Below are positions 1 through 64,000 of a stretch of 64,000 nucleotides of DNA, piece after piece. The DNA lies in assembly GCA_021463865.1 (NCBI GenBank), contig JAJTXY010000002.1:1-64000 (forward strand), given 5' to 3'. The notes below the pieces were generated by a model that worked only from the letters and a program-made list of their open reading frames with translations, searched no databases and was not told the DNA's origin. Position 1 is the first letter of the stretch, and each line of letters starts with the position of its first letter. The translations under genes were made by a program, and so were the position numbers. This stretch comes from Anaerolineae bacterium (GTDB lineage: Bacteria > Chloroflexota > Anaerolineae > Aggregatilineales > J027).

Positions 1-2
1 GG

Positions 3-1130
3 GGCACAGGATTATCGTATGCCAATAATTCCCCCCAATCGTTACAACAAATTCCAGATCAAACAAGCTATAGGGACGTGAGTATTTTAGGTCGTGGTAA
101 TGCCAATAGCATTGCATGGAGTCCCGATGGCGATAGCTTAATTGTGGCAGGTAGCTTGGGTATTTGGCGCTACGATAATGATTTCCAGACAGTCAGCCAT
201 TTATTGAAAACTTCTCAAGAGATTACTTTGGCTGCTTGGAGTCCTGACGGAACAAGGATTGCTGGTGCAACGAGCAGCAATGGTAAGTTAGCAACGGCCA
301 GTTACGATCAAATCCGAGTGTGGGATAGCCTGTCCGGTCAATTGTTAGCGGCACTACCTGAACAAGTGAATTCAGTATCCACCGTTGTTTGGAATCCTAG
401 TGGCTCACAATTTGCAGGTGCTTGGGATGGAACAATTTACATCTGGGATAGTACCACCTATGAACAGGTGGGTACTTTTAGCCTACAAAATGGACGATTT
501 AAAAGCATTGATTGGAGCATCACCAATAAGATTGCCGTCACAAATCTAAATGCTCAACAAATACTTCTACTTGATGGGGAAACAGCAGAATTGGAACGAA
601 AATTCGACGGGGAAGCCAATCAAGTGGCATGGAATTCTGATGGCATTTTATTGGCAGGTACAGTAAACAATGACATCCAAGTATGGGATGTAAATCTCTA
701 CCAGAAATCTACCTTAGTAGGTCACTCAGGAACCGTTCAGGAAATCAAATGGAAGCCGAATTCTGAAGTATTGGCAGCCTCTAGCATAGATAACAACGTT
801 CGTGTCTGGAATACGATGACGGGCCAAATCATCACACATCTTGATAACCACACCAGTTCCGTCGAAAGTGTCACATGGATGTCAACTGAATCTCAAATTG
901 GCACTGGTTATAAGAGCGGGGAGGTTCGGCTATGGGATTCTCAGGTCAATGATTTGCTTAATATTATTCCCCTCAGCAGCAGAAATAGCACATGGAGCAA
1001 CAATCGAACTCTTCTTGCAGGAAACACGGATTCAGAAACTTTGACCGTTTGGAATTGGGCCGATTTACTCAATGATAGTCACCGTCAGGAAACATCATCG
1101 GAATTTGACATCATTTATTACAAGCTATAA
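3..1130 (+). CDS. WD40 repeat protein, 5' partial, first part of a frameshifted gene
   Basis: Beta-propeller protein, probably a scaffold or sensor with no enzymatic role that can be read from sequence. WD-type blades recur about every 40 residues, with IAWSPDG-like strands and IRVWD, IYIWD, IQVWD and VRVWN ends. The frame stays open from the left edge of the window (base 3) into the first possible start (GTG at 78), so the true start is outside the window. Translation stops at 1128-1130 in mid-propeller; the next blades continue in another frame from 1109 on (next entry), so this is one gene broken by an indel near 1109-1130. Base composition is AT-richer than the protease genes that follow. 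Specific partner or role is unknown. Confidence 0.8.
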   Translation, partial: GTGLSYANNSPQSLQQIPDQTSYRDVSILGRGNANSIAWSPDGDSLIVAGSLGIWRYDNDFQTVSHLLKTSQEITLAAWSPDGTRIAGATSSNGKLATASYDQIRVWDSLSGQLLAALPEQVNSVSTVVWNPSGSQFAGAWDGTIYIWDSTTYEQVGTFSLQNGRFKSIDWSITNKIAVTNLNAQQILLLDGETAELERKFDGEANQVAWNSDGILLAGTVNNDIQVWDVNLYQKSTLVGHSGTVQEIKWKPNSEVLAASSIDNNVRVWNTMTGQIITHLDNHTSSVESVTWMSTESQIGTGYKSGEVRLWDSQVNDLLNIIPLSSRNSTWSNNRTLLAGNTDSETLTVWNWADLLNDSHRQETSSEFDIIYYKL

Positions 1131-1177
1131 GTTTTAATGACATCACAGCGATAGGTTGGAGTCCTGATGACCGATTT

Positions 1178-1726
1178 TTGGCTATCAGTTCCAATGATTA
1201 CTTTGCTAGAGTCATAGATGCCTCGACAGGGGATGTGACATTTGGCATAGAACACGAGTCTCAAGAAGTTTTTCAGATTATTTGGAGTCCAGATGGTCAA
1301 CAGGTGGCAACAGCAGCCGATAATGTCAGAATTTGGAATGCGAGAAATGGAACTTCAATAGCCATGCTGCCAACAATATCACAGACTGTGTGGCGGATAG
1401 GGTGGAGTCCTGACGGCAAATACATTGTCGGTGGAACACTTGAAAGAGACATCATTCTGTGGAATGCCTCGACATACGTATTGATATTCAAACCGTCGGG
1501 GCACACAGACCGAGTTAACGAACTTGCATGGCATCCGAGGAGCAACATTCTTGCCAGTGGCAGCTACGATGGCACAATTATCTTGTGGGATGTAAATACC
1601 GGAGACGTGGTTGCAACCCTGACAGGTCATAATGGGCCAGTGACAGCGTTGGCATGGAATTCTGACGGTACTCAATTGGCGAGTGGGGGTGAAGATGGCA
1701 CCATTCGGATTTGGACAAATGAATAG
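1178..1726 (+). CDS. WD40 repeat protein, C-terminal part of the frameshifted gene
   Basis: Continuation of the preceding WD40 gene in a different frame. The frame is open from 1109, and the residues before the nominal TTG start at 1178 (FNDITAIGWSPDD) already form a WD40 strand, so this is not an independent gene start. It holds about four more blades ending in IRIW, IILWN, IILWD and IRIW. Both halves keep good repeat spacing, so the break is either a recent mutation or a sequence error, not old decay. After the stop, about 95 bases separate it from the protease gene. Confidence 0.75.
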   Translation: MAISSNDYFARVIDASTGDVTFGIEHESQEVFQIIWSPDGQQVATAADNVRIWNARNGTSIAMLPTISQTVWRIGWSPDGKYIVGGTLERDIILWNASTYVLIFKPSGHTDRVNELAWHPRSNILASGSYDGTIILWDVNTGDVVATLTGHNGPVTALAWNSDGTQLASGGEDGTIRIWTNE

Positions 1727-1822
1727 CACCGGATGTGCCAAATCTTCATGCTGTAGTTTATCCGCCAACTAATGCTACAATAGGTCACGAGTGCCTGAGA
1801 CGAAAACCGATTGAGGAAAACA

Positions 1823-3031
1823 ATGGAACAACGGGAACATACCCGCCTGTGGTGGAATCAGCTTTGGCGTGGCATTGTCATAGTGGCGTTGGTTAGCGGC
1901 GGCTTTCTCGCTGGCTTTATCGCACGCGGCCACGAATCTGCCACTGCCCAAGAATCAGGCGATTCCGAGTTTAAGATTCTGAACCAAGTGGATCAATTGG
2001 TACGGGATAACTTCGTGCGTGATCTCCCGCCCGATAATACACTAGAATATGCAGCGATTCGCGGCTATCTGGCCTCGCTTAACGACAACTATACCTTTTT
2101 TAATGACCCCCCTGTCGCCAGCAGCGAAAGTGATGCCCTAGCAGGTCGTTATGGGGGTATCGGTGTGGATGTGGTACGCAATGAAGCCGGGATGATTGTT
2201 TTATATCCCTATCCCGACAGCCCCGCCGCCCGTGCTGGGGTTTTAGATGGGGATATTTTGCTGGCGGTTAATGACCAACCGCTTGACCCGAATGAACGAT
2301 TGGATGTGGTGCGCCAGATGACACGTGGCGAGATTACAGAAGAGGGTTCGGGAGTCAAAATTACGGTGCAGCAGCCCAATACAACCGAAACGCGCACCTA
2401 TGACATCCCATTTGAAGAAATCATTATTCCGTCCATTGCATGGCGGGTGCTGGCTGAGGCTCCAGAACTGGGTTATATCCAGATTAAGAGTTTTACGTCC
2501 CTAACCCCTGAAGAAGTGGAGAATGCGATAGCCGACCTGCGAACCAAGAATATCACGGGTCTCATCCTAGATTTGCGTTTTAACTCAGGTGGTCTGCTAC
2601 AGGAAAGTATTGATGTCGCGGGTGAATTTTTGAACGGCGGCACAATTGTCATTGAACAAAGCCGCACGACGGGCGAAATGGTGCATGAAGATACCCCCGG
2701 CGGAGTTGCCACTGATTTACCAACCATCGTCTTGGTGAACGGTGGAACTGCCAGCGCCGCTGAAGTAGTCGCCGGAGCGTTGCAAGATAATGGTCGAGCC
2801 ATTATCATCGGGCAGCGCACTTTTGGCAAAGGCTCGGTTCAATTTATTTTTGGGCTAGAGGACGGCTCATCCGTGCATATTACCGCATCACTGTGGTTGA
2901 CTCCCAGCCGTACCCCGTTGGACGGAGTTGGCTTGATGCCCAATATTGAGATGATTCCTGACCAAAATGGGCGGGATGTAGAGCTAGGGGAAGCGATTCG
3001 TCAATTACGACAACTTTTAGCAAATTCATGA
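1823..3031 (+). CDS. S41 family C-terminal processing protease
   Basis: Membrane-anchored serine protease of the CtpA/S41 family, expected to work outside the membrane on C-termini of exported or damaged proteins. One N-terminal hydrophobic segment (about residues 13-36) is followed by the S41 helper region, a PDZ domain starting near GGIGVDV, and the catalytic core. The core has the catalytic Ser in NGGTASAAEV and the Lys in GQRTFGKGSVQ, giving the Ser/Lys dyad. ATG 1823 is preferred over TTG 1811 because GAGG at 1813-1816 is spaced correctly for it. A paralogue starts just downstream, so the two probably form one transcript. About 402 residues, normal for the family. Confidence 0.92.
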   Translation: MEQREHTRLWWNQLWRGIVIVALVSGGFLAGFIARGHESATAQESGDSEFKILNQVDQLVRDNFVRDLPPDNTLEYAAIRGYLASLNDNYTFFNDPPVASSESDALAGRYGGIGVDVVRNEAGMIVLYPYPDSPAARAGVLDGDILLAVNDQPLDPNERLDVVRQMTRGEITEEGSGVKITVQQPNTTETRTYDIPFEEIIIPSIAWRVLAEAPELGYIQIKSFTSLTPEEVENAIADLRTKNITGLILDLRFNSGGLLQESIDVAGEFLNGGTIVIEQSRTTGEMVHEDTPGGVATDLPTIVLVNGGTASAAEVVAGALQDNGRAIIIGQRTFGKGSVQFIFGLEDGSSVHITASLWLTPSRTPLDGVGLMPNIEMIPDQNGRDVELGEAIRQLRQLLANS

Positions 3032-3065
3032 GATGGGATGTATTGGAACAACGTGGAGGCCGATT

Positions 3066-4349
3066 GTGAAAGACGAATCTTTGGAGATGAATAATTTGGA
3101 GATCGCGGAAAAAGAACCTGCTCGATCTCTGACAAAAACTGCCTTGCCCCAGACACGGGCACGATTAAGTTCATTCCAAGTATTGACCATCGTGGTCGCA
3201 TTGGTCATGACCAGCACCGTATCGTTTCTAGGTGGGGTCATTTATGACCGTCGGACAGGCGACGCCTATTCTGACGAATTCCAAGTGTTTTGGGAAACAT
3301 GGAACACCGTGGATAAAGAATTCTACGGCGATATGCCCAACCGCCAAGACCGTGTGTATGGCGCAATACAGGGTTTTATCACTACGCTTAATGACCCCTT
3401 TACCGCTTTTGTGGTGCCAGAGCAGGCCGACATCCATCGTCAATTTATGTCGGGTAAATTTGGCGGCATTGGGGCATCGGTCAGCATTGATGCCAACGGC
3501 GAACCCTATATCACCCGTTTGCTACGCGGCAACCCAGCCGAAAAAGCAGGCTTGGAACCGCTGGATGTGATTAGGAGCGTAGACGGTCAATCGGTACAGG
3601 GGTTGACATTGGACGAGGTGGTAGATTTGATTAAGGGGGATGTCGGCACAGAAGTGGTCTTGACCATTTATCGCCCCTCCCAAGACACCACCTTTGACCA
3701 ACCGATTATGCGGGCCGTGATCGAGGAATTGACTGCCTACTCTGGCATGATTGGCGACATCGGCTATCTGCGTCTATCCAGTTTTAATGCCGTCTCTGCC
3801 AGCCAGACCGAGCGCGAATTGCAAAATCTACTTGACCAAGACCCGCGTGCCATTGTCTTCGATTTGCGGGGCAACGGCGGCGGCCTATTAGATGAAGCGG
3901 TCAAGATCGCCGATATGTTCCTTGACGAAGGGCTGGTTTTGACCGAGCGCAGTCGCAGCGGGGATGAAGAGCGCTATGTCTCGGATAGTGGCGATTTGGG
4001 CGAAAGAGTCCCGGTGGTCATTTTGATAGACGGTAACAGTGCCAGTGCATCGGAAGTGGTCGCGGGGGCGCTACAAGATCGGGATCGGGCCGTTCTCATC
4101 GGGCAAAAAAGCTATGGTAAGGGGTCGGTACAACTCGTGCATGATCTCCCCGGTGGTGAGCAACTGCGTGTGACCATCGCGGCGTGGTATACCCCCGATG
4201 ATCGCCGCATTCATGGCACCGGTCTAGAACCGGATGTGGTGGTTGAGGGCGATCAATTTGATGCACAGGGCAACGACCTGTATCTAAATGCCGCTATTGA
4301 CTATATCAATGCAACTTATCCTCGTGACCCTCACATTTTTGGAGGATGA
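3066..4349 (+). CDS. S41 family C-terminal processing protease (second copy)
   Basis: Second CtpA-like protease, paralogous to the gene before it. A hydrophobic segment (VLTIVVALVMTSTVSFLGG) anchors it; then come a PDZ domain (GGIGASVSID onward) and the S41 core with catalytic Ser in DGNSASASEV and Lys in GQKSYGKGSVQ. GTG 3066 is chosen because GGAGG at 3055-3059 sits six bases before it; an upstream ATG at 3033 would overlap that site and lacks one of its own. The gene follows the first protease almost without a gap and leads into smpB, three bases beyond its stop. The pair may differ in substrate; nothing in the sequence says which. Confidence 0.92.
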   Translation: MKDESLEMNNLEIAEKEPARSLTKTALPQTRARLSSFQVLTIVVALVMTSTVSFLGGVIYDRRTGDAYSDEFQVFWETWNTVDKEFYGDMPNRQDRVYGAIQGFITTLNDPFTAFVVPEQADIHRQFMSGKFGGIGASVSIDANGEPYITRLLRGNPAEKAGLEPLDVIRSVDGQSVQGLTLDEVVDLIKGDVGTEVVLTIYRPSQDTTFDQPIMRAVIEELTAYSGMIGDIGYLRLSSFNAVSASQTERELQNLLDQDPRAIVFDLRGNGGGLLDEAVKIADMFLDEGLVLTERSRSGDEERYVSDSGDLGERVPVVILIDGNSASASEVVAGALQDRDRAVLIGQKSYGKGSVQLVHDLPGGEQLRVTIAAWYTPDDRRIHGTGLEPDVVVEGDQFDAQGNDLYLNAAIDYINATYPRDPHIFGG

Positions 4350-4352
4350 AAA

Positions 4353-4814
4353 TTGGCAGGAGAAGGTATCAAAATCATCACCCGTAACCGCAAGGCCAGC
4401 CATGAGTATCATCTATTGGATACCTATGAGGCGGGCCTCGTCTTGGTTGGGTCAGAAATCAAATCCATTCGTGCGGGCCATGTCAATCTGCAAGAGGCCT
4501 TTGTAACGGATACGAATGGGGAATTATGGGTGCTGAATATGCACATCAACGAGTATAAACAGGCACATAAACGTGGACATGAACCGCTACGTCCGCGCAA
4601 GTTACTTTTGCACCGCAAAGAAATAAACAAAATCATCAGCGAGATGGCTCAGAAGGGGTATACTGTAATACCAACGGCTCTCTATCTAAAAAATGGTCGC
4701 GCCAAATTGGAAATTGCATTGGCAAAGGGCAAAAAACTCTATGACAAGCGCCAAGATATGCGCAAGAAAGACGACCAACGACAGATGGAACGGGCTATGC
4801 GTGATTATCGTTGA
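4353..4814 (+). CDS. smpB: SsrA-binding protein SmpB
   Basis: Binds tmRNA and guides it to stalled ribosomes for trans-translation, which frees the ribosome and tags the unfinished peptide. The 153-residue length is typical. Family signatures visible are the N-terminal NRKASHEYHLLDTYEAGLVL stretch, the GSEIKSIRAG loop and VNLQEAF, and the basic C-terminal tail beginning KGKKLYDKR that enters the ribosome channel. It starts at TTG 4353, with GGAGG at 4341-4345 lying inside the end of the protease gene, so translation is probably coupled. Pairing with exported-protein proteases suits a quality-control operon, though that link is inference. Confidence 0.97.
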   Translation: MAGEGIKIITRNRKASHEYHLLDTYEAGLVLVGSEIKSIRAGHVNLQEAFVTDTNGELWVLNMHINEYKQAHKRGHEPLRPRKLLLHRKEINKIISEMAQKGYTVIPTALYLKNGRAKLEIALAKGKKLYDKRQDMRKKDDQRQMERAMRDYR

Positions 4815-4832
4815 ACAAGATGATAGGCGGTC

Positions 4833-5639
4833 ATGAAACACCACCTCCCCGACAAATGGCCTCACACGATCCGGGAAATAAATGATCTGCCCGATGAGCA
4901 GAAATGCGCCATCTACCAGACCTTGATCCCGGATTGGATTTGTGACCAATTTGGCATTGATCGTGATACGCTAACGATCAATGGTAAGTCAGTTATCAAA
5001 CTGCGCTGTCCACATGGCAGCCGAGCAATGGAAATGAGTGTTTTTCATCAACCCGGCAGCCGCGACCCTGCCCTCTATCTAAACTTAGCGGATTCGTTTT
5101 TGGGCCAGTTAATGGTGCTGTTGGTGATGATGAATGACCCCTATTCGCCTCGCTATAATGTGGACATTGACGAATTGGGCCATCCTACCAATCTCGGCAC
5201 CTCAGGTCGAAATTATCAGGAAGAAATACGGGCTTTTGAGGCGGGGCTGGCACCGGGCCAAATCCGCTCAGGCTTGCGCGGATTTCGTCGGGCTGTGCCT
5301 GTGTTTGAGGAATTTGTGGGTCGGATGGGACATGACTTATTTTTGATTGAGCCGCTGTCCTATCACAATGCGATTATCTTTGAACGCTACGGCTTTGGAT
5401 ATACGGTTGGACGACAGGAAATGGAGAATATCCATACCCAGTTTATGCCGGGAGGCAGTCTACACCAGCGTTTGGATAATCGCAACATTTTTAGACGTGA
5501 AGACGCATGGGAATCTATTCGTGGGCGGGCATGGGCAATTCATGATGGCATTTTAGGACACCCATTTACGGGGTTCCATATGTATAAACGCATCAATCAT
5601 AATGCCGGAGTCAACACGTTCCCCAATGGGGCTTGGTAA
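4833..5639 (+). CDS. Conserved-looking protein of unknown function
   Basis: A 268-residue soluble protein I do not recognise. There is no signal peptide or membrane segment. The N-terminal third contains Cys residues (CAIYQ, WICDQF, LRCPHG) without a clear zinc pattern. A later stretch, YHNAIIFERYGFGYTVGR, resembles the acetyl-CoA side of GNAT acetyltransferases, where a Y-E-x-x-G-F element follows an N-x-x-A motif, but the N-terminal GNAT strands are not evident, so this is only a hint. It starts at ATG 4833 with AGGCGG just upstream, 18 bases after smpB, and is followed 31 bases later by the STAND ATPase gene, suggesting one operon. Confidence 0.7.
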   Translation: MKHHLPDKWPHTIREINDLPDEQKCAIYQTLIPDWICDQFGIDRDTLTINGKSVIKLRCPHGSRAMEMSVFHQPGSRDPALYLNLADSFLGQLMVLLVMMNDPYSPRYNVDIDELGHPTNLGTSGRNYQEEIRAFEAGLAPGQIRSGLRGFRRAVPVFEEFVGRMGHDLFLIEPLSYHNAIIFERYGFGYTVGRQEMENIHTQFMPGGSLHQRLDNRNIFRREDAWESIRGRAWAIHDGILGHPFTGFHMYKRINHNAGVNTFPNGAW

Positions 5640-5670
5640 GTAATTTAGGGAGTGGTGCCGGGGGGCATCG

Positions 5671-8163
5671 TTGAAAAATAGTAAACCTTCTCTGTATTAT
5701 CCCTCGCTGGATATAAACACATTGCAGGCCAGCTATGATATGTTAGGGCGATGGGAAGATGAAACGCTCAGTCCGTTGGCGGGTCTCGTCTTGGTGCAAC
5801 AGCGACTAACTGCACCCCACGCACTGCGCAATATCATCGCCTACAATGAGATTGTCTATGAAATTCTATCGTCCCTCTTGCTCGACCAGTTTTCACTGCT
5901 CAGAACTCAAAACAATCTACCCTCGCTTCAAACTGACCGCAATCACACTGTGCAATCAGATGAGGCTATTAATGATTTGCAGCAGTGTGGCACAAAAGCC
6001 AATCGCTATCTCATCGGTTATGCTGCCCTATATTACCGCTATATGCGGCCTGAGTTGGAACTCTCTGTTGAGGAAATCAGCCAGCACCTGAATCAAACTG
6101 ATCGCAATCTCCGCCGTCATGAAAAAAAATGTCTAGGAGTGCTGCTCAGTGAGCTAAATCGCCTTGAATTGGAGGCCCGCGCAGCTCAAAGGCGACTGCG
6201 TTGCTTGTTGGCACTACCACAAGACAAGTTACTTGATTTGGACAGCCAACTCGTGCGTGTCCGCGAGATTAGTGACCGGATTGCGAATAAAAATGCGATC
6301 TCCCATTGGTATATTTATGGCCCGGCTGGCGTCGGCAAATCCAGCATAGCGCTCCAAATTGCGCGGCAGTTGGTTGACCGTAACGTTGTTGGGGATGTAA
6401 TCTGGCTCGATTTGAGATTAACTCACCGTAGCAACCAACCGCTACCACGTGAGGCACTGGCGGACTTGGTTAGTGAAAATTTGCGGCTTCAGGGAAGTCA
6501 CGAAGGTACCTCGTCTAGCCAATTGATTTATAACTACTTAGCCTATCTGGCAAACGACCATCAACAGCTATTGCTGATCTTGGACAATGCCGATGGATGG
6601 CAGTTCATCATCGAAGAGAACTGGGCGTGGCTTCAACAAACCCTCCTTATCGTAACAGCACGGGTTCCGCATGAAAATTGGCAGCAAGGGGAGGTGAAAT
6701 GTCAGGAATTGAGCAAACAGGAAAGCCTCTACTATCTGCAAAATCTTGAGCGGATCTATCCTTTTCGACGCGAACCCCTCTTTGAGGAAATTATCCAGCG
6801 AGTAGGGGGCAATCCCGCTGCTTTAAAACGAATATTTCGTTTTATGGAGATGCTTTCACCACAGGAAACGCTTGATGAAGCGGCTTTCGTTGATCATCAT
6901 CGCTTTCAATGGGAGCACTTACCTGCGTTCTCGCAAGAAGTCTACTGGTGGCTTGCTGGTCTCACAATTCAGCAGTATGTAAATAAAGAAAGATTACTGT
7001 TAGCAAAGAGATACTTTTTCGCGCCACAATCTCTTACTCTAAACCAAAATCTAGAATACCTTATGGCGAGTGGTTTGATCGAATGTAACATCATCCAAGA
7101 GCGTCATGCGTACCGTGTTCCGGAGGACAGTTGGCAAATCACGGCCCATATTGATTCGGCTGCCCAAAAACTACATGAAATTATTCGCCAATTTTTAAGG
7201 ATACCCAATGAAAACGCCGAGGAACGTGCTGAAATTGCGGGTAGTTTCCTAATGCTGTTGCAATCCCTTGATTTTGATTGGGGGGATGTTACCGTACCAC
7301 TGGCGAAAGTATGCCAATCTGGGTTTATCTATACACGCCAGTGGCGACGGTATCTGGGCTTATTGGATTGGATAAACAAAAAAACACCCCCATTGACCGA
7401 GGAAAAAATGTGGCTTGGTATCGAGCGGGCCAGTATTTTGCGCCGCCTCGGAGATTTTGAGGAAGCGAAAGCCCAATTGACATCTGTATTTTATACAGCC
7501 CAGCAATTTGAGGATATGTTGATGCTCAGTGATACGCTAATGGAACAATCCATGCTGCTGTTCTATCAAGATAGTGACCGGGCCGCATTTGAGAAGGCGC
7601 AACAGGCTTATGAAATTGTGCGAACCACTACTGATAACACCCGTCTTGAGCGAAGCATCTACCTAGTAGCGCAGGCCCTCAGCCGCACCGATGCCTTAGA
7701 TGCACGGGAATGGGCGCAGGTGATCACCCGTCGTGATGCCGAAGTTTGGGATTTGATCGCCCGTATCGAACTAAATTTGGATAGTCAAGCCGCGTTGATT
7801 GCTGCCGAAAAAGCGATTGCACTCTTGGACCCCGACAATCCAGCATATCCAAGAAGTTTGGGGCTTTTGGCACGTGCGCTCGTCGCCAATGGAAAAAATT
7901 TAGAGGCGATTGAGAAGTTCCATCTTGCCATTAACCTACTCCAGCGCCAGCACGACCCGGTGGGATTAGCCCGGATGCATAATAATCTAGGGGTGGCATA
8001 TTTGGAAAGTGATCAAACCGAATACTTGAAGCTGGCGCAAAATGAATTTGAACGCTCGCTCCAAATCGCCCAGACGATTCAGGACAAGCATAATGAAAAT
8101 ATCGCCATCCAGAATTTGGCGCATTTGCGAAGTCGGCCCACAGATCGGCGACGCCATCAATGA
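5671..8163 (+). CDS. STAND-class ATPase with C-terminal TPR repeats
   Basis: A 830-residue signal-transducing NTPase of the AP-ATPase/NB-ARC type. Residues 130-165 look like a helix-turn-helix (SVEEISQHLNQTDRNLRRH). The nucleotide site has Walker A GPAGVGKSS (217-225), Walker B LLLILDNADGW (about 300-310) and a sensor-like LIVTARVP. The GNPAALKRI element (about residue 375) matches the GxP motif of these ATPases. From about 560 the protein becomes helical, with TPR-like repeats near 640-820 (for example MHNNLGVAYLES). Such proteins usually switch from an inactive monomer to an oligomer when the repeat region senses a ligand; the N-terminal output here is not clear, possibly DNA binding. TTG start, with a G-rich site just before it. 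Confidence 0.85.
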   Translation: MKNSKPSLYYPSLDINTLQASYDMLGRWEDETLSPLAGLVLVQQRLTAPHALRNIIAYNEIVYEILSSLLLDQFSLLRTQNNLPSLQTDRNHTVQSDEAINDLQQCGTKANRYLIGYAALYYRYMRPELELSVEEISQHLNQTDRNLRRHEKKCLGVLLSELNRLELEARAAQRRLRCLLALPQDKLLDLDSQLVRVREISDRIANKNAISHWYIYGPAGVGKSSIALQIARQLVDRNVVGDVIWLDLRLTHRSNQPLPREALADLVSENLRLQGSHEGTSSSQLIYNYLAYLANDHQQLLLILDNADGWQFIIEENWAWLQQTLLIVTARVPHENWQQGEVKCQELSKQESLYYLQNLERIYPFRREPLFEEIIQRVGGNPAALKRIFRFMEMLSPQETLDEAAFVDHHRFQWEHLPAFSQEVYWWLAGLTIQQYVNKERLLLAKRYFFAPQSLTLNQNLEYLMASGLIECNIIQERHAYRVPEDSWQITAHIDSAAQKLHEIIRQFLRIPNENAEERAEIAGSFLMLLQSLDFDWGDVTVPLAKVCQSGFIYTRQWRRYLGLLDWINKKTPPLTEEKMWLGIERASILRRLGDFEEAKAQLTSVFYTAQQFEDMLMLSDTLMEQSMLLFYQDSDRAAFEKAQQAYEIVRTTTDNTRLERSIYLVAQALSRTDALDAREWAQVITRRDAEVWDLIARIELNLDSQAALIAAEKAIALLDPDNPAYPRSLGLLARALVANGKNLEAIEKFHLAINLLQRQHDPVGLARMHNNLGVAYLESDQTEYLKLAQNEFERSLQIAQTIQDKHNENIAIQNLAHLRSRPTDRRRHQ

Positions 8164-8165
8164 TA

Positions 8166-8194
8166 TTGCGAACTCGGGCCAGTCGTGCTAAGAT
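8166..8194 (+). promoter_or_regulatory. Likely sigma-70-type promoter for tRNA-Arg
   Basis: TTGCGA (8166-8171) and TAAGAT (8189-8194) are separated by 17 bases and lie 12 bases before the mature tRNA start. Each box matches the consensus at four of six positions. Confidence 0.5.
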
Positions 8195-8206
8195 AAACGC
8201 ATCATT

Positions 8207-8279
8207 GCCCTCTTAGCTCAGTGGTTAGAGCAGCGGTCTTCGGAACCGGAGGTCGGGGGTTCGAATCCCTCAGGGGGCA
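8207..8279 (+). tRNA. tRNA-Arg(TCG)
   Basis: The 73 bases fold into a full cloverleaf. The acceptor stem is GCCCTCT (8207-8213) with AGGGGGC (8272-8278), including one G-U. The D stem is GCTC/GAGC. The anticodon arm GCGGT/ACCGG has a G-G mismatch at its base, and the loop CTTCGGA (8238-8244) places anticodon TCG at 8240-8242. The T arm is GGGGG-TTCGAAT-CCCTC. The discriminator base is A and the CCA end is not encoded. The anticodon reads CGA arginine codons. Confidence 0.93.
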
Positions 8280-8468
8280 TAACACAGTACACCTGTTCCC
8301 ACCTCCCCTACCCACAAAATAAGAATAATTTGTTACAAGACCCCCTACTCACTCAGTGAGGTGAGACTTGTCATGTATTTCGTATGACCAACTAGAGTGA
8401 CCACAAATTGCCGATGTCGGTATATTGGTAAACAATTTCGAGGTTTAGGGGGAATTGGATTAATTTGC

Positions 8469-8489
8469 AGCCATAAGATGGCTTTTTTT
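8469..8489 (+). terminator. Intrinsic terminator
   Basis: AGCCAT-AAG-ATGGCT stem-loop (8469-8483) runs straight into seven T residues. It is on the plus strand and would end transcripts coming from the tRNA or from a start between 8280 and 8460. Confidence 0.75.
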
Positions 8490-8510
8490 GAATGTTTTAA
8501 GCTAGCGTTT

Positions 8511-8534
8511 GGGACAGTGGAGGCCACTGTTCCC
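8511..8534 (+). promoter_or_regulatory. Hairpin in the leader of the aldehyde oxidoreductase gene
   Basis: GGGACAGTGG and CCACTGTTCCC form a 10-pair stem with one bulged base and an AGG loop, about 90 bases before the start codon. There is no T run after it, so it is more likely a leader structure than a terminator. Any role in regulation is unproven. Confidence 0.4.
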
Positions 8535-8626
8535 TATTCAATTTCTACAGACCGCCCAGTTGAGCAAAAACAGATTGGCTCACTTACTGTGCGGCATTTT
8601 TGTCTGACGGGGAAAGAAGGGCAAGG

Positions 8627-9751
8627 ATGCTAAAACGTATTTTTAATATCAATGGTGCGCTAAAGACCGTGATCGTTGACCCGGAGGCCACGTTGGGCGA
8701 TGTGCTGCGTAAGCAGTTAATGCTGACTGGCACCAAAGTCTCATGCGATGATGGTCACTGCGGGGCCTGCTCCGTAATCGTAGATGGCAAGTTGACCCTA
8801 GCCTGCATTACCAAAGTCAACCGCGTCCCCGAAAATGCTAAAATCATCACGGTTGAAGGCATCGGTCAACCTAATAATCTGCATGTCATCCAAAAAGCGA
8901 TGATGGCACACGGCGCGGCGCAGTGTGGTTTCTGCACACCCGGCTTTGTCGTCTCTACTAAAGCCCTACTAGAGAAAAACCCCAAACCTACCCGCGAAGA
9001 AGTCCGGGCATGGTTCACCCAGCACCACAACGCCTGTCGCTGCACAGGGTATAAGCCAATTGTGGACGCGGTAATGGATGCAGCAGCGGTGTTACGTGGC
9101 GAAAAGAAAGTGGAAAACCTAGAATTTAAGATGCCTGCCGATGGCCGCATCTGGGGCAGCAAGTATCCACGCCCAACTGCTGAACAAAAAGTCACCGGGA
9201 CGTTGGATTATGGGCAAGACCTCGGTCTAAAGATGCCCCCCGGCACACTCCATCTCGCATTAGTACAGGCCAAAGTTTCGCACGCCAATATCCTTTCAAT
9301 TGACACCTCCGAAGCCGAGAAGATGCCCGGCGTCTTTAAGGTCGTGATGCACAAAGATGTGTTGGGCAAGAATCGCATCACGGGCCTAATTACCTTCCCG
9401 ACCAATAAAGGCGACGGCTGGGATCGGCCTATTTTGTGTGATACAAAGGTTTTCCAATATGGCGATGCCATTGTCTGCGCCGACACTCCTGAACAGGCCA
9501 AAGCCGCCGCTGAGAAGGTACGGGTCGAGCTAGAAATCCTACCCGCCTACATGAGTGCCCCGGCTGCGATGGCCCCCGATGCGATTGAAATTCACCCCGG
9601 CACCCCCAATGTCTACTTTGAGCAGAAGATCGCTAAAGGCAAAGACACCGCAGCGATTATGGAAACTGCTCCATATGTGGTAGAAGACAGCTTCTATTTG
9701 CAACGTCAGCCCCACTTGACCATCGAAAGCGATATGGTTCGCGTATTATGA
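8627..9751 (+). CDS. Molybdenum-dependent aldehyde oxidoreductase, N-terminal part (frameshifted gene)
   Basis: Iron-sulfur half of a xanthine-oxidase-family enzyme of the Desulfovibrio Mop type, which oxidises aldehydes to acids. The first [2Fe-2S] ligands are C40, C45, C48 and C60; the second cluster uses C100, C103, C137 and C139 (CGFC and CRC motifs), the same spacing as in the D. gigas enzyme as I recall it. The start of the molybdopterin domain follows (DGRIWGSKYPRPTAEQKVTG). ATG 8627 is preferred, with AAGG upstream, over TTG 8600. The reading frame is lost near 9735-9740 and ends at 9751; the rest of the enzyme continues in another frame (next entry). The sequence around GATATGGTTCGCG fits loss of two T residues from a run of four, which would restore V-F-A-Y-Y-D. 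Confidence 0.85.
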   Translation: MLKRIFNINGALKTVIVDPEATLGDVLRKQLMLTGTKVSCDDGHCGACSVIVDGKLTLACITKVNRVPENAKIITVEGIGQPNNLHVIQKAMMAHGAAQCGFCTPGFVVSTKALLEKNPKPTREEVRAWFTQHHNACRCTGYKPIVDAVMDAAAVLRGEKKVENLEFKMPADGRIWGSKYPRPTAEQKVTGTLDYGQDLGLKMPPGTLHLALVQAKVSHANILSIDTSEAEKMPGVFKVVMHKDVLGKNRITGLITFPTNKGDGWDRPILCDTKVFQYGDAIVCADTPEQAKAAAEKVRVELEILPAYMSAPAAMAPDAIEIHPGTPNVYFEQKIAKGKDTAAIMETAPYVVEDSFYLQRQPHLTIESDMVRVL

Positions 9752-9809
9752 CGAAAACGAATGCCTGACCATCCATACCAAATCCATCGGTCTATATCTG
9801 CGCCTATAT

Positions 9810-11354
9810 ATGATCGCCCCCGGCCTCGGTGTTGAACCCAACAAGCTACGTTTAGTGCAAAATCCAGCAGGTGGTACATTCGGTTACAAGTTCTGCCCGA
9901 CGATGGAGGCCCTGCTCGGCGTGGCCTGCATTGCGACCAAACGCCCAGTTTACCTTGAATATGATTATGAACAGTACATGACCTATACAGGCAAACGTTC
10001 ACCATTTTTTGTGGATTTGAAGATGGCTGCCGACAAGAACAGCAAGATCATTGCGATGGAGAGTGACTGGACGGTAGATCATGGTCCCTATTCAGAATTT
10101 GGTGACCTGTTGACATTGCGAGGTGCCCAATATATCGGTGCTGGCTACAACATCCCGAATATTCGCGGTGTAGGTCGTACCGTATGCACCAATCATGCGT
10201 GGGGTGCGCCGTTCCGTGCTTATGGTTCACCGCAGGCCTTCCTCGCCTCCAAGAGTCTGGTGGATGAACTTGCCGAGAAGATGAGCATTGATCCGCTCGA
10301 ATTTCGTTATAACAACGTCTATCGCCCCGGTGACACCACCCCCACCGGACAGGCCCCCGAAGTCTATTCGCTGCCCGAAATGTTGGATGCGCTGCGTCCG
10401 CTGTATAAGCAGGCTAAAGAAAAAGCCGCTCGTGAATCCACACCTGAAAATCGCAAAGGGGTCGGCATCGCCATCGGTATTTATGGCAGTGGCCTCGACG
10501 GTGTGGACGGCGCGGAAGCCAAGATAGTCTTGGGCAAAGACGGTGTGACCGTTTACGCCACATGGCAAGATCATGGTCAAGGCGCGGATGCAGGTGTGCT
10601 TGGGACCGCCCATGAGTCGCTACGTCCGTTAGGATTGCGACCCGATCAAATTTTCTTGGCGCTTAATGACACCGGAACCGCCCCGAATGGTGGCCCATCA
10701 GGTGGCAGCCGCAGCCAAGTGGTCATCGGCAATGCCATCAAGAACGGTTGTGACCAACTGATCACCGCGATGCGTAAACCGAATGGCTCATTCCGCACCT
10801 ATGACGAAATGATTGCGGAGAAACTCCCGCTGGAATATGTCGGCAAGTGGGTCGCTTCGGAAAACAGCAACTGCGATGCCAATGGTCAGGGAAATCCCTT
10901 CGCCGTCTATATGTATGGTGCGTTCATGGCCGAAGTCACGGTCAACACCAAGACAGGCAAGACCACCGTTGACGGCATGACCATCATGGCCGACGCGGGT
11001 GTCATCAACAACAAACTCGTGGTAGATGGGCAAATCTACGGCGGTATCGCGCAGGGTATTGGATTGGCGTTGCCCGAAGACTTTGAGGACATCGAGAAAC
11101 ACAATAACATGCGCGGCGCAGGTATCCCGTATGCCCGTGATATTCCAGATAAGATGGATATTTACTACTTCGAGACCCCACGTCCCAGCGGCCCGTTTGG
11201 AGCAGCGGGTGTGGGCGAGCTACCCTTGACCTCACCACATGTTGCGGTCATTAACGCGATTTACCATGCGACAGGTGTCCGTATCCGCCACTTGCCCGCC
11301 CGTCCTGAAAAAGTCCTAGACGGTCTCAAAGAAGTTGAAGCGATGCCCGTCTAA
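9810..11354 (+). CDS. Molybdenum-dependent aldehyde oxidoreductase, C-terminal part (frameshifted gene)
   Basis: Molybdopterin-binding half of the same enzyme. The conserved reading begins before the nominal ATG 9810: upstream in this frame, from about 9740, come FAYYDENECLTIHTKSIG and LYLRLY, so 9810 is not a genuine start. Conserved elements include GGTFGYKF, the Moco-binding WGAPFRAYGSPQ loop, QDHGQGAD, GPSGGSRSQ, and the catalytic base Glu in GAAGVGELPLTSPH. Joined, the halves give an enzyme of about 907 residues, the expected length. Since every motif is intact, the break is either recent or a sequence error. No maturation or transport gene for molybdenum is nearby. Confidence 0.85.
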   Translation: MIAPGLGVEPNKLRLVQNPAGGTFGYKFCPTMEALLGVACIATKRPVYLEYDYEQYMTYTGKRSPFFVDLKMAADKNSKIIAMESDWTVDHGPYSEFGDLLTLRGAQYIGAGYNIPNIRGVGRTVCTNHAWGAPFRAYGSPQAFLASKSLVDELAEKMSIDPLEFRYNNVYRPGDTTPTGQAPEVYSLPEMLDALRPLYKQAKEKAARESTPENRKGVGIAIGIYGSGLDGVDGAEAKIVLGKDGVTVYATWQDHGQGADAGVLGTAHESLRPLGLRPDQIFLALNDTGTAPNGGPSGGSRSQVVIGNAIKNGCDQLITAMRKPNGSFRTYDEMIAEKLPLEYVGKWVASENSNCDANGQGNPFAVYMYGAFMAEVTVNTKTGKTTVDGMTIMADAGVINNKLVVDGQIYGGIAQGIGLALPEDFEDIEKHNNMRGAGIPYARDIPDKMDIYYFETPRPSGPFGAAGVGELPLTSPHVAVINAIYHATGVRIRHLPARPEKVLDGLKEVEAMPV

Positions 11355-11362
11355 GTGATTTA

Positions 11363-11548
11363 ATGTGGAACAACATACGGGTAGAGAGTTACTTTACCCG
11401 GATGGATATTTATCGAGTATCAATTATGGCCGCCGACCAAGTTTTTAATCAGCTAGGACTCGAACTGCGCATTCGCCAGTTGACCTCGGTGATCGCGTGG
11501 CTAGAAGAATGTCACCTACGCTTCGCTACACCCGACCAAGAAAAATAA
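11363..11548 (+). CDS. Possible small protein of unknown function
   Basis: A 61-codon ORF begins 8 bases after the oxidoreductase stop and ends directly before a hairpin terminator, so it could be a last gene of that transcript. There is no clear ribosome site before ATG 11363; an internal ATG at 11426 would give 40 residues with a helical, leucine-rich look (LGLELRIRQLTSVIAWLEE). I do not recognise it, and it may be non-coding. Confidence 0.3.
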   Translation: MWNNIRVESYFTRMDIYRVSIMAADQVFNQLGLELRIRQLTSVIAWLEECHLRFATPDQEK

Positions 11549-11574
11549 ATCCCCCTTCGATAGTCAAGAGGGAT
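11549..11574. terminator. Hairpin terminator between convergent genes
   Basis: ATCCCCCTT (11549-11557) pairs with AAGAGGGAT (11566-11574) with one mismatch. On the minus strand it is followed by a T-rich run (TTTATTTTTCTT), and on the plus strand by ATTTTC, so it may serve both the oxidoreductase and the glycosyltransferase transcripts. Confidence 0.6.
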
Positions 11575-11619
11575 ATTTTCGGCTTTATAACATCATGGCG
11601 TAAATATCAAGAAACTGAT

Positions 11620-14600
11620 TTACATAGCAGCACGAACGTGCTGATGGGTTCTGACCGTTTCCTCACCCAACACCTGCTGCAAGGCCGTCTCAAATTTCGC
11701 CATCGCAATTTCTTGGCTATTGTACTGCTGAATAAGTTCCCGACCTTGTGTTGCGATGGAGTGCCACAAAGGTTTGTCATAAAGTAGCGTGGTAATAGAC
11801 TGAGCAAAATCACTGGCCGTGTCAGCCACTAAAACGTGCTTGCCGTGTTCCAAATTCATACCCTCAACCCCCACAACCGTCGAGACACTCGGCGTACCAA
11901 CCATCAAGGCTTGCAGCAGCTTCCGCTTGGTACCAGCGCCAACCTTTAGCGGCACAATCGTAATACGCGAGGCCTCAATATATGGAATCACTGATGGCAC
12001 CCAGCCGACCATATGCACATTCGGGATTTTCACTAGGGCCGATTTGCCGAGGAAACGCTGCATATCATTGCCGACAATGTACAGAGGATGATCGCGCAGT
12101 ATATCCAAGTCCAGCAGGGGCAGAATATCTTGCATCAGATAATCAAAGGCCTGAATATTTGGTGGGTGGCGGAAATTCCCGACGAACAAGATACCCCGCC
12201 GCTCTTCATAGCGAATAGGCGAAGTTTCCAGCGACTCCATATCGGGGATGCAGAAGGCGTTCGGGCGATGGATGAACATCTCATTGAGCATATGGGCTTC
12301 TTTTTCGGAAACCGTTAAGACTGCATCCGCCTGTCCATATACATTGAGTTCGCGGACGATATTTTCACCTTGATCGGCGTCAAGCCCGATATCCTCACCC
12401 TCGACAAACGCGCCGCGCACATTCCGTACAAAATGCAAATCTACAGTGTCCACAACCAATTTGGGCGCAGGTGACAACTTTTCAACAAACTTCAACAAGT
12501 ATTCGCCAAATTCCCAGAAAACGCCCATCACCAGATCAAAATGTCCATTTTCGAGGAGCATTTCGGGGTCGGTAAAGTATGGATAGCCTCCAAAGACCGC
12601 GACTCCACGCTGACGCAGCAAGTGAATATAGCGTTCCCCATGATTCGGATTTTGAATCAACAGCGTCACCGTCCAACCCAATTCTTGAAACATATCCACA
12701 AAATGGGCAAAACGGCGTGAACCACTTTCACGGTCAAATTCTGGCATCAGTGGCGCACAGATTAAGACTCGTCGTGTGCCAGTCCGCGAGCCGACCAGCG
12801 TTGTCCGCAGCACAGTCGCTACGGTCACATCAGGTGGCGAAGGTGGCTGCTTTTCCAGCATATCCTTCCATTTTTCAAGAAATTTCTCATGATTGAGCGC
12901 CTGATAGTGCTTCAATGTGCCTTTTTTGCTGGGGTCGGTCCCACTCGTGACACCCTCAAAATGAATCACGCGGCAATCCGGCTGAAAATAGACTTCGTAG
13001 CCTTCTGCCCGCACAGCAAAACAATAGTCGGTATCTTCATAATAAATCGGGCGGAAACGTTCATCGTACCCTCCGATTTGGTTCCACAGCCAACGGGGTG
13101 TCGCCAACAGCGCCCCAGAGACATAATCCACCTTACGCACAAAGTTGTACTCAGGGCTGTCGGGGTCTTCCAACCGACCAACATTCCATGCGTTGCCAAT
13201 GTTAAAGACCGCCGCCCCCGCTTCTTGGAGACGGCCATCCGGGAAAATCAACATGCCGCCAACAACGCCAGCATCAGGAAAATCCACAAAGGTGCGAGCA
13301 AGGGCTTGAATCCAACCTTCTTGGGGCAGAATGTCGTTATTTAAGGTAACAACAATGTCTTTGGTGGCTTTCGACGCCCCAAATTTGCAGGTCATGAGAT
13401 AACCCATATTTTGGGGATTTTGTAAAACCTGAATCCGAGGATCACGGGTTTCCCATTCCTTGATTTCCTCGTATACCCCTTCCTCAGTTGAACAGTCGTC
13501 TACCACAATGATTTCGACATCCATATCCGAGGGGATGGTTTTGACCATTTGCTCTAGGCAATGGTTAGTATAGTCGCGGTGATTAAAACTTGGCAGCACT
13601 AATGAGACGCTGGGTAGCTGCTGCTGGGTAGTTTCAACCGCCTGTATGAGCACATTTGTCACCGAACCATCATCTTCCAAACAAATCACCCCATGCTTGG
13701 CAACCCGTCGCGCTTCATCCAAGCGCTCATGCCCTCGAATCACAACCAGATCCGCCGTGCCATCCAAATAGGGCAAGGTGTCTTCCTCAACTGGGGGGAC
13801 AAAAAGAGCATGAAGGGGCAGTGCCTCCGTTAAATCAAAATCCGCCGTCCAATTGAGGATAGATAAATAGCGATGGCTAGGCGTGACATATTGTTCCACC
13901 AATTGCTCCAATTCATGCCGGGTTTGTTCCGGTAGCTTGGAGGTGGGGAACACCACATTCATGTACACCGGTGCGGTTAATGGAGGGAGTTCCCCGGCTG
14001 GCTCAGGCATTGCAATTGGCTCAGGCGCGGGATTGGGAGGCTCAACAGCAGGCATAAACGATTGACGCTCACCTTTGAACGTCCAACGATACAGCCGTTT
14101 TGTTAAAGTGACAGGGCCTTCCTTGCGCAAAAGATACTGCGAAGTCATCAACAAATGATAGAGCCGTTCTAGCCGCGACCCGTCAGGCATCAAACGTCGT
14201 TTCCACCGATACCAACGTTGAATCATTGACCAAGCACGGGTATTGTGGAATGCGGTCATTTGATGTTCAAGCATCAAAGCATAATGTTGGGCCGAGGCAA
14301 ATTGATGCTCGACCCGTTTGGCATGTTCTTTGACCGAATCTAGTTCTAATTCGATTTGTTCAATATGAAACTGCTGATGATTCAATAGAAGGTCAGACTC
14401 GCGGTTATCAAGCGCAAGCTCGCTGATTTGTTTCATCAAGCCTTGCTGTTCAGCAATACATTGATCTAGCTGGGTTTCATATTCGGCTTGTAGTGTATGG
14501 GTTAGATTTAGCAGGTCATTTTCGTACTTGGCATGTAATGCCTGTCTCAAAGTGTTTAAGTCATTCTCATGTTGCCGACCAAAATTTGTCAAGTTCAGGC

Positions 14601-15402
14601 GATAATGCTCCTCAGCCTTGGCCTGAAGCTCTTGATAGCCGCTTATCTGTTCCTGCAAACCGCGAATTTCGTACCCATGTGCCTCAGCCAACGCCCGTCG
14701 GTCTTCGGCAGCACTGACCCTTTTACCTAACTGGTAGAAATATTCAATGACCGTCACTTTTTCGTCTTCGGACAGCTCAATTAACTCACGCAGGCCCGCT
14801 GGAATATCTGGCCCAACGGCAACAACGCCCAGTCCATACCCATAGGGGATGTCAAAAGTGGGGTATTGTTCTTGTAATTCCTCCCATAGCTTCCAAACCT
14901 CAAAACCGCCATTCCGCAAATGGGTATCATGAAACAGTACCACACCCTGATTGCTGACTTTTGGTCGCCACTGCATCCAATCTTGATACACCGCATCATA
15001 GGTGTGGCAGCCATCAATATGCAGCAAATCAAGCGAACCATCACTAAATTGATGCGTCGCTTCAGAAAATGTGGTTTGCAGCAGTTGGGAAAATCCTCCA
15101 TAGAGAGGATCGTGGTGCTTGCGCAGATTCTCCAAAACCTCAGGGCCATAGAAACCCGCTTGATCATCGCCCTGCCATGTATCTACCGCGTAAGCCTGTG
15201 TCCCCGTCCCTAAGGCTTTAATGGCTTGGCAGAAGGCACAATAGGAAACGCCATGATGGGTACCAAGCTCGACCAAAAGTTCTGGGCGAACCGCATCAAT
15301 CAAATACATGGCAAACGGTACATGGTGCAGCCACCCCGAGGGGGCAACACGGGCTGGTTCGGTCAGCGCAATGGGATAATTTAGCGGATTAAACTTAGTC
15401 AT
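11620..15402 (-). CDS. Three-module protein: methyltransferase, GT2 and GT4 glycosyltransferases
   Basis: A 1260-residue cytosolic protein probably building a surface polysaccharide or glycan. Residues 1-235 are a class I SAM methyltransferase of the FkbM/Methyltransf_24 style (VELGTHHGVSYCAF, then LLHIDGCHTYDAV and VLFHDTHLR). Residues 240-395 are coiled coil, rich in Glu, Gln and Leu. A family 2 glycosyltransferase follows from about 599 (VSLVLPSFNHRDYT, VVDDCS, LNNDILPQEGW as the nucleotide-sugar/metal motif, and YYEDTDYCFAVRAEGY). The last part from about 877 is a GT-B fold like family 4 (RRVLICAPLMPEF, then GAGTKRKLLQALMVGTPSV). It starts at ATG 15402, 18 bases after the two-methyltransferase gene, forming an operon. 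Substrates cannot be named. Confidence 0.88.
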   Translation of the reverse strand: MTKFNPLNYPIALTEPARVAPSGWLHHVPFAMYLIDAVRPELLVELGTHHGVSYCAFCQAIKALGTGTQAYAVDTWQGDDQAGFYGPEVLENLRKHHDPLYGGFSQLLQTTFSEATHQFSDGSLDLLHIDGCHTYDAVYQDWMQWRPKVSNQGVVLFHDTHLRNGGFEVWKLWEELQEQYPTFDIPYGYGLGVVAVGPDIPAGLRELIELSEDEKVTVIEYFYQLGKRVSAAEDRRALAEAHGYEIRGLQEQISGYQELQAKAEEHYRLNLTNFGRQHENDLNTLRQALHAKYENDLLNLTHTLQAEYETQLDQCIAEQQGLMKQISELALDNRESDLLLNHQQFHIEQIELELDSVKEHAKRVEHQFASAQHYALMLEHQMTAFHNTRAWSMIQRWYRWKRRLMPDGSRLERLYHLLMTSQYLLRKEGPVTLTKRLYRWTFKGERQSFMPAVEPPNPAPEPIAMPEPAGELPPLTAPVYMNVVFPTSKLPEQTRHELEQLVEQYVTPSHRYLSILNWTADFDLTEALPLHALFVPPVEEDTLPYLDGTADLVVIRGHERLDEARRVAKHGVICLEDDGSVTNVLIQAVETTQQQLPSVSLVLPSFNHRDYTNHCLEQMVKTIPSDMDVEIIVVDDCSTEEGVYEEIKEWETRDPRIQVLQNPQNMGYLMTCKFGASKATKDIVVTLNNDILPQEGWIQALARTFVDFPDAGVVGGMLIFPDGRLQEAGAAVFNIGNAWNVGRLEDPDSPEYNFVRKVDYVSGALLATPRWLWNQIGGYDERFRPIYYEDTDYCFAVRAEGYEVYFQPDCRVIHFEGVTSGTDPSKKGTLKHYQALNHEKFLEKWKDMLEKQPPSPPDVTVATVLRTTLVGSRTGTRRVLICAPLMPEFDRESGSRRFAHFVDMFQELGWTVTLLIQNPNHGERYIHLLRQRGVAVFGGYPYFTDPEMLLENGHFDLVMGVFWEFGEYLLKFVEKLSPAPKLVVDTVDLHFVRNVRGAFVEGEDIGLDADQGENIVRELNVYGQADAVLTVSEKEAHMLNEMFIHRPNAFCIPDMESLETSPIRYEERRGILFVGNFRHPPNIQAFDYLMQDILPLLDLDILRDHPLYIVGNDMQRFLGKSALVKIPNVHMVGWVPSVIPYIEASRITIVPLKVGAGTKRKLLQALMVGTPSVSTVVGVEGMNLEHGKHVLVADTASDFAQSITTLLYDKPLWHSIATQGRELIQQYNSQEIAMAKFETALQQVLGEETVRTHQHVRAAM

Positions 15403-15420
15403 GCCTCTGCAATTCTTTCT

Positions 15421-17343
15421 TTAAAGTTTGCGCCGAATCCAAAAACTTCCACCACCCCACCATGGGGAGTTAGGGAAGGTCTTTTTCATAGCTGCTGGAT
15501 ACTTATTTGCAAGATAGGTATTGCCAAATATCACTTCAAATTCGTTATTCAAGATCAAAAACGCCTGTAGAAGGTATTGTTCTGTCCAGAAGCGATGCAA
15601 ATCCATAACCCAATCTTGCCGATATTCATGCGGCAAAAAGATGTCATGAATATGCACAATCACACCTTTGTTGAGGCGCGGCAGGACTTCTAGGAAAAGA
15701 TAATTGACATCCCCACCTATTTTGACAACATGCGTCGTATCAATAAAGAAAATGTCACCGGCTTGAAGTTTTTGGAAAACGCTTAAATCAACTGCTTCGA
15801 TGGGTTTGACGATGAGCGAAGAAAGGCCGGGAAAACCTTTTTGCAGAAATTCATTTGGATAGGGTTCAATGGCGATTACCTTTGTATTGCCGTTCAAAAG
15901 GGCAGCCTGTGCACTTATCCTTGTGGACATCCCCGATCCGGTTTCTAATACTAATTGGGGTTTATAATGCCTTATCATACAATACAAAGCAAGAGCATCT
16001 GTCCCTGAAAACATCGGATTATTGAAATAAAACAGATGGGGTTCAGAGGGTGGATCGTGGGGTATGGCATTGTATTCATCAGCGTAAGTAGGGAAAACCT
16101 CTCGTAGCAGACGAAGTTGTTCCACATCATTCATATCCACACCGGGAAGCTCTGAATTGCGCTTCCATAAAGATTCGCTTAATGTCCGTGTGTCTGGAAT
16201 AGGTTCATAATAATGATTTAGGGTGATATGAAAGCCCCGCTCTTGCCAATATTCAAAATGGTCGTGTAGTTTCTGGTTGGACACGAAATATTCGACGAGG
16301 GCCGATAGATAACTTGCAACCCACTTCTCGCCGTATTTTTCAACTAAGGCATTCGGGGAATCCACTGGGGCTTCTACATTGCCAAGACTGGCGTCTGGAT
16401 ACAATGCCGGGGCGGGGGCAGATGCGAAAGACCGTTTAGGCAGTTTTGAGGCCACATGTACCATTGCATTAGCACCCAAAATGCCCAACATGCGTGACCA
16501 CAGGTGATAGGTTACAAATTCACAATCGAGGGCTGTAAACCGCTGTTCCATATCTCGTTGCGAAAAGACCCGATAAACCAAGACCCCTTCTTCAGGGCGC
16601 ACCGGATCACCATGATATTCAGGTGGCGCATGGTGAACGATATTCCCATCGCTATCAAGGCTGGCGCGGATATTATCGTGCTCTGCATAGGGTGCAAACG
16701 GAACGGTAAAACAATATATTCCGCCTTTTTTAAGAATGCGGATGATTTCGCGCTCGGCTTTTATCGCGTCAGGGATGTGTTCAAAGACCTCAGCGGTCAG
16801 AACAATATCAAATGTCTCGTCAGGAAATGAGGTCTGCTGCAAATCCTCATGGCGAACCCCATTGACCATCTGGCCCGATTGATAGTCTGGGCCAAAGTAT
16901 TCGGAGTAATAGAATAATTCTGGTCGTAGCAGCCGCTTGAGATATAAAAAGAGGGCAGCATTCGCCTCCGCCGTAAAAAGTTTGAGGTTGTAGAAGTTAA
17001 TATGGGCGGCGATTTCATCAATGGTTGCATAGGGATGACCAAAAAGCCCGATGGAAATCGCACAGACTAACTGACGCTGCCGATTATAGGAATTCGATGA
17101 GGTTGCGACTACGGTTTCGCGGAGATTATGATGTGCAATGCTAAATTCAGTTGGGGTTCCGCTGAGGTTACAAAGGCCAACAAACTTGCCGCTTTGCAGA
17201 ATTTCGTGTTCCATGCCAGCCGCGTAATCACTATAGACAGTGGACGGCAGATTAACATCAAGAGGGGACCATGTAATCAAGATGTCATTAAATTTAAATT
17301 TTCGAGTGGCTGTCACGCTGATAACCTGTTCCAAAAGACACAA
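15421..17343 (-). CDS. Protein with two SAM-dependent methyltransferase domains
   Basis: A 640-residue protein with an N-terminal methyltransferase of the Methyltransf_11 kind (SFPDETFDIVLTAEVFEHI near residue 176, then LKKGGIYCFTVPF) and a C-terminal domain of the Methyltransf_24 kind (VLETGSGMSTRISAQAALL near 462, VIAIEPYPNEF, FFIDTTHV, VIVHIHDIF). The arrangement suggests modification of sugar chains made with the adjoining three-module glycosyltransferase. The start is uncertain: TTG 17343 sits only two bases after AAGG, while the TTG three codons on has better spacing. The latter part resembles the N-terminal domain of the next gene, so the domains may be related by duplication. Confidence 0.82.
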   Translation of the reverse strand: MCLLEQVISVTATRKFKFNDILITWSPLDVNLPSTVYSDYAAGMEHEILQSGKFVGLCNLSGTPTEFSIAHHNLRETVVATSSNSYNRQRQLVCAISIGLFGHPYATIDEIAAHINFYNLKLFTAEANAALFLYLKRLLRPELFYYSEYFGPDYQSGQMVNGVRHEDLQQTSFPDETFDIVLTAEVFEHIPDAIKAEREIIRILKKGGIYCFTVPFAPYAEHDNIRASLDSDGNIVHHAPPEYHGDPVRPEEGVLVYRVFSQRDMEQRFTALDCEFVTYHLWSRMLGILGANAMVHVASKLPKRSFASAPAPALYPDASLGNVEAPVDSPNALVEKYGEKWVASYLSALVEYFVSNQKLHDHFEYWQERGFHITLNHYYEPIPDTRTLSESLWKRNSELPGVDMNDVEQLRLLREVFPTYADEYNAIPHDPPSEPHLFYFNNPMFSGTDALALYCMIRHYKPQLVLETGSGMSTRISAQAALLNGNTKVIAIEPYPNEFLQKGFPGLSSLIVKPIEAVDLSVFQKLQAGDIFFIDTTHVVKIGGDVNYLFLEVLPRLNKGVIVHIHDIFLPHEYRQDWVMDLHRFWTEQYLLQAFLILNNEFEVIFGNTYLANKYPAAMKKTFPNSPWWGGGSFWIRRKL

Positions 17344-17483
17344 GACCTTAACGATTAAAGAGGCTTAATTGTATTGATCTATATATAAATTCGACTGGCT
17401 AGTATAAACGACAATAGGGCAGTTTGCAATGACAAAATTGATGCCGTCCGTCTTGCGGAGGGGAGAAAAATGACAGGCGCTCG

Positions 17484-17520
17484 AAAAGAACAAGACCGCT
17501 ATGGATCAATAGCATAGCGG
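17484..17520 (-). terminator. Intrinsic terminator after dcd
   Basis: Perfect 8-base stem, CCGCTATG (17496-17503) with CATAGCGG (17513-17520), 9-base loop. Read on the minus strand it is followed by TCTTGTTCTTTT, and lies 12 bases beyond the dcd stop. Confidence 0.75.
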
Positions 17521-17532
17521 CCTAAATATTCG

Positions 17533-18684
17533 TCAAATACGGGGTAGGGTAATGCTAACTTGATCTTGATATTTGCCCTTGCGATCTCCATAGGAAGTTT
17601 CACAGGGTTCATCGCTTTCAAAGAAGAGCAGTTGGGCAATGCCTTCGCCTGCATAAATCCGGGCAGGTAGGGGAGTCGTATTGCTAATTTCAAGGGTGAG
17701 GAATCCCTCCCATTCAGGCTCGGCGGGCGTTACATTGAGGATAATGCCGCAATTGTGGACAAAAACGCCAGCTTCAAGAGCAAAATTGCCAGCTTCTGGC
17801 ACAGTCAGGCAATATACATCATGGTCACCGGGGATTTCTCGAATTTCTTTAATCTTGTGATTTTTTCCAGACTGCCCCTCAAAAGCCCCGGCAAGTGTGG
17901 AAATTCGCTCACTATTCTGGTCAATAGGGTGAGCAACATCCTCATAAAGGACGTTCCGCAGATTCCACTCATCCGCCAATCGGTGTGTAGGATAAAGATG
18001 ACCATTGATTGGCTGATAAACCATCTCATAGCCGCGTGCCAGTTTGCGATAGAGTGGCATCAATGAATCGCCGGGGCGTAACTGATCCGCAATTAATGAG
18101 CGGCCATCTCGCATTACAAATTGATGGTCATGGGTGCAATAAATTGTCTCGTCATTGTCGAGGGTGATTCCCACAAGCGCATCTCGACCAATGTAACGGG
18201 GCGCTTCGAGCAGAGTCACAATAATTCGTCCTTGCTGGCCCATGCTGTATCCCCAAAACATCTCGCCATCATCCGCACGTCGTGCCATTTCTTCTAGTGT
18301 GGGCGCTGTTCCATCCACAAGCGCAACGCGGGTATCCCCTCGAAAACAGCGGGCATAGGTGCTTTTCCCTACACAGACTGCCATAACATTGCGAGGAATA
18401 CGAAAGTGTTCGACGGTACGGGCGAGGGCAAACGAATTCGGCGGCACAATACAAATATCACCCTTAAAATCTACAAATGAGGCGGGGTCAAAATGCTTGG
18501 GATCAACAATCGCGCTGTTGACGTTGGTGAAAATTTTAAATTCATCGGCAACCCGAATGTCATAACCATAACTTGACACCCCATAGCTAATCACACCTGC
18601 ACGAACCTGTTTCTCAACAAATGGCTCAATCATGCCATGCTCAAGCGCCATCTTGCGTATCCAATGATCGGCTTTAATGCTCAT
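17533..18684 (-). CDS. dcd: dCTP deaminase containing an in-frame intein
   Basis: Converts dCTP to dUTP, the first step in making dTMP. The precursor is 383 residues, twice the usual length, because an intein (residues 113-311) splits it. Removal leaves a 184-residue deaminase with a normal length: N-extein with [16 protein letters not shown] and [20 protein letters not shown], and C-extein with [16 protein letters not shown] followed by [25 protein letters not shown]. The insertion lies directly after the GKSTYAR motif, which contains the catalytic Ser and Arg (Ser111/Arg115 in E. coli Dcd), so the unspliced protein should be inactive. ATG 18684 start. It forms an operon with glycerate kinase 16 bases upstream and ends at an intrinsic terminator. 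Confidence 0.93.
17752..18348 (-). mobile_element. Intein in dCTP deaminase, with a reduced endonuclease region
   Basis: Residues 113-311 of the precursor, 199 residues. Block A begins at Cys113 ([10 protein letters not shown]). Block B is around [19 protein letters not shown], with the T-x-x-H motif at 184-187. The C-terminal splice region reads NHKIKEI, then [20 protein letters not shown], ending VHN with Cys312 as the +1 nucleophile. The block F position that is often His is Gly299 (GNF). The central part (about 218-272: [23 protein letters not shown], then AHPIDQN) resembles an HNH homing endonuclease that has lost its second half. Splicing residues Cys1, TxxH, HN and Cys+1 are all present, so splicing is expected. 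Confidence 0.9.
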
Positions 18685-18700
18685 AAGTGGATATAGTCTC

Positions 18701-19837
18701 CTATTTAAATTGCAGTGCTAATGTATTACCCAGATGAATTGCGCTTTCCACCAGCCACGCCTCGCTGTTTTTTAATGCCTCTTCGAGTGAAGCTGGATGC
18801 GGTACAATGCTCCACGCCGATGTAAACCCCCATGTCTGCAGATTTTCAGCGGAAGCAGTCACACTCCCGGCCAAAGCAATCACGGGAATTCCTAGTTTAC
18901 TGGCAGTCCGTGCAATGCCCATCGGCCCCTTGCCGCCACCCGTCTGATCATCCAATTTTCCTTCGCCTGTAATGACTAGCGCGATAGACTGCTCTGCCAA
19001 AATTTTATCATAACCACACGCCTGAATAACCACATCTGCCCCAGAGACTAGTTCCGCCCCAGCCACTGCATAAAGTCCCGCGCTCAAACCACCCGCCGCC
19101 CCGGTACGCGGAACGTCTCCCATCTCGATTCCGACATCCCGCTGGATAACTTCAGCATAATGGTCAAGATTGATTTCCAACTGCCGCACTGCTTCCGCAT
19201 CAGCCCCTTTCTGTGGCCCAAAAATCGGCGCTGCTCCCAATGGCCCAAGCAGTGGATTTTCAACATCACACAGCACTCGAATGGTGACACCTGCCAATTT
19301 TTGCCGCAACGGAGTTGCATCAATCCCGGCCAGTCGACCCAACGAGCCGCCACTGCCTTTGATCGCCTGATGATTTTCATCGAGCAGTCGCGCCCCTAAT
19401 GCCAATAAACATCCCGCACCCCCATCCACTGTCGCACTACCCCCCACACCAACCAAGATTTCAGTCGCGCCACGTTGAACAGCATCCAAAATCAACTGGC
19501 CTGTCCCAAACGTGGTAGTATGGAGAGGATTGCGGTCAGCCGGTTTTAATAATTCCACACCCGATGCGCGTGCCATTTCAACCATCGCGGTTTTTCCGGC
19601 AAGGCCATATTCGGCCATCACCATTTCGCCCAATGGCCCTTGTACGGGAAGCTGTATCCGCTGACCTTGCACAGCATAGAGCCACACATCTAATGTACCG
19701 TTACCCCCATCCGCTAGAGGCATCAACAACGGTTCACATGGCAGACGGCTTTTTCGTAGTCCTTTGGCTATTGCTTCTGCTGCTTGTAAAGCGGTTAAGC
19801 TCCCACGAAACGCATTCGGGCAAAGCGCGATTTTCAT
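18701..19837 (-). CDS. glxK: Glycerate kinase
   Basis: Phosphorylates D-glycerate with ATP, feeding glycolate or tartronate breakdown into central metabolism. It is a 378-residue member of the GlxK/GarK family, which gives 2-phosphoglycerate in studied cases. Features are the opening [24 protein letters not shown], the [13 protein letters not shown] motif, [23 protein letters not shown] and the [18 protein letters not shown] loop. The start at ATG 19837 is well placed for the conserved N-terminus. It lies 16 bases before dcd on the same strand. No other glyoxylate genes are nearby, so the link with dcd looks positional. Confidence 0.93.
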
Positions 19838-19968
19838 TCATATTTCCCCGTGCTCATCCAATTTTGAACAGTATAGCCTGTTTTGCGTAGCGTATACACG
19901 TTTCATGTTTGCTGTATACTAGAAACGGGGTACTCATTGTTCCATTAATTTACTTACGGGATATGCTC

Positions 19969-22900
19969 ATGAGCGATCAAAATGCAGGACAAGTGATCGG
20001 CGATTACCAGCTTCAAGAATTGCTGGGTGAAGGGGGTATGGGGTCGGTTTACCGTGCAATTGATATTCAGCTTCAGCGTCCGGTTGCCTTGAAACTTATG
20101 CACCCGGAAATCGGACGCCAAGAAAAATTTCGGCAGCGCTTTATCCAAGAAGCCCGCGCCATTGCGATGCTCGACCACCCCAATATCGTGAAGGTTTTCT
20201 CATTCCACGCCGAACAGGGCCTTTTGTATTTGATTATGGAATATGTAGCAACGGGCAGCTTGCGTGGTTATCTTAATCGGATGTACCGCGAAAGCAAATT
20301 TGTCAGTCTCCTAGAGGCCATCGCCTTAATTCGGCAAATCGCCTCCGCATTGGATTATGCCCATCAGCAAGGTATGGTTCACCGCGACATCAAGCCTGAC
20401 AATGTGCTGCTAAAACTTGCCACCAGCACAGGGATTGGCGATACGACTTTTAACGCCCTGCTCACGGATTTTGGCCTTGTCAAAATGGCCGAAAACGCGA
20501 TTTTGCAGACACAGGGCGGGCATCCAATGGGCACACTCCCCTATATGTCGCCAGAGCAGATTAAAGGGGAGGAGGTGGACGGGCGCACCGACCTTTATGC
20601 GTTGGGTGTCATGATGTACGAGTTGATCGTCGGCAAGCTGCCTTTTATGCCGCGCAACATCCTCGAAGCCGCTGAGATGCACATCAAGACCCCGCCCCCG
20701 CAGCCAAGCAGTGTGCGCTCCGGAATTGCGCCCGAACTTGAAGCCATTATCATGAAGGCACTTGCCAAAGAGGTCAATGATCGTTACAAAACTGGACGCG
20801 ACCTGATTTTTGCGCTGCAACGCCTTGATCTAAGCGAAAACGGCAAAGTCACTCTTTTGGACACCCAAGCACGGGCCAGTGACCAACTCGACAGCCTTGG
20901 CACCTATCTAGCATCTATGCCGGGGATGCCGCAGGGGGTCAATGTTGCCATTCCTCAACTGGGAATGCTCACTAGTGATGAATTGGTGATCGTGAAAGAG
21001 GGGGCTGCGCCGGAACGCTATAAACTTTCCAAACAATCGTTGACGATTGGACGGGAAGATCAGGACATCACCCTACCAAGTACCCGTATTTCACGGCTAC
21101 ATGCTCGTATTGATAAACAATCGAACAGCAATTACACCATTACCGACCTCGGCAGCACCAATGGCACATTTTTGGATGGGGCCAAGCTGTTGGCAAATGT
21201 CCCAGAAAAATTAGTCGCAGGTCAGGTCATTAGCATCGGGGAGTATCGGCTCAGTTTGCAGCGGGCAGGCGGCAAAAAAGATACCTTACCAATGGGCCTT
21301 CCCAGTGTTGGCGATGTCCGCGCGGCTGGGCCTTCGGGAACAATTTTAGATGTTCGCGCCGCACCACCCGGCAGTACCCCCCCAGCCTCTACCCAAAAAG
21401 TGACCGTGCAGATGATTCCACCCTCTTTACGTGTGGAACCGGGGATGCGGACCGATGCCCAAATTGAAATCTTTAATCAAAGTGAACTGGTTGAGCATTT
21501 CCGCGTCATGGTGCAAGGTCTCCCAATTGAATGGGTCATTATGCCACAAAGCACCCTCCAACTCATGCCGGGAACACGTGGCACGCTGCCCATTACCATT
21601 CACCCACCGCGCAACCCAAGCGCCACCGCCGGAACGTATAATCTCGGCCTGCGTGTGTCGAGCGAAGAACGTGGCATGGAAATTGCACGTGGGACCGCCA
21701 CACTTTCGGTCAACTCATTCCACAATTTCTCGGTGGATATGTCCCCCAAGCGCGTGCGCAAAAATGGCAAGGTTCGTATCACCGTCAACAATACAGGCAA
21801 TACCCCCGACAGCTATACCATCAGTGGGCGTGACCGCGAAGAAGGCTTAACCTTTATCCCGCCAAGTTCCTCGCTTTCGGTTGGGCCGGGTCGGTCAGAT
21901 ACTGTCGAAATGGAAGTGCGTCCGCGCAAAACAGGCTTATTCGGAGCGCCGACCATTTACCCACTCGAAATGCGGGCGGTTTCCAGCACCAACGATTTCC
22001 ATACGGAAAATGGCGAACTCGCCGCCGCGCCGCTATTGCCTTATTGGATTTTGGGGGCCGCAACCCTACTGTGTACGCTCTGTGTAGCGATTGGCCTGTT
22101 TGCCTATTCGCAGCAGGTCAACAGCAGTAATGACCACAAAACCGAAACCGCGCAGGTCGTCCGCGAAGCCCGAGCCGAACAAACCGCTCTTCAGCAGACC
22201 CAATCCGCTGCAACCACTGGTACGTTTATCGCTGGGCAAAATGCCGCTACTCAAACGGCCTTTTCAGTTACAGGCACAGCCCAGTTGGTGCAAAATTTCG
22301 CCACCCAGACCAGCATCGCCGACCAAAACTCGGCGACCCAAGCCGCGATTTTTGGAAGCCTGACCGCCGCTGCCATCCAGACACAGAATTCCGCGCAGCA
22401 GACACAAAATTTCGTTGCCGGAACCGCGATTGCGCAAACGCAATATGCCGTGCTTACCGCCAATGCCGTTATTGCAGAATCCAATAACATGACCTCTACC
22501 GCCCAGATGCAACACGCCCAAGCCACAGCAACGGCCCAACAAATGGCTGTAGATATGACCATGACTGCTGATTCAATGGCGGCGGGGGCGGCTAATCGTG
22601 AAACAGCCCTGAATTCACCCTATCGGATTGTCTTCTATAATACCGAGTTCGGTGGGGGCGAAGTGGGCGCATTGGCCGACGACAGCACCTATTATTCCTT
22701 GCAGTCTTTTGGGGAAGCGCCTTTGTGGACACATCTCTCAATAGCCCGGAATAGCCGTGCCTTGTTTTATAACCAAGTTTCGGGGGATGCCCTTGTAGGC
22801 ACAATTAATCGTGACGGCTTCCTGACAACCTCGGCACAACCCACATGGTACGCAGGGTGGGCTTTGACCTCCACATCGAATGATTTGACACTCAACTACG

Positions 22901-23463
22901 AATTCTCCACAGGTCAATGGTGGATTGGCTATATCAATGAAACCGATTGGGATGATTTGGATTACTCCGACCCCTATTTTTCCCCTGACTGGACACATAT
23001 CGAACGTTCACCCTATGGCTGGATTTTCTATAGCAGTATATCGGGTGGCGGTGCGGTAGGAAACGTCACAACCAACGACCCCGGCAGTTGTGCTGCAAAT
23101 TGCTTCGTCACCTATTCGGGTTCAATCACATGGCCGACTGGTTTTACGCATATGCTGGCACCTATCGTGGATGGCAATCAATTTGTGTTTTTCTATAATG
23201 CCAGTGATGGGCATTACCAGACCTATCAACTTTTTGTGGATGAAGGGGCACAAACCGCATCCGCCAGCCTGCTGCAAGACAGCATTATTGGTTCGGGTTG
23301 GTCACATATGGTCATGGTCGGGGATCGTGTGATGCTGTATGATCGCATGACTGGAGCGATTCAGATTGGCCGCATCTTGAGCGATGGCACCTATCAAGCC
23401 GAACGCGATTTACCCCCCATCAGCCCGAATTATACGCATGTTACTGTAACCGGCTGGCAGTAA
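19969..23463 (+). CDS. Membrane-bound Ser/Thr protein kinase with FHA domain and sensor-like tail
   Basis: A 1164-residue signalling kinase. The kinase domain (12-285) has GEGGMGSVY, K42 in VALK, HRD (138-140) and DFG (167-169). An FHA phosphothreonine-binding domain covers about 340-430 (GRE, SRLHAR, STNGT). Next come immunoglobulin-like segments (about 480-670, with PPSLRVEPGM and VDMSPKRVRKNGK), one membrane helix (about 687-712), a Thr/Gln/Ala-rich stalk and an outer C-terminal region (about 880-1164) of repeated beta units with aromatic motifs (FFYNASDGHY, WTHLSIARN). ATG 19969 is used because a -10-like TATACT at 19915-19920 would place transcription start after the earlier ATG at 19909. 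The outer part may read ligands; FHA may bind the kinase's own phosphosites. Confidence 0.88.
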   Translation: MSDQNAGQVIGDYQLQELLGEGGMGSVYRAIDIQLQRPVALKLMHPEIGRQEKFRQRFIQEARAIAMLDHPNIVKVFSFHAEQGLLYLIMEYVATGSLRGYLNRMYRESKFVSLLEAIALIRQIASALDYAHQQGMVHRDIKPDNVLLKLATSTGIGDTTFNALLTDFGLVKMAENAILQTQGGHPMGTLPYMSPEQIKGEEVDGRTDLYALGVMMYELIVGKLPFMPRNILEAAEMHIKTPPPQPSSVRSGIAPELEAIIMKALAKEVNDRYKTGRDLIFALQRLDLSENGKVTLLDTQARASDQLDSLGTYLASMPGMPQGVNVAIPQLGMLTSDELVIVKEGAAPERYKLSKQSLTIGREDQDITLPSTRISRLHARIDKQSNSNYTITDLGSTNGTFLDGAKLLANVPEKLVAGQVISIGEYRLSLQRAGGKKDTLPMGLPSVGDVRAAGPSGTILDVRAAPPGSTPPASTQKVTVQMIPPSLRVEPGMRTDAQIEIFNQSELVEHFRVMVQGLPIEWVIMPQSTLQLMPGTRGTLPITIHPPRNPSATAGTYNLGLRVSSEERGMEIARGTATLSVNSFHNFSVDMSPKRVRKNGKVRITVNNTGNTPDSYTISGRDREEGLTFIPPSSSLSVGPGRSDTVEMEVRPRKTGLFGAPTIYPLEMRAVSSTNDFHTENGELAAAPLLPYWILGAATLLCTLCVAIGLFAYSQQVNSSNDHKTETAQVVREARAEQTALQQTQSAATTGTFIAGQNAATQTAFSVTGTAQLVQNFATQTSIADQNSATQAAIFGSLTAAAIQTQNSAQQTQNFVAGTAIAQTQYAVLTANAVIAESNNMTSTAQMQHAQATATAQQMAVDMTMTADSMAAGAANRETALNSPYRIVFYNTEFGGGEVGALADDSTYYSLQSFGEAPLWTHLSIARNSRALFYNQVSGDALVGTINRDGFLTTSAQPTWYAGWALTSTSNDLTLNYEFSTGQWWIGYINETDWDDLDYSDPYFSPDWTHIERSPYGWIFYSSISGGGAVGNVTTNDPGSCAANCFVTYSGSITWPTGFTHMLAPIVDGNQFVFFYNASDGHYQTYQLFVDEGAQTASASLLQDSIIGSGWSHMVMVGDRVMLYDRMTGAIQIGRILSDGTYQAERDLPPISPNYTHVTVTGWQ
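22141..22600 (+). repeat. Thr/Gln/Ala-rich low-complexity stalk coding region
   Basis: Coding bases with imperfect repeats of ATQTA-, AQQTQ- and NSAT-type words, just after the membrane helix of the kinase. It probably forms an extended or coiled outer stalk between membrane and sensor domain. Confidence 0.6.
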
Positions 23464-23480
23464 AAAGGATTGATTGGCCG

Positions 23481-24512
23481 ATGAATTCTACGATGCCACT
23501 GTCCAAACCCTCCCCACAGGAACGGTGGCAGGCTTTTTCTCAGACCAGACTCCCGAAGTTGACCCGACGGCAAAGATGGGGAGGTGCTGCCGGGGGTTTT
23601 ACGACGATTTTGCTCTTTATCATTTTGGCGCTGCCCTACCTTTTGCCTTTGACTGGACCAGAAGCCGTTGACCCCCGCCAATTAGCCGACCCGAATGGCG
23701 CGTTCGTGGAGATCAATGACTGGCAACTTTATTTTGTACATCTGGCGGGCGATGGCGAAACAGTCTTGTTGCTGCATGGACAAGGTGGCTCAACCCTCAC
23801 ATGGCGCGAAACCATGCCCGCCTTACAGGATGCCGGATATAACGTCTATGCGCTGGATTTGCCGGGAATGGGCCTGTCCGAAAAAGGGCTGGAACTCGAT
23901 TACAGCCATCCCGCTATTGCCGAAATCGTTATTGCGTTTATGGACAGTCAAAGCATCGAACAAGCCGATTTGGTAGCCCATGCGTTTAGCGGCAATATTG
24001 CTACCCAACTTACCCTATCCCACCCTGACCGCGTGAATAAGCTGATTTTGGTTGCCCCGACCTTATTTTATAGTCCCACCGCTGAAGTACCGCCTTTCCT
24101 ATTTGACTTAGGTTTTCTGAAACGCTGGTCACGGGTCATGCTGCAATTGGTGTTACCGGAAGCCGTTGGGGAACAACTTCGCAGTGCCACCAAGAAGGAT
24201 GAGGTGGTCACTGACCAGTTGATTGACGATTATTCGCGGATTTTGCACACGCAAGATTGGGATCTATCAATCCTCGGAATGCTGCGCGATAGTTCACATA
24301 ATATGCTCAGTGGGCCAATTCAAAATATCCGAGTGCCTGTCCTGTTACTATGGGGTTCAGGCGACGGATGGGCTACCCCAAACGCGGCAGATGGGATGCT
24401 GCGCGACTTTCCCGATGCCCGCCTAGTGAAATTTGAAGGGGTCGGACATCTGCCCATGCACGAAGTTCCTGCAGATTTTAACGCGGCTCTTATTCAATTT
24501 TTGGATAATTGA
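23481..24512 (+). CDS. Membrane-anchored alpha/beta-hydrolase-fold protein, canonical Ser replaced
   Basis: A 343-residue alpha/beta hydrolase with an N-terminal membrane segment (GFTTILLFIILALPYLLPL, 39-57). The oxyanion HGQGG, the LPGMGLSEK loop, an acid in GSGDGWATP and the His in GVGHLPMHE are all in place. The nucleophile elbow reads VAHAFSGNIA where relatives have VGHSFGGNIA, so residue 168 is Ala at the normal Ser position and Ser appears two residues later (S170). The codon is GCG at 23982-23984. It may be a non-catalytic member or use a shifted Ser. It starts 17 bases after the kinase gene, so a shared transcript is likely. Confidence 0.82.
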   Translation: MNSTMPLSKPSPQERWQAFSQTRLPKLTRRQRWGGAAGGFTTILLFIILALPYLLPLTGPEAVDPRQLADPNGAFVEINDWQLYFVHLAGDGETVLLLHGQGGSTLTWRETMPALQDAGYNVYALDLPGMGLSEKGLELDYSHPAIAEIVIAFMDSQSIEQADLVAHAFSGNIATQLTLSHPDRVNKLILVAPTLFYSPTAEVPPFLFDLGFLKRWSRVMLQLVLPEAVGEQLRSATKKDEVVTDQLIDDYSRILHTQDWDLSILGMLRDSSHNMLSGPIQNIRVPVLLLWGSGDGWATPNAADGMLRDFPDARLVKFEGVGHLPMHEVPADFNAALIQFLDN

Positions 24513-24547
24513 AACGAACCTCATCATATTCAAGGGAGCAGCCTAAA

Positions 24548-24991
24548 ATGCCAGTCGTCAAATTGGGGCAGGAAGCACCAGATTTTGCGGTCAAGACCAA
24601 CACCGGGCAGGAAGTTCGACTCGCGGATTTTCGTGGCAAGAAGAATGTCGTGTTGGTGTTATATCCCGGTGACCAAACTGCTGATTGCTCACGCATGTTG
24701 TGTGCTTTCCGCGATGAATTCCCGCGTTTTACGGATACGGATACTGTAGTGTTTGGGGTGAATCCCGCCAATGCCGACAGTCATCAGCGTTTTGTAGATC
24801 GGCTTGGCCTGCCCTTTGAACTAATTGTGGATGAAGGCCGCGAAGTTGCCCGCAACTATGACGCCTTGATGCTGATGGGCTATGTCGTTAAACGCACCGT
24901 CATTGCCATCAATAAAGACGGAAAAGTGGTTTTTTATGAACGCGGCTACCCCTCAAATGATTCAATTCTAACCGCCCTCAAGGGGAATTAA
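24548..24991 (+). CDS. Peroxiredoxin (BCP/AhpC-TSA family)
   Basis: Thiol peroxidase that reduces peroxides using thioredoxin-like donors. The AhpC/TSA fold is evident from GQEAPDFAV, the LADFRGKKNVVLVLYPGD strand and the active-site segment. C47 (TADCSRM) occupies the peroxidatic position and C52 five residues on is the likely resolving Cys, the atypical 2-Cys pattern of BCP-type enzymes. The usual T-P-G-C motif is changed to T-A-D-C. ATG 24548 is chosen over the upstream codon at 24509, since AAGGGAG lies just before it and the domain begins there. The stop overlaps that of the convergent membrane-protein gene by 3-4 bases. Confidence 0.9.
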   Translation: MPVVKLGQEAPDFAVKTNTGQEVRLADFRGKKNVVLVLYPGDQTADCSRMLCAFRDEFPRFTDTDTVVFGVNPANADSHQRFVDRLGLPFELIVDEGREVARNYDALMLMGYVVKRTVIAINKDGKVVFYERGYPSNDSILTALKGN

Positions 24992-25500
24992 TTATTGGCG
25001 GGGTCGTCTGTCGAAGATGGCCCCATCCATGTGAACACAATGACGCCAAGCGACGCGACCATAAACCCAACAATCATGCCAAACGCCTGCCATTTTCCCA
25101 ACACAGGCACAATCTGATTGGCCGAGTCCGGTGCATGGGAACCGAAACCCAACACATCCGCCAAGCCTGCCGCCCCGGTCATCAACAATCCTGTTAAACT
25201 GAGACGGACGCCGATTTGCTGGGCTAGGTTGGTAGCCTGATGTGGATAAAACATGATTTTAGAAAATAAGAGTGCGCCACTAATCAACAGCGTCAATCCG
25301 ATGCAGGCCACTAAAATCTGCAAGACCCCAATCCCTGATTTTGGTTCAAGGCCTGTAATGGTTGGAAATAGACCAATTAGCACCAGCATCAAACCAAGCG
25401 TGCCAATCAAAATCGCCAATTGGCCTACCCGTTCGCGCTCCATTGCGTCATCTTCACTGGAACGAGTCACTTCTATTGGATAATAGTTTTCCATCGCCAT
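24988..25500 (-). CDS. Four-helix membrane protein of unknown function
   Basis: About 170 residues with four predicted membrane helices (LAILIGTLGLMLVLIGLF, VLQILVACIGLTLLISGALLF, LSLTGLLMTGAAGLADVLG, FGMIVGFMVASLGVIVFTW) and short polar ends. No family recognised. The ATG at 25500 (or 25494) is favoured: a longer ORF to 25620 would run into the dipeptidase gene, and AAAGGG lies just before this start. It follows the M19 dipeptidase gene with a 10-base gap, so the two are probably cotranscribed. Confidence 0.75.
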   Translation of the reverse strand: MAMENYYPIEVTRSSEDDAMERERVGQLAILIGTLGLMLVLIGLFPTITGLEPKSGIGVLQILVACIGLTLLISGALLFSKIMFYPHQATNLAQQIGVRLSLTGLLMTGAAGLADVLGFGSHAPDSANQIVPVLGKWQAFGMIVGFMVASLGVIVFTWMGPSSTDDPANN

Positions 25501-25510
25501 CCACCCTTTG

Positions 25511-26602
25511 TTATGACGGCAGACTTTGTTCGAGAATACGCAAGAAATTTCCACCCAAAATGGCCTGCACATCCTCAGCGTCATAGCGTTTTGCCAGTAG
25601 GTCTTTGAGTATCCATTCATCGGTGATGGTATTCATCGGATAGGGAATAGACTCCGCACCAAACCCGCCATCCATATCGCTGCCAATTCCCACATGGCGG
25701 GCATCTCCAACCAATTGGCAAACGTAGTCAATAATATCCACCAGATGTTCAATCCGTACTTTGTCGCGGGGGTCAGTACGCTGCCAACTGCCATTGATAA
25801 ATTTATTAAGCATGACCACGCCGATCACGCCGCCCCGTTCGGCCAAGCGCCGAATCATATCATCCGATAAATTGCGATCACTTTCATAAAAACGGCGTGG
25901 ATTACTGTGGCTGGCGATAATTGGCCCAACGTATTCATCTACCGCTTCATAATAGGCTTTTTCGGCGATATGGGATAGATCGAGAATCATATTAAGATCG
26001 CCCATCGTTCCCAAGAGTTCATATCCTAGTTTGGTAAGAGGGCCGGGGTGACCTGTACCGCCTGCATAGCGTGTATTGATCCAAGCCAAACCAATCGCCC
26101 GCACCCCGCGTTCATACCATTCTTCGACCTGCTTCGGCTCGATGACCGGGTCAGCGCCTTCCATCGAAATCATCAGACCCAGCCTATGTTCACCGACCTG
26201 TTTATCATCAGCCCAAGACGCCAACGCCGTTTTTAAGTCGGCCTGCGTTTTGATTAAAATCACCCGATCATCTTGGTCAGCCAAACGATGATAGTAGTCC
26301 ATTTGGGACATCGCAATTTGATAGGCTTGCGCTGCATTTTGATAGCTAATCTGACCCGTCTTTATATATGGCGAGTTGGCAGGTTCGGCAAAAAGCGTGC
26401 CAAATGCTACCCCAATGCGTCCTAACAGCACATCCGGCAGCCCAACCGTTGCCAACCCACGATCTTTTAATATTTCGGGCCGATTATCTTCCATTTGGCG
26501 CGTTTTCAGGGCGGGTTGGCGAAAATCACGCCGATGGACAACATGATTAAACGCAATATCCAAATGGGCATCTACGATAATCAAGGGGTGTTGGGTGGAC
26601 AT
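25511..26602 (-). CDS. Membrane-dipeptidase-type peptidase (M19 family)
   Basis: Zinc dipeptidase of the renal-dipeptidase (M19) family, a TIM-barrel metal enzyme cleaving dipeptides, in some cases those with D-residues. Metal-site motifs are in order: VDAHLDIAF, SMEGAD, LDLSHIAEKAYY, IIASHSNPR and GIGSDMDGGFG. The length of 363 residues is normal. There is no signal peptide, so it is probably cytosolic. The start ATG 26602 is the natural one for the DAHLD motif. Upstream, 61 bases away, is a DsbA-like gene on the same strand. Its substrate may be a cell-wall-derived dipeptide, but that is not shown. Confidence 0.93.
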   Translation of the reverse strand: MSTQHPLIIVDAHLDIAFNHVVHRRDFRQPALKTRQMEDNRPEILKDRGLATVGLPDVLLGRIGVAFGTLFAEPANSPYIKTGQISYQNAAQAYQIAMSQMDYYHRLADQDDRVILIKTQADLKTALASWADDKQVGEHRLGLMISMEGADPVIEPKQVEEWYERGVRAIGLAWINTRYAGGTGHPGPLTKLGYELLGTMGDLNMILDLSHIAEKAYYEAVDEYVGPIIASHSNPRRFYESDRNLSDDMIRRLAERGGVIGVVMLNKFINGSWQRTDPRDKVRIEHLVDIIDYVCQLVGDARHVGIGSDMDGGFGAESIPYPMNTITDEWILKDLLAKRYDAEDVQAILGGNFLRILEQSLPS

Positions 26603-26663
26603 TCACAACTCCATAAACGAGCAACCCTTCTCAGATGAGTATCCAAGAGGGGGATTTTATTTG

Positions 26664-27362
26664 TTATTGACCGGCCATAAGTTCATTGAGGGCCGCCACG
26701 ATGTTGTATGGATTTTGCTGATAGACGTTATTCAGCAGCACGGTTGGGGTGCCGTCCGCATATTGGCTCATTTCATCATAGCCCCGGTTGGCCTGCCGTC
26801 GGGCATCGCCGGAATTATAACAATCGTTAAAGTCGTTTTTATCCAATCCCAGTTCCTCGATAGCGGTGTCAATCCGGGCTTTAGTAATGCTCACACGATC
26901 TTGCCAGTAAAACAAAATATCGTGCATTTCCCAAAATTTACCCTGCTCACCAGCACAAATCGCCGCCTTTGAGCCTTCTTCACTCCCCGGCCCGCCGATT
27001 TGCGCTATCGGTACAAATTCAATCCGTACATCGCCAGATTTCACCATCTCTACGACGTCACCCATCGCCTCTTCATGCAAATCTTTGCAGTGGGGGCACA
27101 AAAAGCTGGAAAACTCCCGAACCACATATCGAGCATCAGGATTGCCTAGATGCCCAACCCCATCTTCATCAACTGATTGGGGAATACCCGCATATTTTTC
27201 TTTCACCCCATCTGGCATAGGGGCATCTTTGGGTCGGAGCAGGTAGATCGCGGCCACCGATAAAATAATGACCCCAACGATAATTCCTCCGATAAGCATT
27301 ATTTGGCGTTGTTGTTGTTTTTTGCGCTGTTTGGTAACTTGTCGTTGAGCGCGACGACTCAT
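26664..27362 (-). CDS. DsbA-like thioredoxin-fold disulfide oxidoreductase
   Basis: Membrane-anchored, outward-facing thioredoxin-fold protein with a positive N-terminus (many Arg, Lys, Gln), one helix (about 21-42), and a DsbA-type domain. The active site is C89-P-H-C92, as in E. coli DsbA, and the cis-Pro loop is the GTPTV motif. Additional Cys residues (AICAGEQG and NDCYNSG) match the two-disulfide pattern of many actinobacterial and Chloroflexota relatives. Likely role: forming or exchanging disulfides in exported proteins. Start ATG 27362; the divergent dynamin gene begins 187 bases away. Confidence 0.9.
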   Translation of the reverse strand: MSRRAQRQVTKQRKKQQQRQIMLIGGIIVGVIILSVAAIYLLRPKDAPMPDGVKEKYAGIPQSVDEDGVGHLGNPDARYVVREFSSFLCPHCKDLHEEAMGDVVEMVKSGDVRIEFVPIAQIGGPGSEEGSKAAICAGEQGKFWEMHDILFYWQDRVSITKARIDTAIEELGLDKNDFNDCYNSGDARRQANRGYDEMSQYADGTPTVLLNNVYQQNPYNIVAALNELMAGQ

Positions 27363-27548
27363 CTTTTAAACTCCTTGTGACCAATTCCGGTACGAAGTTG
27401 TCAGTATAACGTGCGCTTAGGAATCTGGCGACCCTCCTGTGTATAGGATTAAGGTTGGGTTGGTATTTCTATTGTGTGGCTGAAAGTTGCGTGTTATTCT
27501 GATACACATATTGGGATATAAACGCGCAGAAATGGCAGGATTGAACCG

Positions 27549-29606
27549 TTGGGAACCGATAACCCGCTTGTGCCGCCATCTCCTGAAAATCAAGACCTTG
27601 AAGAGCCACCAAAGGATGAGGGATCGCTGACGACACCCCCACCCATCGAATTGGAGGCCAAACCAACGGTGGAGGAACGTCGCATCGAGTTTCCATCGCC
27701 GCTGGTCATTGAAGAAGAAACATCACCGCCGATTGACGAAGCTCCTGCTCCTGTTGAAGTCGTGGTTGAGTCACCTAAGCAGTCGCGCCGAGCGGCCAAA
27801 AAAGAAACCAAACGCCTTGTCAAATATCAGAATATTCGGCGGGAACAATTTGAGCTACTTAGTAAATTGCTCGATACACTTGGCAGAGTGGATGATTTCC
27901 CCGAAGCTCAGTTAGAGCAAGTTCGTGATGCTGTGTTCCACGCCGATCACCCTTTTTTGCTGACCCTCGTTGGTCCCTTTAGCTCCGGAAAATCAAGCGT
28001 CATCAATGCTTTGTTGGGGGAGATCGTATTGGAGGTTGGCCCGGTGCCGACCACCGACCACATTGCCATTTTACGATATGGCCCAACCGTGCAAAAGACC
28101 CGCACAGGCGACATTAGCACGGTTTTCTACCCAGCCGAATTATTGGAACGCCTCAGCTTGGTAGACACCCCCGGTTTGGAATCGGTCTTTAAAGAACATG
28201 ATGATTTGACCCAGCGATTTTTGCATCGCGCCGATATTGTGCTGCTAGTGATGATTGCCACCCAAGTATTGACGGCGGGCAATCTGGAATTTATGCAGCA
28301 TCTCAAAGAATATGGCAAGCGCTTGATTATTGTGGTCAACCAAACCGATCTTCTTGAACCCCAAGACCAAGCCACTGTGGAAGATTTTGTCCGCGAGCAG
28401 TCGCGTATCCATTTAGGCATTGAGCCGATTGTATGGCTGGTCTCCTCGAAACTGGCGATGACCGCTTTTGAGACCACTCCCCGCGACGAAATTATTTGGG
28501 ATGAAAGTGGCTTTGCCGACATTGAAGAATATCTTGATGAAACGCTGGATGATGCTGAACGGGTACGCCAAAAATTAGAGACGCCTCTACAAGTTGCCCA
28601 AAATGCCAGCCACGAAGCCCTCAAACATCTGCGAGAGGCCCAAGCCGCTCTCAGTGAACACAAAAAGACGGTAGATAACATCGAGGTCCAAATCCTCGCT
28701 TCCGAAAAAGAACGCCAGAAAATTGTCGAAAAATCATTTACAGATATTGACCGTGAGTGGCAGGCCACCGTCGAAAATGGCTCTAAGGCAATCAGTGAGT
28801 TATTTCATCTCTCACGGGCTGTCGGTCAAGTGGGAGCGGGTTTTGGTGAAATTATCGCGCTCGGGGCGCTGATTCGACGGTTCCGCAAGCAGACCACTGG
28901 TGAAGAAGCCTTTACTAGACACGAAGTCCGCGAGAGTTTGCAGCGTGCCGCCACTGCTGCCGAAAGACTTGGCCCTGCGATTGAAGGCCGTGATTTGGAA
29001 GATTTAGATCATCTGGTGGACTATACCCGCGATCAGATGCGTCGTCTGCCCGATACGCTACAGCAAAAAGTGATTGGCAAGGTGCAGTCGCCCTTAAATT
29101 ATGACCGAAAATCCCTGCGCAATATCCGGGGCGAATTGGATGAATTGGTCAAAAAAGCCAGTGTTTTTGAAACCAATCGCCTTGATCGTGCCCTTCGCAG
29201 CACCATTGTCTTGATTGCCTTTTGGGAACTTTTGGTGATTTTGCTGGCGGTCTTGGTTGCGACAGGGCAATTTAATGCAACTGGCGGGACGGCGACGGGC
29301 ATTATCCTAATTATGGTTCTCGCGGTGGTTGGTTTGTTGTTCTTGCCCATTCGCGGACGGATTTTGCAGGTGACCTATGAAAACCGTATGAATGATATTC
29401 GGGATCGCTACAAAATCATCTTGGAGCGTGCGGCCAAAGAACAGCTTGCTTATGGAACCCAACTTCGGCGTGACAGTGTGTCACCTTTTACACGACTCAT
29501 TAGTACCCAAACTGAAATTACCGATGAATTGAAACAAGAACTTGAAATTCACGAGCGAGCGATTACCCGCTTGCAGCATAGCCTTTCTGCTTTGTTGAAG
29601 GATTAA
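27549..29606 (+). CDS. Bacterial dynamin-like GTPase (first of a pair)
   Basis: A 685-residue dynamin-superfamily protein expected to bind or reshape membranes. An acidic, proline-rich tail (1-80) precedes the GTPase domain: G1 GPFSSGKSS (142-150), the G2 Thr in PTTD, G3 DTPG (206-209) and G4 NQTD (264-267). A long helical middle region follows, then two close membrane helices (LIAFWELLVILLAVLVATG and GIILIMVLAVVGLLFLP) and a C-terminal helix. Starts at TTG 27549 with GGCAGGA upstream. The second dynamin gene begins 5 bases after its stop, so the two are translated together and may form a hetero-oligomer, as known for some bacterial dynamin pairs. Confidence 0.88.
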   Translation: MGTDNPLVPPSPENQDLEEPPKDEGSLTTPPPIELEAKPTVEERRIEFPSPLVIEEETSPPIDEAPAPVEVVVESPKQSRRAAKKETKRLVKYQNIRREQFELLSKLLDTLGRVDDFPEAQLEQVRDAVFHADHPFLLTLVGPFSSGKSSVINALLGEIVLEVGPVPTTDHIAILRYGPTVQKTRTGDISTVFYPAELLERLSLVDTPGLESVFKEHDDLTQRFLHRADIVLLVMIATQVLTAGNLEFMQHLKEYGKRLIIVVNQTDLLEPQDQATVEDFVREQSRIHLGIEPIVWLVSSKLAMTAFETTPRDEIIWDESGFADIEEYLDETLDDAERVRQKLETPLQVAQNASHEALKHLREAQAALSEHKKTVDNIEVQILASEKERQKIVEKSFTDIDREWQATVENGSKAISELFHLSRAVGQVGAGFGEIIALGALIRRFRKQTTGEEAFTRHEVRESLQRAATAAERLGPAIEGRDLEDLDHLVDYTRDQMRRLPDTLQQKVIGKVQSPLNYDRKSLRNIRGELDELVKKASVFETNRLDRALRSTIVLIAFWELLVILLAVLVATGQFNATGGTATGIILIMVLAVVGLLFLPIRGRILQVTYENRMNDIRDRYKIILERAAKEQLAYGTQLRRDSVSPFTRLISTQTEITDELKQELEIHERAITRLQHSLSALLKD

Positions 29607-29611
29607 CGACC

Positions 29612-31414
29612 TTGACCAATATCGTACTTGAAGGCCCGATTGTCCAAATCCGGGAACGCGAAGTTAAACTGTTGTTTGATCTTGCCGAACGGATAGCGAC
29701 GTTTGGTGGGGACTCTCCCGAAGATAAAAGCCGTCTCATGCAGAGTGCCAATGATCTGCGTGATATGTTTTTCCTTGTGGTGGTGGTAGGTGAGTTTAAT
29801 GCCGGAAAATCCACATTTATCAACGCTCTGCTGGGCGATGAATTGCTGCCAATGGGGATTACACCCACGACGGAAGTCATTGAACTTATCCGTTATAGTG
29901 ACCGCAAGAGCAAAGAGCCAAAACTTCGGGAGCAGGATTCAATTCGAGAATGGACACATCCCAATACGGGTGCCCCCGGCGTGGCGATTGTGGACTCGCC
30001 CGGTACTGGATCGGTGTTTGCCAAACATGAACGCATTGCCAAAGGGTTCCTTAGCCGCAGTGACCTCGTCATTTTTGTGATGTCCGCCAAACGTGCCTTC
30101 GCGCAGACTGAGCGCCTCTACCTCGAATTGGCTCGTGACTATGGGAAGAAGGTCATTCTGGTTATCAATCAGGTGGATTTGCTAGACAAAAAAGACCTCA
30201 AAGAAGTAGTCAGCTTCGTAAAGCAGCAGGTTTCAGAATTAGTCAATCTTGACCCGCCGATTTTCACCGTCTCCGCCAAAAAAGCCTTGCAGGGCAAGCG
30301 TGGCGGGGGTCTCTTTAGCGGTGGTGGTAGTGATGACACGGGCATGAATAACCTGCAAGATTATCTGCGCGACACGTTTACCCGCGTCCCCCCCGCCAAG
30401 CAAAAATTGGTGGCTCAAGTAGATTTTGCTGATAGCATTATGCGAAAATATCAAGGCAAGGTGGGCGAGAAACTTAGCTTAATTGGGGCTGATCGCCAAT
30501 ATGCCGAACAGTTACGTGCCGAACTTGAAAAACAGGCCGAGTTGCTGGCAGAACAGCTTAATACCACCATGCGTGAGCTAGATCGTATTTTTGATACCTT
30601 GCTCAATCGTGGGCGTGATTTTGTCAATAAACATCTGACGTTAGGACGTTCACTGCGACCCCCGGATCGAGAGGCTATGCGTCAAAAATTTGAAAAAGAG
30701 GTCATTGGAACCTCACTCGACCAGATCAGCCGCCTTTCGGAGGATTATGTCAGCGCGGTGGTGGATAGCAGCCGTCGTTATTGGCGCAGCATTATTGACC
30801 GCCTGAACAAGCTAGAGGCATTGATTGAGCAAGAGGTCGGGGGCGTGGATGCTGCCAGTTATGCCGATCAACGCGCTGCTTTGCAGCAAGCCATTGCGAT
30901 TGCCGATACTGAACTCAAGACCTATACTGAAGATAATCTTGCCGAAAGCCTGCGCGATACCTTTGCCACCAATATGTTCGGCTTTACGGCCAGCGTCACG
31001 GGTTTGCTCGGTGGGATTGCGGCCATTATTGTGGGTAGCGCCGCCCCCGGTGCGATCACCGCGACGGTTGTGGGTGTGTTGGGTGCGATGGTGGTTGGCC
31101 CGGTCATGGCGGTGGGTGGCATGGGCGGGGTACTGCTCTATGGTCGCAAACTGCGCCACGACGCCATTGATGAACTCGAAACCCGTCTGGAAAAACTGCG
31201 CGACAGTTATCGCCAATCATTGGTAGACATAACCGATAGAGAACGGGCACGGTTGCTGCAATACGGCCAGCAAATCTTATCTCCTGTTTTTAGCCATCTC
31301 GAAGTCATTGCCAAGAAATACCAAGATCAAAAAGTCGCACTCGAGGAATTACAAAAAGTGTCGGCGGATTTGCGTCGAGAAATTGATGCGCTGCAAGTAA
31401 CAATTGAATATTAG
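29612..31414 (+). CDS. Bacterial dynamin-like GTPase (second of a pair)
   Basis: A 600-residue dynamin-like GTPase with G1 GEFNAGKST (60-68), the G2 Thr in TPTTE, G3 DSPG (128-131) and G4 NQVD (186-189). It carries a glycine-rich loop (GGGLFSGGGSDD), long helical stalk segments and a hydrophobic paddle-like stretch (FTASVTGLLGGIAAIIVG and TVVGVLGAMVVGPVMAVGG) before a final coiled coil. The N-terminal tail of the first protein is missing here, and the two share little beyond the GTPase, so they are probably old paralogues with different roles. Starts at TTG 29612; GAAGG is present just before it. Confidence 0.9.
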   Translation: MTNIVLEGPIVQIREREVKLLFDLAERIATFGGDSPEDKSRLMQSANDLRDMFFLVVVVGEFNAGKSTFINALLGDELLPMGITPTTEVIELIRYSDRKSKEPKLREQDSIREWTHPNTGAPGVAIVDSPGTGSVFAKHERIAKGFLSRSDLVIFVMSAKRAFAQTERLYLELARDYGKKVILVINQVDLLDKKDLKEVVSFVKQQVSELVNLDPPIFTVSAKKALQGKRGGGLFSGGGSDDTGMNNLQDYLRDTFTRVPPAKQKLVAQVDFADSIMRKYQGKVGEKLSLIGADRQYAEQLRAELEKQAELLAEQLNTTMRELDRIFDTLLNRGRDFVNKHLTLGRSLRPPDREAMRQKFEKEVIGTSLDQISRLSEDYVSAVVDSSRRYWRSIIDRLNKLEALIEQEVGGVDAASYADQRAALQQAIAIADTELKTYTEDNLAESLRDTFATNMFGFTASVTGLLGGIAAIIVGSAAPGAITATVVGVLGAMVVGPVMAVGGMGGVLLYGRKLRHDAIDELETRLEKLRDSYRQSLVDITDRERARLLQYGQQILSPVFSHLEVIAKKYQDQKVALEELQKVSADLRREIDALQVTIEY

Positions 31415-31537
31415 AAACAGGGCACTATCCGGCTGTCGTACACCAAATTAAGCCGCCCTTCCCAGAAAAAAAATGCCAATGATCACTGGATTTTAGGCAC
31501 GGTTTGAGCGATGATGAAAGTAAGTAAGGAGGGCCGT

Positions 31538-32008
31538 ATGTACAATAAAATACTTGTCCCACTCGATGGCTCAAATCTCGCAGAACAAGCCTTACCTCAT
31601 GCTATTGAACTAGCCCAAAAATTTAGCGCCGAAGTCCACCTCATTCAAGTCATTGTCCAATATTCCGGTGCCATCACCCCCTATGAACTCGACTACAAAA
31701 TGACCGAGACCTTTCGTGAAGCAACTATCCGCGAAGCCCACGAATATCTCCGCCGCATCGAAGGACAATTCCTCACAAAGGGAATCAAGCCTGTCGTTAC
31801 CAAAGTCATTGAAGGCATGGTTGCGGAAAGTGTCTTGGAGTACGCCGTCCATCATGGGATTCAATTGATTGTAATGGGCACACACGGACGCAGCGGCATC
31901 GGACGATGGGTCTTTGGCAGCGTAGCCGAAAAAGTTCTGCGTGCCTCGGAGTGCCCTGTGTTCCTGATTCGTGCTACTCAAGAGGCCGCTTCCGAAAAAC
32001 AGGGTTAA
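31538..32008 (+). CDS. Universal stress protein (UspA family)
   Basis: A 156-residue UspA-fold protein. It opens with the typical ILVPLDGSNLAEQALP and ends with the ATP-binding GTHGRSGIGRWVFGSVAEKV motif (G-2x-G-9x-G-S pattern), so it is an ATP-binding type. Such proteins help cells survive starvation or oxidative stress, through routes that are poorly known. ATG 31538 is chosen because AAGGAGG (31526-31532) lies five bases upstream; the longer reading from 31511 lacks such a site. It may be expressed on its own, since about 120 bases separate it from the dynamin pair. Confidence 0.93.
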   Translation: MYNKILVPLDGSNLAEQALPHAIELAQKFSAEVHLIQVIVQYSGAITPYELDYKMTETFREATIREAHEYLRRIEGQFLTKGIKPVVTKVIEGMVAESVLEYAVHHGIQLIVMGTHGRSGIGRWVFGSVAEKVLRASECPVFLIRATQEAASEKQG

Positions 32009-32046
32009 AGAAAACAAAAAGGGACACGGATTTTTTCCATGTCCCT
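32009..32046 (-). terminator. Intrinsic terminator after ssb
   Basis: An 11-base-pair stem (AGGGACATGGA with TCCGTGTCCCT, one mismatch, 32020-32046) is followed on the minus strand by TTTTTGTTTTC. It lies between the convergent stress-protein and ssb genes. Confidence 0.75.
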
Positions 32047-32070
32047 GTCCTAACCTACTCGAGTCTTGCC

Positions 32071-32475
32071 CTAGAACGGAATATCTTCCGGTTCATCGCT
32101 GCCACTATAGCCACCACCATAGTCCTCACCTGACCCGCTGCGTTCGCCTTTAGAACTCAGGAACTTAACGTCACGGGCTGTAATTTCAATGCTTACCTGT
32201 GTTTGACCATCGTTGCCTGTGTAAGTCCGAACATCAAGTTCCCCAACAACTAGGACCAGCATTCCCTTATGGACATATTGGCTGCAAACTTCTGCAAGTT
32301 GCCTCCACGCAGAAACACGAAACCATGTGGTTTTTTTCTGCTTCTCATGTGTATTCTTATCGGTGATGTTTTTGTTTACAGCTACACTGAAAGAGCATAC
32401 GCCAGCCCCACTTGGGGTATAGCGTAATTCCGGGTCTTTTCCAACATTTCCGATAATGGTGATTTGTTGATACAC
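32071..32475 (-). CDS. ssb: Single-stranded DNA-binding protein
   Basis: Coats single-stranded DNA in replication and repair. The OB fold is seen in MYQQITIIGNVGKDPELRYTPSG, CSFSVAVNK, TTWFRVSAWRQLAEVC and the following GxxVxVxG strands (VLVVGELDVRTYTG). The protein ends in a glycine-rich linker and the acidic tip EDIPF used to recruit partner proteins. The 134-residue size is in the small range for bacterial SSB. It starts at GTG 32475 with AAAGGA upstream, has its own promoter (32533-32561) and its own terminator. It may be a stand-alone gene rather than part of the cheA operon next to it. Confidence 0.95.
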   Translation of the reverse strand: MYQQITIIGNVGKDPELRYTPSGAGVCSFSVAVNKNITDKNTHEKQKKTTWFRVSAWRQLAEVCSQYVHKGMLVLVVGELDVRTYTGNDGQTQVSIEITARDVKFLSSKGERSGSGEDYGGGYSGSDEPEDIPF

Positions 32476-32532
32476 GGGTTATAGTCCTTTCCCAAGTTAC
32501 AGTCTCAGCATGTGTATCGTTTGGAATAATCT

Positions 32533-32561
32533 ATTATAGAACAGGCGTTCATTTAATGCAA
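32533..32561 (-). promoter_or_regulatory. Strong sigma-70-type promoter for ssb
   Basis: On the minus strand TTGCAT (-35, 32556-32561) and a perfect TATAAT (-10, 32533-32538) are separated by 17 bases. The -35 lies inside the end of cheA and the -10 is about 58 bases before the ssb GTG. Confidence 0.8.
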
Positions 32562-34811
32562 GAGACTTTTGATCGTCTGTAAGAGTTCGTTCTGGTCAAA
32601 AACTCCTTTCACAATATAAGCGTCTGCGCCAGCCCTAAAGCCCATTTCTTTATTCTCTGGCGAATCCAACGACGTAACTAAAATAATCGGCAAATTTTTA
32701 TACTGCGGATGCTTGCGAATTTGTGCTGTCAATTCAAATCCGTCCATCCAAGGCATCTGAACGTCCGAAATCACAAGTTCTACCGGGCCAGTCTCCAATT
32801 TTTTCAGCGCCTCAACCCCATGTGTCGCGGTGATGACTTCATAACCAGCCGCCTCCAAAATATTCTTCTGTAGGGTACGGGTCGTAATGCTATCATCTAC
32901 CACCAAAATGCGGCGCTGCTGGGGGGCAGGCGGTGTCGGCGCGACAATCTGGCGGCGGCGCACGGTACGACTTTGGGCACTTTTCATGAGGTCGCTCACA
33001 TTTAAGATAATCACCACGTCGCCGTTGGCTAAAATCGTGGCCCCACTGATATTCCGCACCCTGCTGAATTCTGTGCTTAGATTGCGTACCATAATCTCTT
33101 GTTCGGCCAGAATATCATCTACGACTACTGCCAGTCTTTTTTCTGCTGTCGCCAGCACCAGCGCGAACTGGGCAGACATGTTTTCTTGGGTAGGTCGTTC
33201 CAAAAGGTCGTTAAGAAAAGTGACGGGCATAACCTGACCATCCAGCGTCAACATCGGCTGGCCTGTCATGCTAAATTCACTCTCTTGGTGATAATTGACC
33301 ACCCGTGCCACCGAAACGCTGGGAATGGCATACGTTTCTTCACCCGATTTGACCATAATGCAATGCAGGGTACTTAATGAAACGGGCAGCGTAATCTCAA
33401 AACGGGTACCATCCCCCGGCTTGCTTTGGATGGATAATTGGCCCTGCAACGCTTCAACAGCCTGTCGCACCACATCCAAACCGACCCCACGTCCCGAAAT
33501 TTCACTGACAGTATCACGGGTGGTCATACCCGGTTGTAGCAAGAGTTCATAAACTTCGGACTCGCTGAGTTTCTCCACATCCTCACTCGAAATCAGCCCC
33601 ATTGTGACGGCTTTGCGGCGGGTACGTTCAGCATCAATGCCCCGGCCATCATCCGCTACCATCAAATGTACCCGGCTACCACGCTGCACGAGCGACAGCA
33701 AAATCAGTCCCTGTGCGGGTTTGCCAACCGTACCTCGCATGTCAGGGGTTTCAATGCCGTGATCTATCGCATTTCGGAGCAGGTGCATCACGGGGTCTTT
33801 GATTTTTTCCAAGACCTGACGATCTAACTCGACATGTGTGCCCGTCGTCTGGAACATCACTTCTTTGCCCAAATCACGCGCAACATCACGCACCATTCGC
33901 CGAAAACCTGCGATCAGAGTCTCAAAGGGCAACAATCGCATCGCCCGTACCCCAGATTGCAACCCCGCTGCGGTTAGCCCCAACGCAATAGCGTCGTCCC
34001 GCAGATTGTGCTCCAACTGCTGAATCAGTTGGGCCGAATTTTGCATATAATTCTGGGTGTCATGCAAAAATTCCAATAAATCGGCCCAACCACCTAATGC
34101 TTCTGGTTTATCACCAGCGATGCGTAATAATTGAATATAGGCCGTCTGAACCGAGCGCCATTTTTTTTGCCAACGGCGGTGTTTATCGCGTAGCGTTCGT
34201 AACTGATCGGTGCGCTCTTCAATACTCATGTGCAGTGAGAGCAAATTGCTGGTTTCGTTGAGCAGTGTATCCAGTTTACCTAACCCAACGCGGATGGTCT
34301 CATCACGGCCTAGCGGGGCATCCGGCGCAATAGGTTCAAGTTCGTGGGTGATAATGGTGACATTTGTATTGGTCGAGGTAACTGTCGGTTCTGATGCTTG
34401 AGATTTGGGATGAGTCAATCCCTTTAGTGAGGCCAATAGATTTTCTAGCTGAATTTCGCCTGTGCTACCGAGCAAAATTTCAATGGCATCTAAACCGTCA
34501 TATAAAATATCGGCGGCGGATGGAGTCAGGGCCAACGTCCCGCGCCGGAATTCCTCAAAAACCTCTTCCAGTGCATGTCCGATTTGCTCAATGTCGGTGC
34601 TACCGACAGTACGGGCCGCACCTTTGATACTATGCGCTACACGAAACAATTCACGCACAGTGGCTTCATACTGTTCACGCGGCATATCGGCGGCAGTTTC
34701 AAGTTCCAACAGCAGGCGGTTCATGGTATTAAGGTGTTCCGCCGCTTCCATCTGAAATAACTGCTGTAATTCGATGGTTTGGCGCTTGGATGATGGAGAG
34801 GGGTCAGTCAT
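32553..34811 (-). CDS. CheA-type histidine kinase with C-terminal receiver domain
   Basis: Central kinase of a chemosensory system, 752 residues. It has an Hpt domain (phospho-His H60 in RVAHSIKGAARTVG), a dimerisation helix pair, a HATPase domain (LLRNAIDHGIE, VADDGRGID, GRGVGLDVVRQAVEALQGQ), a CheW-like domain (about 470-600) and a receiver domain (from about 634, VVDDSITTRTLQKN and SDVQMPWMDGF with the phospho-Asp). The combined CheA-CheY form recalls Pil-Chp and cyanobacterial taxis kinases that act on type IV pili, but no pilus gene is in this window. Starts at ATG 34811, overlapping the methyltransferase gene by 8 bases. Gene name is not assigned because several CheA types are possible. 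Confidence 0.93.
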   Translation of the reverse strand: MTDPSPSSKRQTIELQQLFQMEAAEHLNTMNRLLLELETAADMPREQYEATVRELFRVAHSIKGAARTVGSTDIEQIGHALEEVFEEFRRGTLALTPSAADILYDGLDAIEILLGSTGEIQLENLLASLKGLTHPKSQASEPTVTSTNTNVTIITHELEPIAPDAPLGRDETIRVGLGKLDTLLNETSNLLSLHMSIEERTDQLRTLRDKHRRWQKKWRSVQTAYIQLLRIAGDKPEALGGWADLLEFLHDTQNYMQNSAQLIQQLEHNLRDDAIALGLTAAGLQSGVRAMRLLPFETLIAGFRRMVRDVARDLGKEVMFQTTGTHVELDRQVLEKIKDPVMHLLRNAIDHGIETPDMRGTVGKPAQGLILLSLVQRGSRVHLMVADDGRGIDAERTRRKAVTMGLISSEDVEKLSESEVYELLLQPGMTTRDTVSEISGRGVGLDVVRQAVEALQGQLSIQSKPGDGTRFEITLPVSLSTLHCIMVKSGEETYAIPSVSVARVVNYHQESEFSMTGQPMLTLDGQVMPVTFLNDLLERPTQENMSAQFALVLATAEKRLAVVVDDILAEQEIMVRNLSTEFSRVRNISGATILANGDVVIILNVSDLMKSAQSRTVRRRQIVAPTPPAPQQRRILVVDDSITTRTLQKNILEAAGYEVITATHGVEALKKLETGPVELVISDVQMPWMDGFELTAQIRKHPQYKNLPIILVTSLDSPENKEMGFRAGADAYIVKGVFDQNELLQTIKSLLH

Positions 34812-35550
34812 GCGTTTTTTTCCTCAGCACCAATGTCAAATCATCCCCCGGCACGCCACGCAAAGGCCGTTTATCCGTACTACCGAAGCATTCCACTATT
34901 TCAAATCCGGTTATCTCAGCCAGCAAGGTAATTTCACTCAGGCTAGTATGCCGATAGCGCATCATTTGGCCCGATGATAAGCGTGTCTCAATCTGGGTAA
35001 TGGGATCAAACGTTCGCCCAGTACCTGCCCATTCCAATCCAATGCCTGAATTGCACGGCGTCAACCCTAACTGACGCATGGTTGGGAAAATCGTATCAAA
35101 GGCAAAATAGCCGCCGGGGATGAGATGGTCAGCCAATCGCCGCAAAAAATTCAGTTGGTCAGCCTGCGTCAATAGGGCCGGGAAAGCCCAATCCGCCATC
35201 AACGCCAACGCGAACCGCTGACCCAAGTCCAAAGTTACCATATCTTGCAGATAAAATTCCGCTCTGGCCCTCACATCGTCGGGTAGTTCACGAAGATGCT
35301 CAACCGCCCGACTGAGAAAATGGGGATTAATGTCCACTGCGGCGACGGTATACCCTGCCAAAGCCAATTGGCGGGTAATCCGACCATTACCACAGGCTAG
35401 TTCCAAGACAGGGGTCTGATGAGCATAACTCGCTGCGCACCATTCCCAAAACGGCCAATCATCCAGCCAATCAATTGGTTTCCGCACATCCCATATTTCG
35501 GCTGGATAATCCTTCCAACCGGATTGTTGACCGCTGTCACTGCTGGACAT
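34804..35550 (-). CDS. Class I SAM-dependent methyltransferase in the chemosensory operon
   Basis: A 248-residue Rossmann-fold methyltransferase with motif I PVLELACGNGRITRQLA, an acidic motif II (AAVDINPHFL) and YFLQDMVTLDL-like motif III region. It does not look like CheR: the CheR N-terminal helical part and beta-subdomain are missing. It sits between the second MCP gene and cheA, 9 bases after the MCP gene and overlapping cheA by 8 bases, so it is made with them. Its substrate is unknown; it could be unrelated to receptor methylation or could take the CheR role, which the sequence cannot settle. Confidence 0.85.
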   Translation of the reverse strand: MSSSDSGQQSGWKDYPAEIWDVRKPIDWLDDWPFWEWCAASYAHQTPVLELACGNGRITRQLALAGYTVAAVDINPHFLSRAVEHLRELPDDVRARAEFYLQDMVTLDLGQRFALALMADWAFPALLTQADQLNFLRRLADHLIPGGYFAFDTIFPTMRQLGLTPCNSGIGLEWAGTGRTFDPITQIETRLSSGQMMRYRHTSLSEITLLAEITGFEIVECFGSTDKRPLRGVPGDDLTLVLRKKTHD

Positions 35551-35559
35551 CTACAACCC

Positions 35560-36834
35560 CTATGTGCGATAGCCCTGTACCATCTCGTTTAATTTCCGCG
35601 CCATCGCTCCTAAATCACGGGCGGCACGTTCTACTGCCATTGTACTCGCGTTCGTTTGTCCGGTGGCTTGACGAATCCGATTCATAGCCGCGCTCAGTTG
35701 ATCCATCCCCACCGCTTGTTGACGGGTACTCGCAGCGATTTGCACAGCAGCATAGGCGGCTTCTTCAATCAAATTCGCCAGCCCACGAATACTCTCCCCG
35801 GCACTGTTGACCAATTGCACGCCAGCATCTACCCCTTTGGTGCCTTCCTCGGTGACCATAACGGCGCTGTTGGTGGCCTGTTGAATCTCGCTTAGAATAT
35901 CGCGCACTTGGGCAGTGGCCTCACGGCTTTGTTCGGCTAGATTACGCACTTCCATTGCCACAACAGCGAACCCTTTGCCCTCTTCCCCCGCCCGTGCCGC
36001 CTCAACAGAGGCATTCAGCGCCAGCAATTTACTTTGATCAGCCAGTGCTGAAACCGTCGCAATAATCTCCCCAATTTGCTGCGTGTGCTCCGACAACACC
36101 AAAATGTTGTCGGCGATACCCTCCACGCGCTGTCGAATCAACGCCATCCCATTGATGGCCTCGGTAACGGCCTGCTCACCTGTTTTGGAGACTTGCACCG
36201 AATTTTGGGCCATTTGTGCAACGGCGGCGGCACGTTCGGCGGTTTCCGTCACAGTTGCCCGAACTTCTTGGACGGTACTGCTGGTTTGCATGACACTGGC
36301 ATCTTGATCGCTGACCGTTGCAATTTGTTCGTTGGTCGCGGTCAAAATATCATCGGCGACTTTGGCAGCATTTTCGGCAACCGATTGAATCTGGTGGAGG
36401 GTCGTTTGCAATTGGGCCACCACCGCGTTCATGCCCTTTGCTAAACTGACAATCGGCCCGTTCTTGGCCTCATCCGCCGCCGAAAACTCAACTCTGCCAC
36501 TTAGGTCGCCCGACTGGACACGACGAGTAAACTGGTCAATAGCTCCCCAAAGTTGTTCGGGCGTTTGGGCTTTTTGCATCATCGCTTCCATGCGCGGACG
36601 CACCAACCAGCGTGCTGCCGCCCAACCTGTCCCGATACCCGCCACTGCCAATGAGACCGTCCACCCCAGCAAGCGGCCTTTTATGTCGTCGCTGATATTT
36701 GACCCCGTAAACAAAATCATGACGACTGTCGTCAGGAGTGAGGGCAGTCCCCCTAAGACCATTAAAAGGGCACGGGTCAAATTCCACAGACGGGTGTGCA
36801 GGACTGCATAAGAACTTTCAGCAACGGGCAGCAT
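35560..36834 (-). CDS. Methyl-accepting chemotaxis protein (two-helix type)
   Basis: Chemoreceptor of 424 residues. Two N-terminal hydrophobic segments ([19 protein letters not shown] and [20 protein letters not shown]) are separated by a very short loop, so there is no real outer sensor domain. A HAMP-like stretch follows ([17 protein letters not shown]). The signalling hairpin has the hallmark [29 protein letters not shown], then EVRNLAEQS. It is one base away from the second receptor gene. Signals may come from the membrane or from partners. Confidence 0.92.
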
Positions 36835-38307
36835 CTAACTTACTCCTGCGTGCGATTCGGATTGAAAAATAGTTGCCATTAATTTGCCGGATAGACGGCT
36901 CAAATCCTGCGAAATATTTTCGGCCATGCGGGTAGAGGCTTGATTTTGCATCGCCACTTGGTCAAGGCTCTGCATGGCAGTTCCCAAACGGCGCACACCA
37001 TCCGATTGTAGGTCTATCGAGCCGAGGATCGCTTTGGCCGCCAGATCACCCCGTGCGATGGTTTCATAGAGACTGGCGATCACCGCTCCAGCTTCTTCGG
37101 CTTGATTTAAACCCGCCTCAACCCCCTGTGCACCAGATTCAGTTGCATCAACCGCCAATGAAATGGCCTGTTGAATCTCTTTGAGTACCGTCCGTACATC
37201 GCCAGTGGCCCGCCGCGATTGTTCGGCAAGGTCGCGTACCTCCTCAGCCACAATGCTAAAACCGCGCCCCTGTTCACCCGCTCGTGCCGCTTCAATTTGG
37301 GCATTCAGGGCCAGAAAATTGGATTGGGTCGCAATATCCGAGACAGACGTAATAATCTGGCTGATATGCCGTAAATGCAGCGCCAATTGACCAATCGTTT
37401 GCCCAACCATTAAGACCGATTCACGAGTATAACGCATTCCCTGCAGGGCCGCCTGAATGGTCTCATTGCCATTTTGAGCCACACTAACCGCCTGTTGTGC
37501 CAAGTGGGTCATTTCGTCCGCTTTTGAGCGTGCTTGCAAAGCCAGATAGCGAAAATCATCCAATTCACGATTGGCTTCTGCTACCACATTCGTCTGCTGA
37601 TCGGCCCGCGAGGACTGCTGTGTTGTAATCCCATGAATTGTTCCGGCGGCTTGGTCAAGCTGTTTGGCCGTGTCGCCAATCTGTTCCGCCAAAATCGCTA
37701 ACCCAGCATTGGTGACAGTAGCCGTTTGTGCCGTCGTAAGGTGTGGGGCGATGGTCGGGATGACAAGTCGCCGCCGTTGAGTAAACAATCCGAAAATCAA
37801 TATCATGCCTGTGAACAAAGCTAGTGGACTTAAAACATCAGCAGAAAAGTCGAGCGATTGATTGAGAAAGCGGGTCACAATAATCCAACCCATCCCCAAG
37901 AGGCCCGACCACGAAACGAGTGACGCTATACCTCGCAAGAGGATAATATAACCCCAAATCAACACGCCAAACGGCACCACCGCCAGCCAATCTGCCGCCC
38001 CGACAAATAACAGCGCAAGGCTATAGGTCACAATTTGTCCACCGATCAGGGCGTCCGGGGCATATGCTGAAAAACGCGAATAATTAAGCGCGATGGGGGC
38101 AATCGAGATGGTGATTAACGCCAGCACTGCCGGAGCAAGGGTGACATGATCCAACGCAATCATCAGGCACAGCCACACCAACAGGCCGTTTAATGCGGCG
38201 ACATCTACCAAAAATTGACGATTTTCCTCCCCGTTTCGCCATGCTGCCAACACTTGAGACCAGCGCGGCGAACGTTGGGGTGTATCTAATTGATTTTTTG
38301 GGGTCAT
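36835..38307 (-). CDS. Methyl-accepting chemotaxis protein with a multi-helix membrane sensor
   Basis: A 490-residue receptor whose N-terminal half (about 30-195) contains six or so hydrophobic helices (for example [38 protein letters not shown] and [14 protein letters not shown]) and no sizeable outer loop. The cytoplasmic part is a standard MCP hairpin with the signature [25 protein letters not shown] and EVRDLAEQS. This design suggests sensing within the membrane, for example of energy state or lipid-linked cues, which is inference. It overlaps the cheW gene by 4 bases (ATGA) and is followed directly by the other MCP gene. Confidence 0.9.
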
Positions 38308-38885
38308 GCGGGTTCCTCAAAAATCCGCAGGCGCGGGTCACGGAACAAACGATCAATATCTAACAAGATTAATCCCGTTGGCATCACTCCCGCAATTCCG
38401 ACAGCGGATTCTTGGTTGGCAAAAGCACTCGGCGGGAGCATATGGACAGCTTCAATACTTTCGACCAATAACGCGATTTCCAATCCTGCCCCTTCGACCA
38501 CAATCAGCATGGCAGGCGCGGCGTCAGCAATATCCAGTTCATAAAAACGGCGTAAATCAAGAATGCTGGTAATGCGGCCATTGAGATTGGTAACTCCCCG
38601 ATAGTAACTTGGGACACAGGGCATCGGGGTCAAACGGCGTAACGGCGCAATGGCCCGCACGTGTCTAACAGAAAGGGCATAATGTTCGGCGGCAAGTCGA
38701 AATGTCAAATAGGGTTGCTGTGTTTGGGCAGCGGTTGGGGAAATAGGCGCTTTAGCAAATTGTTGGGCACGGCGCTCAAGCACTTTTGTACGCGCTTCGG
38801 GGGTGGTTTCACCCTCATCCAACAAGGACGAAATTTCAGCGAGGGTCTCACGAATAATATCCCAATCAGGTGCTGGCTGGTTCAC
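38304..38885 (-). CDS. CheW-like coupling protein
   Basis: Adaptor that links receptors to CheA. The 193-residue protein has a charged helical N-terminal extension (about 1-55) and a CheW domain: [46 protein letters not shown], and an ending typical of the fold ([13 protein letters not shown]). It is first in the five-gene operon cheW-MCP-MCP-methyltransferase-cheA. The start is GTG 38885; no strong ribosome site is visible, so translation may be weak or the start could differ slightly. Confidence 0.9.
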
Positions 38886-38933
38886 GACATAATGCTTTCA
38901 ATAGCTCGACACTATGGTTGCATTATATCCAAT

Positions 38934-39605
38934 TTAGAAATTTTCTGGTTTCGACACCCGCAGTGTACCGGCAAGCTCTGTTCCAATCACCTGTTCACCA
39001 CGCCCCACCCGCAAACGCAGCGGCCCATTAAACGGCGCTCGTGCTACCAATTCGATTTTTTGCCCCGGCATAAGTTCCAGTTCGGCCAGATAGCAAAGTT
39101 TTTCAGGGTCGTGGGTATTGACCCGGCTAATCACATATTCCGCTGGCGGCGTGCATTCGGTGAGGGGTTGGTCATGTAAAACGGGCATTATTCCCTCTTC
39201 GCTTGGAATCGGTTCGCCATGCGGGCAGCGTTTCGGATAACCCGCCATTTTCTCCATACGGGAGGCAAGACGATCTGTCACCACTGCGCCAAGCGCATCG
39301 GCTTCATCGTGGACTTCATGCCAGCCAAAGCCCATTACACTCACCAAAAAGGCTTCTGCCAGACGATGCCGTCGGATAGATTTCAGCGCCTCTCGCTCGC
39401 CACGCTCGGTCAATTTCATGCCCTGATACGGTTCGTGGTCAATGAAGCCTAATTCGCGCAGTCGGGATGCCATGCGGGCAACGGCAGGCGCAGAAACACC
39501 CAATCGCTCGGCCAGAGCAGAGGTGCTAACAAAGGGTTCATCTTGATAAGCGGCAATCCGATAGGCTTCCGCGAGATATTCTTGCATGACGGGGCTTATG
39601 GACAT
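38934..39605 (-). CDS. DtxR/MntR-family metal-dependent regulator
   Basis: Iron- or manganese-responsive transcription repressor. The winged helix-turn-helix (LAERLGVSAPAVARMASRLRE), the metal-binding and dimer domain (HEVHDEAD and CPHGEPIPS, holding His, Glu and Cys ligands) and a C-terminal SH3-like FeoA domain (ELMPGQKIEL) are all present, matching the long DtxR form of about 220 residues. It lies 48 bases before cheW on the same strand, so it may share that operon's transcript. No metal transporter gene is in the window, so its targets are elsewhere or include this operon. Confidence 0.9.
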   Translation of the reverse strand: MSISPVMQEYLAEAYRIAAYQDEPFVSTSALAERLGVSAPAVARMASRLRELGFIDHEPYQGMKLTERGEREALKSIRRHRLAEAFLVSVMGFGWHEVHDEADALGAVVTDRLASRMEKMAGYPKRCPHGEPIPSEEGIMPVLHDQPLTECTPPAEYVISRVNTHDPEKLCYLAELELMPGQKIELVARAPFNGPLRLRVGRGEQVIGTELAGTLRVSKPENF

Positions 39606-39689
39606 GATTGTAATTTCCAGTACAGCGTTGTCTAAACTACCACAGCCCCTATCATAATAAATTTACTGATTTTTTGCAAAAATATTTGC

Positions 39690-40550
39690 TTAATTATTCG
39701 TAAGAGCTTGTCGAATGATTTCCGCCACCCGTTCCGGCCCTTCCCACTGCGGAAAATGCCCAATTTCATTCATCGGGACATAGTGGGTATCGGGGCGACG
39801 TTCCAAAATCGCGTTGGCGATGCTTGGTACCGCTACTGGATCACGTTGACCCCATATCACCGTCAGTGGTGCGGTATGAGCTTTTAGTGCATCAAGCCAA
39901 GTGTGTTCGTAAATTTTTCGCTCGCGCAGATACCGAATCAGCAGATGATAAATCCCCATGCCATCGTTATATTGAATCAGCGACCAGAATTCATCAATTT
40001 CAGTGGTCGTCAAAGGAGTTGCAAACAATTTCCCAAATTGTCGGGCAAAGGCCGGTTTACGGATCAAATGCAGACCAGTCACGATTGGCCCAATAACCGG
40101 ATGCAAGAGTAATCTTTGGGTGATGAGAGGGTGATAATCATCCAGCAACACACTCCCATTCAGCATCACCAGTTTGGTAATTTCAGGCTGTCCACGCCGC
40201 ATCACCTCCAATGTCACCGAATCACCCATGTCGTGTGCAACCAAAAGGGTTTTTGTTAGGCCAAAATGCTGGGCCACTGCTTGGGTAATCTCAGCCTGCT
40301 CAAACAAAGAATAAGGATGCTGACGGGGCTTATCCGAAAACCCGTATCCCAAAAAGTCCAAAAAAATCAGCTTAAATTGATTATCGAGCAGTGGGGCGAT
40401 CCGCGCATAGTCGTAGCTAGAAGTCGGGAAGCCGTGTAGAAACAGAATTGGCTCGCCGCTACCCTGTGTTCGCACAAAAATCCGATGGCCTTTGAAAGAG
40501 ATGTAGTCACCTGTTTGTCGCCATTCAGTGGGAGTTAGGATACTCGTCAT
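39690..40550 (-). CDS. Alpha/beta hydrolase, epoxide-hydrolase or haloalkane-dehalogenase type
   Basis: A 286-residue hydrolase with HGFP (39-42, oxyanion), nucleophile Asp107 in VAHDMGDS (an Asp in place of Ser, as in epoxide hydrolases and haloalkane dehalogenases), a cap region (about 135-205), the acid in GQRDPVAVP and the His in EIGHFPQWE. The HGFP form favours epoxide hydrolase; dehalogenases more often have HGEP. The substrate is unknown. Its start overlaps the end of the TPR/TM gene by 4 bases (ATGA), so they are coexpressed. Cytosolic, no signal peptide. Confidence 0.88.
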   Translation of the reverse strand: MTSILTPTEWRQTGDYISFKGHRIFVRTQGSGEPILFLHGFPTSSYDYARIAPLLDNQFKLIFLDFLGYGFSDKPRQHPYSLFEQAEITQAVAQHFGLTKTLLVAHDMGDSVTLEVMRRGQPEITKLVMLNGSVLLDDYHPLITQRLLLHPVIGPIVTGLHLIRKPAFARQFGKLFATPLTTTEIDEFWSLIQYNDGMGIYHLLIRYLRERKIYEHTWLDALKAHTAPLTVIWGQRDPVAVPSIANAILERRPDTHYVPMNEIGHFPQWEGPERVAEIIRQALTNN

Positions 40551-41278
40551 TGGGCATTCTCACGTGGCGGACGGGTGGGCGTCGGCGGATTTAGTGTTAA
40601 CCAGATGCTGGTAGCCCGCTGCTGCTGTGAATCTATAATTACGGCGTTGGTTCCGCTGATGCTGGTCGCAGTTTGAGCATTCGACCCCAAAGGTTCATCA
40701 CCACTCGTCAGCAGTACCATCGCCAGCAGCGCCACTGCTACGATGACAAAAACGCCCACCAGCGTAAAAGCGATAAATCTACGTCGGCGTTTCGATTTTT
40801 GTTTGCCTTTGAGCGCATCTTCCTTAACCTCGCTACCGACCCAATTGGGCATGGCGAATTCCGACTTTACATCCACTTTGACTTTGGAGGTAGGCGGACG
40901 GGGGGGCAGCAGTTGGGTCGGATGTGCTTCTTGGGTCGGATAGGGGTCTTCGGTAACTTCTGTGGTTGACTCCATTTCTGGCTCAGGTTTTCGCAGTGGC
41001 GATGTTGAAGGTTTAGCCAAAGGTTGTGCAGGTTGGGGACGTGGGACAGCAATTCTGTGTTGAGCGGCTAATTTTAATGCAGCAGTGCTCTGCGGATTGA
41101 CCTTGAGGGCATGGCGCACACTGGCAACCAATTCTTCCCGATTGGCCGCGCACAATGCCATATAGACCCACGCCCGTTCGTTGTCGCGGTCATCAGCCAA
41201 AATGGTCAGCAACTGCCTGCGTGCCTCCACCTTTTTGCCTGCTTTAATTAACGCCACCACCTGCTCTAAATCACTCAA
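40547..41278 (-). CDS. Single-pass membrane protein with an N-terminal TPR-like domain
   Basis: About 243 residues. The N-terminal 70 residues have TPR-like helices (ALIKAGKKVEARRQLLTIL and NERAWVYMALC). A long proline-rich, charged linker follows, then a basic patch (KGKQKSKRRRR), one membrane helix (FIAFTLVGVFVIVAVALLAMVLL) and a short outer tail ending in a proline-rich segment. No enzyme motif. TTG 41278 is preferred, as GAGGA lies nine bases before it; GTG 41287 would have no spacing. It overlaps the downstream hydrolase gene. Role unknown; TPR domains usually bind other proteins. Confidence 0.7.
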   Translation of the reverse strand: MSDLEQVVALIKAGKKVEARRQLLTILADDRDNERAWVYMALCAANREELVASVRHALKVNPQSTAALKLAAQHRIAVPRPQPAQPLAKPSTSPLRKPEPEMESTTEVTEDPYPTQEAHPTQLLPPRPPTSKVKVDVKSEFAMPNWVGSEVKEDALKGKQKSKRRRRFIAFTLVGVFVIVAVALLAMVLLTSGDEPLGSNAQTATSISGTNAVIIDSQQQRATSIWLTLNPPTPTRPPRENAQ

Positions 41279-41402
41279 CGGACCCACTCCTCACGAATTT
41301 TATGATTTCGCCCATTTATTATAATCGGCTTTGCGTTGCCGTGCAGAAAAAGTTATCCTTGCTAATCATGATTATGCTGTTATGGACTGGTGGGGAAAAG
41401 CT

Positions 41403-42476
41403 ATGACCCAAATTTATCTCGTGCATTCTACCGAAGATGCTGTTTTTGCCGAACGCCTCGCCGCCGATTTGAAGGCCGCAGGCTTAGATGTACCGATAGG
41501 CGACCCCGATACCAACGCCCAGTTTGCTGCCCTCCACCGCGCCACGCATGTGATTGTCGTACTATCGGAAGCCGCGCTCAAAGACCCCCAACTAATTTCA
41601 ACCCTAAGTACCACCGCCGACCTCAAGCAGAAAGTGGTGGCAGTTCGGACTGGTCCAATCAAAACTATGCCCCGACAGCTAAAGGGTATACCGCTCGATT
41701 TTTCTGACGCCGAAACATATCAGGACTCATTTGAGGCTTTGATGGACGACCTAAAACCACCCGTCAAACAAGAACCGGCTCTACCGGAAGAAATTCAAGC
41801 AGCATTGCGGAATGACGATCCGGTAGCCCGTCGAGATGCTGTTTCCGCGCTCGGCATGTTACGCAACAGCCATGACCTCGATGTCCGCGACCTTGCTGAA
41901 CAAACCCTGCGTGATCTCGCTTTCAAAGACCCGGAATCCAATATTAAAGCGGTTGCTCGCAGTACCCTACAGTTGTTTCAAGGGATGACGCCCGAAACCG
42001 ATATTCCACAAATTATTACCCACCCGGATAGGTCGGAAGCGATCACCACCGAAGCGACTCCGGCCAGCAGTCCAGCACCTGCTGTTCGACCACCCTCAGC
42101 AGCCAAAACTGTCAACACCATCGCCCTATGGAAATCACCCCAGTGGAAAATCGTACCTGCCTTTGGCTTGGTAATCGCCATTTTGGAAGGATTAGCAGGT
42201 CAAAACATCGGCTATGCCATTGCGGGCGCGTTGGTCTGGTTGATCTTCCCCTATCTAAATGTGGTCATTCGGGATGAAGGGCGTATGGAATGGGATATGC
42301 CCGCCCCGGTAGTTGCGGGAAGCCTTATCGGGTTGGTTTTTGGGATTATCGGGATGCTAATCGGTAGTCTCTTTAATGGGGTGGAGGGCATGGATGTGGT
42401 GATTGCAGCGGTCAGCGGTAGTGTTTCCGGTGGGTTTATTGGCTGGTTATCTTCCCTGCACTGTGTTAGCGTTTAG
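41403..42476 (+). CDS. TIR-like domain protein with helical repeats and membrane helices
   Basis: A 357-residue protein. Residues 1-110 resemble a TIR domain (IYLVHSTEDAVFAERLAADLKAAGLDV, then ATHVIVVLSEAAL). The conserved Glu used by NAD-cleaving TIRs is not evident, so this one may be a protein-binding TIR. HEAT-like helical repeats follow (about 140-195: NDDPVARRDAVSALGML and NIKAVARSTLQL), then a Pro/Ala linker and about three or four membrane helices (PQWKIVPAFGLVIAILEGL, AIAGALVWLIFPYL, VVAGSLIGLVFGIIGMLIGSL). ATG 41403 is used, with GGGGAAAAG just ahead; a longer ORF begins at 41331. It is divergent from the TPR/TM gene. Confidence 0.72.
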   Translation: MTQIYLVHSTEDAVFAERLAADLKAAGLDVPIGDPDTNAQFAALHRATHVIVVLSEAALKDPQLISTLSTTADLKQKVVAVRTGPIKTMPRQLKGIPLDFSDAETYQDSFEALMDDLKPPVKQEPALPEEIQAALRNDDPVARRDAVSALGMLRNSHDLDVRDLAEQTLRDLAFKDPESNIKAVARSTLQLFQGMTPETDIPQIITHPDRSEAITTEATPASSPAPAVRPPSAAKTVNTIALWKSPQWKIVPAFGLVIAILEGLAGQNIGYAIAGALVWLIFPYLNVVIRDEGRMEWDMPAPVVAGSLIGLVFGIIGMLIGSLFNGVEGMDVVIAAVSGSVSGGFIGWLSSLHCVSV

Positions 42477-42511
42477 GGGTCTATTGGCACTGACTTTGTG
42501 AATTGACCCGA

Positions 42512-44395
42512 ATGGAATTCCCGACTCTCAATAAGCAACAAACGCGATGGCTACTGATCGGCATTTTATTGCTGGCGGCGGCTGTTCGCATTCATGATTT
42601 AGGCACACGCAGTCTGTGGGAGGATGAAGGTTGGACACTGGTTCTATCCAAAGGCCCAACGATTCCAGATATTGTGCAACGCATGGCCTTTGACCAGCAT
42701 CCCCCACTCTATTTTGTCGCTATTCATTTGTGGCGGGACGCAGCAGGCAGCAGTGAATTTGCCCTGCGGATGCTCTCCGTTTTGACGGGTATCATCGCCG
42801 TCGCGGGTATCTATCAACTGGGTAAAAGCATGTTTGGCCCAATGGCAGGTGTGCTCGCGGCCCTATTTCTGGCGCTCTCCGATCATCATATAGACCTTTC
42901 TCAAGATGTGCGTCATTATGCCCAGATGGCAACCTTTATCATTTTAAGCTGCTGGTTCTATTTCCGCTTGATTAAAACCGATACTCCTTCACGCGCCATC
43001 CGTATTGGCTATGTGCTGTTGTCGGCAGCCCTGCTCTATTCTCATTATTTAGGTGGTTTTGTGCTGGTCTGCCAATTCCTGCACCTCTGCCTATTCGTCC
43101 GTCCCATGCGGCGGTTGCGCTGGGCCATGTTTCACCTCATCGCGGTGGGTATCGCCTTTAGCCCGTGGTTGCCTATCATGTACCGCCAAAATCAAGTGCG
43201 ATGGGTGACACCGCTCTATTATCTCAATGCCCTGCCCAACACCCATACCACCTATCTCATGGTGCGGGATGCCCTTTTGGGCAAACAGTACGCCATTACC
43301 CTGTTTCTCCTCACCCTCGGCCTCGTCTGGATTCTCTCTCAGTCGGGTCGCACCTACCTGAAATTTCGTCCCCTCGGTTCCACATTTTTTGCCCTGTTTT
43401 GGCTCGTGGCCTATACCGCTATCACCGTCTATATGAATCAGGAACGCCAGTTCCTAACCGTGCGTAATTTCTTGGTTGTCACCCCCGCCATCGCATTATT
43501 GGTCGGGCATGGTCTCGCCAATCTACAGGCAGGATTACGCCTATTCTTGGTAGGGATTTTACTCATCATGAGCCTTACTACTGTGGATACCCGCCAGTTG
43601 AAACCCCCTTGGCGCGAGGTCACGCAGAATATTACCGAATTTCACAACCCCGGCGAACCCATTTTGATGGATATTTGGGTCGGTGATTTTTCGGTGCGCT
43701 ACTATATCGAACAGCAGATGGGGGAGGACACCCCTTGGATGTCTATCCGCGAGGCCACCGATGAATACAGCACGCAATTTTTGCCCTATCTGTTGACCTA
43801 CGTGCGCGATTTGGATGCCTTTTGGCTGGTCTATTGGGGGGATGAACCCAGTAAATCGGGTGATTATTTTGGCATTTTTGAACAGGCAGGCTTTCAACGT
43901 ACCGCCGCTCCCTATGTTCTGCATGAAGGCGCCCGGCTCTATTCCTATCGCTATGACCGTCTAACCGAAGCCATTTTTGCTACCTATCGGGACGACACCC
44001 AAGCGATTTTTGCCCTGCGCAAATTTGCCGTGCAGGGAGATTTTAAACTGGGGGAAACGTTGAACGTCACGCTATGGTGGACAGCCGAAATTCAGCCCCC
44101 ATTGGATTACAGCGTCTCTGTTTTTGTTTTAAACAATGACACGGGCAAATTGGTCACACAACACGACGGCCCGCCATTGGATGGCAAAGCGCAGACTTCC
44201 ACATGGACACCGGAGCACTTTCAATATGACCAGCACCGCCTTGAGCTACCAACGGGTTTGCCCCCCGGCAGCTACAGTCTAGGCGTCAAGGTCTATTACT
44301 ACGCCACGGCCGACACCCCCTTGCAAACGGACTGTGCCGATGAGTCGGAGGTCGCCTGCAATTGGGCTACTCTGCAACAGTTTACGCTTCATTAG
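42512..44395 (+). CDS. Membrane glycosyltransferase (PMT/ArnT-like, GT-C)
   Basis: A large integral-membrane protein (about 627 residues) of the GT-C fold. It shows the motif LWEDEGWTL (acidic pair of the first loop, as in PMT and ArnT families) and DQHPPLYFVAIHLW after the first helix, then about eight to ten hydrophobic segments up to about residue 375 and a soluble, beta-rich end facing outward. It probably moves a sugar from a lipid carrier to a protein or lipid at the outer face; donor and acceptor are unknown. ATG 42512 chosen over TTG 42503; neither has a strong ribosome site. It starts 35 bases after the TIR-like gene. Confidence 0.85.
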   Translation: MEFPTLNKQQTRWLLIGILLLAAAVRIHDLGTRSLWEDEGWTLVLSKGPTIPDIVQRMAFDQHPPLYFVAIHLWRDAAGSSEFALRMLSVLTGIIAVAGIYQLGKSMFGPMAGVLAALFLALSDHHIDLSQDVRHYAQMATFIILSCWFYFRLIKTDTPSRAIRIGYVLLSAALLYSHYLGGFVLVCQFLHLCLFVRPMRRLRWAMFHLIAVGIAFSPWLPIMYRQNQVRWVTPLYYLNALPNTHTTYLMVRDALLGKQYAITLFLLTLGLVWILSQSGRTYLKFRPLGSTFFALFWLVAYTAITVYMNQERQFLTVRNFLVVTPAIALLVGHGLANLQAGLRLFLVGILLIMSLTTVDTRQLKPPWREVTQNITEFHNPGEPILMDIWVGDFSVRYYIEQQMGEDTPWMSIREATDEYSTQFLPYLLTYVRDLDAFWLVYWGDEPSKSGDYFGIFEQAGFQRTAAPYVLHEGARLYSYRYDRLTEAIFATYRDDTQAIFALRKFAVQGDFKLGETLNVTLWWTAEIQPPLDYSVSVFVLNNDTGKLVTQHDGPPLDGKAQTSTWTPEHFQYDQHRLELPTGLPPGSYSLGVKVYYYATADTPLQTDCADESEVACNWATLQQFTLH

Positions 44396-44575
44396 CATTG
44401 TTGCTCTAGCGCGGTTTCCATGTATCTTATCGCCGTGACATAGGTAACTCTTTTCGCCCGTTTTGTCATTATTTTGGCTGCAAACACACCCATATCATCT
44501 TTTAAGCAACCATTTGGCGCTAAAATAGTCTTAATGGTAAAAATTGATAAGTCGAATTCATTGAGGAAATTTTAT

Positions 44576-45667
44576 ATGGCAACCATTTTGGTAGTAGAAG
44601 ACGAGACCCATTTACGCGAAGATATTGCCGAAATCCTTGCTTTTAAAGATTACTCGGTCATCACAGCCGAAAATGGCCGAGAGGGCCTAGACCTCGCCCG
44701 CCAACATTTCCCCGACCTCATTGTTTCAGACATTATGATGCCTGAACTAGACGGCTATGGGTTGCTGTTAGCCCTACGCGAAGACCCAAACATGGCATCC
44801 ATCCCCTTTATTTTTTTGACGGCCCGTACTGACTATGCCGACCAGCGCAAGGGGATGTCTTTTGGAGCGGATGATTATCTCCAAAAACCCTTTAATCCGA
44901 ATGACTTACTAAACTCGGTCAAGATTCGCCTAGAAAAGCAGGCCGAATTACAGCGTCGCGCTCAAGACGAGGTTAATTCTCTGCGTAATTCGGTGGTCAA
45001 TATGATGCCGCATGAACTCCGTACCCCTCTGACAGGCATCATCGGTTATGTAGATTTGCTGGTCAACGACTTTGAAGCCTTTGACAGCCGACAGGTTCTC
45101 CAAATGCTGCAAACTGTCCAAAAATCGGGTTATCGTCTTTATCACATCATCCAAAACTACTTACTATTCGCCCAACTTGAAATCATGGGCCTCGATCCTG
45201 AAAGGCGTGCTCTCATTACCGAGCATCGAGATCAAATCGAGGCAAATCCAGTTGAAATTTTCACCCGAATCGGTCATGAAAAAGCGAACCACTATAATCG
45301 TGCCAGTGACCTGATCTTAGAACTTGCACCCGGAATGGCCCACATCTTAAAAAATGACCTAGAAAAAATCGCGGAAGAACTGATTGATAACGCCTTCAAG
45401 TTCTCAAAACGCGGGAATCAGGTGTGGGTGACAGGTCTAGCCGAAGCACAGGGGTATCAGATTTGTATTGCCGATCAGGGTTGGGGAATGCGCCCCGATC
45501 AACTCAAGAAAATCGCGGGCTTAACACAATTTGATCGTCATGTGCATGAACAGCAGGGGGCGGGCTTGGGGCTGACCATTTCGCGCCGTCTGGTCGAAGT
45601 CTACGAGGGACAGTTCTTTATCGAAAGTGAGGTAGACAAAGGCACAACCGTCTGCATTTTGGTATAA
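44576..45667 (+). CDS. Response regulator-histidine kinase fusion
   Basis: A 363-residue soluble signalling protein. An N-terminal receiver domain (phospho-Asp D52 in SDIMMPELDG, with Lys in LQKPF) is joined to a HisKA helix pair (H146 in MPHELRTPLTG) and a HATPase domain (DNAFKFSKRG, CIADQGWGM, GAGLGLTISRRLVE). No membrane segment, so the receiver probably takes phosphate from another kinase or modulates this kinase. ATG 44576 is preferred, with GAGGA ahead; a longer ORF starts at 44474. The phosphorylation partner is unknown. Its stop lies 7 bases from the end of the convergent YgjP-type gene. Confidence 0.93.
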   Translation: MATILVVEDETHLREDIAEILAFKDYSVITAENGREGLDLARQHFPDLIVSDIMMPELDGYGLLLALREDPNMASIPFIFLTARTDYADQRKGMSFGADDYLQKPFNPNDLLNSVKIRLEKQAELQRRAQDEVNSLRNSVVNMMPHELRTPLTGIIGYVDLLVNDFEAFDSRQVLQMLQTVQKSGYRLYHIIQNYLLFAQLEIMGLDPERRALITEHRDQIEANPVEIFTRIGHEKANHYNRASDLILELAPGMAHILKNDLEKIAEELIDNAFKFSKRGNQVWVTGLAEAQGYQICIADQGWGMRPDQLKKIAGLTQFDRHVHEQQGAGLGLTISRRLVEVYEGQFFIESEVDKGTTVCILV

Positions 45668-45674
45668 GACAAGC

Positions 45675-46388
45675 CTAGACAGTCACAGGCACTTGATTGA
45701 GCCGCCGACGGTACTCGCGCCAGTCGGGTAGAATCTTGTCCATCAGCGCATAAAACGCCGGACTGTGGTTCAGTTCCTTCAAGTGGCACAGTTCATGCAA
45801 GATGACATAATCAATCAAATCCTCGGCTACCTGAATCAAGCGCAGGTTTAGGGATACTTTTTTCTTGGCGCTGCAACTTCCCCAACGCGATTTCATATCG
45901 CGAATCGTCAATTTGGGATAGTCAACCCCCATCCATTCTACTTTTGGAAAACAAGCAGCAAGCCGCTCCGCAAAAACCCGTTGGGCTTGTTTGCGATACC
46001 AGCGCTCAATTAAAGCCGCAAGCCGCTCTTTGTTAGTAGCATCAGCAACCATAACGATCAAAAATTCTTGATCGAGCCATACACCTTCTTTATTTGCCTC
46101 CCGTATTTGGAGGCGATATTCATGGCCCAGATAGCGAAAAATCTCATCCGATACATAGCGGCGCGGTGTGGGGACGGCCACCGGATTTTCCTCAAAGCGT
46201 CGCTGATGTTTGACCACCCACGAGGCCCGTTTCAGCACAAATGGCTCAATTTTGAGTTGCTTGACGCCGACAGGTGCGCGTACCACCACTCGACCATCTG
46301 GGTACACCTGAAGCGAAATGGTTTTGCGTTTGCTGTAAATGACCTCATACTCAATAATGGAGGTACCGAAGATGACTTGATGGCGCAT
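45675..46388 (-). CDS. YgjP-type metal-dependent hydrolase (DUF45/M48-like)
   Basis: A 237-residue protein of the YgjP/DUF45 family, gluzincin-like. The metal motif HELCHLKELNHSPAFY holds the H-E-x-x-H pair and a third His in the NHS motif. Before it come the KSRWGSCS and LNLRLIQ motifs typical of the family. E. coli YgjP has been described as a UTP pyrophosphatase or as a putative metalloprotease; the activity of this one is not known. ATG 46388 is the natural start. Nothing next to it suggests a partner. Confidence 0.93.
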   Translation of the reverse strand: MRHQVIFGTSIIEYEVIYSKRKTISLQVYPDGRVVVRAPVGVKQLKIEPFVLKRASWVVKHQRRFEENPVAVPTPRRYVSDEIFRYLGHEYRLQIREANKEGVWLDQEFLIVMVADATNKERLAALIERWYRKQAQRVFAERLAACFPKVEWMGVDYPKLTIRDMKSRWGSCSAKKKVSLNLRLIQVAEDLIDYVILHELCHLKELNHSPAFYALMDKILPDWREYRRRLNQVPVTV

Positions 46389-46478
46389 AGATGTTTATAC
46401 CATTCTGGGCTTATCAATACTTCAAAAGTATAGTATGACCCAACGCCAAATGACCACCATCATTTTTGAATAATGACT

Positions 46479-46500
46479 CTAAATTTTGTCCTAAATTTAG
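46479..46500 (+). promoter_or_regulatory. Palindrome before the Gfo/Idh gene, candidate operator
   Basis: CTAAATTT (46479-46486) and AAATTTAG (46493-46500) form a perfect 8-base inverted repeat with a 6-base spacer, 44 bases before the ATG at 46544. It could be a regulator site or, in RNA, a weak AT-rich hairpin. Confidence 0.4.
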
Positions 46501-46543
46501 CACGGCGGCTTTAGCCCCGTGTCCCAATCTATAGGAGGCTTAT

Positions 46544-47695
46544 ATGCTCAAAGTAGGCTTAATCGGCTGTGGCAACGTCGTCAGTTATGGACACAAACCC
46601 GCCTTGACCACTCTGCCCGATGTAGAATTGGTCGCGCTGGCGGATATCACCGATGCGCGTCGCAAAATCGGTCAGGAGTGGTTTGGCTTGGCGGATGCGA
46701 ATCTATACAGCGATTATCGTGACGTTTTGGCCCGTCCCGATGTGCAGGCCGTTTGTGTGACCGTGCCACAGCAGTTTCGCCGCGAAATTATCCTCGATGC
46801 CCTTGCCGCTGGAAAACACGTCCTCAGTGAAAAACCCATCGCCCGTACCCCTGCCGTCGCGCAAGAGGCCGTGTCTGCCGCCGAAAAAGCCGGACTCATA
46901 TTGGGCATGGTGCATAACTATCATTTCCTACCCGAATATCGCCAGATGAAGGCCCTGTTAGATGCTGGAACAATCGGCGAACCGCGTGTTCTGACTATGC
47001 ACTATCTCGGTGTAATTGACTACCCCGGTGCGCCTGAATTTCAAAAAGATTGGCGGCATACGATAGCGGCGGGTGGTGGTGTATTGATGGATATGATTCA
47101 CGCCGTTTATCTCGCCGAATGGTTGATGGGTCAGTACGCCACACAGGTTATGGCGTTTGTGGACGCCCCGACCTATGCCCATCGCAATCCTGTTTTGGAA
47201 GACCTTGCCCTCCTGCAAATCGCCTTCCCCAAAGGCTATGCCGTCATCCATATGGGCTGGGGGCAGGGCGTTGGTGGGGTAGACATCAGTGGCAGCGAAG
47301 GCCAAATTCGGATGCGCTATCATCAATATCAAACCAGCGGCTTTAACCAACCGATTGAACTGTACAGCGTCCGCGATTGGCAGCGCACCGACCATGTACT
47401 CAATAATTTGCCGACCCATATGGATAATATTGGGCGTTCGTTTACCGAATTGTGGGCCAACTTCCGCGACGCCATCCAGCAAAAGCAGCCGACCATCGCC
47501 CCCGGTGCGGCGGGTAAACGTGCTCTCGAAATCGCGTTGGGTGCCTACCTATCCGGTGCGACAGGCCAAGTTGTAACCCTACCCCTCGCCGCCGACCATC
47601 CCGTGTATCTGGAAGGCATTGACGGCATTGTGAAATCCGATGTTTGGGCCGCAAGCCGTACCAAAGCTGCTGGATTATTTGGATTACGGGGGTAA
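46544..47695 (+). CDS. Gfo/Idh/MocA-family dehydrogenase
   Basis: NAD(P)-dependent sugar or polyol dehydrogenase-like protein, 383 residues. The Rossmann motif LKVGLIGCGNVVSYG opens it, the catalytic Lys lies in SEKPIAR, and the C-terminal sheet domain has GGGVLMDMIHAVYLAEWLMG. The substrate cannot be told from these motifs. ATG 46544 has AGGAGG just before it. Its stop touches the next gene directly, so it works with the M24-fold protein. The palindrome at 46479-46500 is in its leader. Confidence 0.92.
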   Translation: MLKVGLIGCGNVVSYGHKPALTTLPDVELVALADITDARRKIGQEWFGLADANLYSDYRDVLARPDVQAVCVTVPQQFRREIILDALAAGKHVLSEKPIARTPAVAQEAVSAAEKAGLILGMVHNYHFLPEYRQMKALLDAGTIGEPRVLTMHYLGVIDYPGAPEFQKDWRHTIAAGGGVLMDMIHAVYLAEWLMGQYATQVMAFVDAPTYAHRNPVLEDLALLQIAFPKGYAVIHMGWGQGVGGVDISGSEGQIRMRYHQYQTSGFNQPIELYSVRDWQRTDHVLNNLPTHMDNIGRSFTELWANFRDAIQQKQPTIAPGAAGKRALEIALGAYLSGATGQVVTLPLAADHPVYLEGIDGIVKSDVWAASRTKAAGLFGLRG

Positions 47696-49105
47696 ATGAT
47701 GGCACGTCACGCCGAACTCGCCGAACTTCAATTGCCCGATTTTGGAATGCCCACCTTTGAACCAGAAATCCCAGCGGAGGTGTATCGAAAGCGCATCAAT
47801 CAGCTTTTAGATGAGGCCGAAGATGACCACGATTTCCTAGTAATTTATGCAGACCGTGAACACTCAGCCAATATGGCATATCTCACAGGATATGATCCTC
47901 GATTTGAGGAAGCGTTGCTCATTTTAAATACAAAAAATCGAGACAGAAAACCTCTCTTATTGGTGGGAAATGAAGGTATTGGTTATACAGAGATCAGTCC
48001 AATCAAGAATCTTCTTGAAATCGAGTTATATCCAACTTTCAGCCTATTGGGGCAGCCTCGTGGTGGAAGGTCACTACAAGAGATTTTTGAATCTGCTGGC
48101 ATTCGGAAACAGACCGATGTCGGAATTATTGGCTGGAAGCATTTTGACGGAAGGCGGGAGGCAGGGCTGACCTATTTTGACCACGAAACTCCAAGTTATG
48201 TTGTAGATACCCTGCGCTATTTGGTTGAAAGAACTGATTTGCATAATTCGAACCCGTCCCTCATGGGGGTTGATATGGGCCTCCGCATTTTCAACGAGGT
48301 CGAGCAATTGGCCCGATTTGAATTTGCGGCCTGTTTCACCTCCCAAGCCCTCCGCAATGTACTTTTTGGATTGAAACCCGGCATGACCGAATTTGAAGCC
48401 GTCGAACTCATGGGCCTGAATGGATTACCCCTCTCCTGCCATTTGATGCTCTCGGCTGGCCCACGTGCCTTTATGGGATTACCCAGCCCTTCCATGCGAA
48501 AAATCGGACGAGGTGAACCATTCACAATGGCCTATGGCGTATGGGGTGCGTTGAATGCCCGTGCGGGGTGGGTGGCTGAATCCGCCGCCGAACTGCCTTT
48601 CGATATTCAAGATTACGTCGAAAAGTTGGTTAAACCCTATTTTGAGGCCATCGTCGCGTGGTATGAACATATCGGCATCGGCGTGACAGGCGGCGAACTC
48701 TATGACATCATCCATGACCGTATCGGCGACCCCTTTTTCGGCGTCACCCTCAACCCCGGTCACTATATCCATTTGGATGAATGGGTACACTCGCCCATCT
48801 ATAAAGGGTCAGACATCCAATTGAAATCAGGCATGGCCTTGCAGGTAGATGTCATTCCGGCGACAGGCACACCCTATTTTACGACCAATATTGAGGACGG
48901 CATCGCGTTGGCGGATGAAAATCTGCGACACGAGTTTGCTACGAAATATCCCGAAGCATGGGGACGGATTCAGGCTCGGCGTGCTTTTATGGAAAACGTG
49001 TTGGGCATCCATCTCAAACCCGAAGTTTTGCCATTTTCCAATATCCCGGCCTATCTACCGCCGTTTTTGCTATCACCCCATCAGGCAATGCGAATGGCCG
49101 ATTAA
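47696..49105 (+). CDS. M24-fold (pita-bread) protein related to creatinase and aminopeptidase P
   Basis: A 469-residue protein with an N-terminal creatinase-like domain and a C-terminal M24 fold. The GHYIHLDEW motif holds the usual His, and NIEDGIALA the last acidic position. The first two metal Asp positions (normally in a VLxDxGAxYxGYxSDxTR pattern) are replaced around TMAYGVWGALNARAGWVAESAAEL, and the E-P-G motif reads VDVIP, so it is probably a metal-free hydrolase like creatinase. Its substrate is unknown; the Gfo/Idh gene just before suggests a small-molecule pathway. The first 300 or so bases are AT-richer (about 41% GC) than the rest. Confidence 0.8.
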   Translation: MMARHAELAELQLPDFGMPTFEPEIPAEVYRKRINQLLDEAEDDHDFLVIYADREHSANMAYLTGYDPRFEEALLILNTKNRDRKPLLLVGNEGIGYTEISPIKNLLEIELYPTFSLLGQPRGGRSLQEIFESAGIRKQTDVGIIGWKHFDGRREAGLTYFDHETPSYVVDTLRYLVERTDLHNSNPSLMGVDMGLRIFNEVEQLARFEFAACFTSQALRNVLFGLKPGMTEFEAVELMGLNGLPLSCHLMLSAGPRAFMGLPSPSMRKIGRGEPFTMAYGVWGALNARAGWVAESAAELPFDIQDYVEKLVKPYFEAIVAWYEHIGIGVTGGELYDIIHDRIGDPFFGVTLNPGHYIHLDEWVHSPIYKGSDIQLKSGMALQVDVIPATGTPYFTTNIEDGIALADENLRHEFATKYPEAWGRIQARRAFMENVLGIHLKPEVLPFSNIPAYLPPFLLSPHQAMRMAD

Positions 49106-49137
49106 ATCAAAAGGGCGGATTGGAATATGTCCGCCCT
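49104..49137 (-). terminator. Hairpin terminator between convergent genes
   Basis: AGGGCGGA (49112-49119) and TCCGCCCT (49130-49137), a perfect 8-base stem. On the minus strand it is followed by TTTGATTTAAT, serving the SDR gene; on the plus strand there is no T run. Confidence 0.65.
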
Positions 49138-49188
49138 CCATAAAAATGCACCACTTGACAAGTGCATACCGTTTAATTGATTCAGGTA

Positions 49189-49962
49189 TCAGCCTTGATC
49201 AAACTGAAATAATGAGCAGCCGCCGTCTAACACTAACAGTGATCCCGTCATATATTCGGTGTGTGGCCCTGCCAGATACACCACTGCCTGTGCGATTTCC
49301 ACAGGTGTCCCCGGCTCACCCAGTGGGATAACCTTCGATACGCGGGCAGCATACTGCGGCTCTTCGACCAATTGACGACCTGCCAAGCCAGCTTTGACAA
49401 TCCCCGGCGCGACAGCATTAACCCGAATCCCATAATGAGCCAATTCACGGGCCATCTGCTTCATCAGCATATTGACCCCGGCCTTGCTGACCGTGTAGGC
49501 GGTAATTTCGGGCCACGGAATCTCGCTCACCCAACTGGATGTAAAGATTATCCGGCCTTTGGTTTTGTTGAGCACCATGCGTTGGGCAGCGGATTGGCCG
49601 ACATTAAAACAGCCTGTCAGATTAATATCCAGATGCCGCTGCCAGTTCTTTTGGGTAATTTGTAGAAACGGCGCAGAATCCACGATTCCTGCATTGGAAC
49701 AGACAATATCCAACCCGCCGAGTGTGGAAATCGCCGCATCAAGAGCACTGTCTACGGCCTCTCGATTGCGAACATCCACCTCTTGATAGAGTACCCGTTT
49801 TCCAGTGGCGGTTACACGGTCAATACGGGGTTTGGCCTGCGCTTGGGGCACAATATCCCAGATGATGACATCAGCCCCGGCCTGCGCCAGATGCAGCGCC
49901 ATTTCATTCCCGAGATCACCCGCGCCACCTGTGACCAATGCGATTTTGCCTGTCAGCATCAT
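49189..49962 (-). CDS. Short-chain dehydrogenase/reductase
   Basis: A 257-residue classical SDR. The cofactor motif is TGGAGDLGNEMA, the NAG motif is CSNAGIVD, and the catalytic set is Ser (FTSSWVSEIP), Tyr and Lys in AYTVSKAG. The Asp after the second strand (IIWDIV) suggests NAD rather than NADP. ATG 49962 is preferred: a longer reading to 50088 overlaps the lipoprotein gene and lacks the SDR fold, while GAGGA lies before this ATG. Substrate unknown; probably a sugar or polyol given nearby genes. It follows the lipoprotein gene by 10 bases. Confidence 0.92.
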   Translation of the reverse strand: MMLTGKIALVTGGAGDLGNEMALHLAQAGADVIIWDIVPQAQAKPRIDRVTATGKRVLYQEVDVRNREAVDSALDAAISTLGGLDIVCSNAGIVDSAPFLQITQKNWQRHLDINLTGCFNVGQSAAQRMVLNKTKGRIIFTSSWVSEIPWPEITAYTVSKAGVNMLMKQMARELAHYGIRVNAVAPGIVKAGLAGRQLVEEPQYAARVSKVIPLGEPGTPVEIAQAVVYLAGPHTEYMTGSLLVLDGGCSLFQFDQG

Positions 49963-49972
49963 GCAGTCCTCA

Positions 49973-51226
49973 TTACCCTGCGATTTGCCGTGTCGCTTCC
50001 GGTGTGGCGTCAGAGGCTTCTTCAGTAGCGACCTCGGGGGGTTCGATTGTTGCATCTGTCGCGGGGACGGTTTCTTCCGTCGGGACAAGGCTCTGCTGTA
50101 GAAATGCCGCCGCTTGTTGGGCTAACTCCGCAATCGGGTCCCCTTCGGGAATCGAGGTTGTCTCCAGTGAAACCACGATAACAAACACCTCATTAGACTG
50201 GAAAACACCCGCCGCGATATAGGCCACTCCGGACGCAAATACGTTCGGTTGCGGGAAATCATCGCGGGTTTGACCCTGCCCGGCAGGATTTAGCCGAAGG
50301 GAGGCCGATAAATTCTGGCGACTGGTCTCACTATAAAAAGCGGCGGCATCATCCGCATTATCAAACACCGCATAAGTAAAGGTCGCTTCGCGGCCACCCT
50401 CGGCGTTGTATATGGCACGGACAGAGAGGCCATTATTGCCCACTTCCAACGGTTCGGGATAATTTTGGCTGGCGTCGCGCTCCCACACCACATCGCCAAG
50501 CGTGAACTCAGCCGGAAGCACAACATCAACTGCTTCGATACGCGCTGGTTTTAAATCAGGGGTGCTATAGCGAGCGATACCCGCATTTAAAACATTGATA
50601 GCCTGCCGCGCTGAGGCCACCAGTGGGTTTTGACCGACACTCGAATAGACTTCAATAAAAACCTCAACAAAATAGTTGCCGTCCTGAATAAGGGCTACTG
50701 AACCCGTAGTCGTCCCTAGACCAAAGATATTGGGGGTGGGAAAATCGTCCCGCTGCGTACCTGCTCTCAGTACAGTGCTGCGAACTTCCCGAAGCCGTTC
50801 ATAGTGGGCTTGGGCGAGTTCGGGGGTATCAAAAACCGCATAGGTAATCTGCATCTCACTGGCAGCCTGCGTACGATAATAGACCCGTCTCCCAATGCCA
50901 TTTTGGACGTTGGGTGGATTTTCAAAGCCTTTGTCACCCCGCGAGGTATTAATTTGCCATTGTTCAGCCCCAGCAGGCATATTGACCGGAATAGAGGCAA
51001 TAATGGCATCCAACTGGGCTTGTTTGGTGTCCGTAGATGAGGTATCTCCACCACCGGAATTGGTGGCGTCACCCGAAGCGGGAGTTGGGGAAGGGGTGAT
51101 GGTTGGGGGTGGCGCGGTTGGTGTGTAATCGAGGTCATCTGGAGCACATGCACTTAAGATGATGATACCAAACATGCCGATGACGAACCCAATATGGATT
51201 CGGGTATTTTTTTTGAATTGAAACAT
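49973..51226 (-). CDS. Lipoprotein with two repeated domains
   Basis: A 417-residue exported lipoprotein with a lipobox LSAC (Cys27). A Thr/Pro/Ser-rich linker follows. The folded part contains two copies of a similar unit: ITYAVFDTPELAQAHYE then RDDFPTPNIFG in the first, FTYAVFDNADDAAAFY then RDDFPQPNVFA in the second, so it arose by internal duplication. An acidic Thr/Glu/Pro tail ends it. No function recognised. Two intrinsic terminators upstream separate it from the ABC transporter operon, so it has its own promoter and shares a transcript with the SDR gene. Confidence 0.85.
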   Translation of the reverse strand: MFQFKKNTRIHIGFVIGMFGIIILSACAPDDLDYTPTAPPPTITPSPTPASGDATNSGGGDTSSTDTKQAQLDAIIASIPVNMPAGAEQWQINTSRGDKGFENPPNVQNGIGRRVYYRTQAASEMQITYAVFDTPELAQAHYERLREVRSTVLRAGTQRDDFPTPNIFGLGTTTGSVALIQDGNYFVEVFIEVYSSVGQNPLVASARQAINVLNAGIARYSTPDLKPARIEAVDVVLPAEFTLGDVVWERDASQNYPEPLEVGNNGLSVRAIYNAEGGREATFTYAVFDNADDAAAFYSETSRQNLSASLRLNPAGQGQTRDDFPQPNVFASGVAYIAAGVFQSNEVFVIVVSLETTSIPEGDPIAELAQQAAAFLQQSLVPTEETVPATDATIEPPEVATEEASDATPEATRQIAG

Positions 51227-51240
51227 CTATATTTTCTCCC

Positions 51241-51267
51241 AAAAAAAGCGCAACCAATAATTTGCGC
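51241..51267 (-). terminator. Intrinsic terminator (second of two)
   Basis: GCGCAA (51248-51253) pairs with TTGCGC (51262-51267), followed on the minus strand by seven T residues (51241-51247). It lies 14 bases before the lipoprotein ATG, so it may also act in that gene's leader. Confidence 0.6.
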
Positions 51268-51280
51268 GAGAGGATGGCAT

Positions 51281-51305
51281 AAAAGACCCCGCTCAGCACG
51301 GGGTC
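51281..51305 (-). terminator. Intrinsic terminator after the sugar ABC operon
   Basis: GACCCCG (51285-51291) with CGGGGTC (51299-51305), 7-base stem and 7-base loop, followed on the minus strand by TTTTAT. It lies 22 bases after the ATPase stop. Confidence 0.8.
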
Positions 51306-51327
51306 AGACTTCATCAACCGGCTTCAA

Positions 51328-52134
51328 CTAGGCCATCATCTCTTCTTCACGACTAATTCGCAGACGCTCTGGCACTTCGCCCGTCATCACCATATTGGCG
51401 ACTTCTTCTTCGTCCACCTCATCTTTATAAAAATCCCCGACCTTTGTCCCATGACTAATCACGGTAAAACGATCCGCAATTTGGTGAATCTGGCCGATGT
51501 TGTGAGTAATGAAAATCACGCTCATGCCTCGATCTTTGGCAGTACGGGTATATTCTAGTACCTTCCGAGTTTCGCCAACAGACAGTGCTGAGGTGGGTTC
51601 GTCCAAAATCAGCAGTTTCTTGCCGAAGTAGACCGCCCGACCAATCGCAATAGACTGGCGTTCGCCACCTGACATCGTACCTACTTCTTCATGAGGATTA
51701 CGAATGGTGATTCCGACATCCGCGAGGGCTTTGCGTGCTTCTTCGCCCATTTTTTCATCGTCCAAAAGGCGGAACGGGCCAAAACGCTTGGTTGGCTCTT
51801 GGCCCAGCCAAAAATTCCGCGCAATACTCATGAGAGGTACCAATGCAAGGTCTTGATACACAGTCTCAATGCCTAGCTCACGGGCTACATAGGGGGATTC
51901 AATATTGACCGGACGCCCTTCGAAATAGATTTCTCCGCGAGTCGGGGTATGAAAGCCTGTCAGGGTTTTGATCAAAGTAGATTTGCCCGCGCCGTTATCA
52001 CCCAACAGGCCCACAATTTCTTGACGATCTACGTGAAAATCCACCCCCCGTAGGGCTTGGACATGACCAAAGAACTTATAGATACCTCGCATTTCAACCA
52101 GCGGGGTTTCTTTTGATGATTTTCTACCACCCAT
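51328..52134 (-). CDS. Sugar ABC transporter ATP-binding protein (single domain)
   Basis: Energises the sugar importer coded upstream. The 268-residue protein has one nucleotide-binding domain: Walker A GDNGAGKST, Q loop in TVYQDLALVP, signature MSGGERQS, Walker B LLILDEPTSAL and switch His in FITHNIGQ. It resembles half of the tandem RbsA/XylG type and is closest in form to FrcA-like single-domain ATPases, so a homodimer is expected. The start ATG 52134 precedes conserved LVEMRGIYKFFG. Third in the binding protein-permease-ATPase operon, which ends at a terminator. Confidence 0.94.
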   Translation of the reverse strand: MGGRKSSKETPLVEMRGIYKFFGHVQALRGVDFHVDRQEIVGLLGDNGAGKSTLIKTLTGFHTPTRGEIYFEGRPVNIESPYVARELGIETVYQDLALVPLMSIARNFWLGQEPTKRFGPFRLLDDEKMGEEARKALADVGITIRNPHEEVGTMSGGERQSIAIGRAVYFGKKLLILDEPTSALSVGETRKVLEYTRTAKDRGMSVIFITHNIGQIHQIADRFTVISHGTKVGDFYKDEVDEEEVANMVMTGEVPERLRISREEEMMA

Positions 52135-52149
52135 TTTTCTTCTCCCCCT

Positions 52150-54396
52150 CTAGCTACGAGATCGCTTAACCGTATTGTTCAAAACAACGGCCAAAATCAT
52201 GATGACGCCGATCACGCCTTGGAACATACGTGAATCCATGCCAACCAGCACCAAACCAGTACCCAGCATCCCAAAAATCAATACACCCAGCATGGTTCCA
52301 ATAATGCTGCCATAACCACCCGTCAAAAGTGTCCCGCCAATTACGGTCATTGCAATCACGTCCAGTTCCCAAGTATTGCCTTTAAGGGGGTCAACGCCGG
52401 GGTTACGCGCAACTTCCATAATTCCAGCAAGGCCAGTTAAGAATGAACAGAGGACAAAATTTAGCACTTTTACACGATTGACATTGATACCTTGTGCGCG
52501 GGCCGCCCCACGATTTCCGCCTACAGCAAATACACTGTTACCATAGCGAGTACGGAAAAGAATGACTTGGAAAATGGCTGCCAGAATGACCCACCACGCA
52601 ATGGCATTCCGCAGATTTGCCTGATCAGGAATATTTACATGGATGAGGCCACGAGTGACCTGTTCGCCCGTGAAGCGCCACTGACCATTTGCCACATCAA
52701 AAAAGCCGATTTTGAGGGGGCTATCCACATTGCCAAAACGGTCATAGGCTGTTGCGAACAGGAAAGCAATCAACAAGCCAAACACCGCCGAGATGGCGAT
52801 ATTCAGCAGGCCACGCCTTTGAAGATAAGACCATACCGGAATTACTTCCATTTTCTCCCCAACAGCCACGACTTGTTGGCGAGCCATCCGATACTGGTGG
52901 AATGTAACAAACGTCAAATGCAGAAATGCGAGGCCTGCAACTACAATCAGAATCGGCAAAGATTCATCGGGATTGCTTAAACTCAGTTTAAGGTTATAGA
53001 CCTTTACAACCAGTGCAAATATTGCAATCCATAAGATGGAGATGCTCACACCAGTGGGAATACTATAGGCCTCACCGGGTTTGATTTTGCGCCATGTTGG
53101 GAACAGATTTATGGCAGCAATCACCACTGCACCAGCTAGACCCAGCACAATCGCCAACCAGAAATCGCCTTTACCAAGAGTGTCGCCAAGGTGTACACGT
53201 TCCAAATGATAGTAGGCAACCAACGCCAACCATGCGAAAACGATTGCGAGCGCCGCCGCAGAAAGGACCGACCAAATGGTCACGCCCAGCGCAATCACCG
53301 TTCCCATCTCACGTTCTCTAATACTTGACCATGCCTTCACAGAACGACGCCAATATTGCGGTATGGCTTGCGCGACAGTCACCAGAATTAAGACAGCCCC
53401 AACAATTGCTAGGCTGGCAATTGCCCATCGGCTGATGTGTACCTGTGGAAATTCAGCCGGAGGCGGGAAATAATCACGATAGCGCAAAATACGCCCGCCG
53501 CCGATAAAAACAAGCGAAATTGCACGATAGGCAAACAGTGTACCTAACGTCACGATAAATGACGGTATCTTGGTCGAGACCAATAGAATCCCATTGATAA
53601 GACCCATAACACAGGCACAGATTAAGGCAAGAATAGCGGCGACGACGGTGGGCTGTTGTTCAAAACTGAGGGGGCCAATCCCCTGAAAGCCTTCGCCCAT
53701 AAAAATCATATAGGCCATCGCGGTGACACCCAATACCGAACCTACCGACAGATCAAATTCGCCTGAAATCATCAGGGTGGTAATGCCGATAGCGATAATG
53801 CCTTTACTTGCGTTGTTGCTCAAAATTGAGGCAATCGAAGTAGTCTCAAGAAACAAGTCCGATGCCATACTAAAGCCCATTAGGATTACGATCAAGCCAA
53901 TAATCGCACCCGCGCTGGGAGATTCGGCAAGCTGAATACGCAACCGTTGATCGGGAGTATAACTTGATCCTTGTACAGCAAAACGATAGACCACTGCGCT
54001 GAGGCAAAAGCCAACAAAGCCAATGATGACACGTTCAAGATTAAGGGTATCGGTCTGGGTAGCCCCGAGAATGGCACTCATGGCAATGGCAAAGCCAACC
54101 AAAAGGCTAACAAAGGCCATCCATTGCAACCATGCCCAACTTGCTCGCTCACGCTGAACCAACCCCCACGCAGTACGTAACGCCCCAATGCCTAACAAGG
54201 CAGCACCGATGGCAACAACCGCTTCATTGAAGTTGATATCTCGACGGCTGATATTGGCACGATCCCCGAGGGCAATCCAACCAGTGAGTATGAGGATGGT
54301 CACAGCCAGATAGCCGAGACCAAGCACTCCCATAATGAGGGTATAGAATCGCCCGGATTGGGCGCTTGATTGACGGTTTTCAAAATAGGCCTGCAT
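52150..54396 (-). CDS. Oversized sugar ABC transporter permease
   Basis: Permease of the RbsC/XylH (BPD_transp_2) family, 748 residues against the usual 320-400. It has an N-terminal extension of about 150 residues with four membrane helices, then the first core half with the hallmark SGEFDLSVGSV (about 217) and IPSFIVTLGTLFAYRAI (about 290). Roughly 250 additional residues with about six helices separate this from the second core half (FRTRYGNSVFAVGGNRGAARAQGI near 620, then GGTLLTGGYGSIIGTMLG). The extra part could be a substrate or regulatory module. Starts at ATG 54396, 15 bases before the ATPase gene. Confidence 0.9.
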   Translation of the reverse strand: MQAYFENRQSSAQSGRFYTLIMGVLGLGYLAVTILILTGWIALGDRANISRRDINFNEAVVAIGAALLGIGALRTAWGLVQRERASWAWLQWMAFVSLLVGFAIAMSAILGATQTDTLNLERVIIGFVGFCLSAVVYRFAVQGSSYTPDQRLRIQLAESPSAGAIIGLIVILMGFSMASDLFLETTSIASILSNNASKGIIAIGITTLMISGEFDLSVGSVLGVTAMAYMIFMGEGFQGIGPLSFEQQPTVVAAILALICACVMGLINGILLVSTKIPSFIVTLGTLFAYRAISLVFIGGGRILRYRDYFPPPAEFPQVHISRWAIASLAIVGAVLILVTVAQAIPQYWRRSVKAWSSIREREMGTVIALGVTIWSVLSAAALAIVFAWLALVAYYHLERVHLGDTLGKGDFWLAIVLGLAGAVVIAAINLFPTWRKIKPGEAYSIPTGVSISILWIAIFALVVKVYNLKLSLSNPDESLPILIVVAGLAFLHLTFVTFHQYRMARQQVVAVGEKMEVIPVWSYLQRRGLLNIAISAVFGLLIAFLFATAYDRFGNVDSPLKIGFFDVANGQWRFTGEQVTRGLIHVNIPDQANLRNAIAWWVILAAIFQVILFRTRYGNSVFAVGGNRGAARAQGINVNRVKVLNFVLCSFLTGLAGIMEVARNPGVDPLKGNTWELDVIAMTVIGGTLLTGGYGSIIGTMLGVLIFGMLGTGLVLVGMDSRMFQGVIGVIMILAVVLNNTVKRSRS

Positions 54397-54442
54397 TTTA
54401 AACTCTTCTTAAAGGCACAAAAATTTTGTCTATTAAAGACAG

Positions 54443-54463
54443 GCGGAGCATTACGCCCCGCCC
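54443..54463 (-). promoter_or_regulatory. Intercistronic hairpin between binding protein and permease
   Basis: GGCGGAGC (54443-54450) pairs with GCCCCGCC (54456-54463) with one mismatch. On the minus strand a weakly T-rich stretch follows (TGTCTTTAATAG). It could cut transcription partly, or protect the mRNA end, so that more binding protein than permease is made. Confidence 0.5.
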
Positions 54464-54492
54464 GTTTATTGACTGAAAATTACGTTTACGAA

Positions 54493-55482
54493 TTAACGAT
54501 AGCCAGCGGCGGTCAATTCAATGATCGCGTCAACATTGCTACCATCAATGACGCCGGGGCCGGTCAGAATGTCACCACCGGGGGCGAGGGCATAGCGGCT
54601 GTTCAGATACAACCACATAATGGTTTCAAAGCCTTGCAGGTAGGGCTGTTGATCAATCGCCTGCAATAGATACCCGTCTTTAATCATCTGATAAATTTCA
54701 GAGCTGGTGTCGTGCGTGGTTGCATAGATTTCACGCGGGGCGCGACCAGCTTCTTGTAGATACAGATTGAAGGAACCAGCAGGGGTTGGGCCAAGGAAGA
54801 ACGCGGCGTTGGTGTCGGGGTTGGCCGTGAAATAGTCCGCCAACACACCAGCGCTCTCGGTTCCATCGTTGCTGATGGTCAGGCCGTCCAACGGAATGCC
54901 AGCTTCTTCAAAGACACTGCGGACACCCGCGCAACGGGCTTCCAAACCACTGTGACCAACTTCTTGGATCGGGCACACACCACGATTAATGGTGACGCCA
55001 TCCGCCGCAGCCTCAGCCAGAACGCGGGTCGCATTGGAACGCCCACCGAGGAATTCGTTCGCGCCGATGTAGAACAGGATGGGCAGGGCTTGGTCGGTAC
55101 CAGCATTAGGGTCGGCGGTGTTGAAGGCAATCACAGGGATACCAGCTTCGGCAGCACGACCCACCGCGTCACGGATTACTTCCGGATTGGGAACAGTAGT
55201 GCCGATCCCATCGGGATTAGCCGCGAGCGCATCATCCCAGTAACCAGCCATGTCATCGACATTGTCCACTGGGTCGGCAAGCCAAGCGCAGTCCGCACCG
55301 AGGATAGCGCAAGCATCTTCCATACCCTTGATCACGACGATCCAGAAGGGATTCCCGACGCCGCCGTGCGACACCATCCGGAACACATCTTGGTCATCTT
55401 GGGCGCTTGAGGCCCCTACGGTGGCAATCAAAAGACCTACTACTAACAAAATAACGGGGGCAATACGTCTAGCTCTACGCAT
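54493..55482 (-). CDS. Sugar ABC transporter substrate-binding protein
   Basis: Exported binding protein of the periplasmic-binding-protein 4 type (ribose/xylose/inositol group), 329 residues. A Sec signal peptide (about 1-28, hydrophobic VILLVVGLLIATVGA, ending ASSAQ) has no lipobox Cys, unlike many binding proteins of monoderm bacteria. The mature part keeps the two-lobe fold: NPFWIVVIKGMEDAC, PDGIGTTVPNPEVI, VIAFNTADP and the second lobe GVLADYFTANPDTNAAFFLG. The sugar cannot be read from sequence; the divergent xyl-iol operon makes xylose or myo-inositol likely. First gene of the operon. Confidence 0.92.
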   Translation of the reverse strand: MRRARRIAPVILLVVGLLIATVGASSAQDDQDVFRMVSHGGVGNPFWIVVIKGMEDACAILGADCAWLADPVDNVDDMAGYWDDALAANPDGIGTTVPNPEVIRDAVGRAAEAGIPVIAFNTADPNAGTDQALPILFYIGANEFLGGRSNATRVLAEAAADGVTINRGVCPIQEVGHSGLEARCAGVRSVFEEAGIPLDGLTISNDGTESAGVLADYFTANPDTNAAFFLGPTPAGSFNLYLQEAGRAPREIYATTHDTSSEIYQMIKDGYLLQAIDQQPYLQGFETIMWLYLNSRYALAPGGDILTGPGVIDGSNVDAIIELTAAGYR

Positions 55483-55804
55483 TTAAAAGTTCTCCTTACG
55501 GGCTAAGATGTTTATTTTTTGTAGGCATAACTAAAAACGATCGGAGGGTTTTACCGATGATGCACACCTACTAGTAATTAGTTCGGCCTCACAACAAAAT
55601 TCTTGTAGACTGGGAAATCATCAGCTACACTGTATACTATATACTAATCTCGGTAATTTTGCACAAACTTTTTTTCCATCTAATTTGTAAAGATTTTGTC
55701 AATGAAAATTCAATTCCTCGTAAGGTCTTATCATTTTTCATCTCTGTCGTGTTACCCACCTCGTCAGATGAATATCAATTTACTCAGTTTAAAGGAGCTA
55801 CAAA
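55483..55804. promoter_or_regulatory. Divergent promoter region of the ABC and xyl-iol operons
   Basis: About 320 non-coding, AT-rich bases between two divergent operons. They contain the perfect inverted repeat GTATA-CTA-TATAC (55632-55644), a candidate operator, and AAAGGAG just before xylA. No short ORF is convincing. A regulator gene (xylR or iolR type) is not in the window. Precise -10 and -35 boxes are not clear enough to name. Confidence 0.55.
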
Positions 55805-56971
55805 ATGGCTAATTATGAACCACGTCCCGAACATAAATTCACCTTCGGGCTATGGACTGTCGGCAATACTGGGCGTGATCCGTTTGGTCTACCCGTCCGC
55901 AATGCCTTGGCCCCCCATGAACTCGTTCATTTACTTGCCGATGTAGGGGCTTACGGGGTCAATTTTCATGATAATGACCTCATCCCGATTGATGCTACCT
56001 CCTCAGAACGCGACCAAATCTTGAAAGACTTCCGGGCGGCCCTTAACGCGACGGGTCTCAAAGTCCCGATGGCGACGACCAATCTGTTCCACGATCCGGC
56101 TTTCAAGGATGGCGCGTTCACATCGAACGACCCCAATGTACGCGCTTATGCGCTGCAAAAAACCATGCACGCGATTGATTTAGGGGCGTCGTTGGGTGCA
56201 GGCATCTATGTATTTTGGGGTGGCCGCGAAGGGACGGAAACCGATGCCAGTAAGAATCCGCTTGATGCAGGTAAACGCTTCCGCGAGGCGATCAACTTCC
56301 TGTGCAATTATGTTAAAGATCAGGGCTATGATCTGAAGTTTGCATTGGAAGCCAAGCCCAATGAACCGCGTTCGGATATTTATCTGCCAACGACGGGTGC
56401 GATGCTTGGGTTTATCGCCACACTCGATTATCCGGAGATGGTCGGTGTCAATCCTGAAGTGGCGCATGAGCATATGGCCGGACTGAATTTTATGCACGCT
56501 GTCGCCCAAGCGTGGGATGCAGGCAAATTGTTTCATATTGACCTCAATGACCAAAAGTTTGGGCGCTATGACCAAGACTTCCGTTTCGGGGCGGATATGC
56601 TTAAGCAGGCGTTCTTCCTAGTCAAGTTCCTAGAGGATGTGGGCTATACAGGTAGCCGTCACTTTGATGCACACGCCTATCGAACTGAAGATATGGCGGG
56701 AGTCAAAGATTTCGCGGTGGGCTGTATGCGCACCTATCTGATATTGAAAGAAAAGGCGCAGCGGTTTAGTCAAGATAAAGAAATTCAGGCCCTGTTAGCT
56801 GAAATTAATGCCGACAACGGGCATTTCAACTATCTGGCAGGGGGTTACAGTCGTGACAAAGCCAATCGTCTGAAGGGCGAATCCTTTGATCGTCCGGCTC
56901 TCGGCGCACGCGGATTAGGTTATGAGCGGCTCGATCAACTTACCGTTGAAGTGCTGTTGGGTGTGCGGTAA
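55805..56971 (+). CDS. xylA: Xylose isomerase
   Basis: Converts D-xylose to D-xylulose. The 388-residue length and motifs match the short, actinobacterial (class I) type. Active-site His and Asp lie in NFHDNDLIP, metal ligands in [41 protein letters not shown] and [11 protein letters not shown]. The opening [17 protein letters not shown] is typical. ATG 55805 follows AAAGGAG. It is first in the six-gene operon, two bases before xylB. Mg or Mn and a tetramer are expected from the family. Confidence 0.97.
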
Positions 56972-56973
56972 CG

Positions 56974-58461
56974 ATGCGCTACCTGCTTGGCCTCGACATT
57001 AGTACCACCGGGGCGAAGGCGTTGCTGATTGACGAAAAAGGGGGAGTGGTGGCAAGTCACACCACCCCTCAACCCATCAGCACCCCCAAGCCGTTGTGGA
57101 GTGAACAGAATCCTGCCGATTGGTGGGAAGGCATGGTACTAGCAATCCGCGCCGTACTCCAAAAAACGAATGCCGCTGATTCGATTGCCGCGATTGGCCT
57201 AACGGGTCAGATGCACGGATTGGTGTGTTTGGATAAGGATGGCAATGTTTTGCGCCCCGCCATCTTATGGAACGATCAACGCACCCAAGCCGAGTGTGAT
57301 TGGATTACGGAGACCATTGGGCCAAAACGCCTAATTCAATTGACAGGCAATCGTGCGTTGACGGGCTTCACCGCACCCAAAATTATCTGGGTTCGCAACC
57401 ATGAACCGGAAGTATATGACAAAACGGCTCATGTCCTGCTGCCCAAAGATTTCATCCGCTACAAATTGACAGGCGACTACGCCACCGATTTAGCGGATGG
57501 AGCAGGTATGGTGTTGGTGGATGTCGCCAACCGCTGCTGGTCAGATGCTGTGTTGACCGAATTGGATATTCCTGCCGAATGGATGCCGACCCTCTATGAA
57601 GGGACACAAATCACGGGGGTTATCAACTCAGCCGCTGCCCAGTTGACCGGATTAAAAGAAGGCACTCCCGTAGTTGGTGGGGGGGGTGACCAAGCGGCGC
57701 AGGCATTTGGCGTTGGGGCGGTGACTCCCGGTGTCATCGCACTGACAGTTGGCACATCGGGTGTGGTTTTTGCCCCGCTTGGGAGCTATGCCTATGAGCC
57801 AGAAGGTCGTTTGCACGCTTTTTGTCATGCCGCGCCCAGATTATGGCACTTTATGGGGGTCATGCTCTCCGCTGCTGGCAGTTTGCAGTGGTATCACGAT
57901 ACCCTTGCCCCAGATACCAGTTTTGAGGCGTTGATTAATGAAGCCGCGAATATCGCCCCCGGCAGTGAGGGCTTGCAGTTTTTACCCTACCTGACAGGGG
58001 AACGAACCCCGCACCCTGACCCATTAGCACGCGGTGGATTTATTGGGTTAACCGCTCGTCATTCCCGCGCTCATTTGACTCACGCTGTGCTGGAAGGGGT
58101 CGCATTTGGTCTACGGGACAGCTTTGAGTTGATTAAGCAGAGCGAGGCGGGCCGTGATATTCGGCAAGTTCGGATTAGCGGAGGCGGTGCTAAGAGTCCT
58201 ATCTGGCGTCAAATTATGGCGGATGTGTTGAATGTGCCACTCGTGAGCGTTGAGGCTCTTGAAGGGGCGGCATATGGGGCTGCTCTACTGGCGGGTGTCG
58301 GAGCAGGCATTTGGGGAGATGCACAAAAAGCCGCTTCGGTAGTACATTTAGGGGAAGAAACACTGCCGGGTAAAAATGTAAAGGCCTATGAAGATGCCTA
58401 TCAAATTTACCGGACATTGTATCCCTTACTTACAAACACCTTTAAGGAGTTGGCAAATTGA
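56974..58461 (+). CDS. xylB: Xylulokinase
   Basis: Phosphorylates D-xylulose to xylulose 5-phosphate, which enters the pentose phosphate pathway. FGGY-family kinase, 495 residues. Motifs are [16 protein letters not shown] (phosphate 1), [41 protein letters not shown] and the [19 protein letters not shown] end motif. The GQMHG element marks the xylulokinase branch within FGGY. Its start follows the xylA stop by two bases and its stop overlaps the iolE start (TTGA), so translation is coupled along the operon. Confidence 0.95.
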
Positions 58462-59363
58462 GCAAAATCCAGATCGCCAATGCGCCATGTTCGTGGGGCA
58501 TCATCGAAATTGGGCCAAAAGGGGAAACCGTTGGATATGCCCAAATGCTGGATGAGATGCAAGAATCTGGTTATGCCGGAACGGAATTGGGGGATTGGGG
58601 GGTTATGCCCACCGATCCCGCCAAATTACGGTCTGAATTGGCAGCCCGCAATCTGAGCCTGATGGCGGCCTTTGTACCCGTCGCGCTTATTCATCCTGAA
58701 AAACATGCCAAGGGGGAAGAGGTCGCCCTACGCACCGCTGGATTATTAGCGGCAACGGCGGGAGAACAGTGTTTTATTGTCCTATCGGATGACAACGCCA
58801 CCAACCCCAATCGCACGCTGAAAGCTGGGCGGATTCAGCCCGAAGATGCCCTTACCCCCGATCAATGGAAAATCGCCGCCGATGGGGCCAACCACATTGC
58901 GCAAGCGGTCAACCGAGAAACCGGATTACGCACCGTCTTTCATCATCATGCCGCAGGTTATGTTGAAACCCCAGCAGAAACTGCAACCTTTTTGGAACTG
59001 ACTGACCCGCAGGTGGTAGGGCTATGCTTCGATACAGGCCATTATGCCTTCGCGGGGGGCGATCCGCTGCAAGGGCTACGCGAACTTCGCAGTCGGATTT
59101 GGCATGTCCATTTTAAAGATTGCGAACCGAATATTGCAGACCGTTCGCGCCGTGAAGGATGGGAATACTTCAAGACCGTCGGGAATGGAGTATACTGCGA
59201 ATTGGGCAAGGGCATGGTAGATTTTCCGGCGATTGTCGCCGAACTACGCGCTACCGACTATGATGGATGGATTGTGGTCGAACAAGATGTGCTGCCGGGG
59301 ATGGGAACACCATTGGAAAGCGCCAAACGAAATCGGGAATACTTACACAGCATCGGTCTTTAA
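58458..59363 (+). CDS. iolE: IolE-like inosose dehydratase
   Basis: A 301-residue TIM-barrel protein of the AP-endonuclease-2-like family, close in style to MocC/IolE, which removes water from 2-keto-myo-inositol. It opens [13 protein letters not shown], and metal-site motifs follow ([30 protein letters not shown] and a late Glu in VVEQDVLPG). The name is supported by the neighbouring iolG, iolB and iolC rather than by motifs alone, since related isomerases share the fold. TTG start overlaps the xylB stop by 4 bases. Confidence 0.85.
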
Positions 59364-59388
59364 ATTTTGAGCTTAAGGAGAGGACGGG

Positions 59389-60399
59389 ATGAGCCTTAGA
59401 GTTGGGGTCATCGGGGCGGGGCGTATTGGCAAGCTCCACGCCGAGAATTTAGTTTATCGTGTTCCTGAAGCCGAAGTGCTGGCGATTGCCGATGTTAACA
59501 AAGCAGCGGCAGAGGAATGTGCCCAGCGATTGAAAGTTCCCACAGCGACGGGACGGTATCAGGATATTATAGAGAATCCGGCGATTGAAGCCGTGCTGAT
59601 TTGTTCCTCCACCGATACCCATTCCCAAATTATTGAAGAGTCAGCAGCGGCGGGCAAACATATTTTTTGCGAAAAACCGATTGATTCTGATCTTAAACGC
59701 ATTGAACATGCCCTTAAAGCGGTTGAAAAAGCAGGCGTAAAATTGCAGATTGGCTTTAACCGCCGCTTCGATCCCAACTTCCGCCATGTACGCGAACAAG
59801 TGGCAGCAGGCAAAATCGGCGAACCCGCCATCTTGCGGATTACCAGCCGCGACCCTGCACCGCCACCCATTGAATATGTTAAAGTATCTGGTGGCATATT
59901 CCTCGACATGACCATTCACGATTTTGATATGGCACGTTACCTAATTGGCAGTGAGGTGGTGGAAGTTTATGCCGTTGGTGGGGTGACGGTTGATCCAGCC
60001 ATTGGTGCCGCCGGAGACGTAGACACAGTGGTGATTACATTGAAATTTGCCAACGGGGTCATCGGTACGATTGATAACTGCCGTCGCGCGGTCTATGGCT
60101 ATGACCAGCGTATCGAGGTCTTTGGGTCGGCGGGATGCTTGGTCGCGGCAAATAACACCCCGCATAATGTCACCTTAAGCGATGGCGACGCGGTAATCAA
60201 CGCCAAGCCCCTGTATTTCTTCTTGGAACGCTATACCGAATCCTTTGTGGAAGAAATGCGCCAATTTATCGCCGCTGTCACCCAAAACAAGCCTCTACCT
60301 GTCACCGGGCGTGATGGCCTTATCCCGGTTATCATGGGACTGGCCGCCAAAAAATCACTCAGCGAGGGCCGTCCAGTCAAATTGAGTGAGATAAGCTGA
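59389..60399 (+). CDS. iolG: Inositol 2-dehydrogenase-type Gfo/Idh/MocA protein
   Basis: NAD-dependent dehydrogenase, 336 residues, expected to oxidise myo-inositol to 2-keto-myo-inositol as the first step. Rossmann motif LRVGVIGAGRIGKLHAENL, the CEKPID motif with catalytic Lys, GFNRRFDPNF, and GGIFLDMTIHDFDMARYL with the Asp and His pair of IolG-like enzymes. Strong AAGGAGAGG lies before ATG 59389. Its stop shares a base with the iolB start. Distinct in sequence from the Gfo/Idh protein at 46.5 kb. Confidence 0.92.
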   Translation: MSLRVGVIGAGRIGKLHAENLVYRVPEAEVLAIADVNKAAAEECAQRLKVPTATGRYQDIIENPAIEAVLICSSTDTHSQIIEESAAAGKHIFCEKPIDSDLKRIEHALKAVEKAGVKLQIGFNRRFDPNFRHVREQVAAGKIGEPAILRITSRDPAPPPIEYVKVSGGIFLDMTIHDFDMARYLIGSEVVEVYAVGGVTVDPAIGAAGDVDTVVITLKFANGVIGTIDNCRRAVYGYDQRIEVFGSAGCLVAANNTPHNVTLSDGDAVINAKPLYFFLERYTESFVEEMRQFIAAVTQNKPLPVTGRDGLIPVIMGLAAKKSLSEGRPVKLSEIS

Positions 60400-61274
60400 T
60401 GCGATACACAGCGGAAACGATGTTAGTGCGGGCTAAATCAGACCCGCACTTTTTAAATAAGGTCACTGCTGATGAAGCGGGTTGGGAATATCTCAACATG
60501 GAGGTGCGGCGTTTTTCAGCGGGGCAAACGTGGCAGCACGATACCAGTTCCAATGAGGCCGCGCTGGTCATTCTAGGCGGTCAATGTCGTATCGAATCGG
60601 TACATGGCACTTGGGAAAAAGTAGGACGGCGACCCAATGTATTCAGCGGAATGCCCTATGCCGCCTATTTTTCGCGCCATACCCAATTTGAGGTGACAGC
60701 CCTCACCGATGGGTTGGAAATCGCGCATGGCTGGGTCAAGACCGATGAAGATCACCCAGCCCGCCTCATAACACCGGATGATTCCCCTATTGAAATTCGC
60801 GGTGGGAACAATGCGACCCGTCAGATTAACGGCATCATTCCACCCGGTTTTGATTGCCATCGTCTTATCGTGGTCGAAGTCTACACGCCGGGGGGAAATT
60901 GGAGCAGCTATCCACCTCACAAACATGATGTGCATCGAGTGGACTCACAGGGCAACATAGTGGAAGCCGACCTTGAAGAAATTTATTATTACAAACTGGA
61001 CAAGCCAGAAGGATTTGCTTTTCAGCGGGTCTATAACGACAGCCGCAGCATTGATGCCGTCATGACTGCCCAAGATAACGATATTGTGCTGGTTCCAGAG
61101 GGGTATCATCCTGTCAGCGCGGCCTATGGCTATAACTGCTACTATCTGAATATTCTGGCAGGCTCGGCGCAGTCATTAGCGAATTCTGATGACCCGGCAC
61201 ATGCGTGGGCTAAAACCACATGGACGACACCAGACCTACGTCTGCCGCTTGTCACCCATGCGATGGAAAGGTAA
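60399..61274 (+). CDS. iolB: 5-deoxy-glucuronate isomerase
   Basis: Third-stage enzyme of myo-inositol breakdown, turning 5-deoxy-D-glucuronate into 2-deoxy-5-keto-D-gluconate. The 291-residue, double-cupin IolB family is recognised from WEYLNMEVRRFSAGQTWQ, SYPPHKHDVH, and LEEIYYYKLDKPEGFAFQRVY, then VLVPEGYHPVSAAYGYNCYYLNILAG. His and Glu residues in these motifs bind metal. The start overlaps the iolG stop by one base. Its presence is the best evidence that this operon deals with inositol. Confidence 0.95.
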   Translation: MRYTAETMLVRAKSDPHFLNKVTADEAGWEYLNMEVRRFSAGQTWQHDTSSNEAALVILGGQCRIESVHGTWEKVGRRPNVFSGMPYAAYFSRHTQFEVTALTDGLEIAHGWVKTDEDHPARLITPDDSPIEIRGGNNATRQINGIIPPGFDCHRLIVVEVYTPGGNWSSYPPHKHDVHRVDSQGNIVEADLEEIYYYKLDKPEGFAFQRVYNDSRSIDAVMTAQDNDIVLVPEGYHPVSAAYGYNCYYLNILAGSAQSLANSDDPAHAWAKTTWTTPDLRLPLVTHAMER

Positions 61275-61280
61275 ATAGGC

Positions 61281-62303
61281 ATGACAAATCAGCCAAACTG
61301 CACCTATGACCTTTTGACGATGGGGCGCAGTTCCATTGATCTATATGCCAACGACGTTGGGGCGAAATTTGTGGATATTCAAAGTTTTGCGGCGTATGTC
61401 GGCGGTTGTCCCACCAATATCAGTGTTGGGACACGGCGCTTGGGGGTGCGTTCGGCCCTGCTGACAGGTGTTGGCGAAGACCCAGTTGGCGACTTTATCC
61501 TCAATTTTCTGAAGAATGAAGGGGTAGAGACACGCTATATCGTGCGGAAACCGGGCAAACGCAGCAGTGCCGTTGTCTTGGGCATTGAACCACCCGATAA
61601 ATTTCCACTGGTCTACTATCGGGATAACTGCGCCGACATCGAACTGACGATTGATGATGTGATCGCCTCCCCGATTGCCGACAGCCGCGCCTTGTTGATT
61701 TCCGGCACGGGCCTCAGCAAAGAGCCTAGCCGTAGCGCCACCATTTTTGCCGCTGAATTAGCGAAGGCCGCTGGCACAACCGTTTATCTGGATATTGATT
61801 TCCGCCCTGACCAATGGCACGACCTCCGCGCTTTTGGCGTGACTATTCGCTCCGTTCTGCGCCTTGTAGATGTGGCGATTGGCACAGAAGATGAGGTAAA
61901 AGCTGCCATTTTGAGCGAGGCCAGCCAAGTGACAGTCAAAGATTTACAAATCTCCGGTGCGGAGGTCAAGGGTGACGTGCAGCAAGCCATCCAGACGCTA
62001 TTAGCAGGTGGGCCACAGGCGTTGGCCGTCAAACGCGGCGCACACGGAGCCGTCATTCATCTTGCCAACGGGGATGTGATTGAAGCACCCGGCTTCCCTG
62101 TCGAAATCTATAATGTGCTGGGTGCGGGGGATGCCTTTGCCAGCGGGTTTATCTATGGGCGCTTAAAAGGCTGGGATTGGTATCAATCGGGTCGTATGGG
62201 TAACGCGGCAGGTGCGATTGTTGTCACCCGGCATGGCTGCGCGAATTTCATGCCCTACGAACAAGAGGCGTTGGATTTTGTCCAAGCGCATGGCGGATTC
62301 TAA
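61281..62303 (+). CDS. iolC: 5-dehydro-2-deoxygluconokinase
   Basis: PfkB-family kinase, 340 residues, expected to phosphorylate 2-deoxy-5-keto-D-gluconate. Motifs are TMGRSSIDLYA near the N-terminus (the IolC form), the first PfkB signature GGCPTNISVGTRRLG, and the second, NVLGAGDAFASGFIYG, with the catalytic Asp. The sequence ending with TRHGCANFMPYEQE is typical of IolC. Last gene of the operon, 6 bases after iolB. The next enzyme, aldolase IolJ, and IolD and IolA are not in this window. Confidence 0.95.
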   Translation: MTNQPNCTYDLLTMGRSSIDLYANDVGAKFVDIQSFAAYVGGCPTNISVGTRRLGVRSALLTGVGEDPVGDFILNFLKNEGVETRYIVRKPGKRSSAVVLGIEPPDKFPLVYYRDNCADIELTIDDVIASPIADSRALLISGTGLSKEPSRSATIFAAELAKAAGTTVYLDIDFRPDQWHDLRAFGVTIRSVLRLVDVAIGTEDEVKAAILSEASQVTVKDLQISGAEVKGDVQQAIQTLLAGGPQALAVKRGAHGAVIHLANGDVIEAPGFPVEIYNVLGAGDAFASGFIYGRLKGWDWYQSGRMGNAAGAIVVTRHGCANFMPYEQEALDFVQAHGGF

Positions 62304-62342
62304 AGTTAAAAAATGAGTTCACCAACAATGCTATGAATTGTC

Positions 62343-63209
62343 TTACTCTTTGACAGCGACAACTATATCCTGCCAGTCCACGACCCCCTGCCGTCCTGAC
62401 CAAATGCCATAACGGATGGGGTCTTCGATTCGCAGGCCATAGTTCGCATACAATCCCCGGATGTAGGTTTCATCGAATGCAATGGCCTCTTCGGGGACGT
62501 GTTTGTTCCGTGCCCAAAACTCCGCCGTGCGATACTCCATCGGGATATTATTCTGGCCTGCCTCAATTAATTGACGCGATTCGTCATTCAACAAAAAGTA
62601 AGTAATCAGGCAGTGTCCACCTTTTTTCAACATTCGCGCAATCTCAGCCAGATAATTTTCGAGTTCGGCTGGCAGCATATGGGTAAAAACCGAGACCAGA
62701 AAAACTAAATCGAAGGTTTCAGCATCGAACGGAAATTTATAATCCGCCGCTTTGCCGTGCCCTTTGGGGCTATACATCTTGTTATAAATATCTATGAGTT
62801 GAAATTGAAAATTTGGATGCGCGGTGGTGATGTGCTGCTGACACCATGCAATACCGTCCGGCACAATATCCATCCCGACATATCGCCCCTCAGCATCCAA
62901 CGTTTGGGTTAAGGCCAATGCCATGCGCCCTATGCCTGAACCGATTTCCAAAACGGAATGGCTCGACTGTAAATGTCCCAACTCTTTGAAATAGCCCACA
63001 AAGGTCTGCCCCGCTATATCAAAATGATTACGAAGATCGTGTCCCGCAAAACCATAAATAAAGGCTTGGGAACGCGATGGCATCGAAGAGTCAGTCTTCC
63101 CACGAACCCTATCTGTGAAATCTAGGGTGCGATAATACAATTTTGCGCTGTACTGCCAAAGATAATAGCGGGCCTGACCGGGGATTAAACTGCGAACAAT
63201 GCGCTTCAT
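62343..63209 (-). CDS. SAM-dependent methyltransferase
   Basis: A 288-residue class I methyltransferase with a basic, helical N-terminus (LWQYSAKLYYRTLDFTDR). Motif I is VLEIGSGIGRMALAL, followed by VGMDIVPDGIAWC (motif II acid) and DLVFLVSVFTHMLPAE, then MLKKGGHCLITYFLL. Related proteins often act in polysaccharide or lipid synthesis, but nothing here fixes the substrate. ATG 63209 start. Convergent with iolC, 39 bases away. Confidence 0.88.
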   Translation of the reverse strand: MKRIVRSLIPGQARYYLWQYSAKLYYRTLDFTDRVRGKTDSSMPSRSQAFIYGFAGHDLRNHFDIAGQTFVGYFKELGHLQSSHSVLEIGSGIGRMALALTQTLDAEGRYVGMDIVPDGIAWCQQHITTAHPNFQFQLIDIYNKMYSPKGHGKAADYKFPFDAETFDLVFLVSVFTHMLPAELENYLAEIARMLKKGGHCLITYFLLNDESRQLIEAGQNNIPMEYRTAEFWARNKHVPEEAIAFDETYIRGLYANYGLRIEDPIRYGIWSGRQGVVDWQDIVVAVKE

Positions 63210-63421
63210 GAATTGGATACATCTCCCAATTGAACGAACCGGAAAACACTAATCATCCCGATCCCATCTGTTTCTGTCAATTGGGAAGTTCAGGTTAAGG
63301 CGTCGGCGTGCCAAAAGGGGAGGGGTGCGGGGGTCGTCACAATCAGGTTAATGGATTACCTGTTATGAAAATGCCCCCATGCAGTGCAATGAGAGCATTC
63401 CCTTTGTTCCAGCAGCAGTTG

Positions 63422-63637
63422 CTAGACTCTTACGTTACGTTCCCATTCCTCAACTTGACGGCTCGCCGCCTCACGGGTGATGCCATAGGTCTCTTGGATT
63501 TTGCCAATCAACTTATCGCGGTTGCCAGCGATTTGTTGCCACTGATCGTCGGTCAGCTTGCCCCACTGAAGGCGTGCTTCCCCCATCAATTGTTTCCAAT
63601 TACCAGCAATCTTATCCCAGCTTGAAGGTTGAGACAT
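63422..63637 (-). CDS. CsbD-family stress-response protein
   Basis: A 71-residue, highly polar protein with the family's typical core: WDKIAGNWKQLMGEARLQWGKLTDD, then QIAGNRDKLIGKIQETYG. CsbD proteins are induced in general stress and stationary phase in several bacteria; their biochemical role is not known. ATG 63637 with AAAGGA ahead. It is divergent from the DUF1328-type gene, also of a stress-linked family, so the 260 bases between them may hold shared control. Confidence 0.9.
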   Translation of the reverse strand: MSQPSSWDKIAGNWKQLMGEARLQWGKLTDDQWQQIAGNRDKLIGKIQETYGITREAASRQVEEWERNVRV

Positions 63638-63895
63638 TTTGTTCCGTCCTTTCCATTCGTTTGAACGCTTTCAGAATAAATTCAAATGAGGTCTAGAACA
63701 TGGGACAGGTGGTCAAAACATACCCCACCAACTAGGTATCCTTCAAAGGCGCTAACGACCCAGAGCAAAACCCGCTCATTCACCCATGTCAATCTTGCTG
63801 GTTGCTTCTAAAGTAAGATGGCCTGTTGAAATCTGCCTACACCCAATCGGGGTAACGGTAGGCAATCATATATGGAGATGGTAAGGAGGCACATC

Positions 63896-64000
63896 ATGTT
63901 AAGTTGGGCATTGATTTTCTTGGTCATTGCGCTCATTGCTGGGTTAATGGGATTTGGAGTGATTGCGGGGACGGCTGCTGGTATTGCCAAAATCCTATTC
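63896..64000 (+). CDS. Small membrane protein, DUF1328-type, cut by the window edge
   Basis: The first 35 codons of a small membrane protein, running off the right end. It opens [21 protein letters not shown] and continues with [14 protein letters not shown], the usual form of the DUF1328/YtjA family (about 50-60 residues with two helices). ATG 63896 is preceded by AAGGAGG (63883-63889), a strong ribosome site. Function unknown. Confidence 0.85.

Follow-up and report, generated by a model that had tools for sequence, protein, structure and literature searches.

Two adjoining dynamin-like GTPase genes, co-inherited across an order of Chloroflexota, are probable partners

Results

The window, a stretch of 64,000 nucleotides from an uncultured Chloroflexota source, contains two consecutive open reading frames (ORFs), 27549 to 29606 (gene A, 685 amino acids) and 29612 to 31414 (gene B, 600 amino acids). 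Both start with TTG, lie on the forward strand, as do all features given below, and are open over their full span. The stop codon of A ends at 29606 and B begins after a spacer of five bases (29607 to 29611). At this junction (29598 to 29611), the motif AAGGA (29598 to 29602) overlaps the last codons of A, nine bases 5' of the TTG of B, and is probably the ribosome-binding site of B. The Pfam model Dynamin_N matches A with an E value of 5.3e-25 (89 bits) and B with an E value of 1.1e-24 (88 bits; cut-off, 27), and a single comparison of the two proteins gave 24% identity across 574 alignment columns (E 7e-36). The ORFs, the Dynamin_N matches and this low identity bear out the initial annotation, which described two divergent dynamin GTPases five bases apart. 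Other Dynamin_N matches in the same genome (E <= 0.001) are far weaker, the best being a 343-amino-acid frame at 3.7e-6.

The G1 motif (P-loop) of A is GPFSSGKSS (residues 142 to 150, 27972 to 27998), unlike the GEFN form found in B and in the single-copy relatives described below (singletons). The P-loop of B is GEFNAGKST (residues 60 to 68, 29789 to 29815). G2 is PTT in both proteins, G3 is DTPG in A and DSPG in B, and G4 is NQTD in A (residues 264 to 267, 28338 to 28349) and NQVD in B, with K in the position of Q in 42 of 42 aligned singletons. Both G1 to G4 sets had been noted as intact, which holds in the window and among the aligned relatives. Motifs and hydrophobicity were counted in 41 A and 40 B proteins from the order, where 70 genomes bear the genes, and in 42 of 61 singletons, mostly the best-scoring loci returned.

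Hydrophobic regions had likewise been claimed for both proteins, and each indeed has two such stretches late in its helical part. Those of A (residues 553 to 571 and 583 to 601, 29205 to 29351) are strongly hydrophobic and probably form a transmembrane hairpin, whereas those of B (residues 456 to 474 and 486 to 504, 30977 to 31123) are Gly-rich and less hydrophobic and probably form a membrane paddle. The predicted models of A and B are poor (mean pLDDT, 60.3 and 50.4), carry no information about an interface and show, at this low confidence, long helices together with the late hydrophobic stretches. Foldseek searches with these low-confidence models retrieved BDLP1 (2j69) and then the CjDLP pair (5oxf and 5owv) as best matches, with TM-scores of <= 0.21. 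Membership of A and B in the dynamin family is backed by sequence and weakly by fold.

The first 75 residues of A (27549 to 27773) form an acidic, proline-rich tail with 19 D/E, 4 K/R and 16 P, which is predicted to be disordered (pLDDT of 26 to 35 across residues 1 to 80). The tail reads as coding because its dN/dS is 0.20 to 0.23 against three relatives (L009 to L011) with genes of equal length. It occurs in 7 of 41 A proteins, from the source genus and one sister genus. The tail reported initially is therefore real and N-terminal but is not typical of the pair as a whole, and its absence from the other 34 A proteins rules it out as a general pairing element.

The genes were found in 70 of the 101 genomes searched in the order, the other 31 giving a match to neither. 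In 61 of these 70, B follows A directly in the same orientation; of the other nine, four have the same arrangement with an insert or a longer gap, three are cut by contig ends and two have the genes unlinked. A and B thus share contig, strand and gene order in 65 of 70 genomes, so that the first half of the refutation named beforehand, a lack of linkage in relatives, was not borne out. Both unlinked genomes (G306 and G346) retain A and B, and only one genome of the 70 (G330) shows one gene of the two, B there reaching the contig end. The 31 double absences, which include all nine listed genomes of family f83, are weak evidence, as one deletion would be expected to remove neighbours together.

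Outside the genus, 20 regions from 18 genomes had no other tested gene of the window near the pair, with the exception of one CheA-like match (35.6%, in L131), which rules out an accident of local synteny. Long open frames in two genomes (G315 and G336) hinted at an A-B fusion; the ORFs proved to be separate, and none of the regions examined contained a fusion. In three genomes, defence-candidate genes lie between A and B, namely HEC-01 in G313 and G341 and a PDC-S03/Uma2 gene in G355, those of G313 and G355 having been scanned and that of G341 assigned by similarity. A search of phages with A gave just two partial matches, so a phage origin was discarded. The tblastn search of plasmids with B at a limit of 0.01 listed 55 records (best E values shown, 1e-15 and 2e-11), none of which covered 80% of the query; the same search at 1e-10 gave no match, at odds with the listing at 0.01, and is not counted as absence.

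With RpoB and SecA controlled for, the branch rates of A and B correlate with each other (partial rank correlation of 0.59, p 6e-5, 41 branches, 22 genomes), in a test based on two controls and a single tree from all four proteins. Correlations of A or B with a control protein were 0.05 to 0.33, the value for A and SecA being 0.33 (p 0.03), and RpoB and SecA show a correlation of 0.66 between themselves. Four control families were sought in 25 genomes, of which 22 were used, leaving out G312 (short RpoB) and G351 and G362 (no SecA). RecA was excluded as a control because it is present in two or more copies in 11 of the 25 genomes and is missing from one, and SecY, found in 24, was excluded with wrong frames picked. 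The trees of A and B have similar shapes and, judged by eye, suggest largely vertical inheritance of the pair. Constraint differs strongly between the two proteins, B being very strongly constrained (very low dN/dS). A functional partnership of A and B is favoured by their joint presence or absence, by the survival of both genes where they are unlinked and by the correlated rates.

One locus answers both the A and the B queries in 61 of 301 Chloroflexota genomes. Because the phylum scans, run at E <= 1e-20, scored three to four candidates in each genome, they could have overlooked a further, distant dynamin in these singleton genomes. At this threshold, relatives outside the order mostly carry a single dynamin-like gene, and the 61 singleton genomes suggest that a lone member of the family can be enough in other lineages. 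The singletons are the closest relatives outside the order (26 to 43% identity) and resemble A and B in size and in G motifs except G4, which is NKxD rather than NQxD. They occur, in contrast to the pair, as one locus per genome at the threshold used, and in place of the hydrophobic hairpin of A they have a Gly-rich stretch as in B.

Family f94, which lies outside the order, has an apparently orthologous pair, the only such family among the matches listed, and the pair is therefore not restricted to the order. The upstream f94 gene groups with A (support of 90/78, which is not decisive) and the downstream gene with B (100/99). Because of this f94 pair, the duplication probably predates the split between the order and f94. 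The rooting outgroup consisted of five rows, four from plasmids and the Chloroflexota paralogue L166, with end branches of 2.5 to 3.1, and the tree rooted with it gave no branching order among A, B with the downstream f94 gene, the singletons and the upstream f94 gene. The G4 motif and the occurrence of pairs suggest instead that the singletons lie outside the duplication. With this polarity, A would have changed its P-loop and gained the strongly hydrophobic hairpin, while B would have stayed singleton-like. The A-like gene of f94 retains GEFN and has a less hydrophobic hairpin.

Discussion

Paired bacterial dynamins are known elsewhere, and the present pair consists of two dynamin-like GTPases that are co-inherited across an order and are probably partners. 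It is considered moderately likely that A and B are the subunits of a single heteromeric dynamin machine that remodels membranes. Its genes would go back to a tandem duplication of the lone dynamin-like gene that other Chloroflexota carry, and its subunits would be co-expressed from a two-gene operon. A may be held in the cytoplasmic membrane via its hydrophobic hairpin and B may bind lipid via its Gly-rich paddle, with GTP-dependent contacts between the G domains and helical stalks of both. The assembly could then tether or seal membranes where they are damaged or curved, as for CjDLP1/2 of Campylobacter and the two-headed DynA of Bacillus. Physical hetero-oligomerisation, action on membranes and protection of the envelope or against phage are suggested here by analogy with known systems (PMC6104087 and PMC8844932).

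Each of the two proteins could also work alone, because both P-loops are intact. Two independent homo-oligomeric dynamins with separate membrane tasks, merely co-transcribed after a tandem duplication, would agree with the complete G1 to G4 sets, the single locus that answers both queries outside the order, the two genomes that retain both genes unlinked and the strongly different constraint. This explanation is unlikely, given that the linkage outlasts the other synteny of the window, that the lone gene among 70 genomes is a B at a contig end and that the rates of A and B co-vary. Less likely still is a cell division or septation pair serving filamentous growth, on the model of DynA and DynB of Streptomyces, a known interacting pair according to PMC6104087; the largely vertical inheritance suggested by the trees would fit, but no recurrent division-like neighbour was noticed by eye in the unannotated regions read, and 31 of the 101 genomes, including the nine of f83, have neither gene. 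A primarily anti-phage defence operon (LeoA-like, or delaying lysis like DynA) is very improbable: PADLOC LeoA and LeoBC matches of 62 to 75 bits, the lysis delay by B. subtilis DynA (PMC8844932) and the three genomes with defence candidates between A and B speak for it, but the similar tree shapes and the very low dN/dS of B are unlike fast, patchy defence genes, and of seven window neighbours compared with PADLOC only a methyltransferase matched, in a generic domain.

Within the reading of A and B as one machine, it is a tentative possibility that the order shows how a single dynamin, presumably homo-oligomeric, became an obligate dynamin of two subunits. G4 would have changed from NKxD to NQxD in both copies. 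Later, A alone would have become membrane anchored and its P-loop would have been rebuilt, GEFN giving way to G[P/A]F[S/G/N]; B would have remained strongly constrained and singleton-like, and the f94 pair would be an intermediate. Why many bacterial dynamins occur in pairs is an unsettled question on which this pair bears. Since one phylum holds singletons, the early-branching f94 pair and the diverged, co-inherited pair, a comparison of these proteins in vitro offers a way to test how the partnership arose. A full-text literature search, with most subscription journals outside its coverage, found little on Chloroflexota dynamins.

Pairs of bacterial dynamins are already published in PMC6104087, PMC8844932 and PMC5827413. 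LeoA/LeoBC of PADLOC shows weak similarity to A and B across most of the length, and the NCBIfam model of the LeoA/HP0731 family (NF041922) gives 48.3 and 23.2 bits, below the cut-off of 325. DynA of Bacillus subtilis (NF052648) also has two dynamin units acting together, and among NCBIfam models it scores best for A as well as for B (55 and 64 bits; cut-off, 1600), but it is one fused two-headed protein whereas A and B are separate ORFs. Cj-DLP1 and Cj-DLP2 of Campylobacter jejuni (PDB 5OWV and 5OXF) resemble A and B in that the dynamin genes adjoin in one operon (PMC6104087) and one partner has an N-terminal extension. Among solved structures, 5owv_A ranks first by sequence and 5oxf_A second by fold for both A and B, with 12 to 17% identity in the fold matches. 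The extension of Cj-DLP1 is a globular assembly domain of 119 amino acids (PMC6104087), whereas no such domain was found here, the tail of A being predicted to be disordered and missing in 34 of 41 A proteins. Tandem A and Tandem B of cyanobacteria are likewise two diverged tandem dynamins for which hetero-oligomerisation has been proposed (PMC5827413), and BDLP1 of Nostoc (PDB 2J69), which the models of A and B both match best by fold, is a Tandem B. The Chloroflexota tandem looks like a duplication independent of that in cyanobacteria, because A and B find the Chloroflexota singletons as their relatives.

Two adjacent dynamin-family genes

The open reading frames A (positions 27549-29606) and B (29612-31414) lie on the forward strand, and both begin at TTG, with B following A after five bases. 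An AAGGA motif at the junction, nine bases ahead of the B start, overlaps the end of A, which is what translational coupling of B would predict. Both products match Dynamin_N (E values of 5e-25 for A and 1e-24 for B), and they are 24% identical to each other. By sequence, they are dynamin-family GTPases with predicted GTPase function. Among solved structures, the Campylobacter pair (5owv) and Nostoc BDLP1 (2j68) come closest to both in sequence; against the curated DynA and LeoA families, both proteins score below the cut-off. Four named loci are 84 to 96% identical to A (CFX5, CFX10, MAG_03, and a groundwater MAG), all from Chloroflexi/Anaerolineae metagenome assemblies. CFX5 or CFX10 is reportedly named in anammox papers.

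Linkage of A and B

A scan of 101 genomes of the order with A and B as queries (E ≤ 1e-10) retrieved matches in 70 and neither gene in 31; with a filter of ≥90% completeness and ≤5% contamination, 46 of 69 genomes matched. In 61 of the 70, A immediately precedes B in the same orientation; these comprise 59 with fewer than 300 bases between the matched pieces, one placed by its open reading frames (genome G308), and one with a fragment of A beside B (G364). The order is kept with an insert or longer gap in four genomes (G313, G341, G355, and G305), contig ends cut the pair in three (G330, G336, and G379), and the genes lie on separate contigs, neither near an end, in two (G306 and G346). No inverted arrangement occurs among the 65 genomes with both genes on one contig.

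Four regions of the genus show synteny with the window around the pair. Outside the genus, the comparison covered 20 regions (18 genomes), and none of the other window genes tested was found near the pair there, save one CheA-like hit of 35.6% (region L131). Recurrent neighbors in these regions include several within family f2 and several within f84, whereas a 271-amino-acid ligase-like ORF (five regions, in families f88, f2, and f1, not always adjacent to the pair) and a 102-amino-acid ORF (three regions) recur across families. No neighbor is shared by more than 5 of the 20 regions, and A or B is present in all 20. The neighbors turn over while the A-B linkage is kept, which argues for selection on the pair.

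In four genomes that share a genus, the ligase-like ORF, by eye resembling a lipoate ligase, begins no more than about 12 bases from where B ends (L135:14599-15414, L136:12881-13696, L289:1780-2595, and L290:1249-2064). Between A and B, a two-gene HEC-01 defense candidate (AAA_21 ATPase plus DUF4276) is found in G313 (L135:10968-12781, the copy scanned) and G341 (L136:9220-11052). Its absence from the A-B gap of about 165 bases in G319, of the same genus, suggests that it entered the operon recently. In G355, a Uma2-type putative nuclease (PADLOC PDC-S03) occupies this place (L137:9835-10377). Within the window, an SSB gene (32071-32475) is 79% identical in regions L009 and L010 and 98% in L011, its close neighbors there being 88 to 100% identical; allele replacement is possible. 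Upstream of the pair, 19909-23463 encodes a large protein that by eye resembles a Ser/Thr kinase and contains an FHA-like portion together with a long run rich in Thr, Ala, and Gln.

Origin of the pair

Across the phylum, 63 of 301 genomes matched at E ≤ 1e-20, and in 61 of these a single place answered both queries (two places in G000 and G240). A class-wide scan with PF00350 (199 genomes, E ≤ 1e-8) gave at least 95 genomes with matches; among the matches listed, two adjacent genes outside the order occur in G405 and G431, both of family f94. In a 58-row tree, A, B, and the single dynamin-like genes of other Chloroflexota (singletons) each formed one side of a branch (100/100), with the downstream f94 gene joining B (100/99) and the upstream gene joining A (90/78). 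By eye, the genome groupings within A and within B are much alike, which fits joint vertical descent. The lysine of the G4 motif NKxD is present in 42 of 42 singletons; glutamine stands there in 41 of 41 A proteins, 40 of 40 B proteins, and all four f94 genes, with serine replacing asparagine in one A and one f94 gene. An outgroup tree left the root of A, B, and singletons without resolution. Most simply, a single tandem duplication would have preceded the split of f94 and the order.

Some class genomes encode an additional Dynamin_N protein, its reading frame being roughly 830 to 920 amino acids long (contigs G144:C34, G540:C75, G563:C33, and others of family f9); the one fetched (L162) has no match above 40 bits to the A, B, or singleton profiles. 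Consecutive dynamin-family genes, two or three together, are carried by plasmids from Lysinibacillus (two plasmids), Calditerrivibrio, and Ruegeria (L151, L152, L154, and L155), those of Ruegeria adjoining kinase, FHA, and phosphatase genes. One tblastn query against plasmids gave nothing when the limit was 1e-10, yet with the limit at 0.01 the same query gave rows with E values of 1e-15 and 2e-11, a discrepancy of the search tool.

Divergence and shared constraint of A and B

The P-loop of A reads G[P/A]F[S/G/N], with N in 7 of 41 proteins, and GEFN is found in all 39 B proteins reaching there and in 42 singletons (one with Y for F). The residues after G3 are DTPGL[E/D]S in A, versus D[T/S]PG[T/S]GS in B and DTPG[T/V]NA in singletons. 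Two late stretches have mean hydrophobicities of 2.70 and 2.80 in 41 A proteins (range, 2.29 to 3.29), versus 2.02 and 2.04 in 38 B proteins (1.64 to 2.41) and 1.99 and 1.88 in 42 singletons (1.27 to 2.37), so that the ranges barely overlap. The upstream f94 gene retains GEFN and is intermediate in these stretches (1.49 and 2.38; 1.87 and 2.29). In three comparisons, dN/dS was 0.005 to 0.017 for B versus 0.053 to 0.068 for A including its tail; eight neighbors gave 0.018 to 0.101, and a ninth, a universal stress protein, ≤0.01 in two of the three. B is more constrained than A, and these features would fit a division of roles in which A is the more variable subunit, anchored in the membrane, and B is the core under strong constraint.

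Residues 1 to 75 of A, read as coding, are acidic, proline-rich, and disordered by prediction. Of 41 A proteins, 7 carry such a tail: the five from the genus plus two from a sister genus (G342 and G326); G337, of the same family, lacks it. Seven other A ORFs are N-terminally longer, yet neither acidic nor proline-rich, perhaps through a start chosen too early, and in 27 of 41 the start of the P-loop falls no later than residue 75. Localization in the genus may be tuned by the tail, which is not a defining feature of the pair.

With the two controls, RpoB and SecA, taken into account, the branch rates of A and B are still correlated (partial rho of 0.59, P = 6e-5; 41 branches, 22/25 genomes); the controls gave 0.66 against each other, and A or B gave 0.05 to 0.33 against a control. 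In this small test, the correlation shows shared constraint, not contact. Structure models from ten sequences were weak (mean pLDDT of 60.3 for B and 50.4 for A), and their top Foldseek matches were BDLP1 and the Campylobacter pair, with TM-scores of ≤0.21.

Comparison with known paired dynamins

One study states that bacterial dynamin genes are mostly paired in operons and shows the hetero-tetramer of the Campylobacter pair (PMC6104087). Two others describe cyanobacterial dynamins Tandem A and Tandem B (PMC5827413) and a two-headed DynA with roles in membrane protection and lysis delay (PMC8844932). Paired bacterial dynamins are already known, and A-B adds a further case, the particular value of which is that one phylum holds singletons, an early-branching pair (f94), and a derived pair together. 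Most likely, the A-B pair works like the Campylobacter pair, cyanobacterial Tandem A/B, and DynA.
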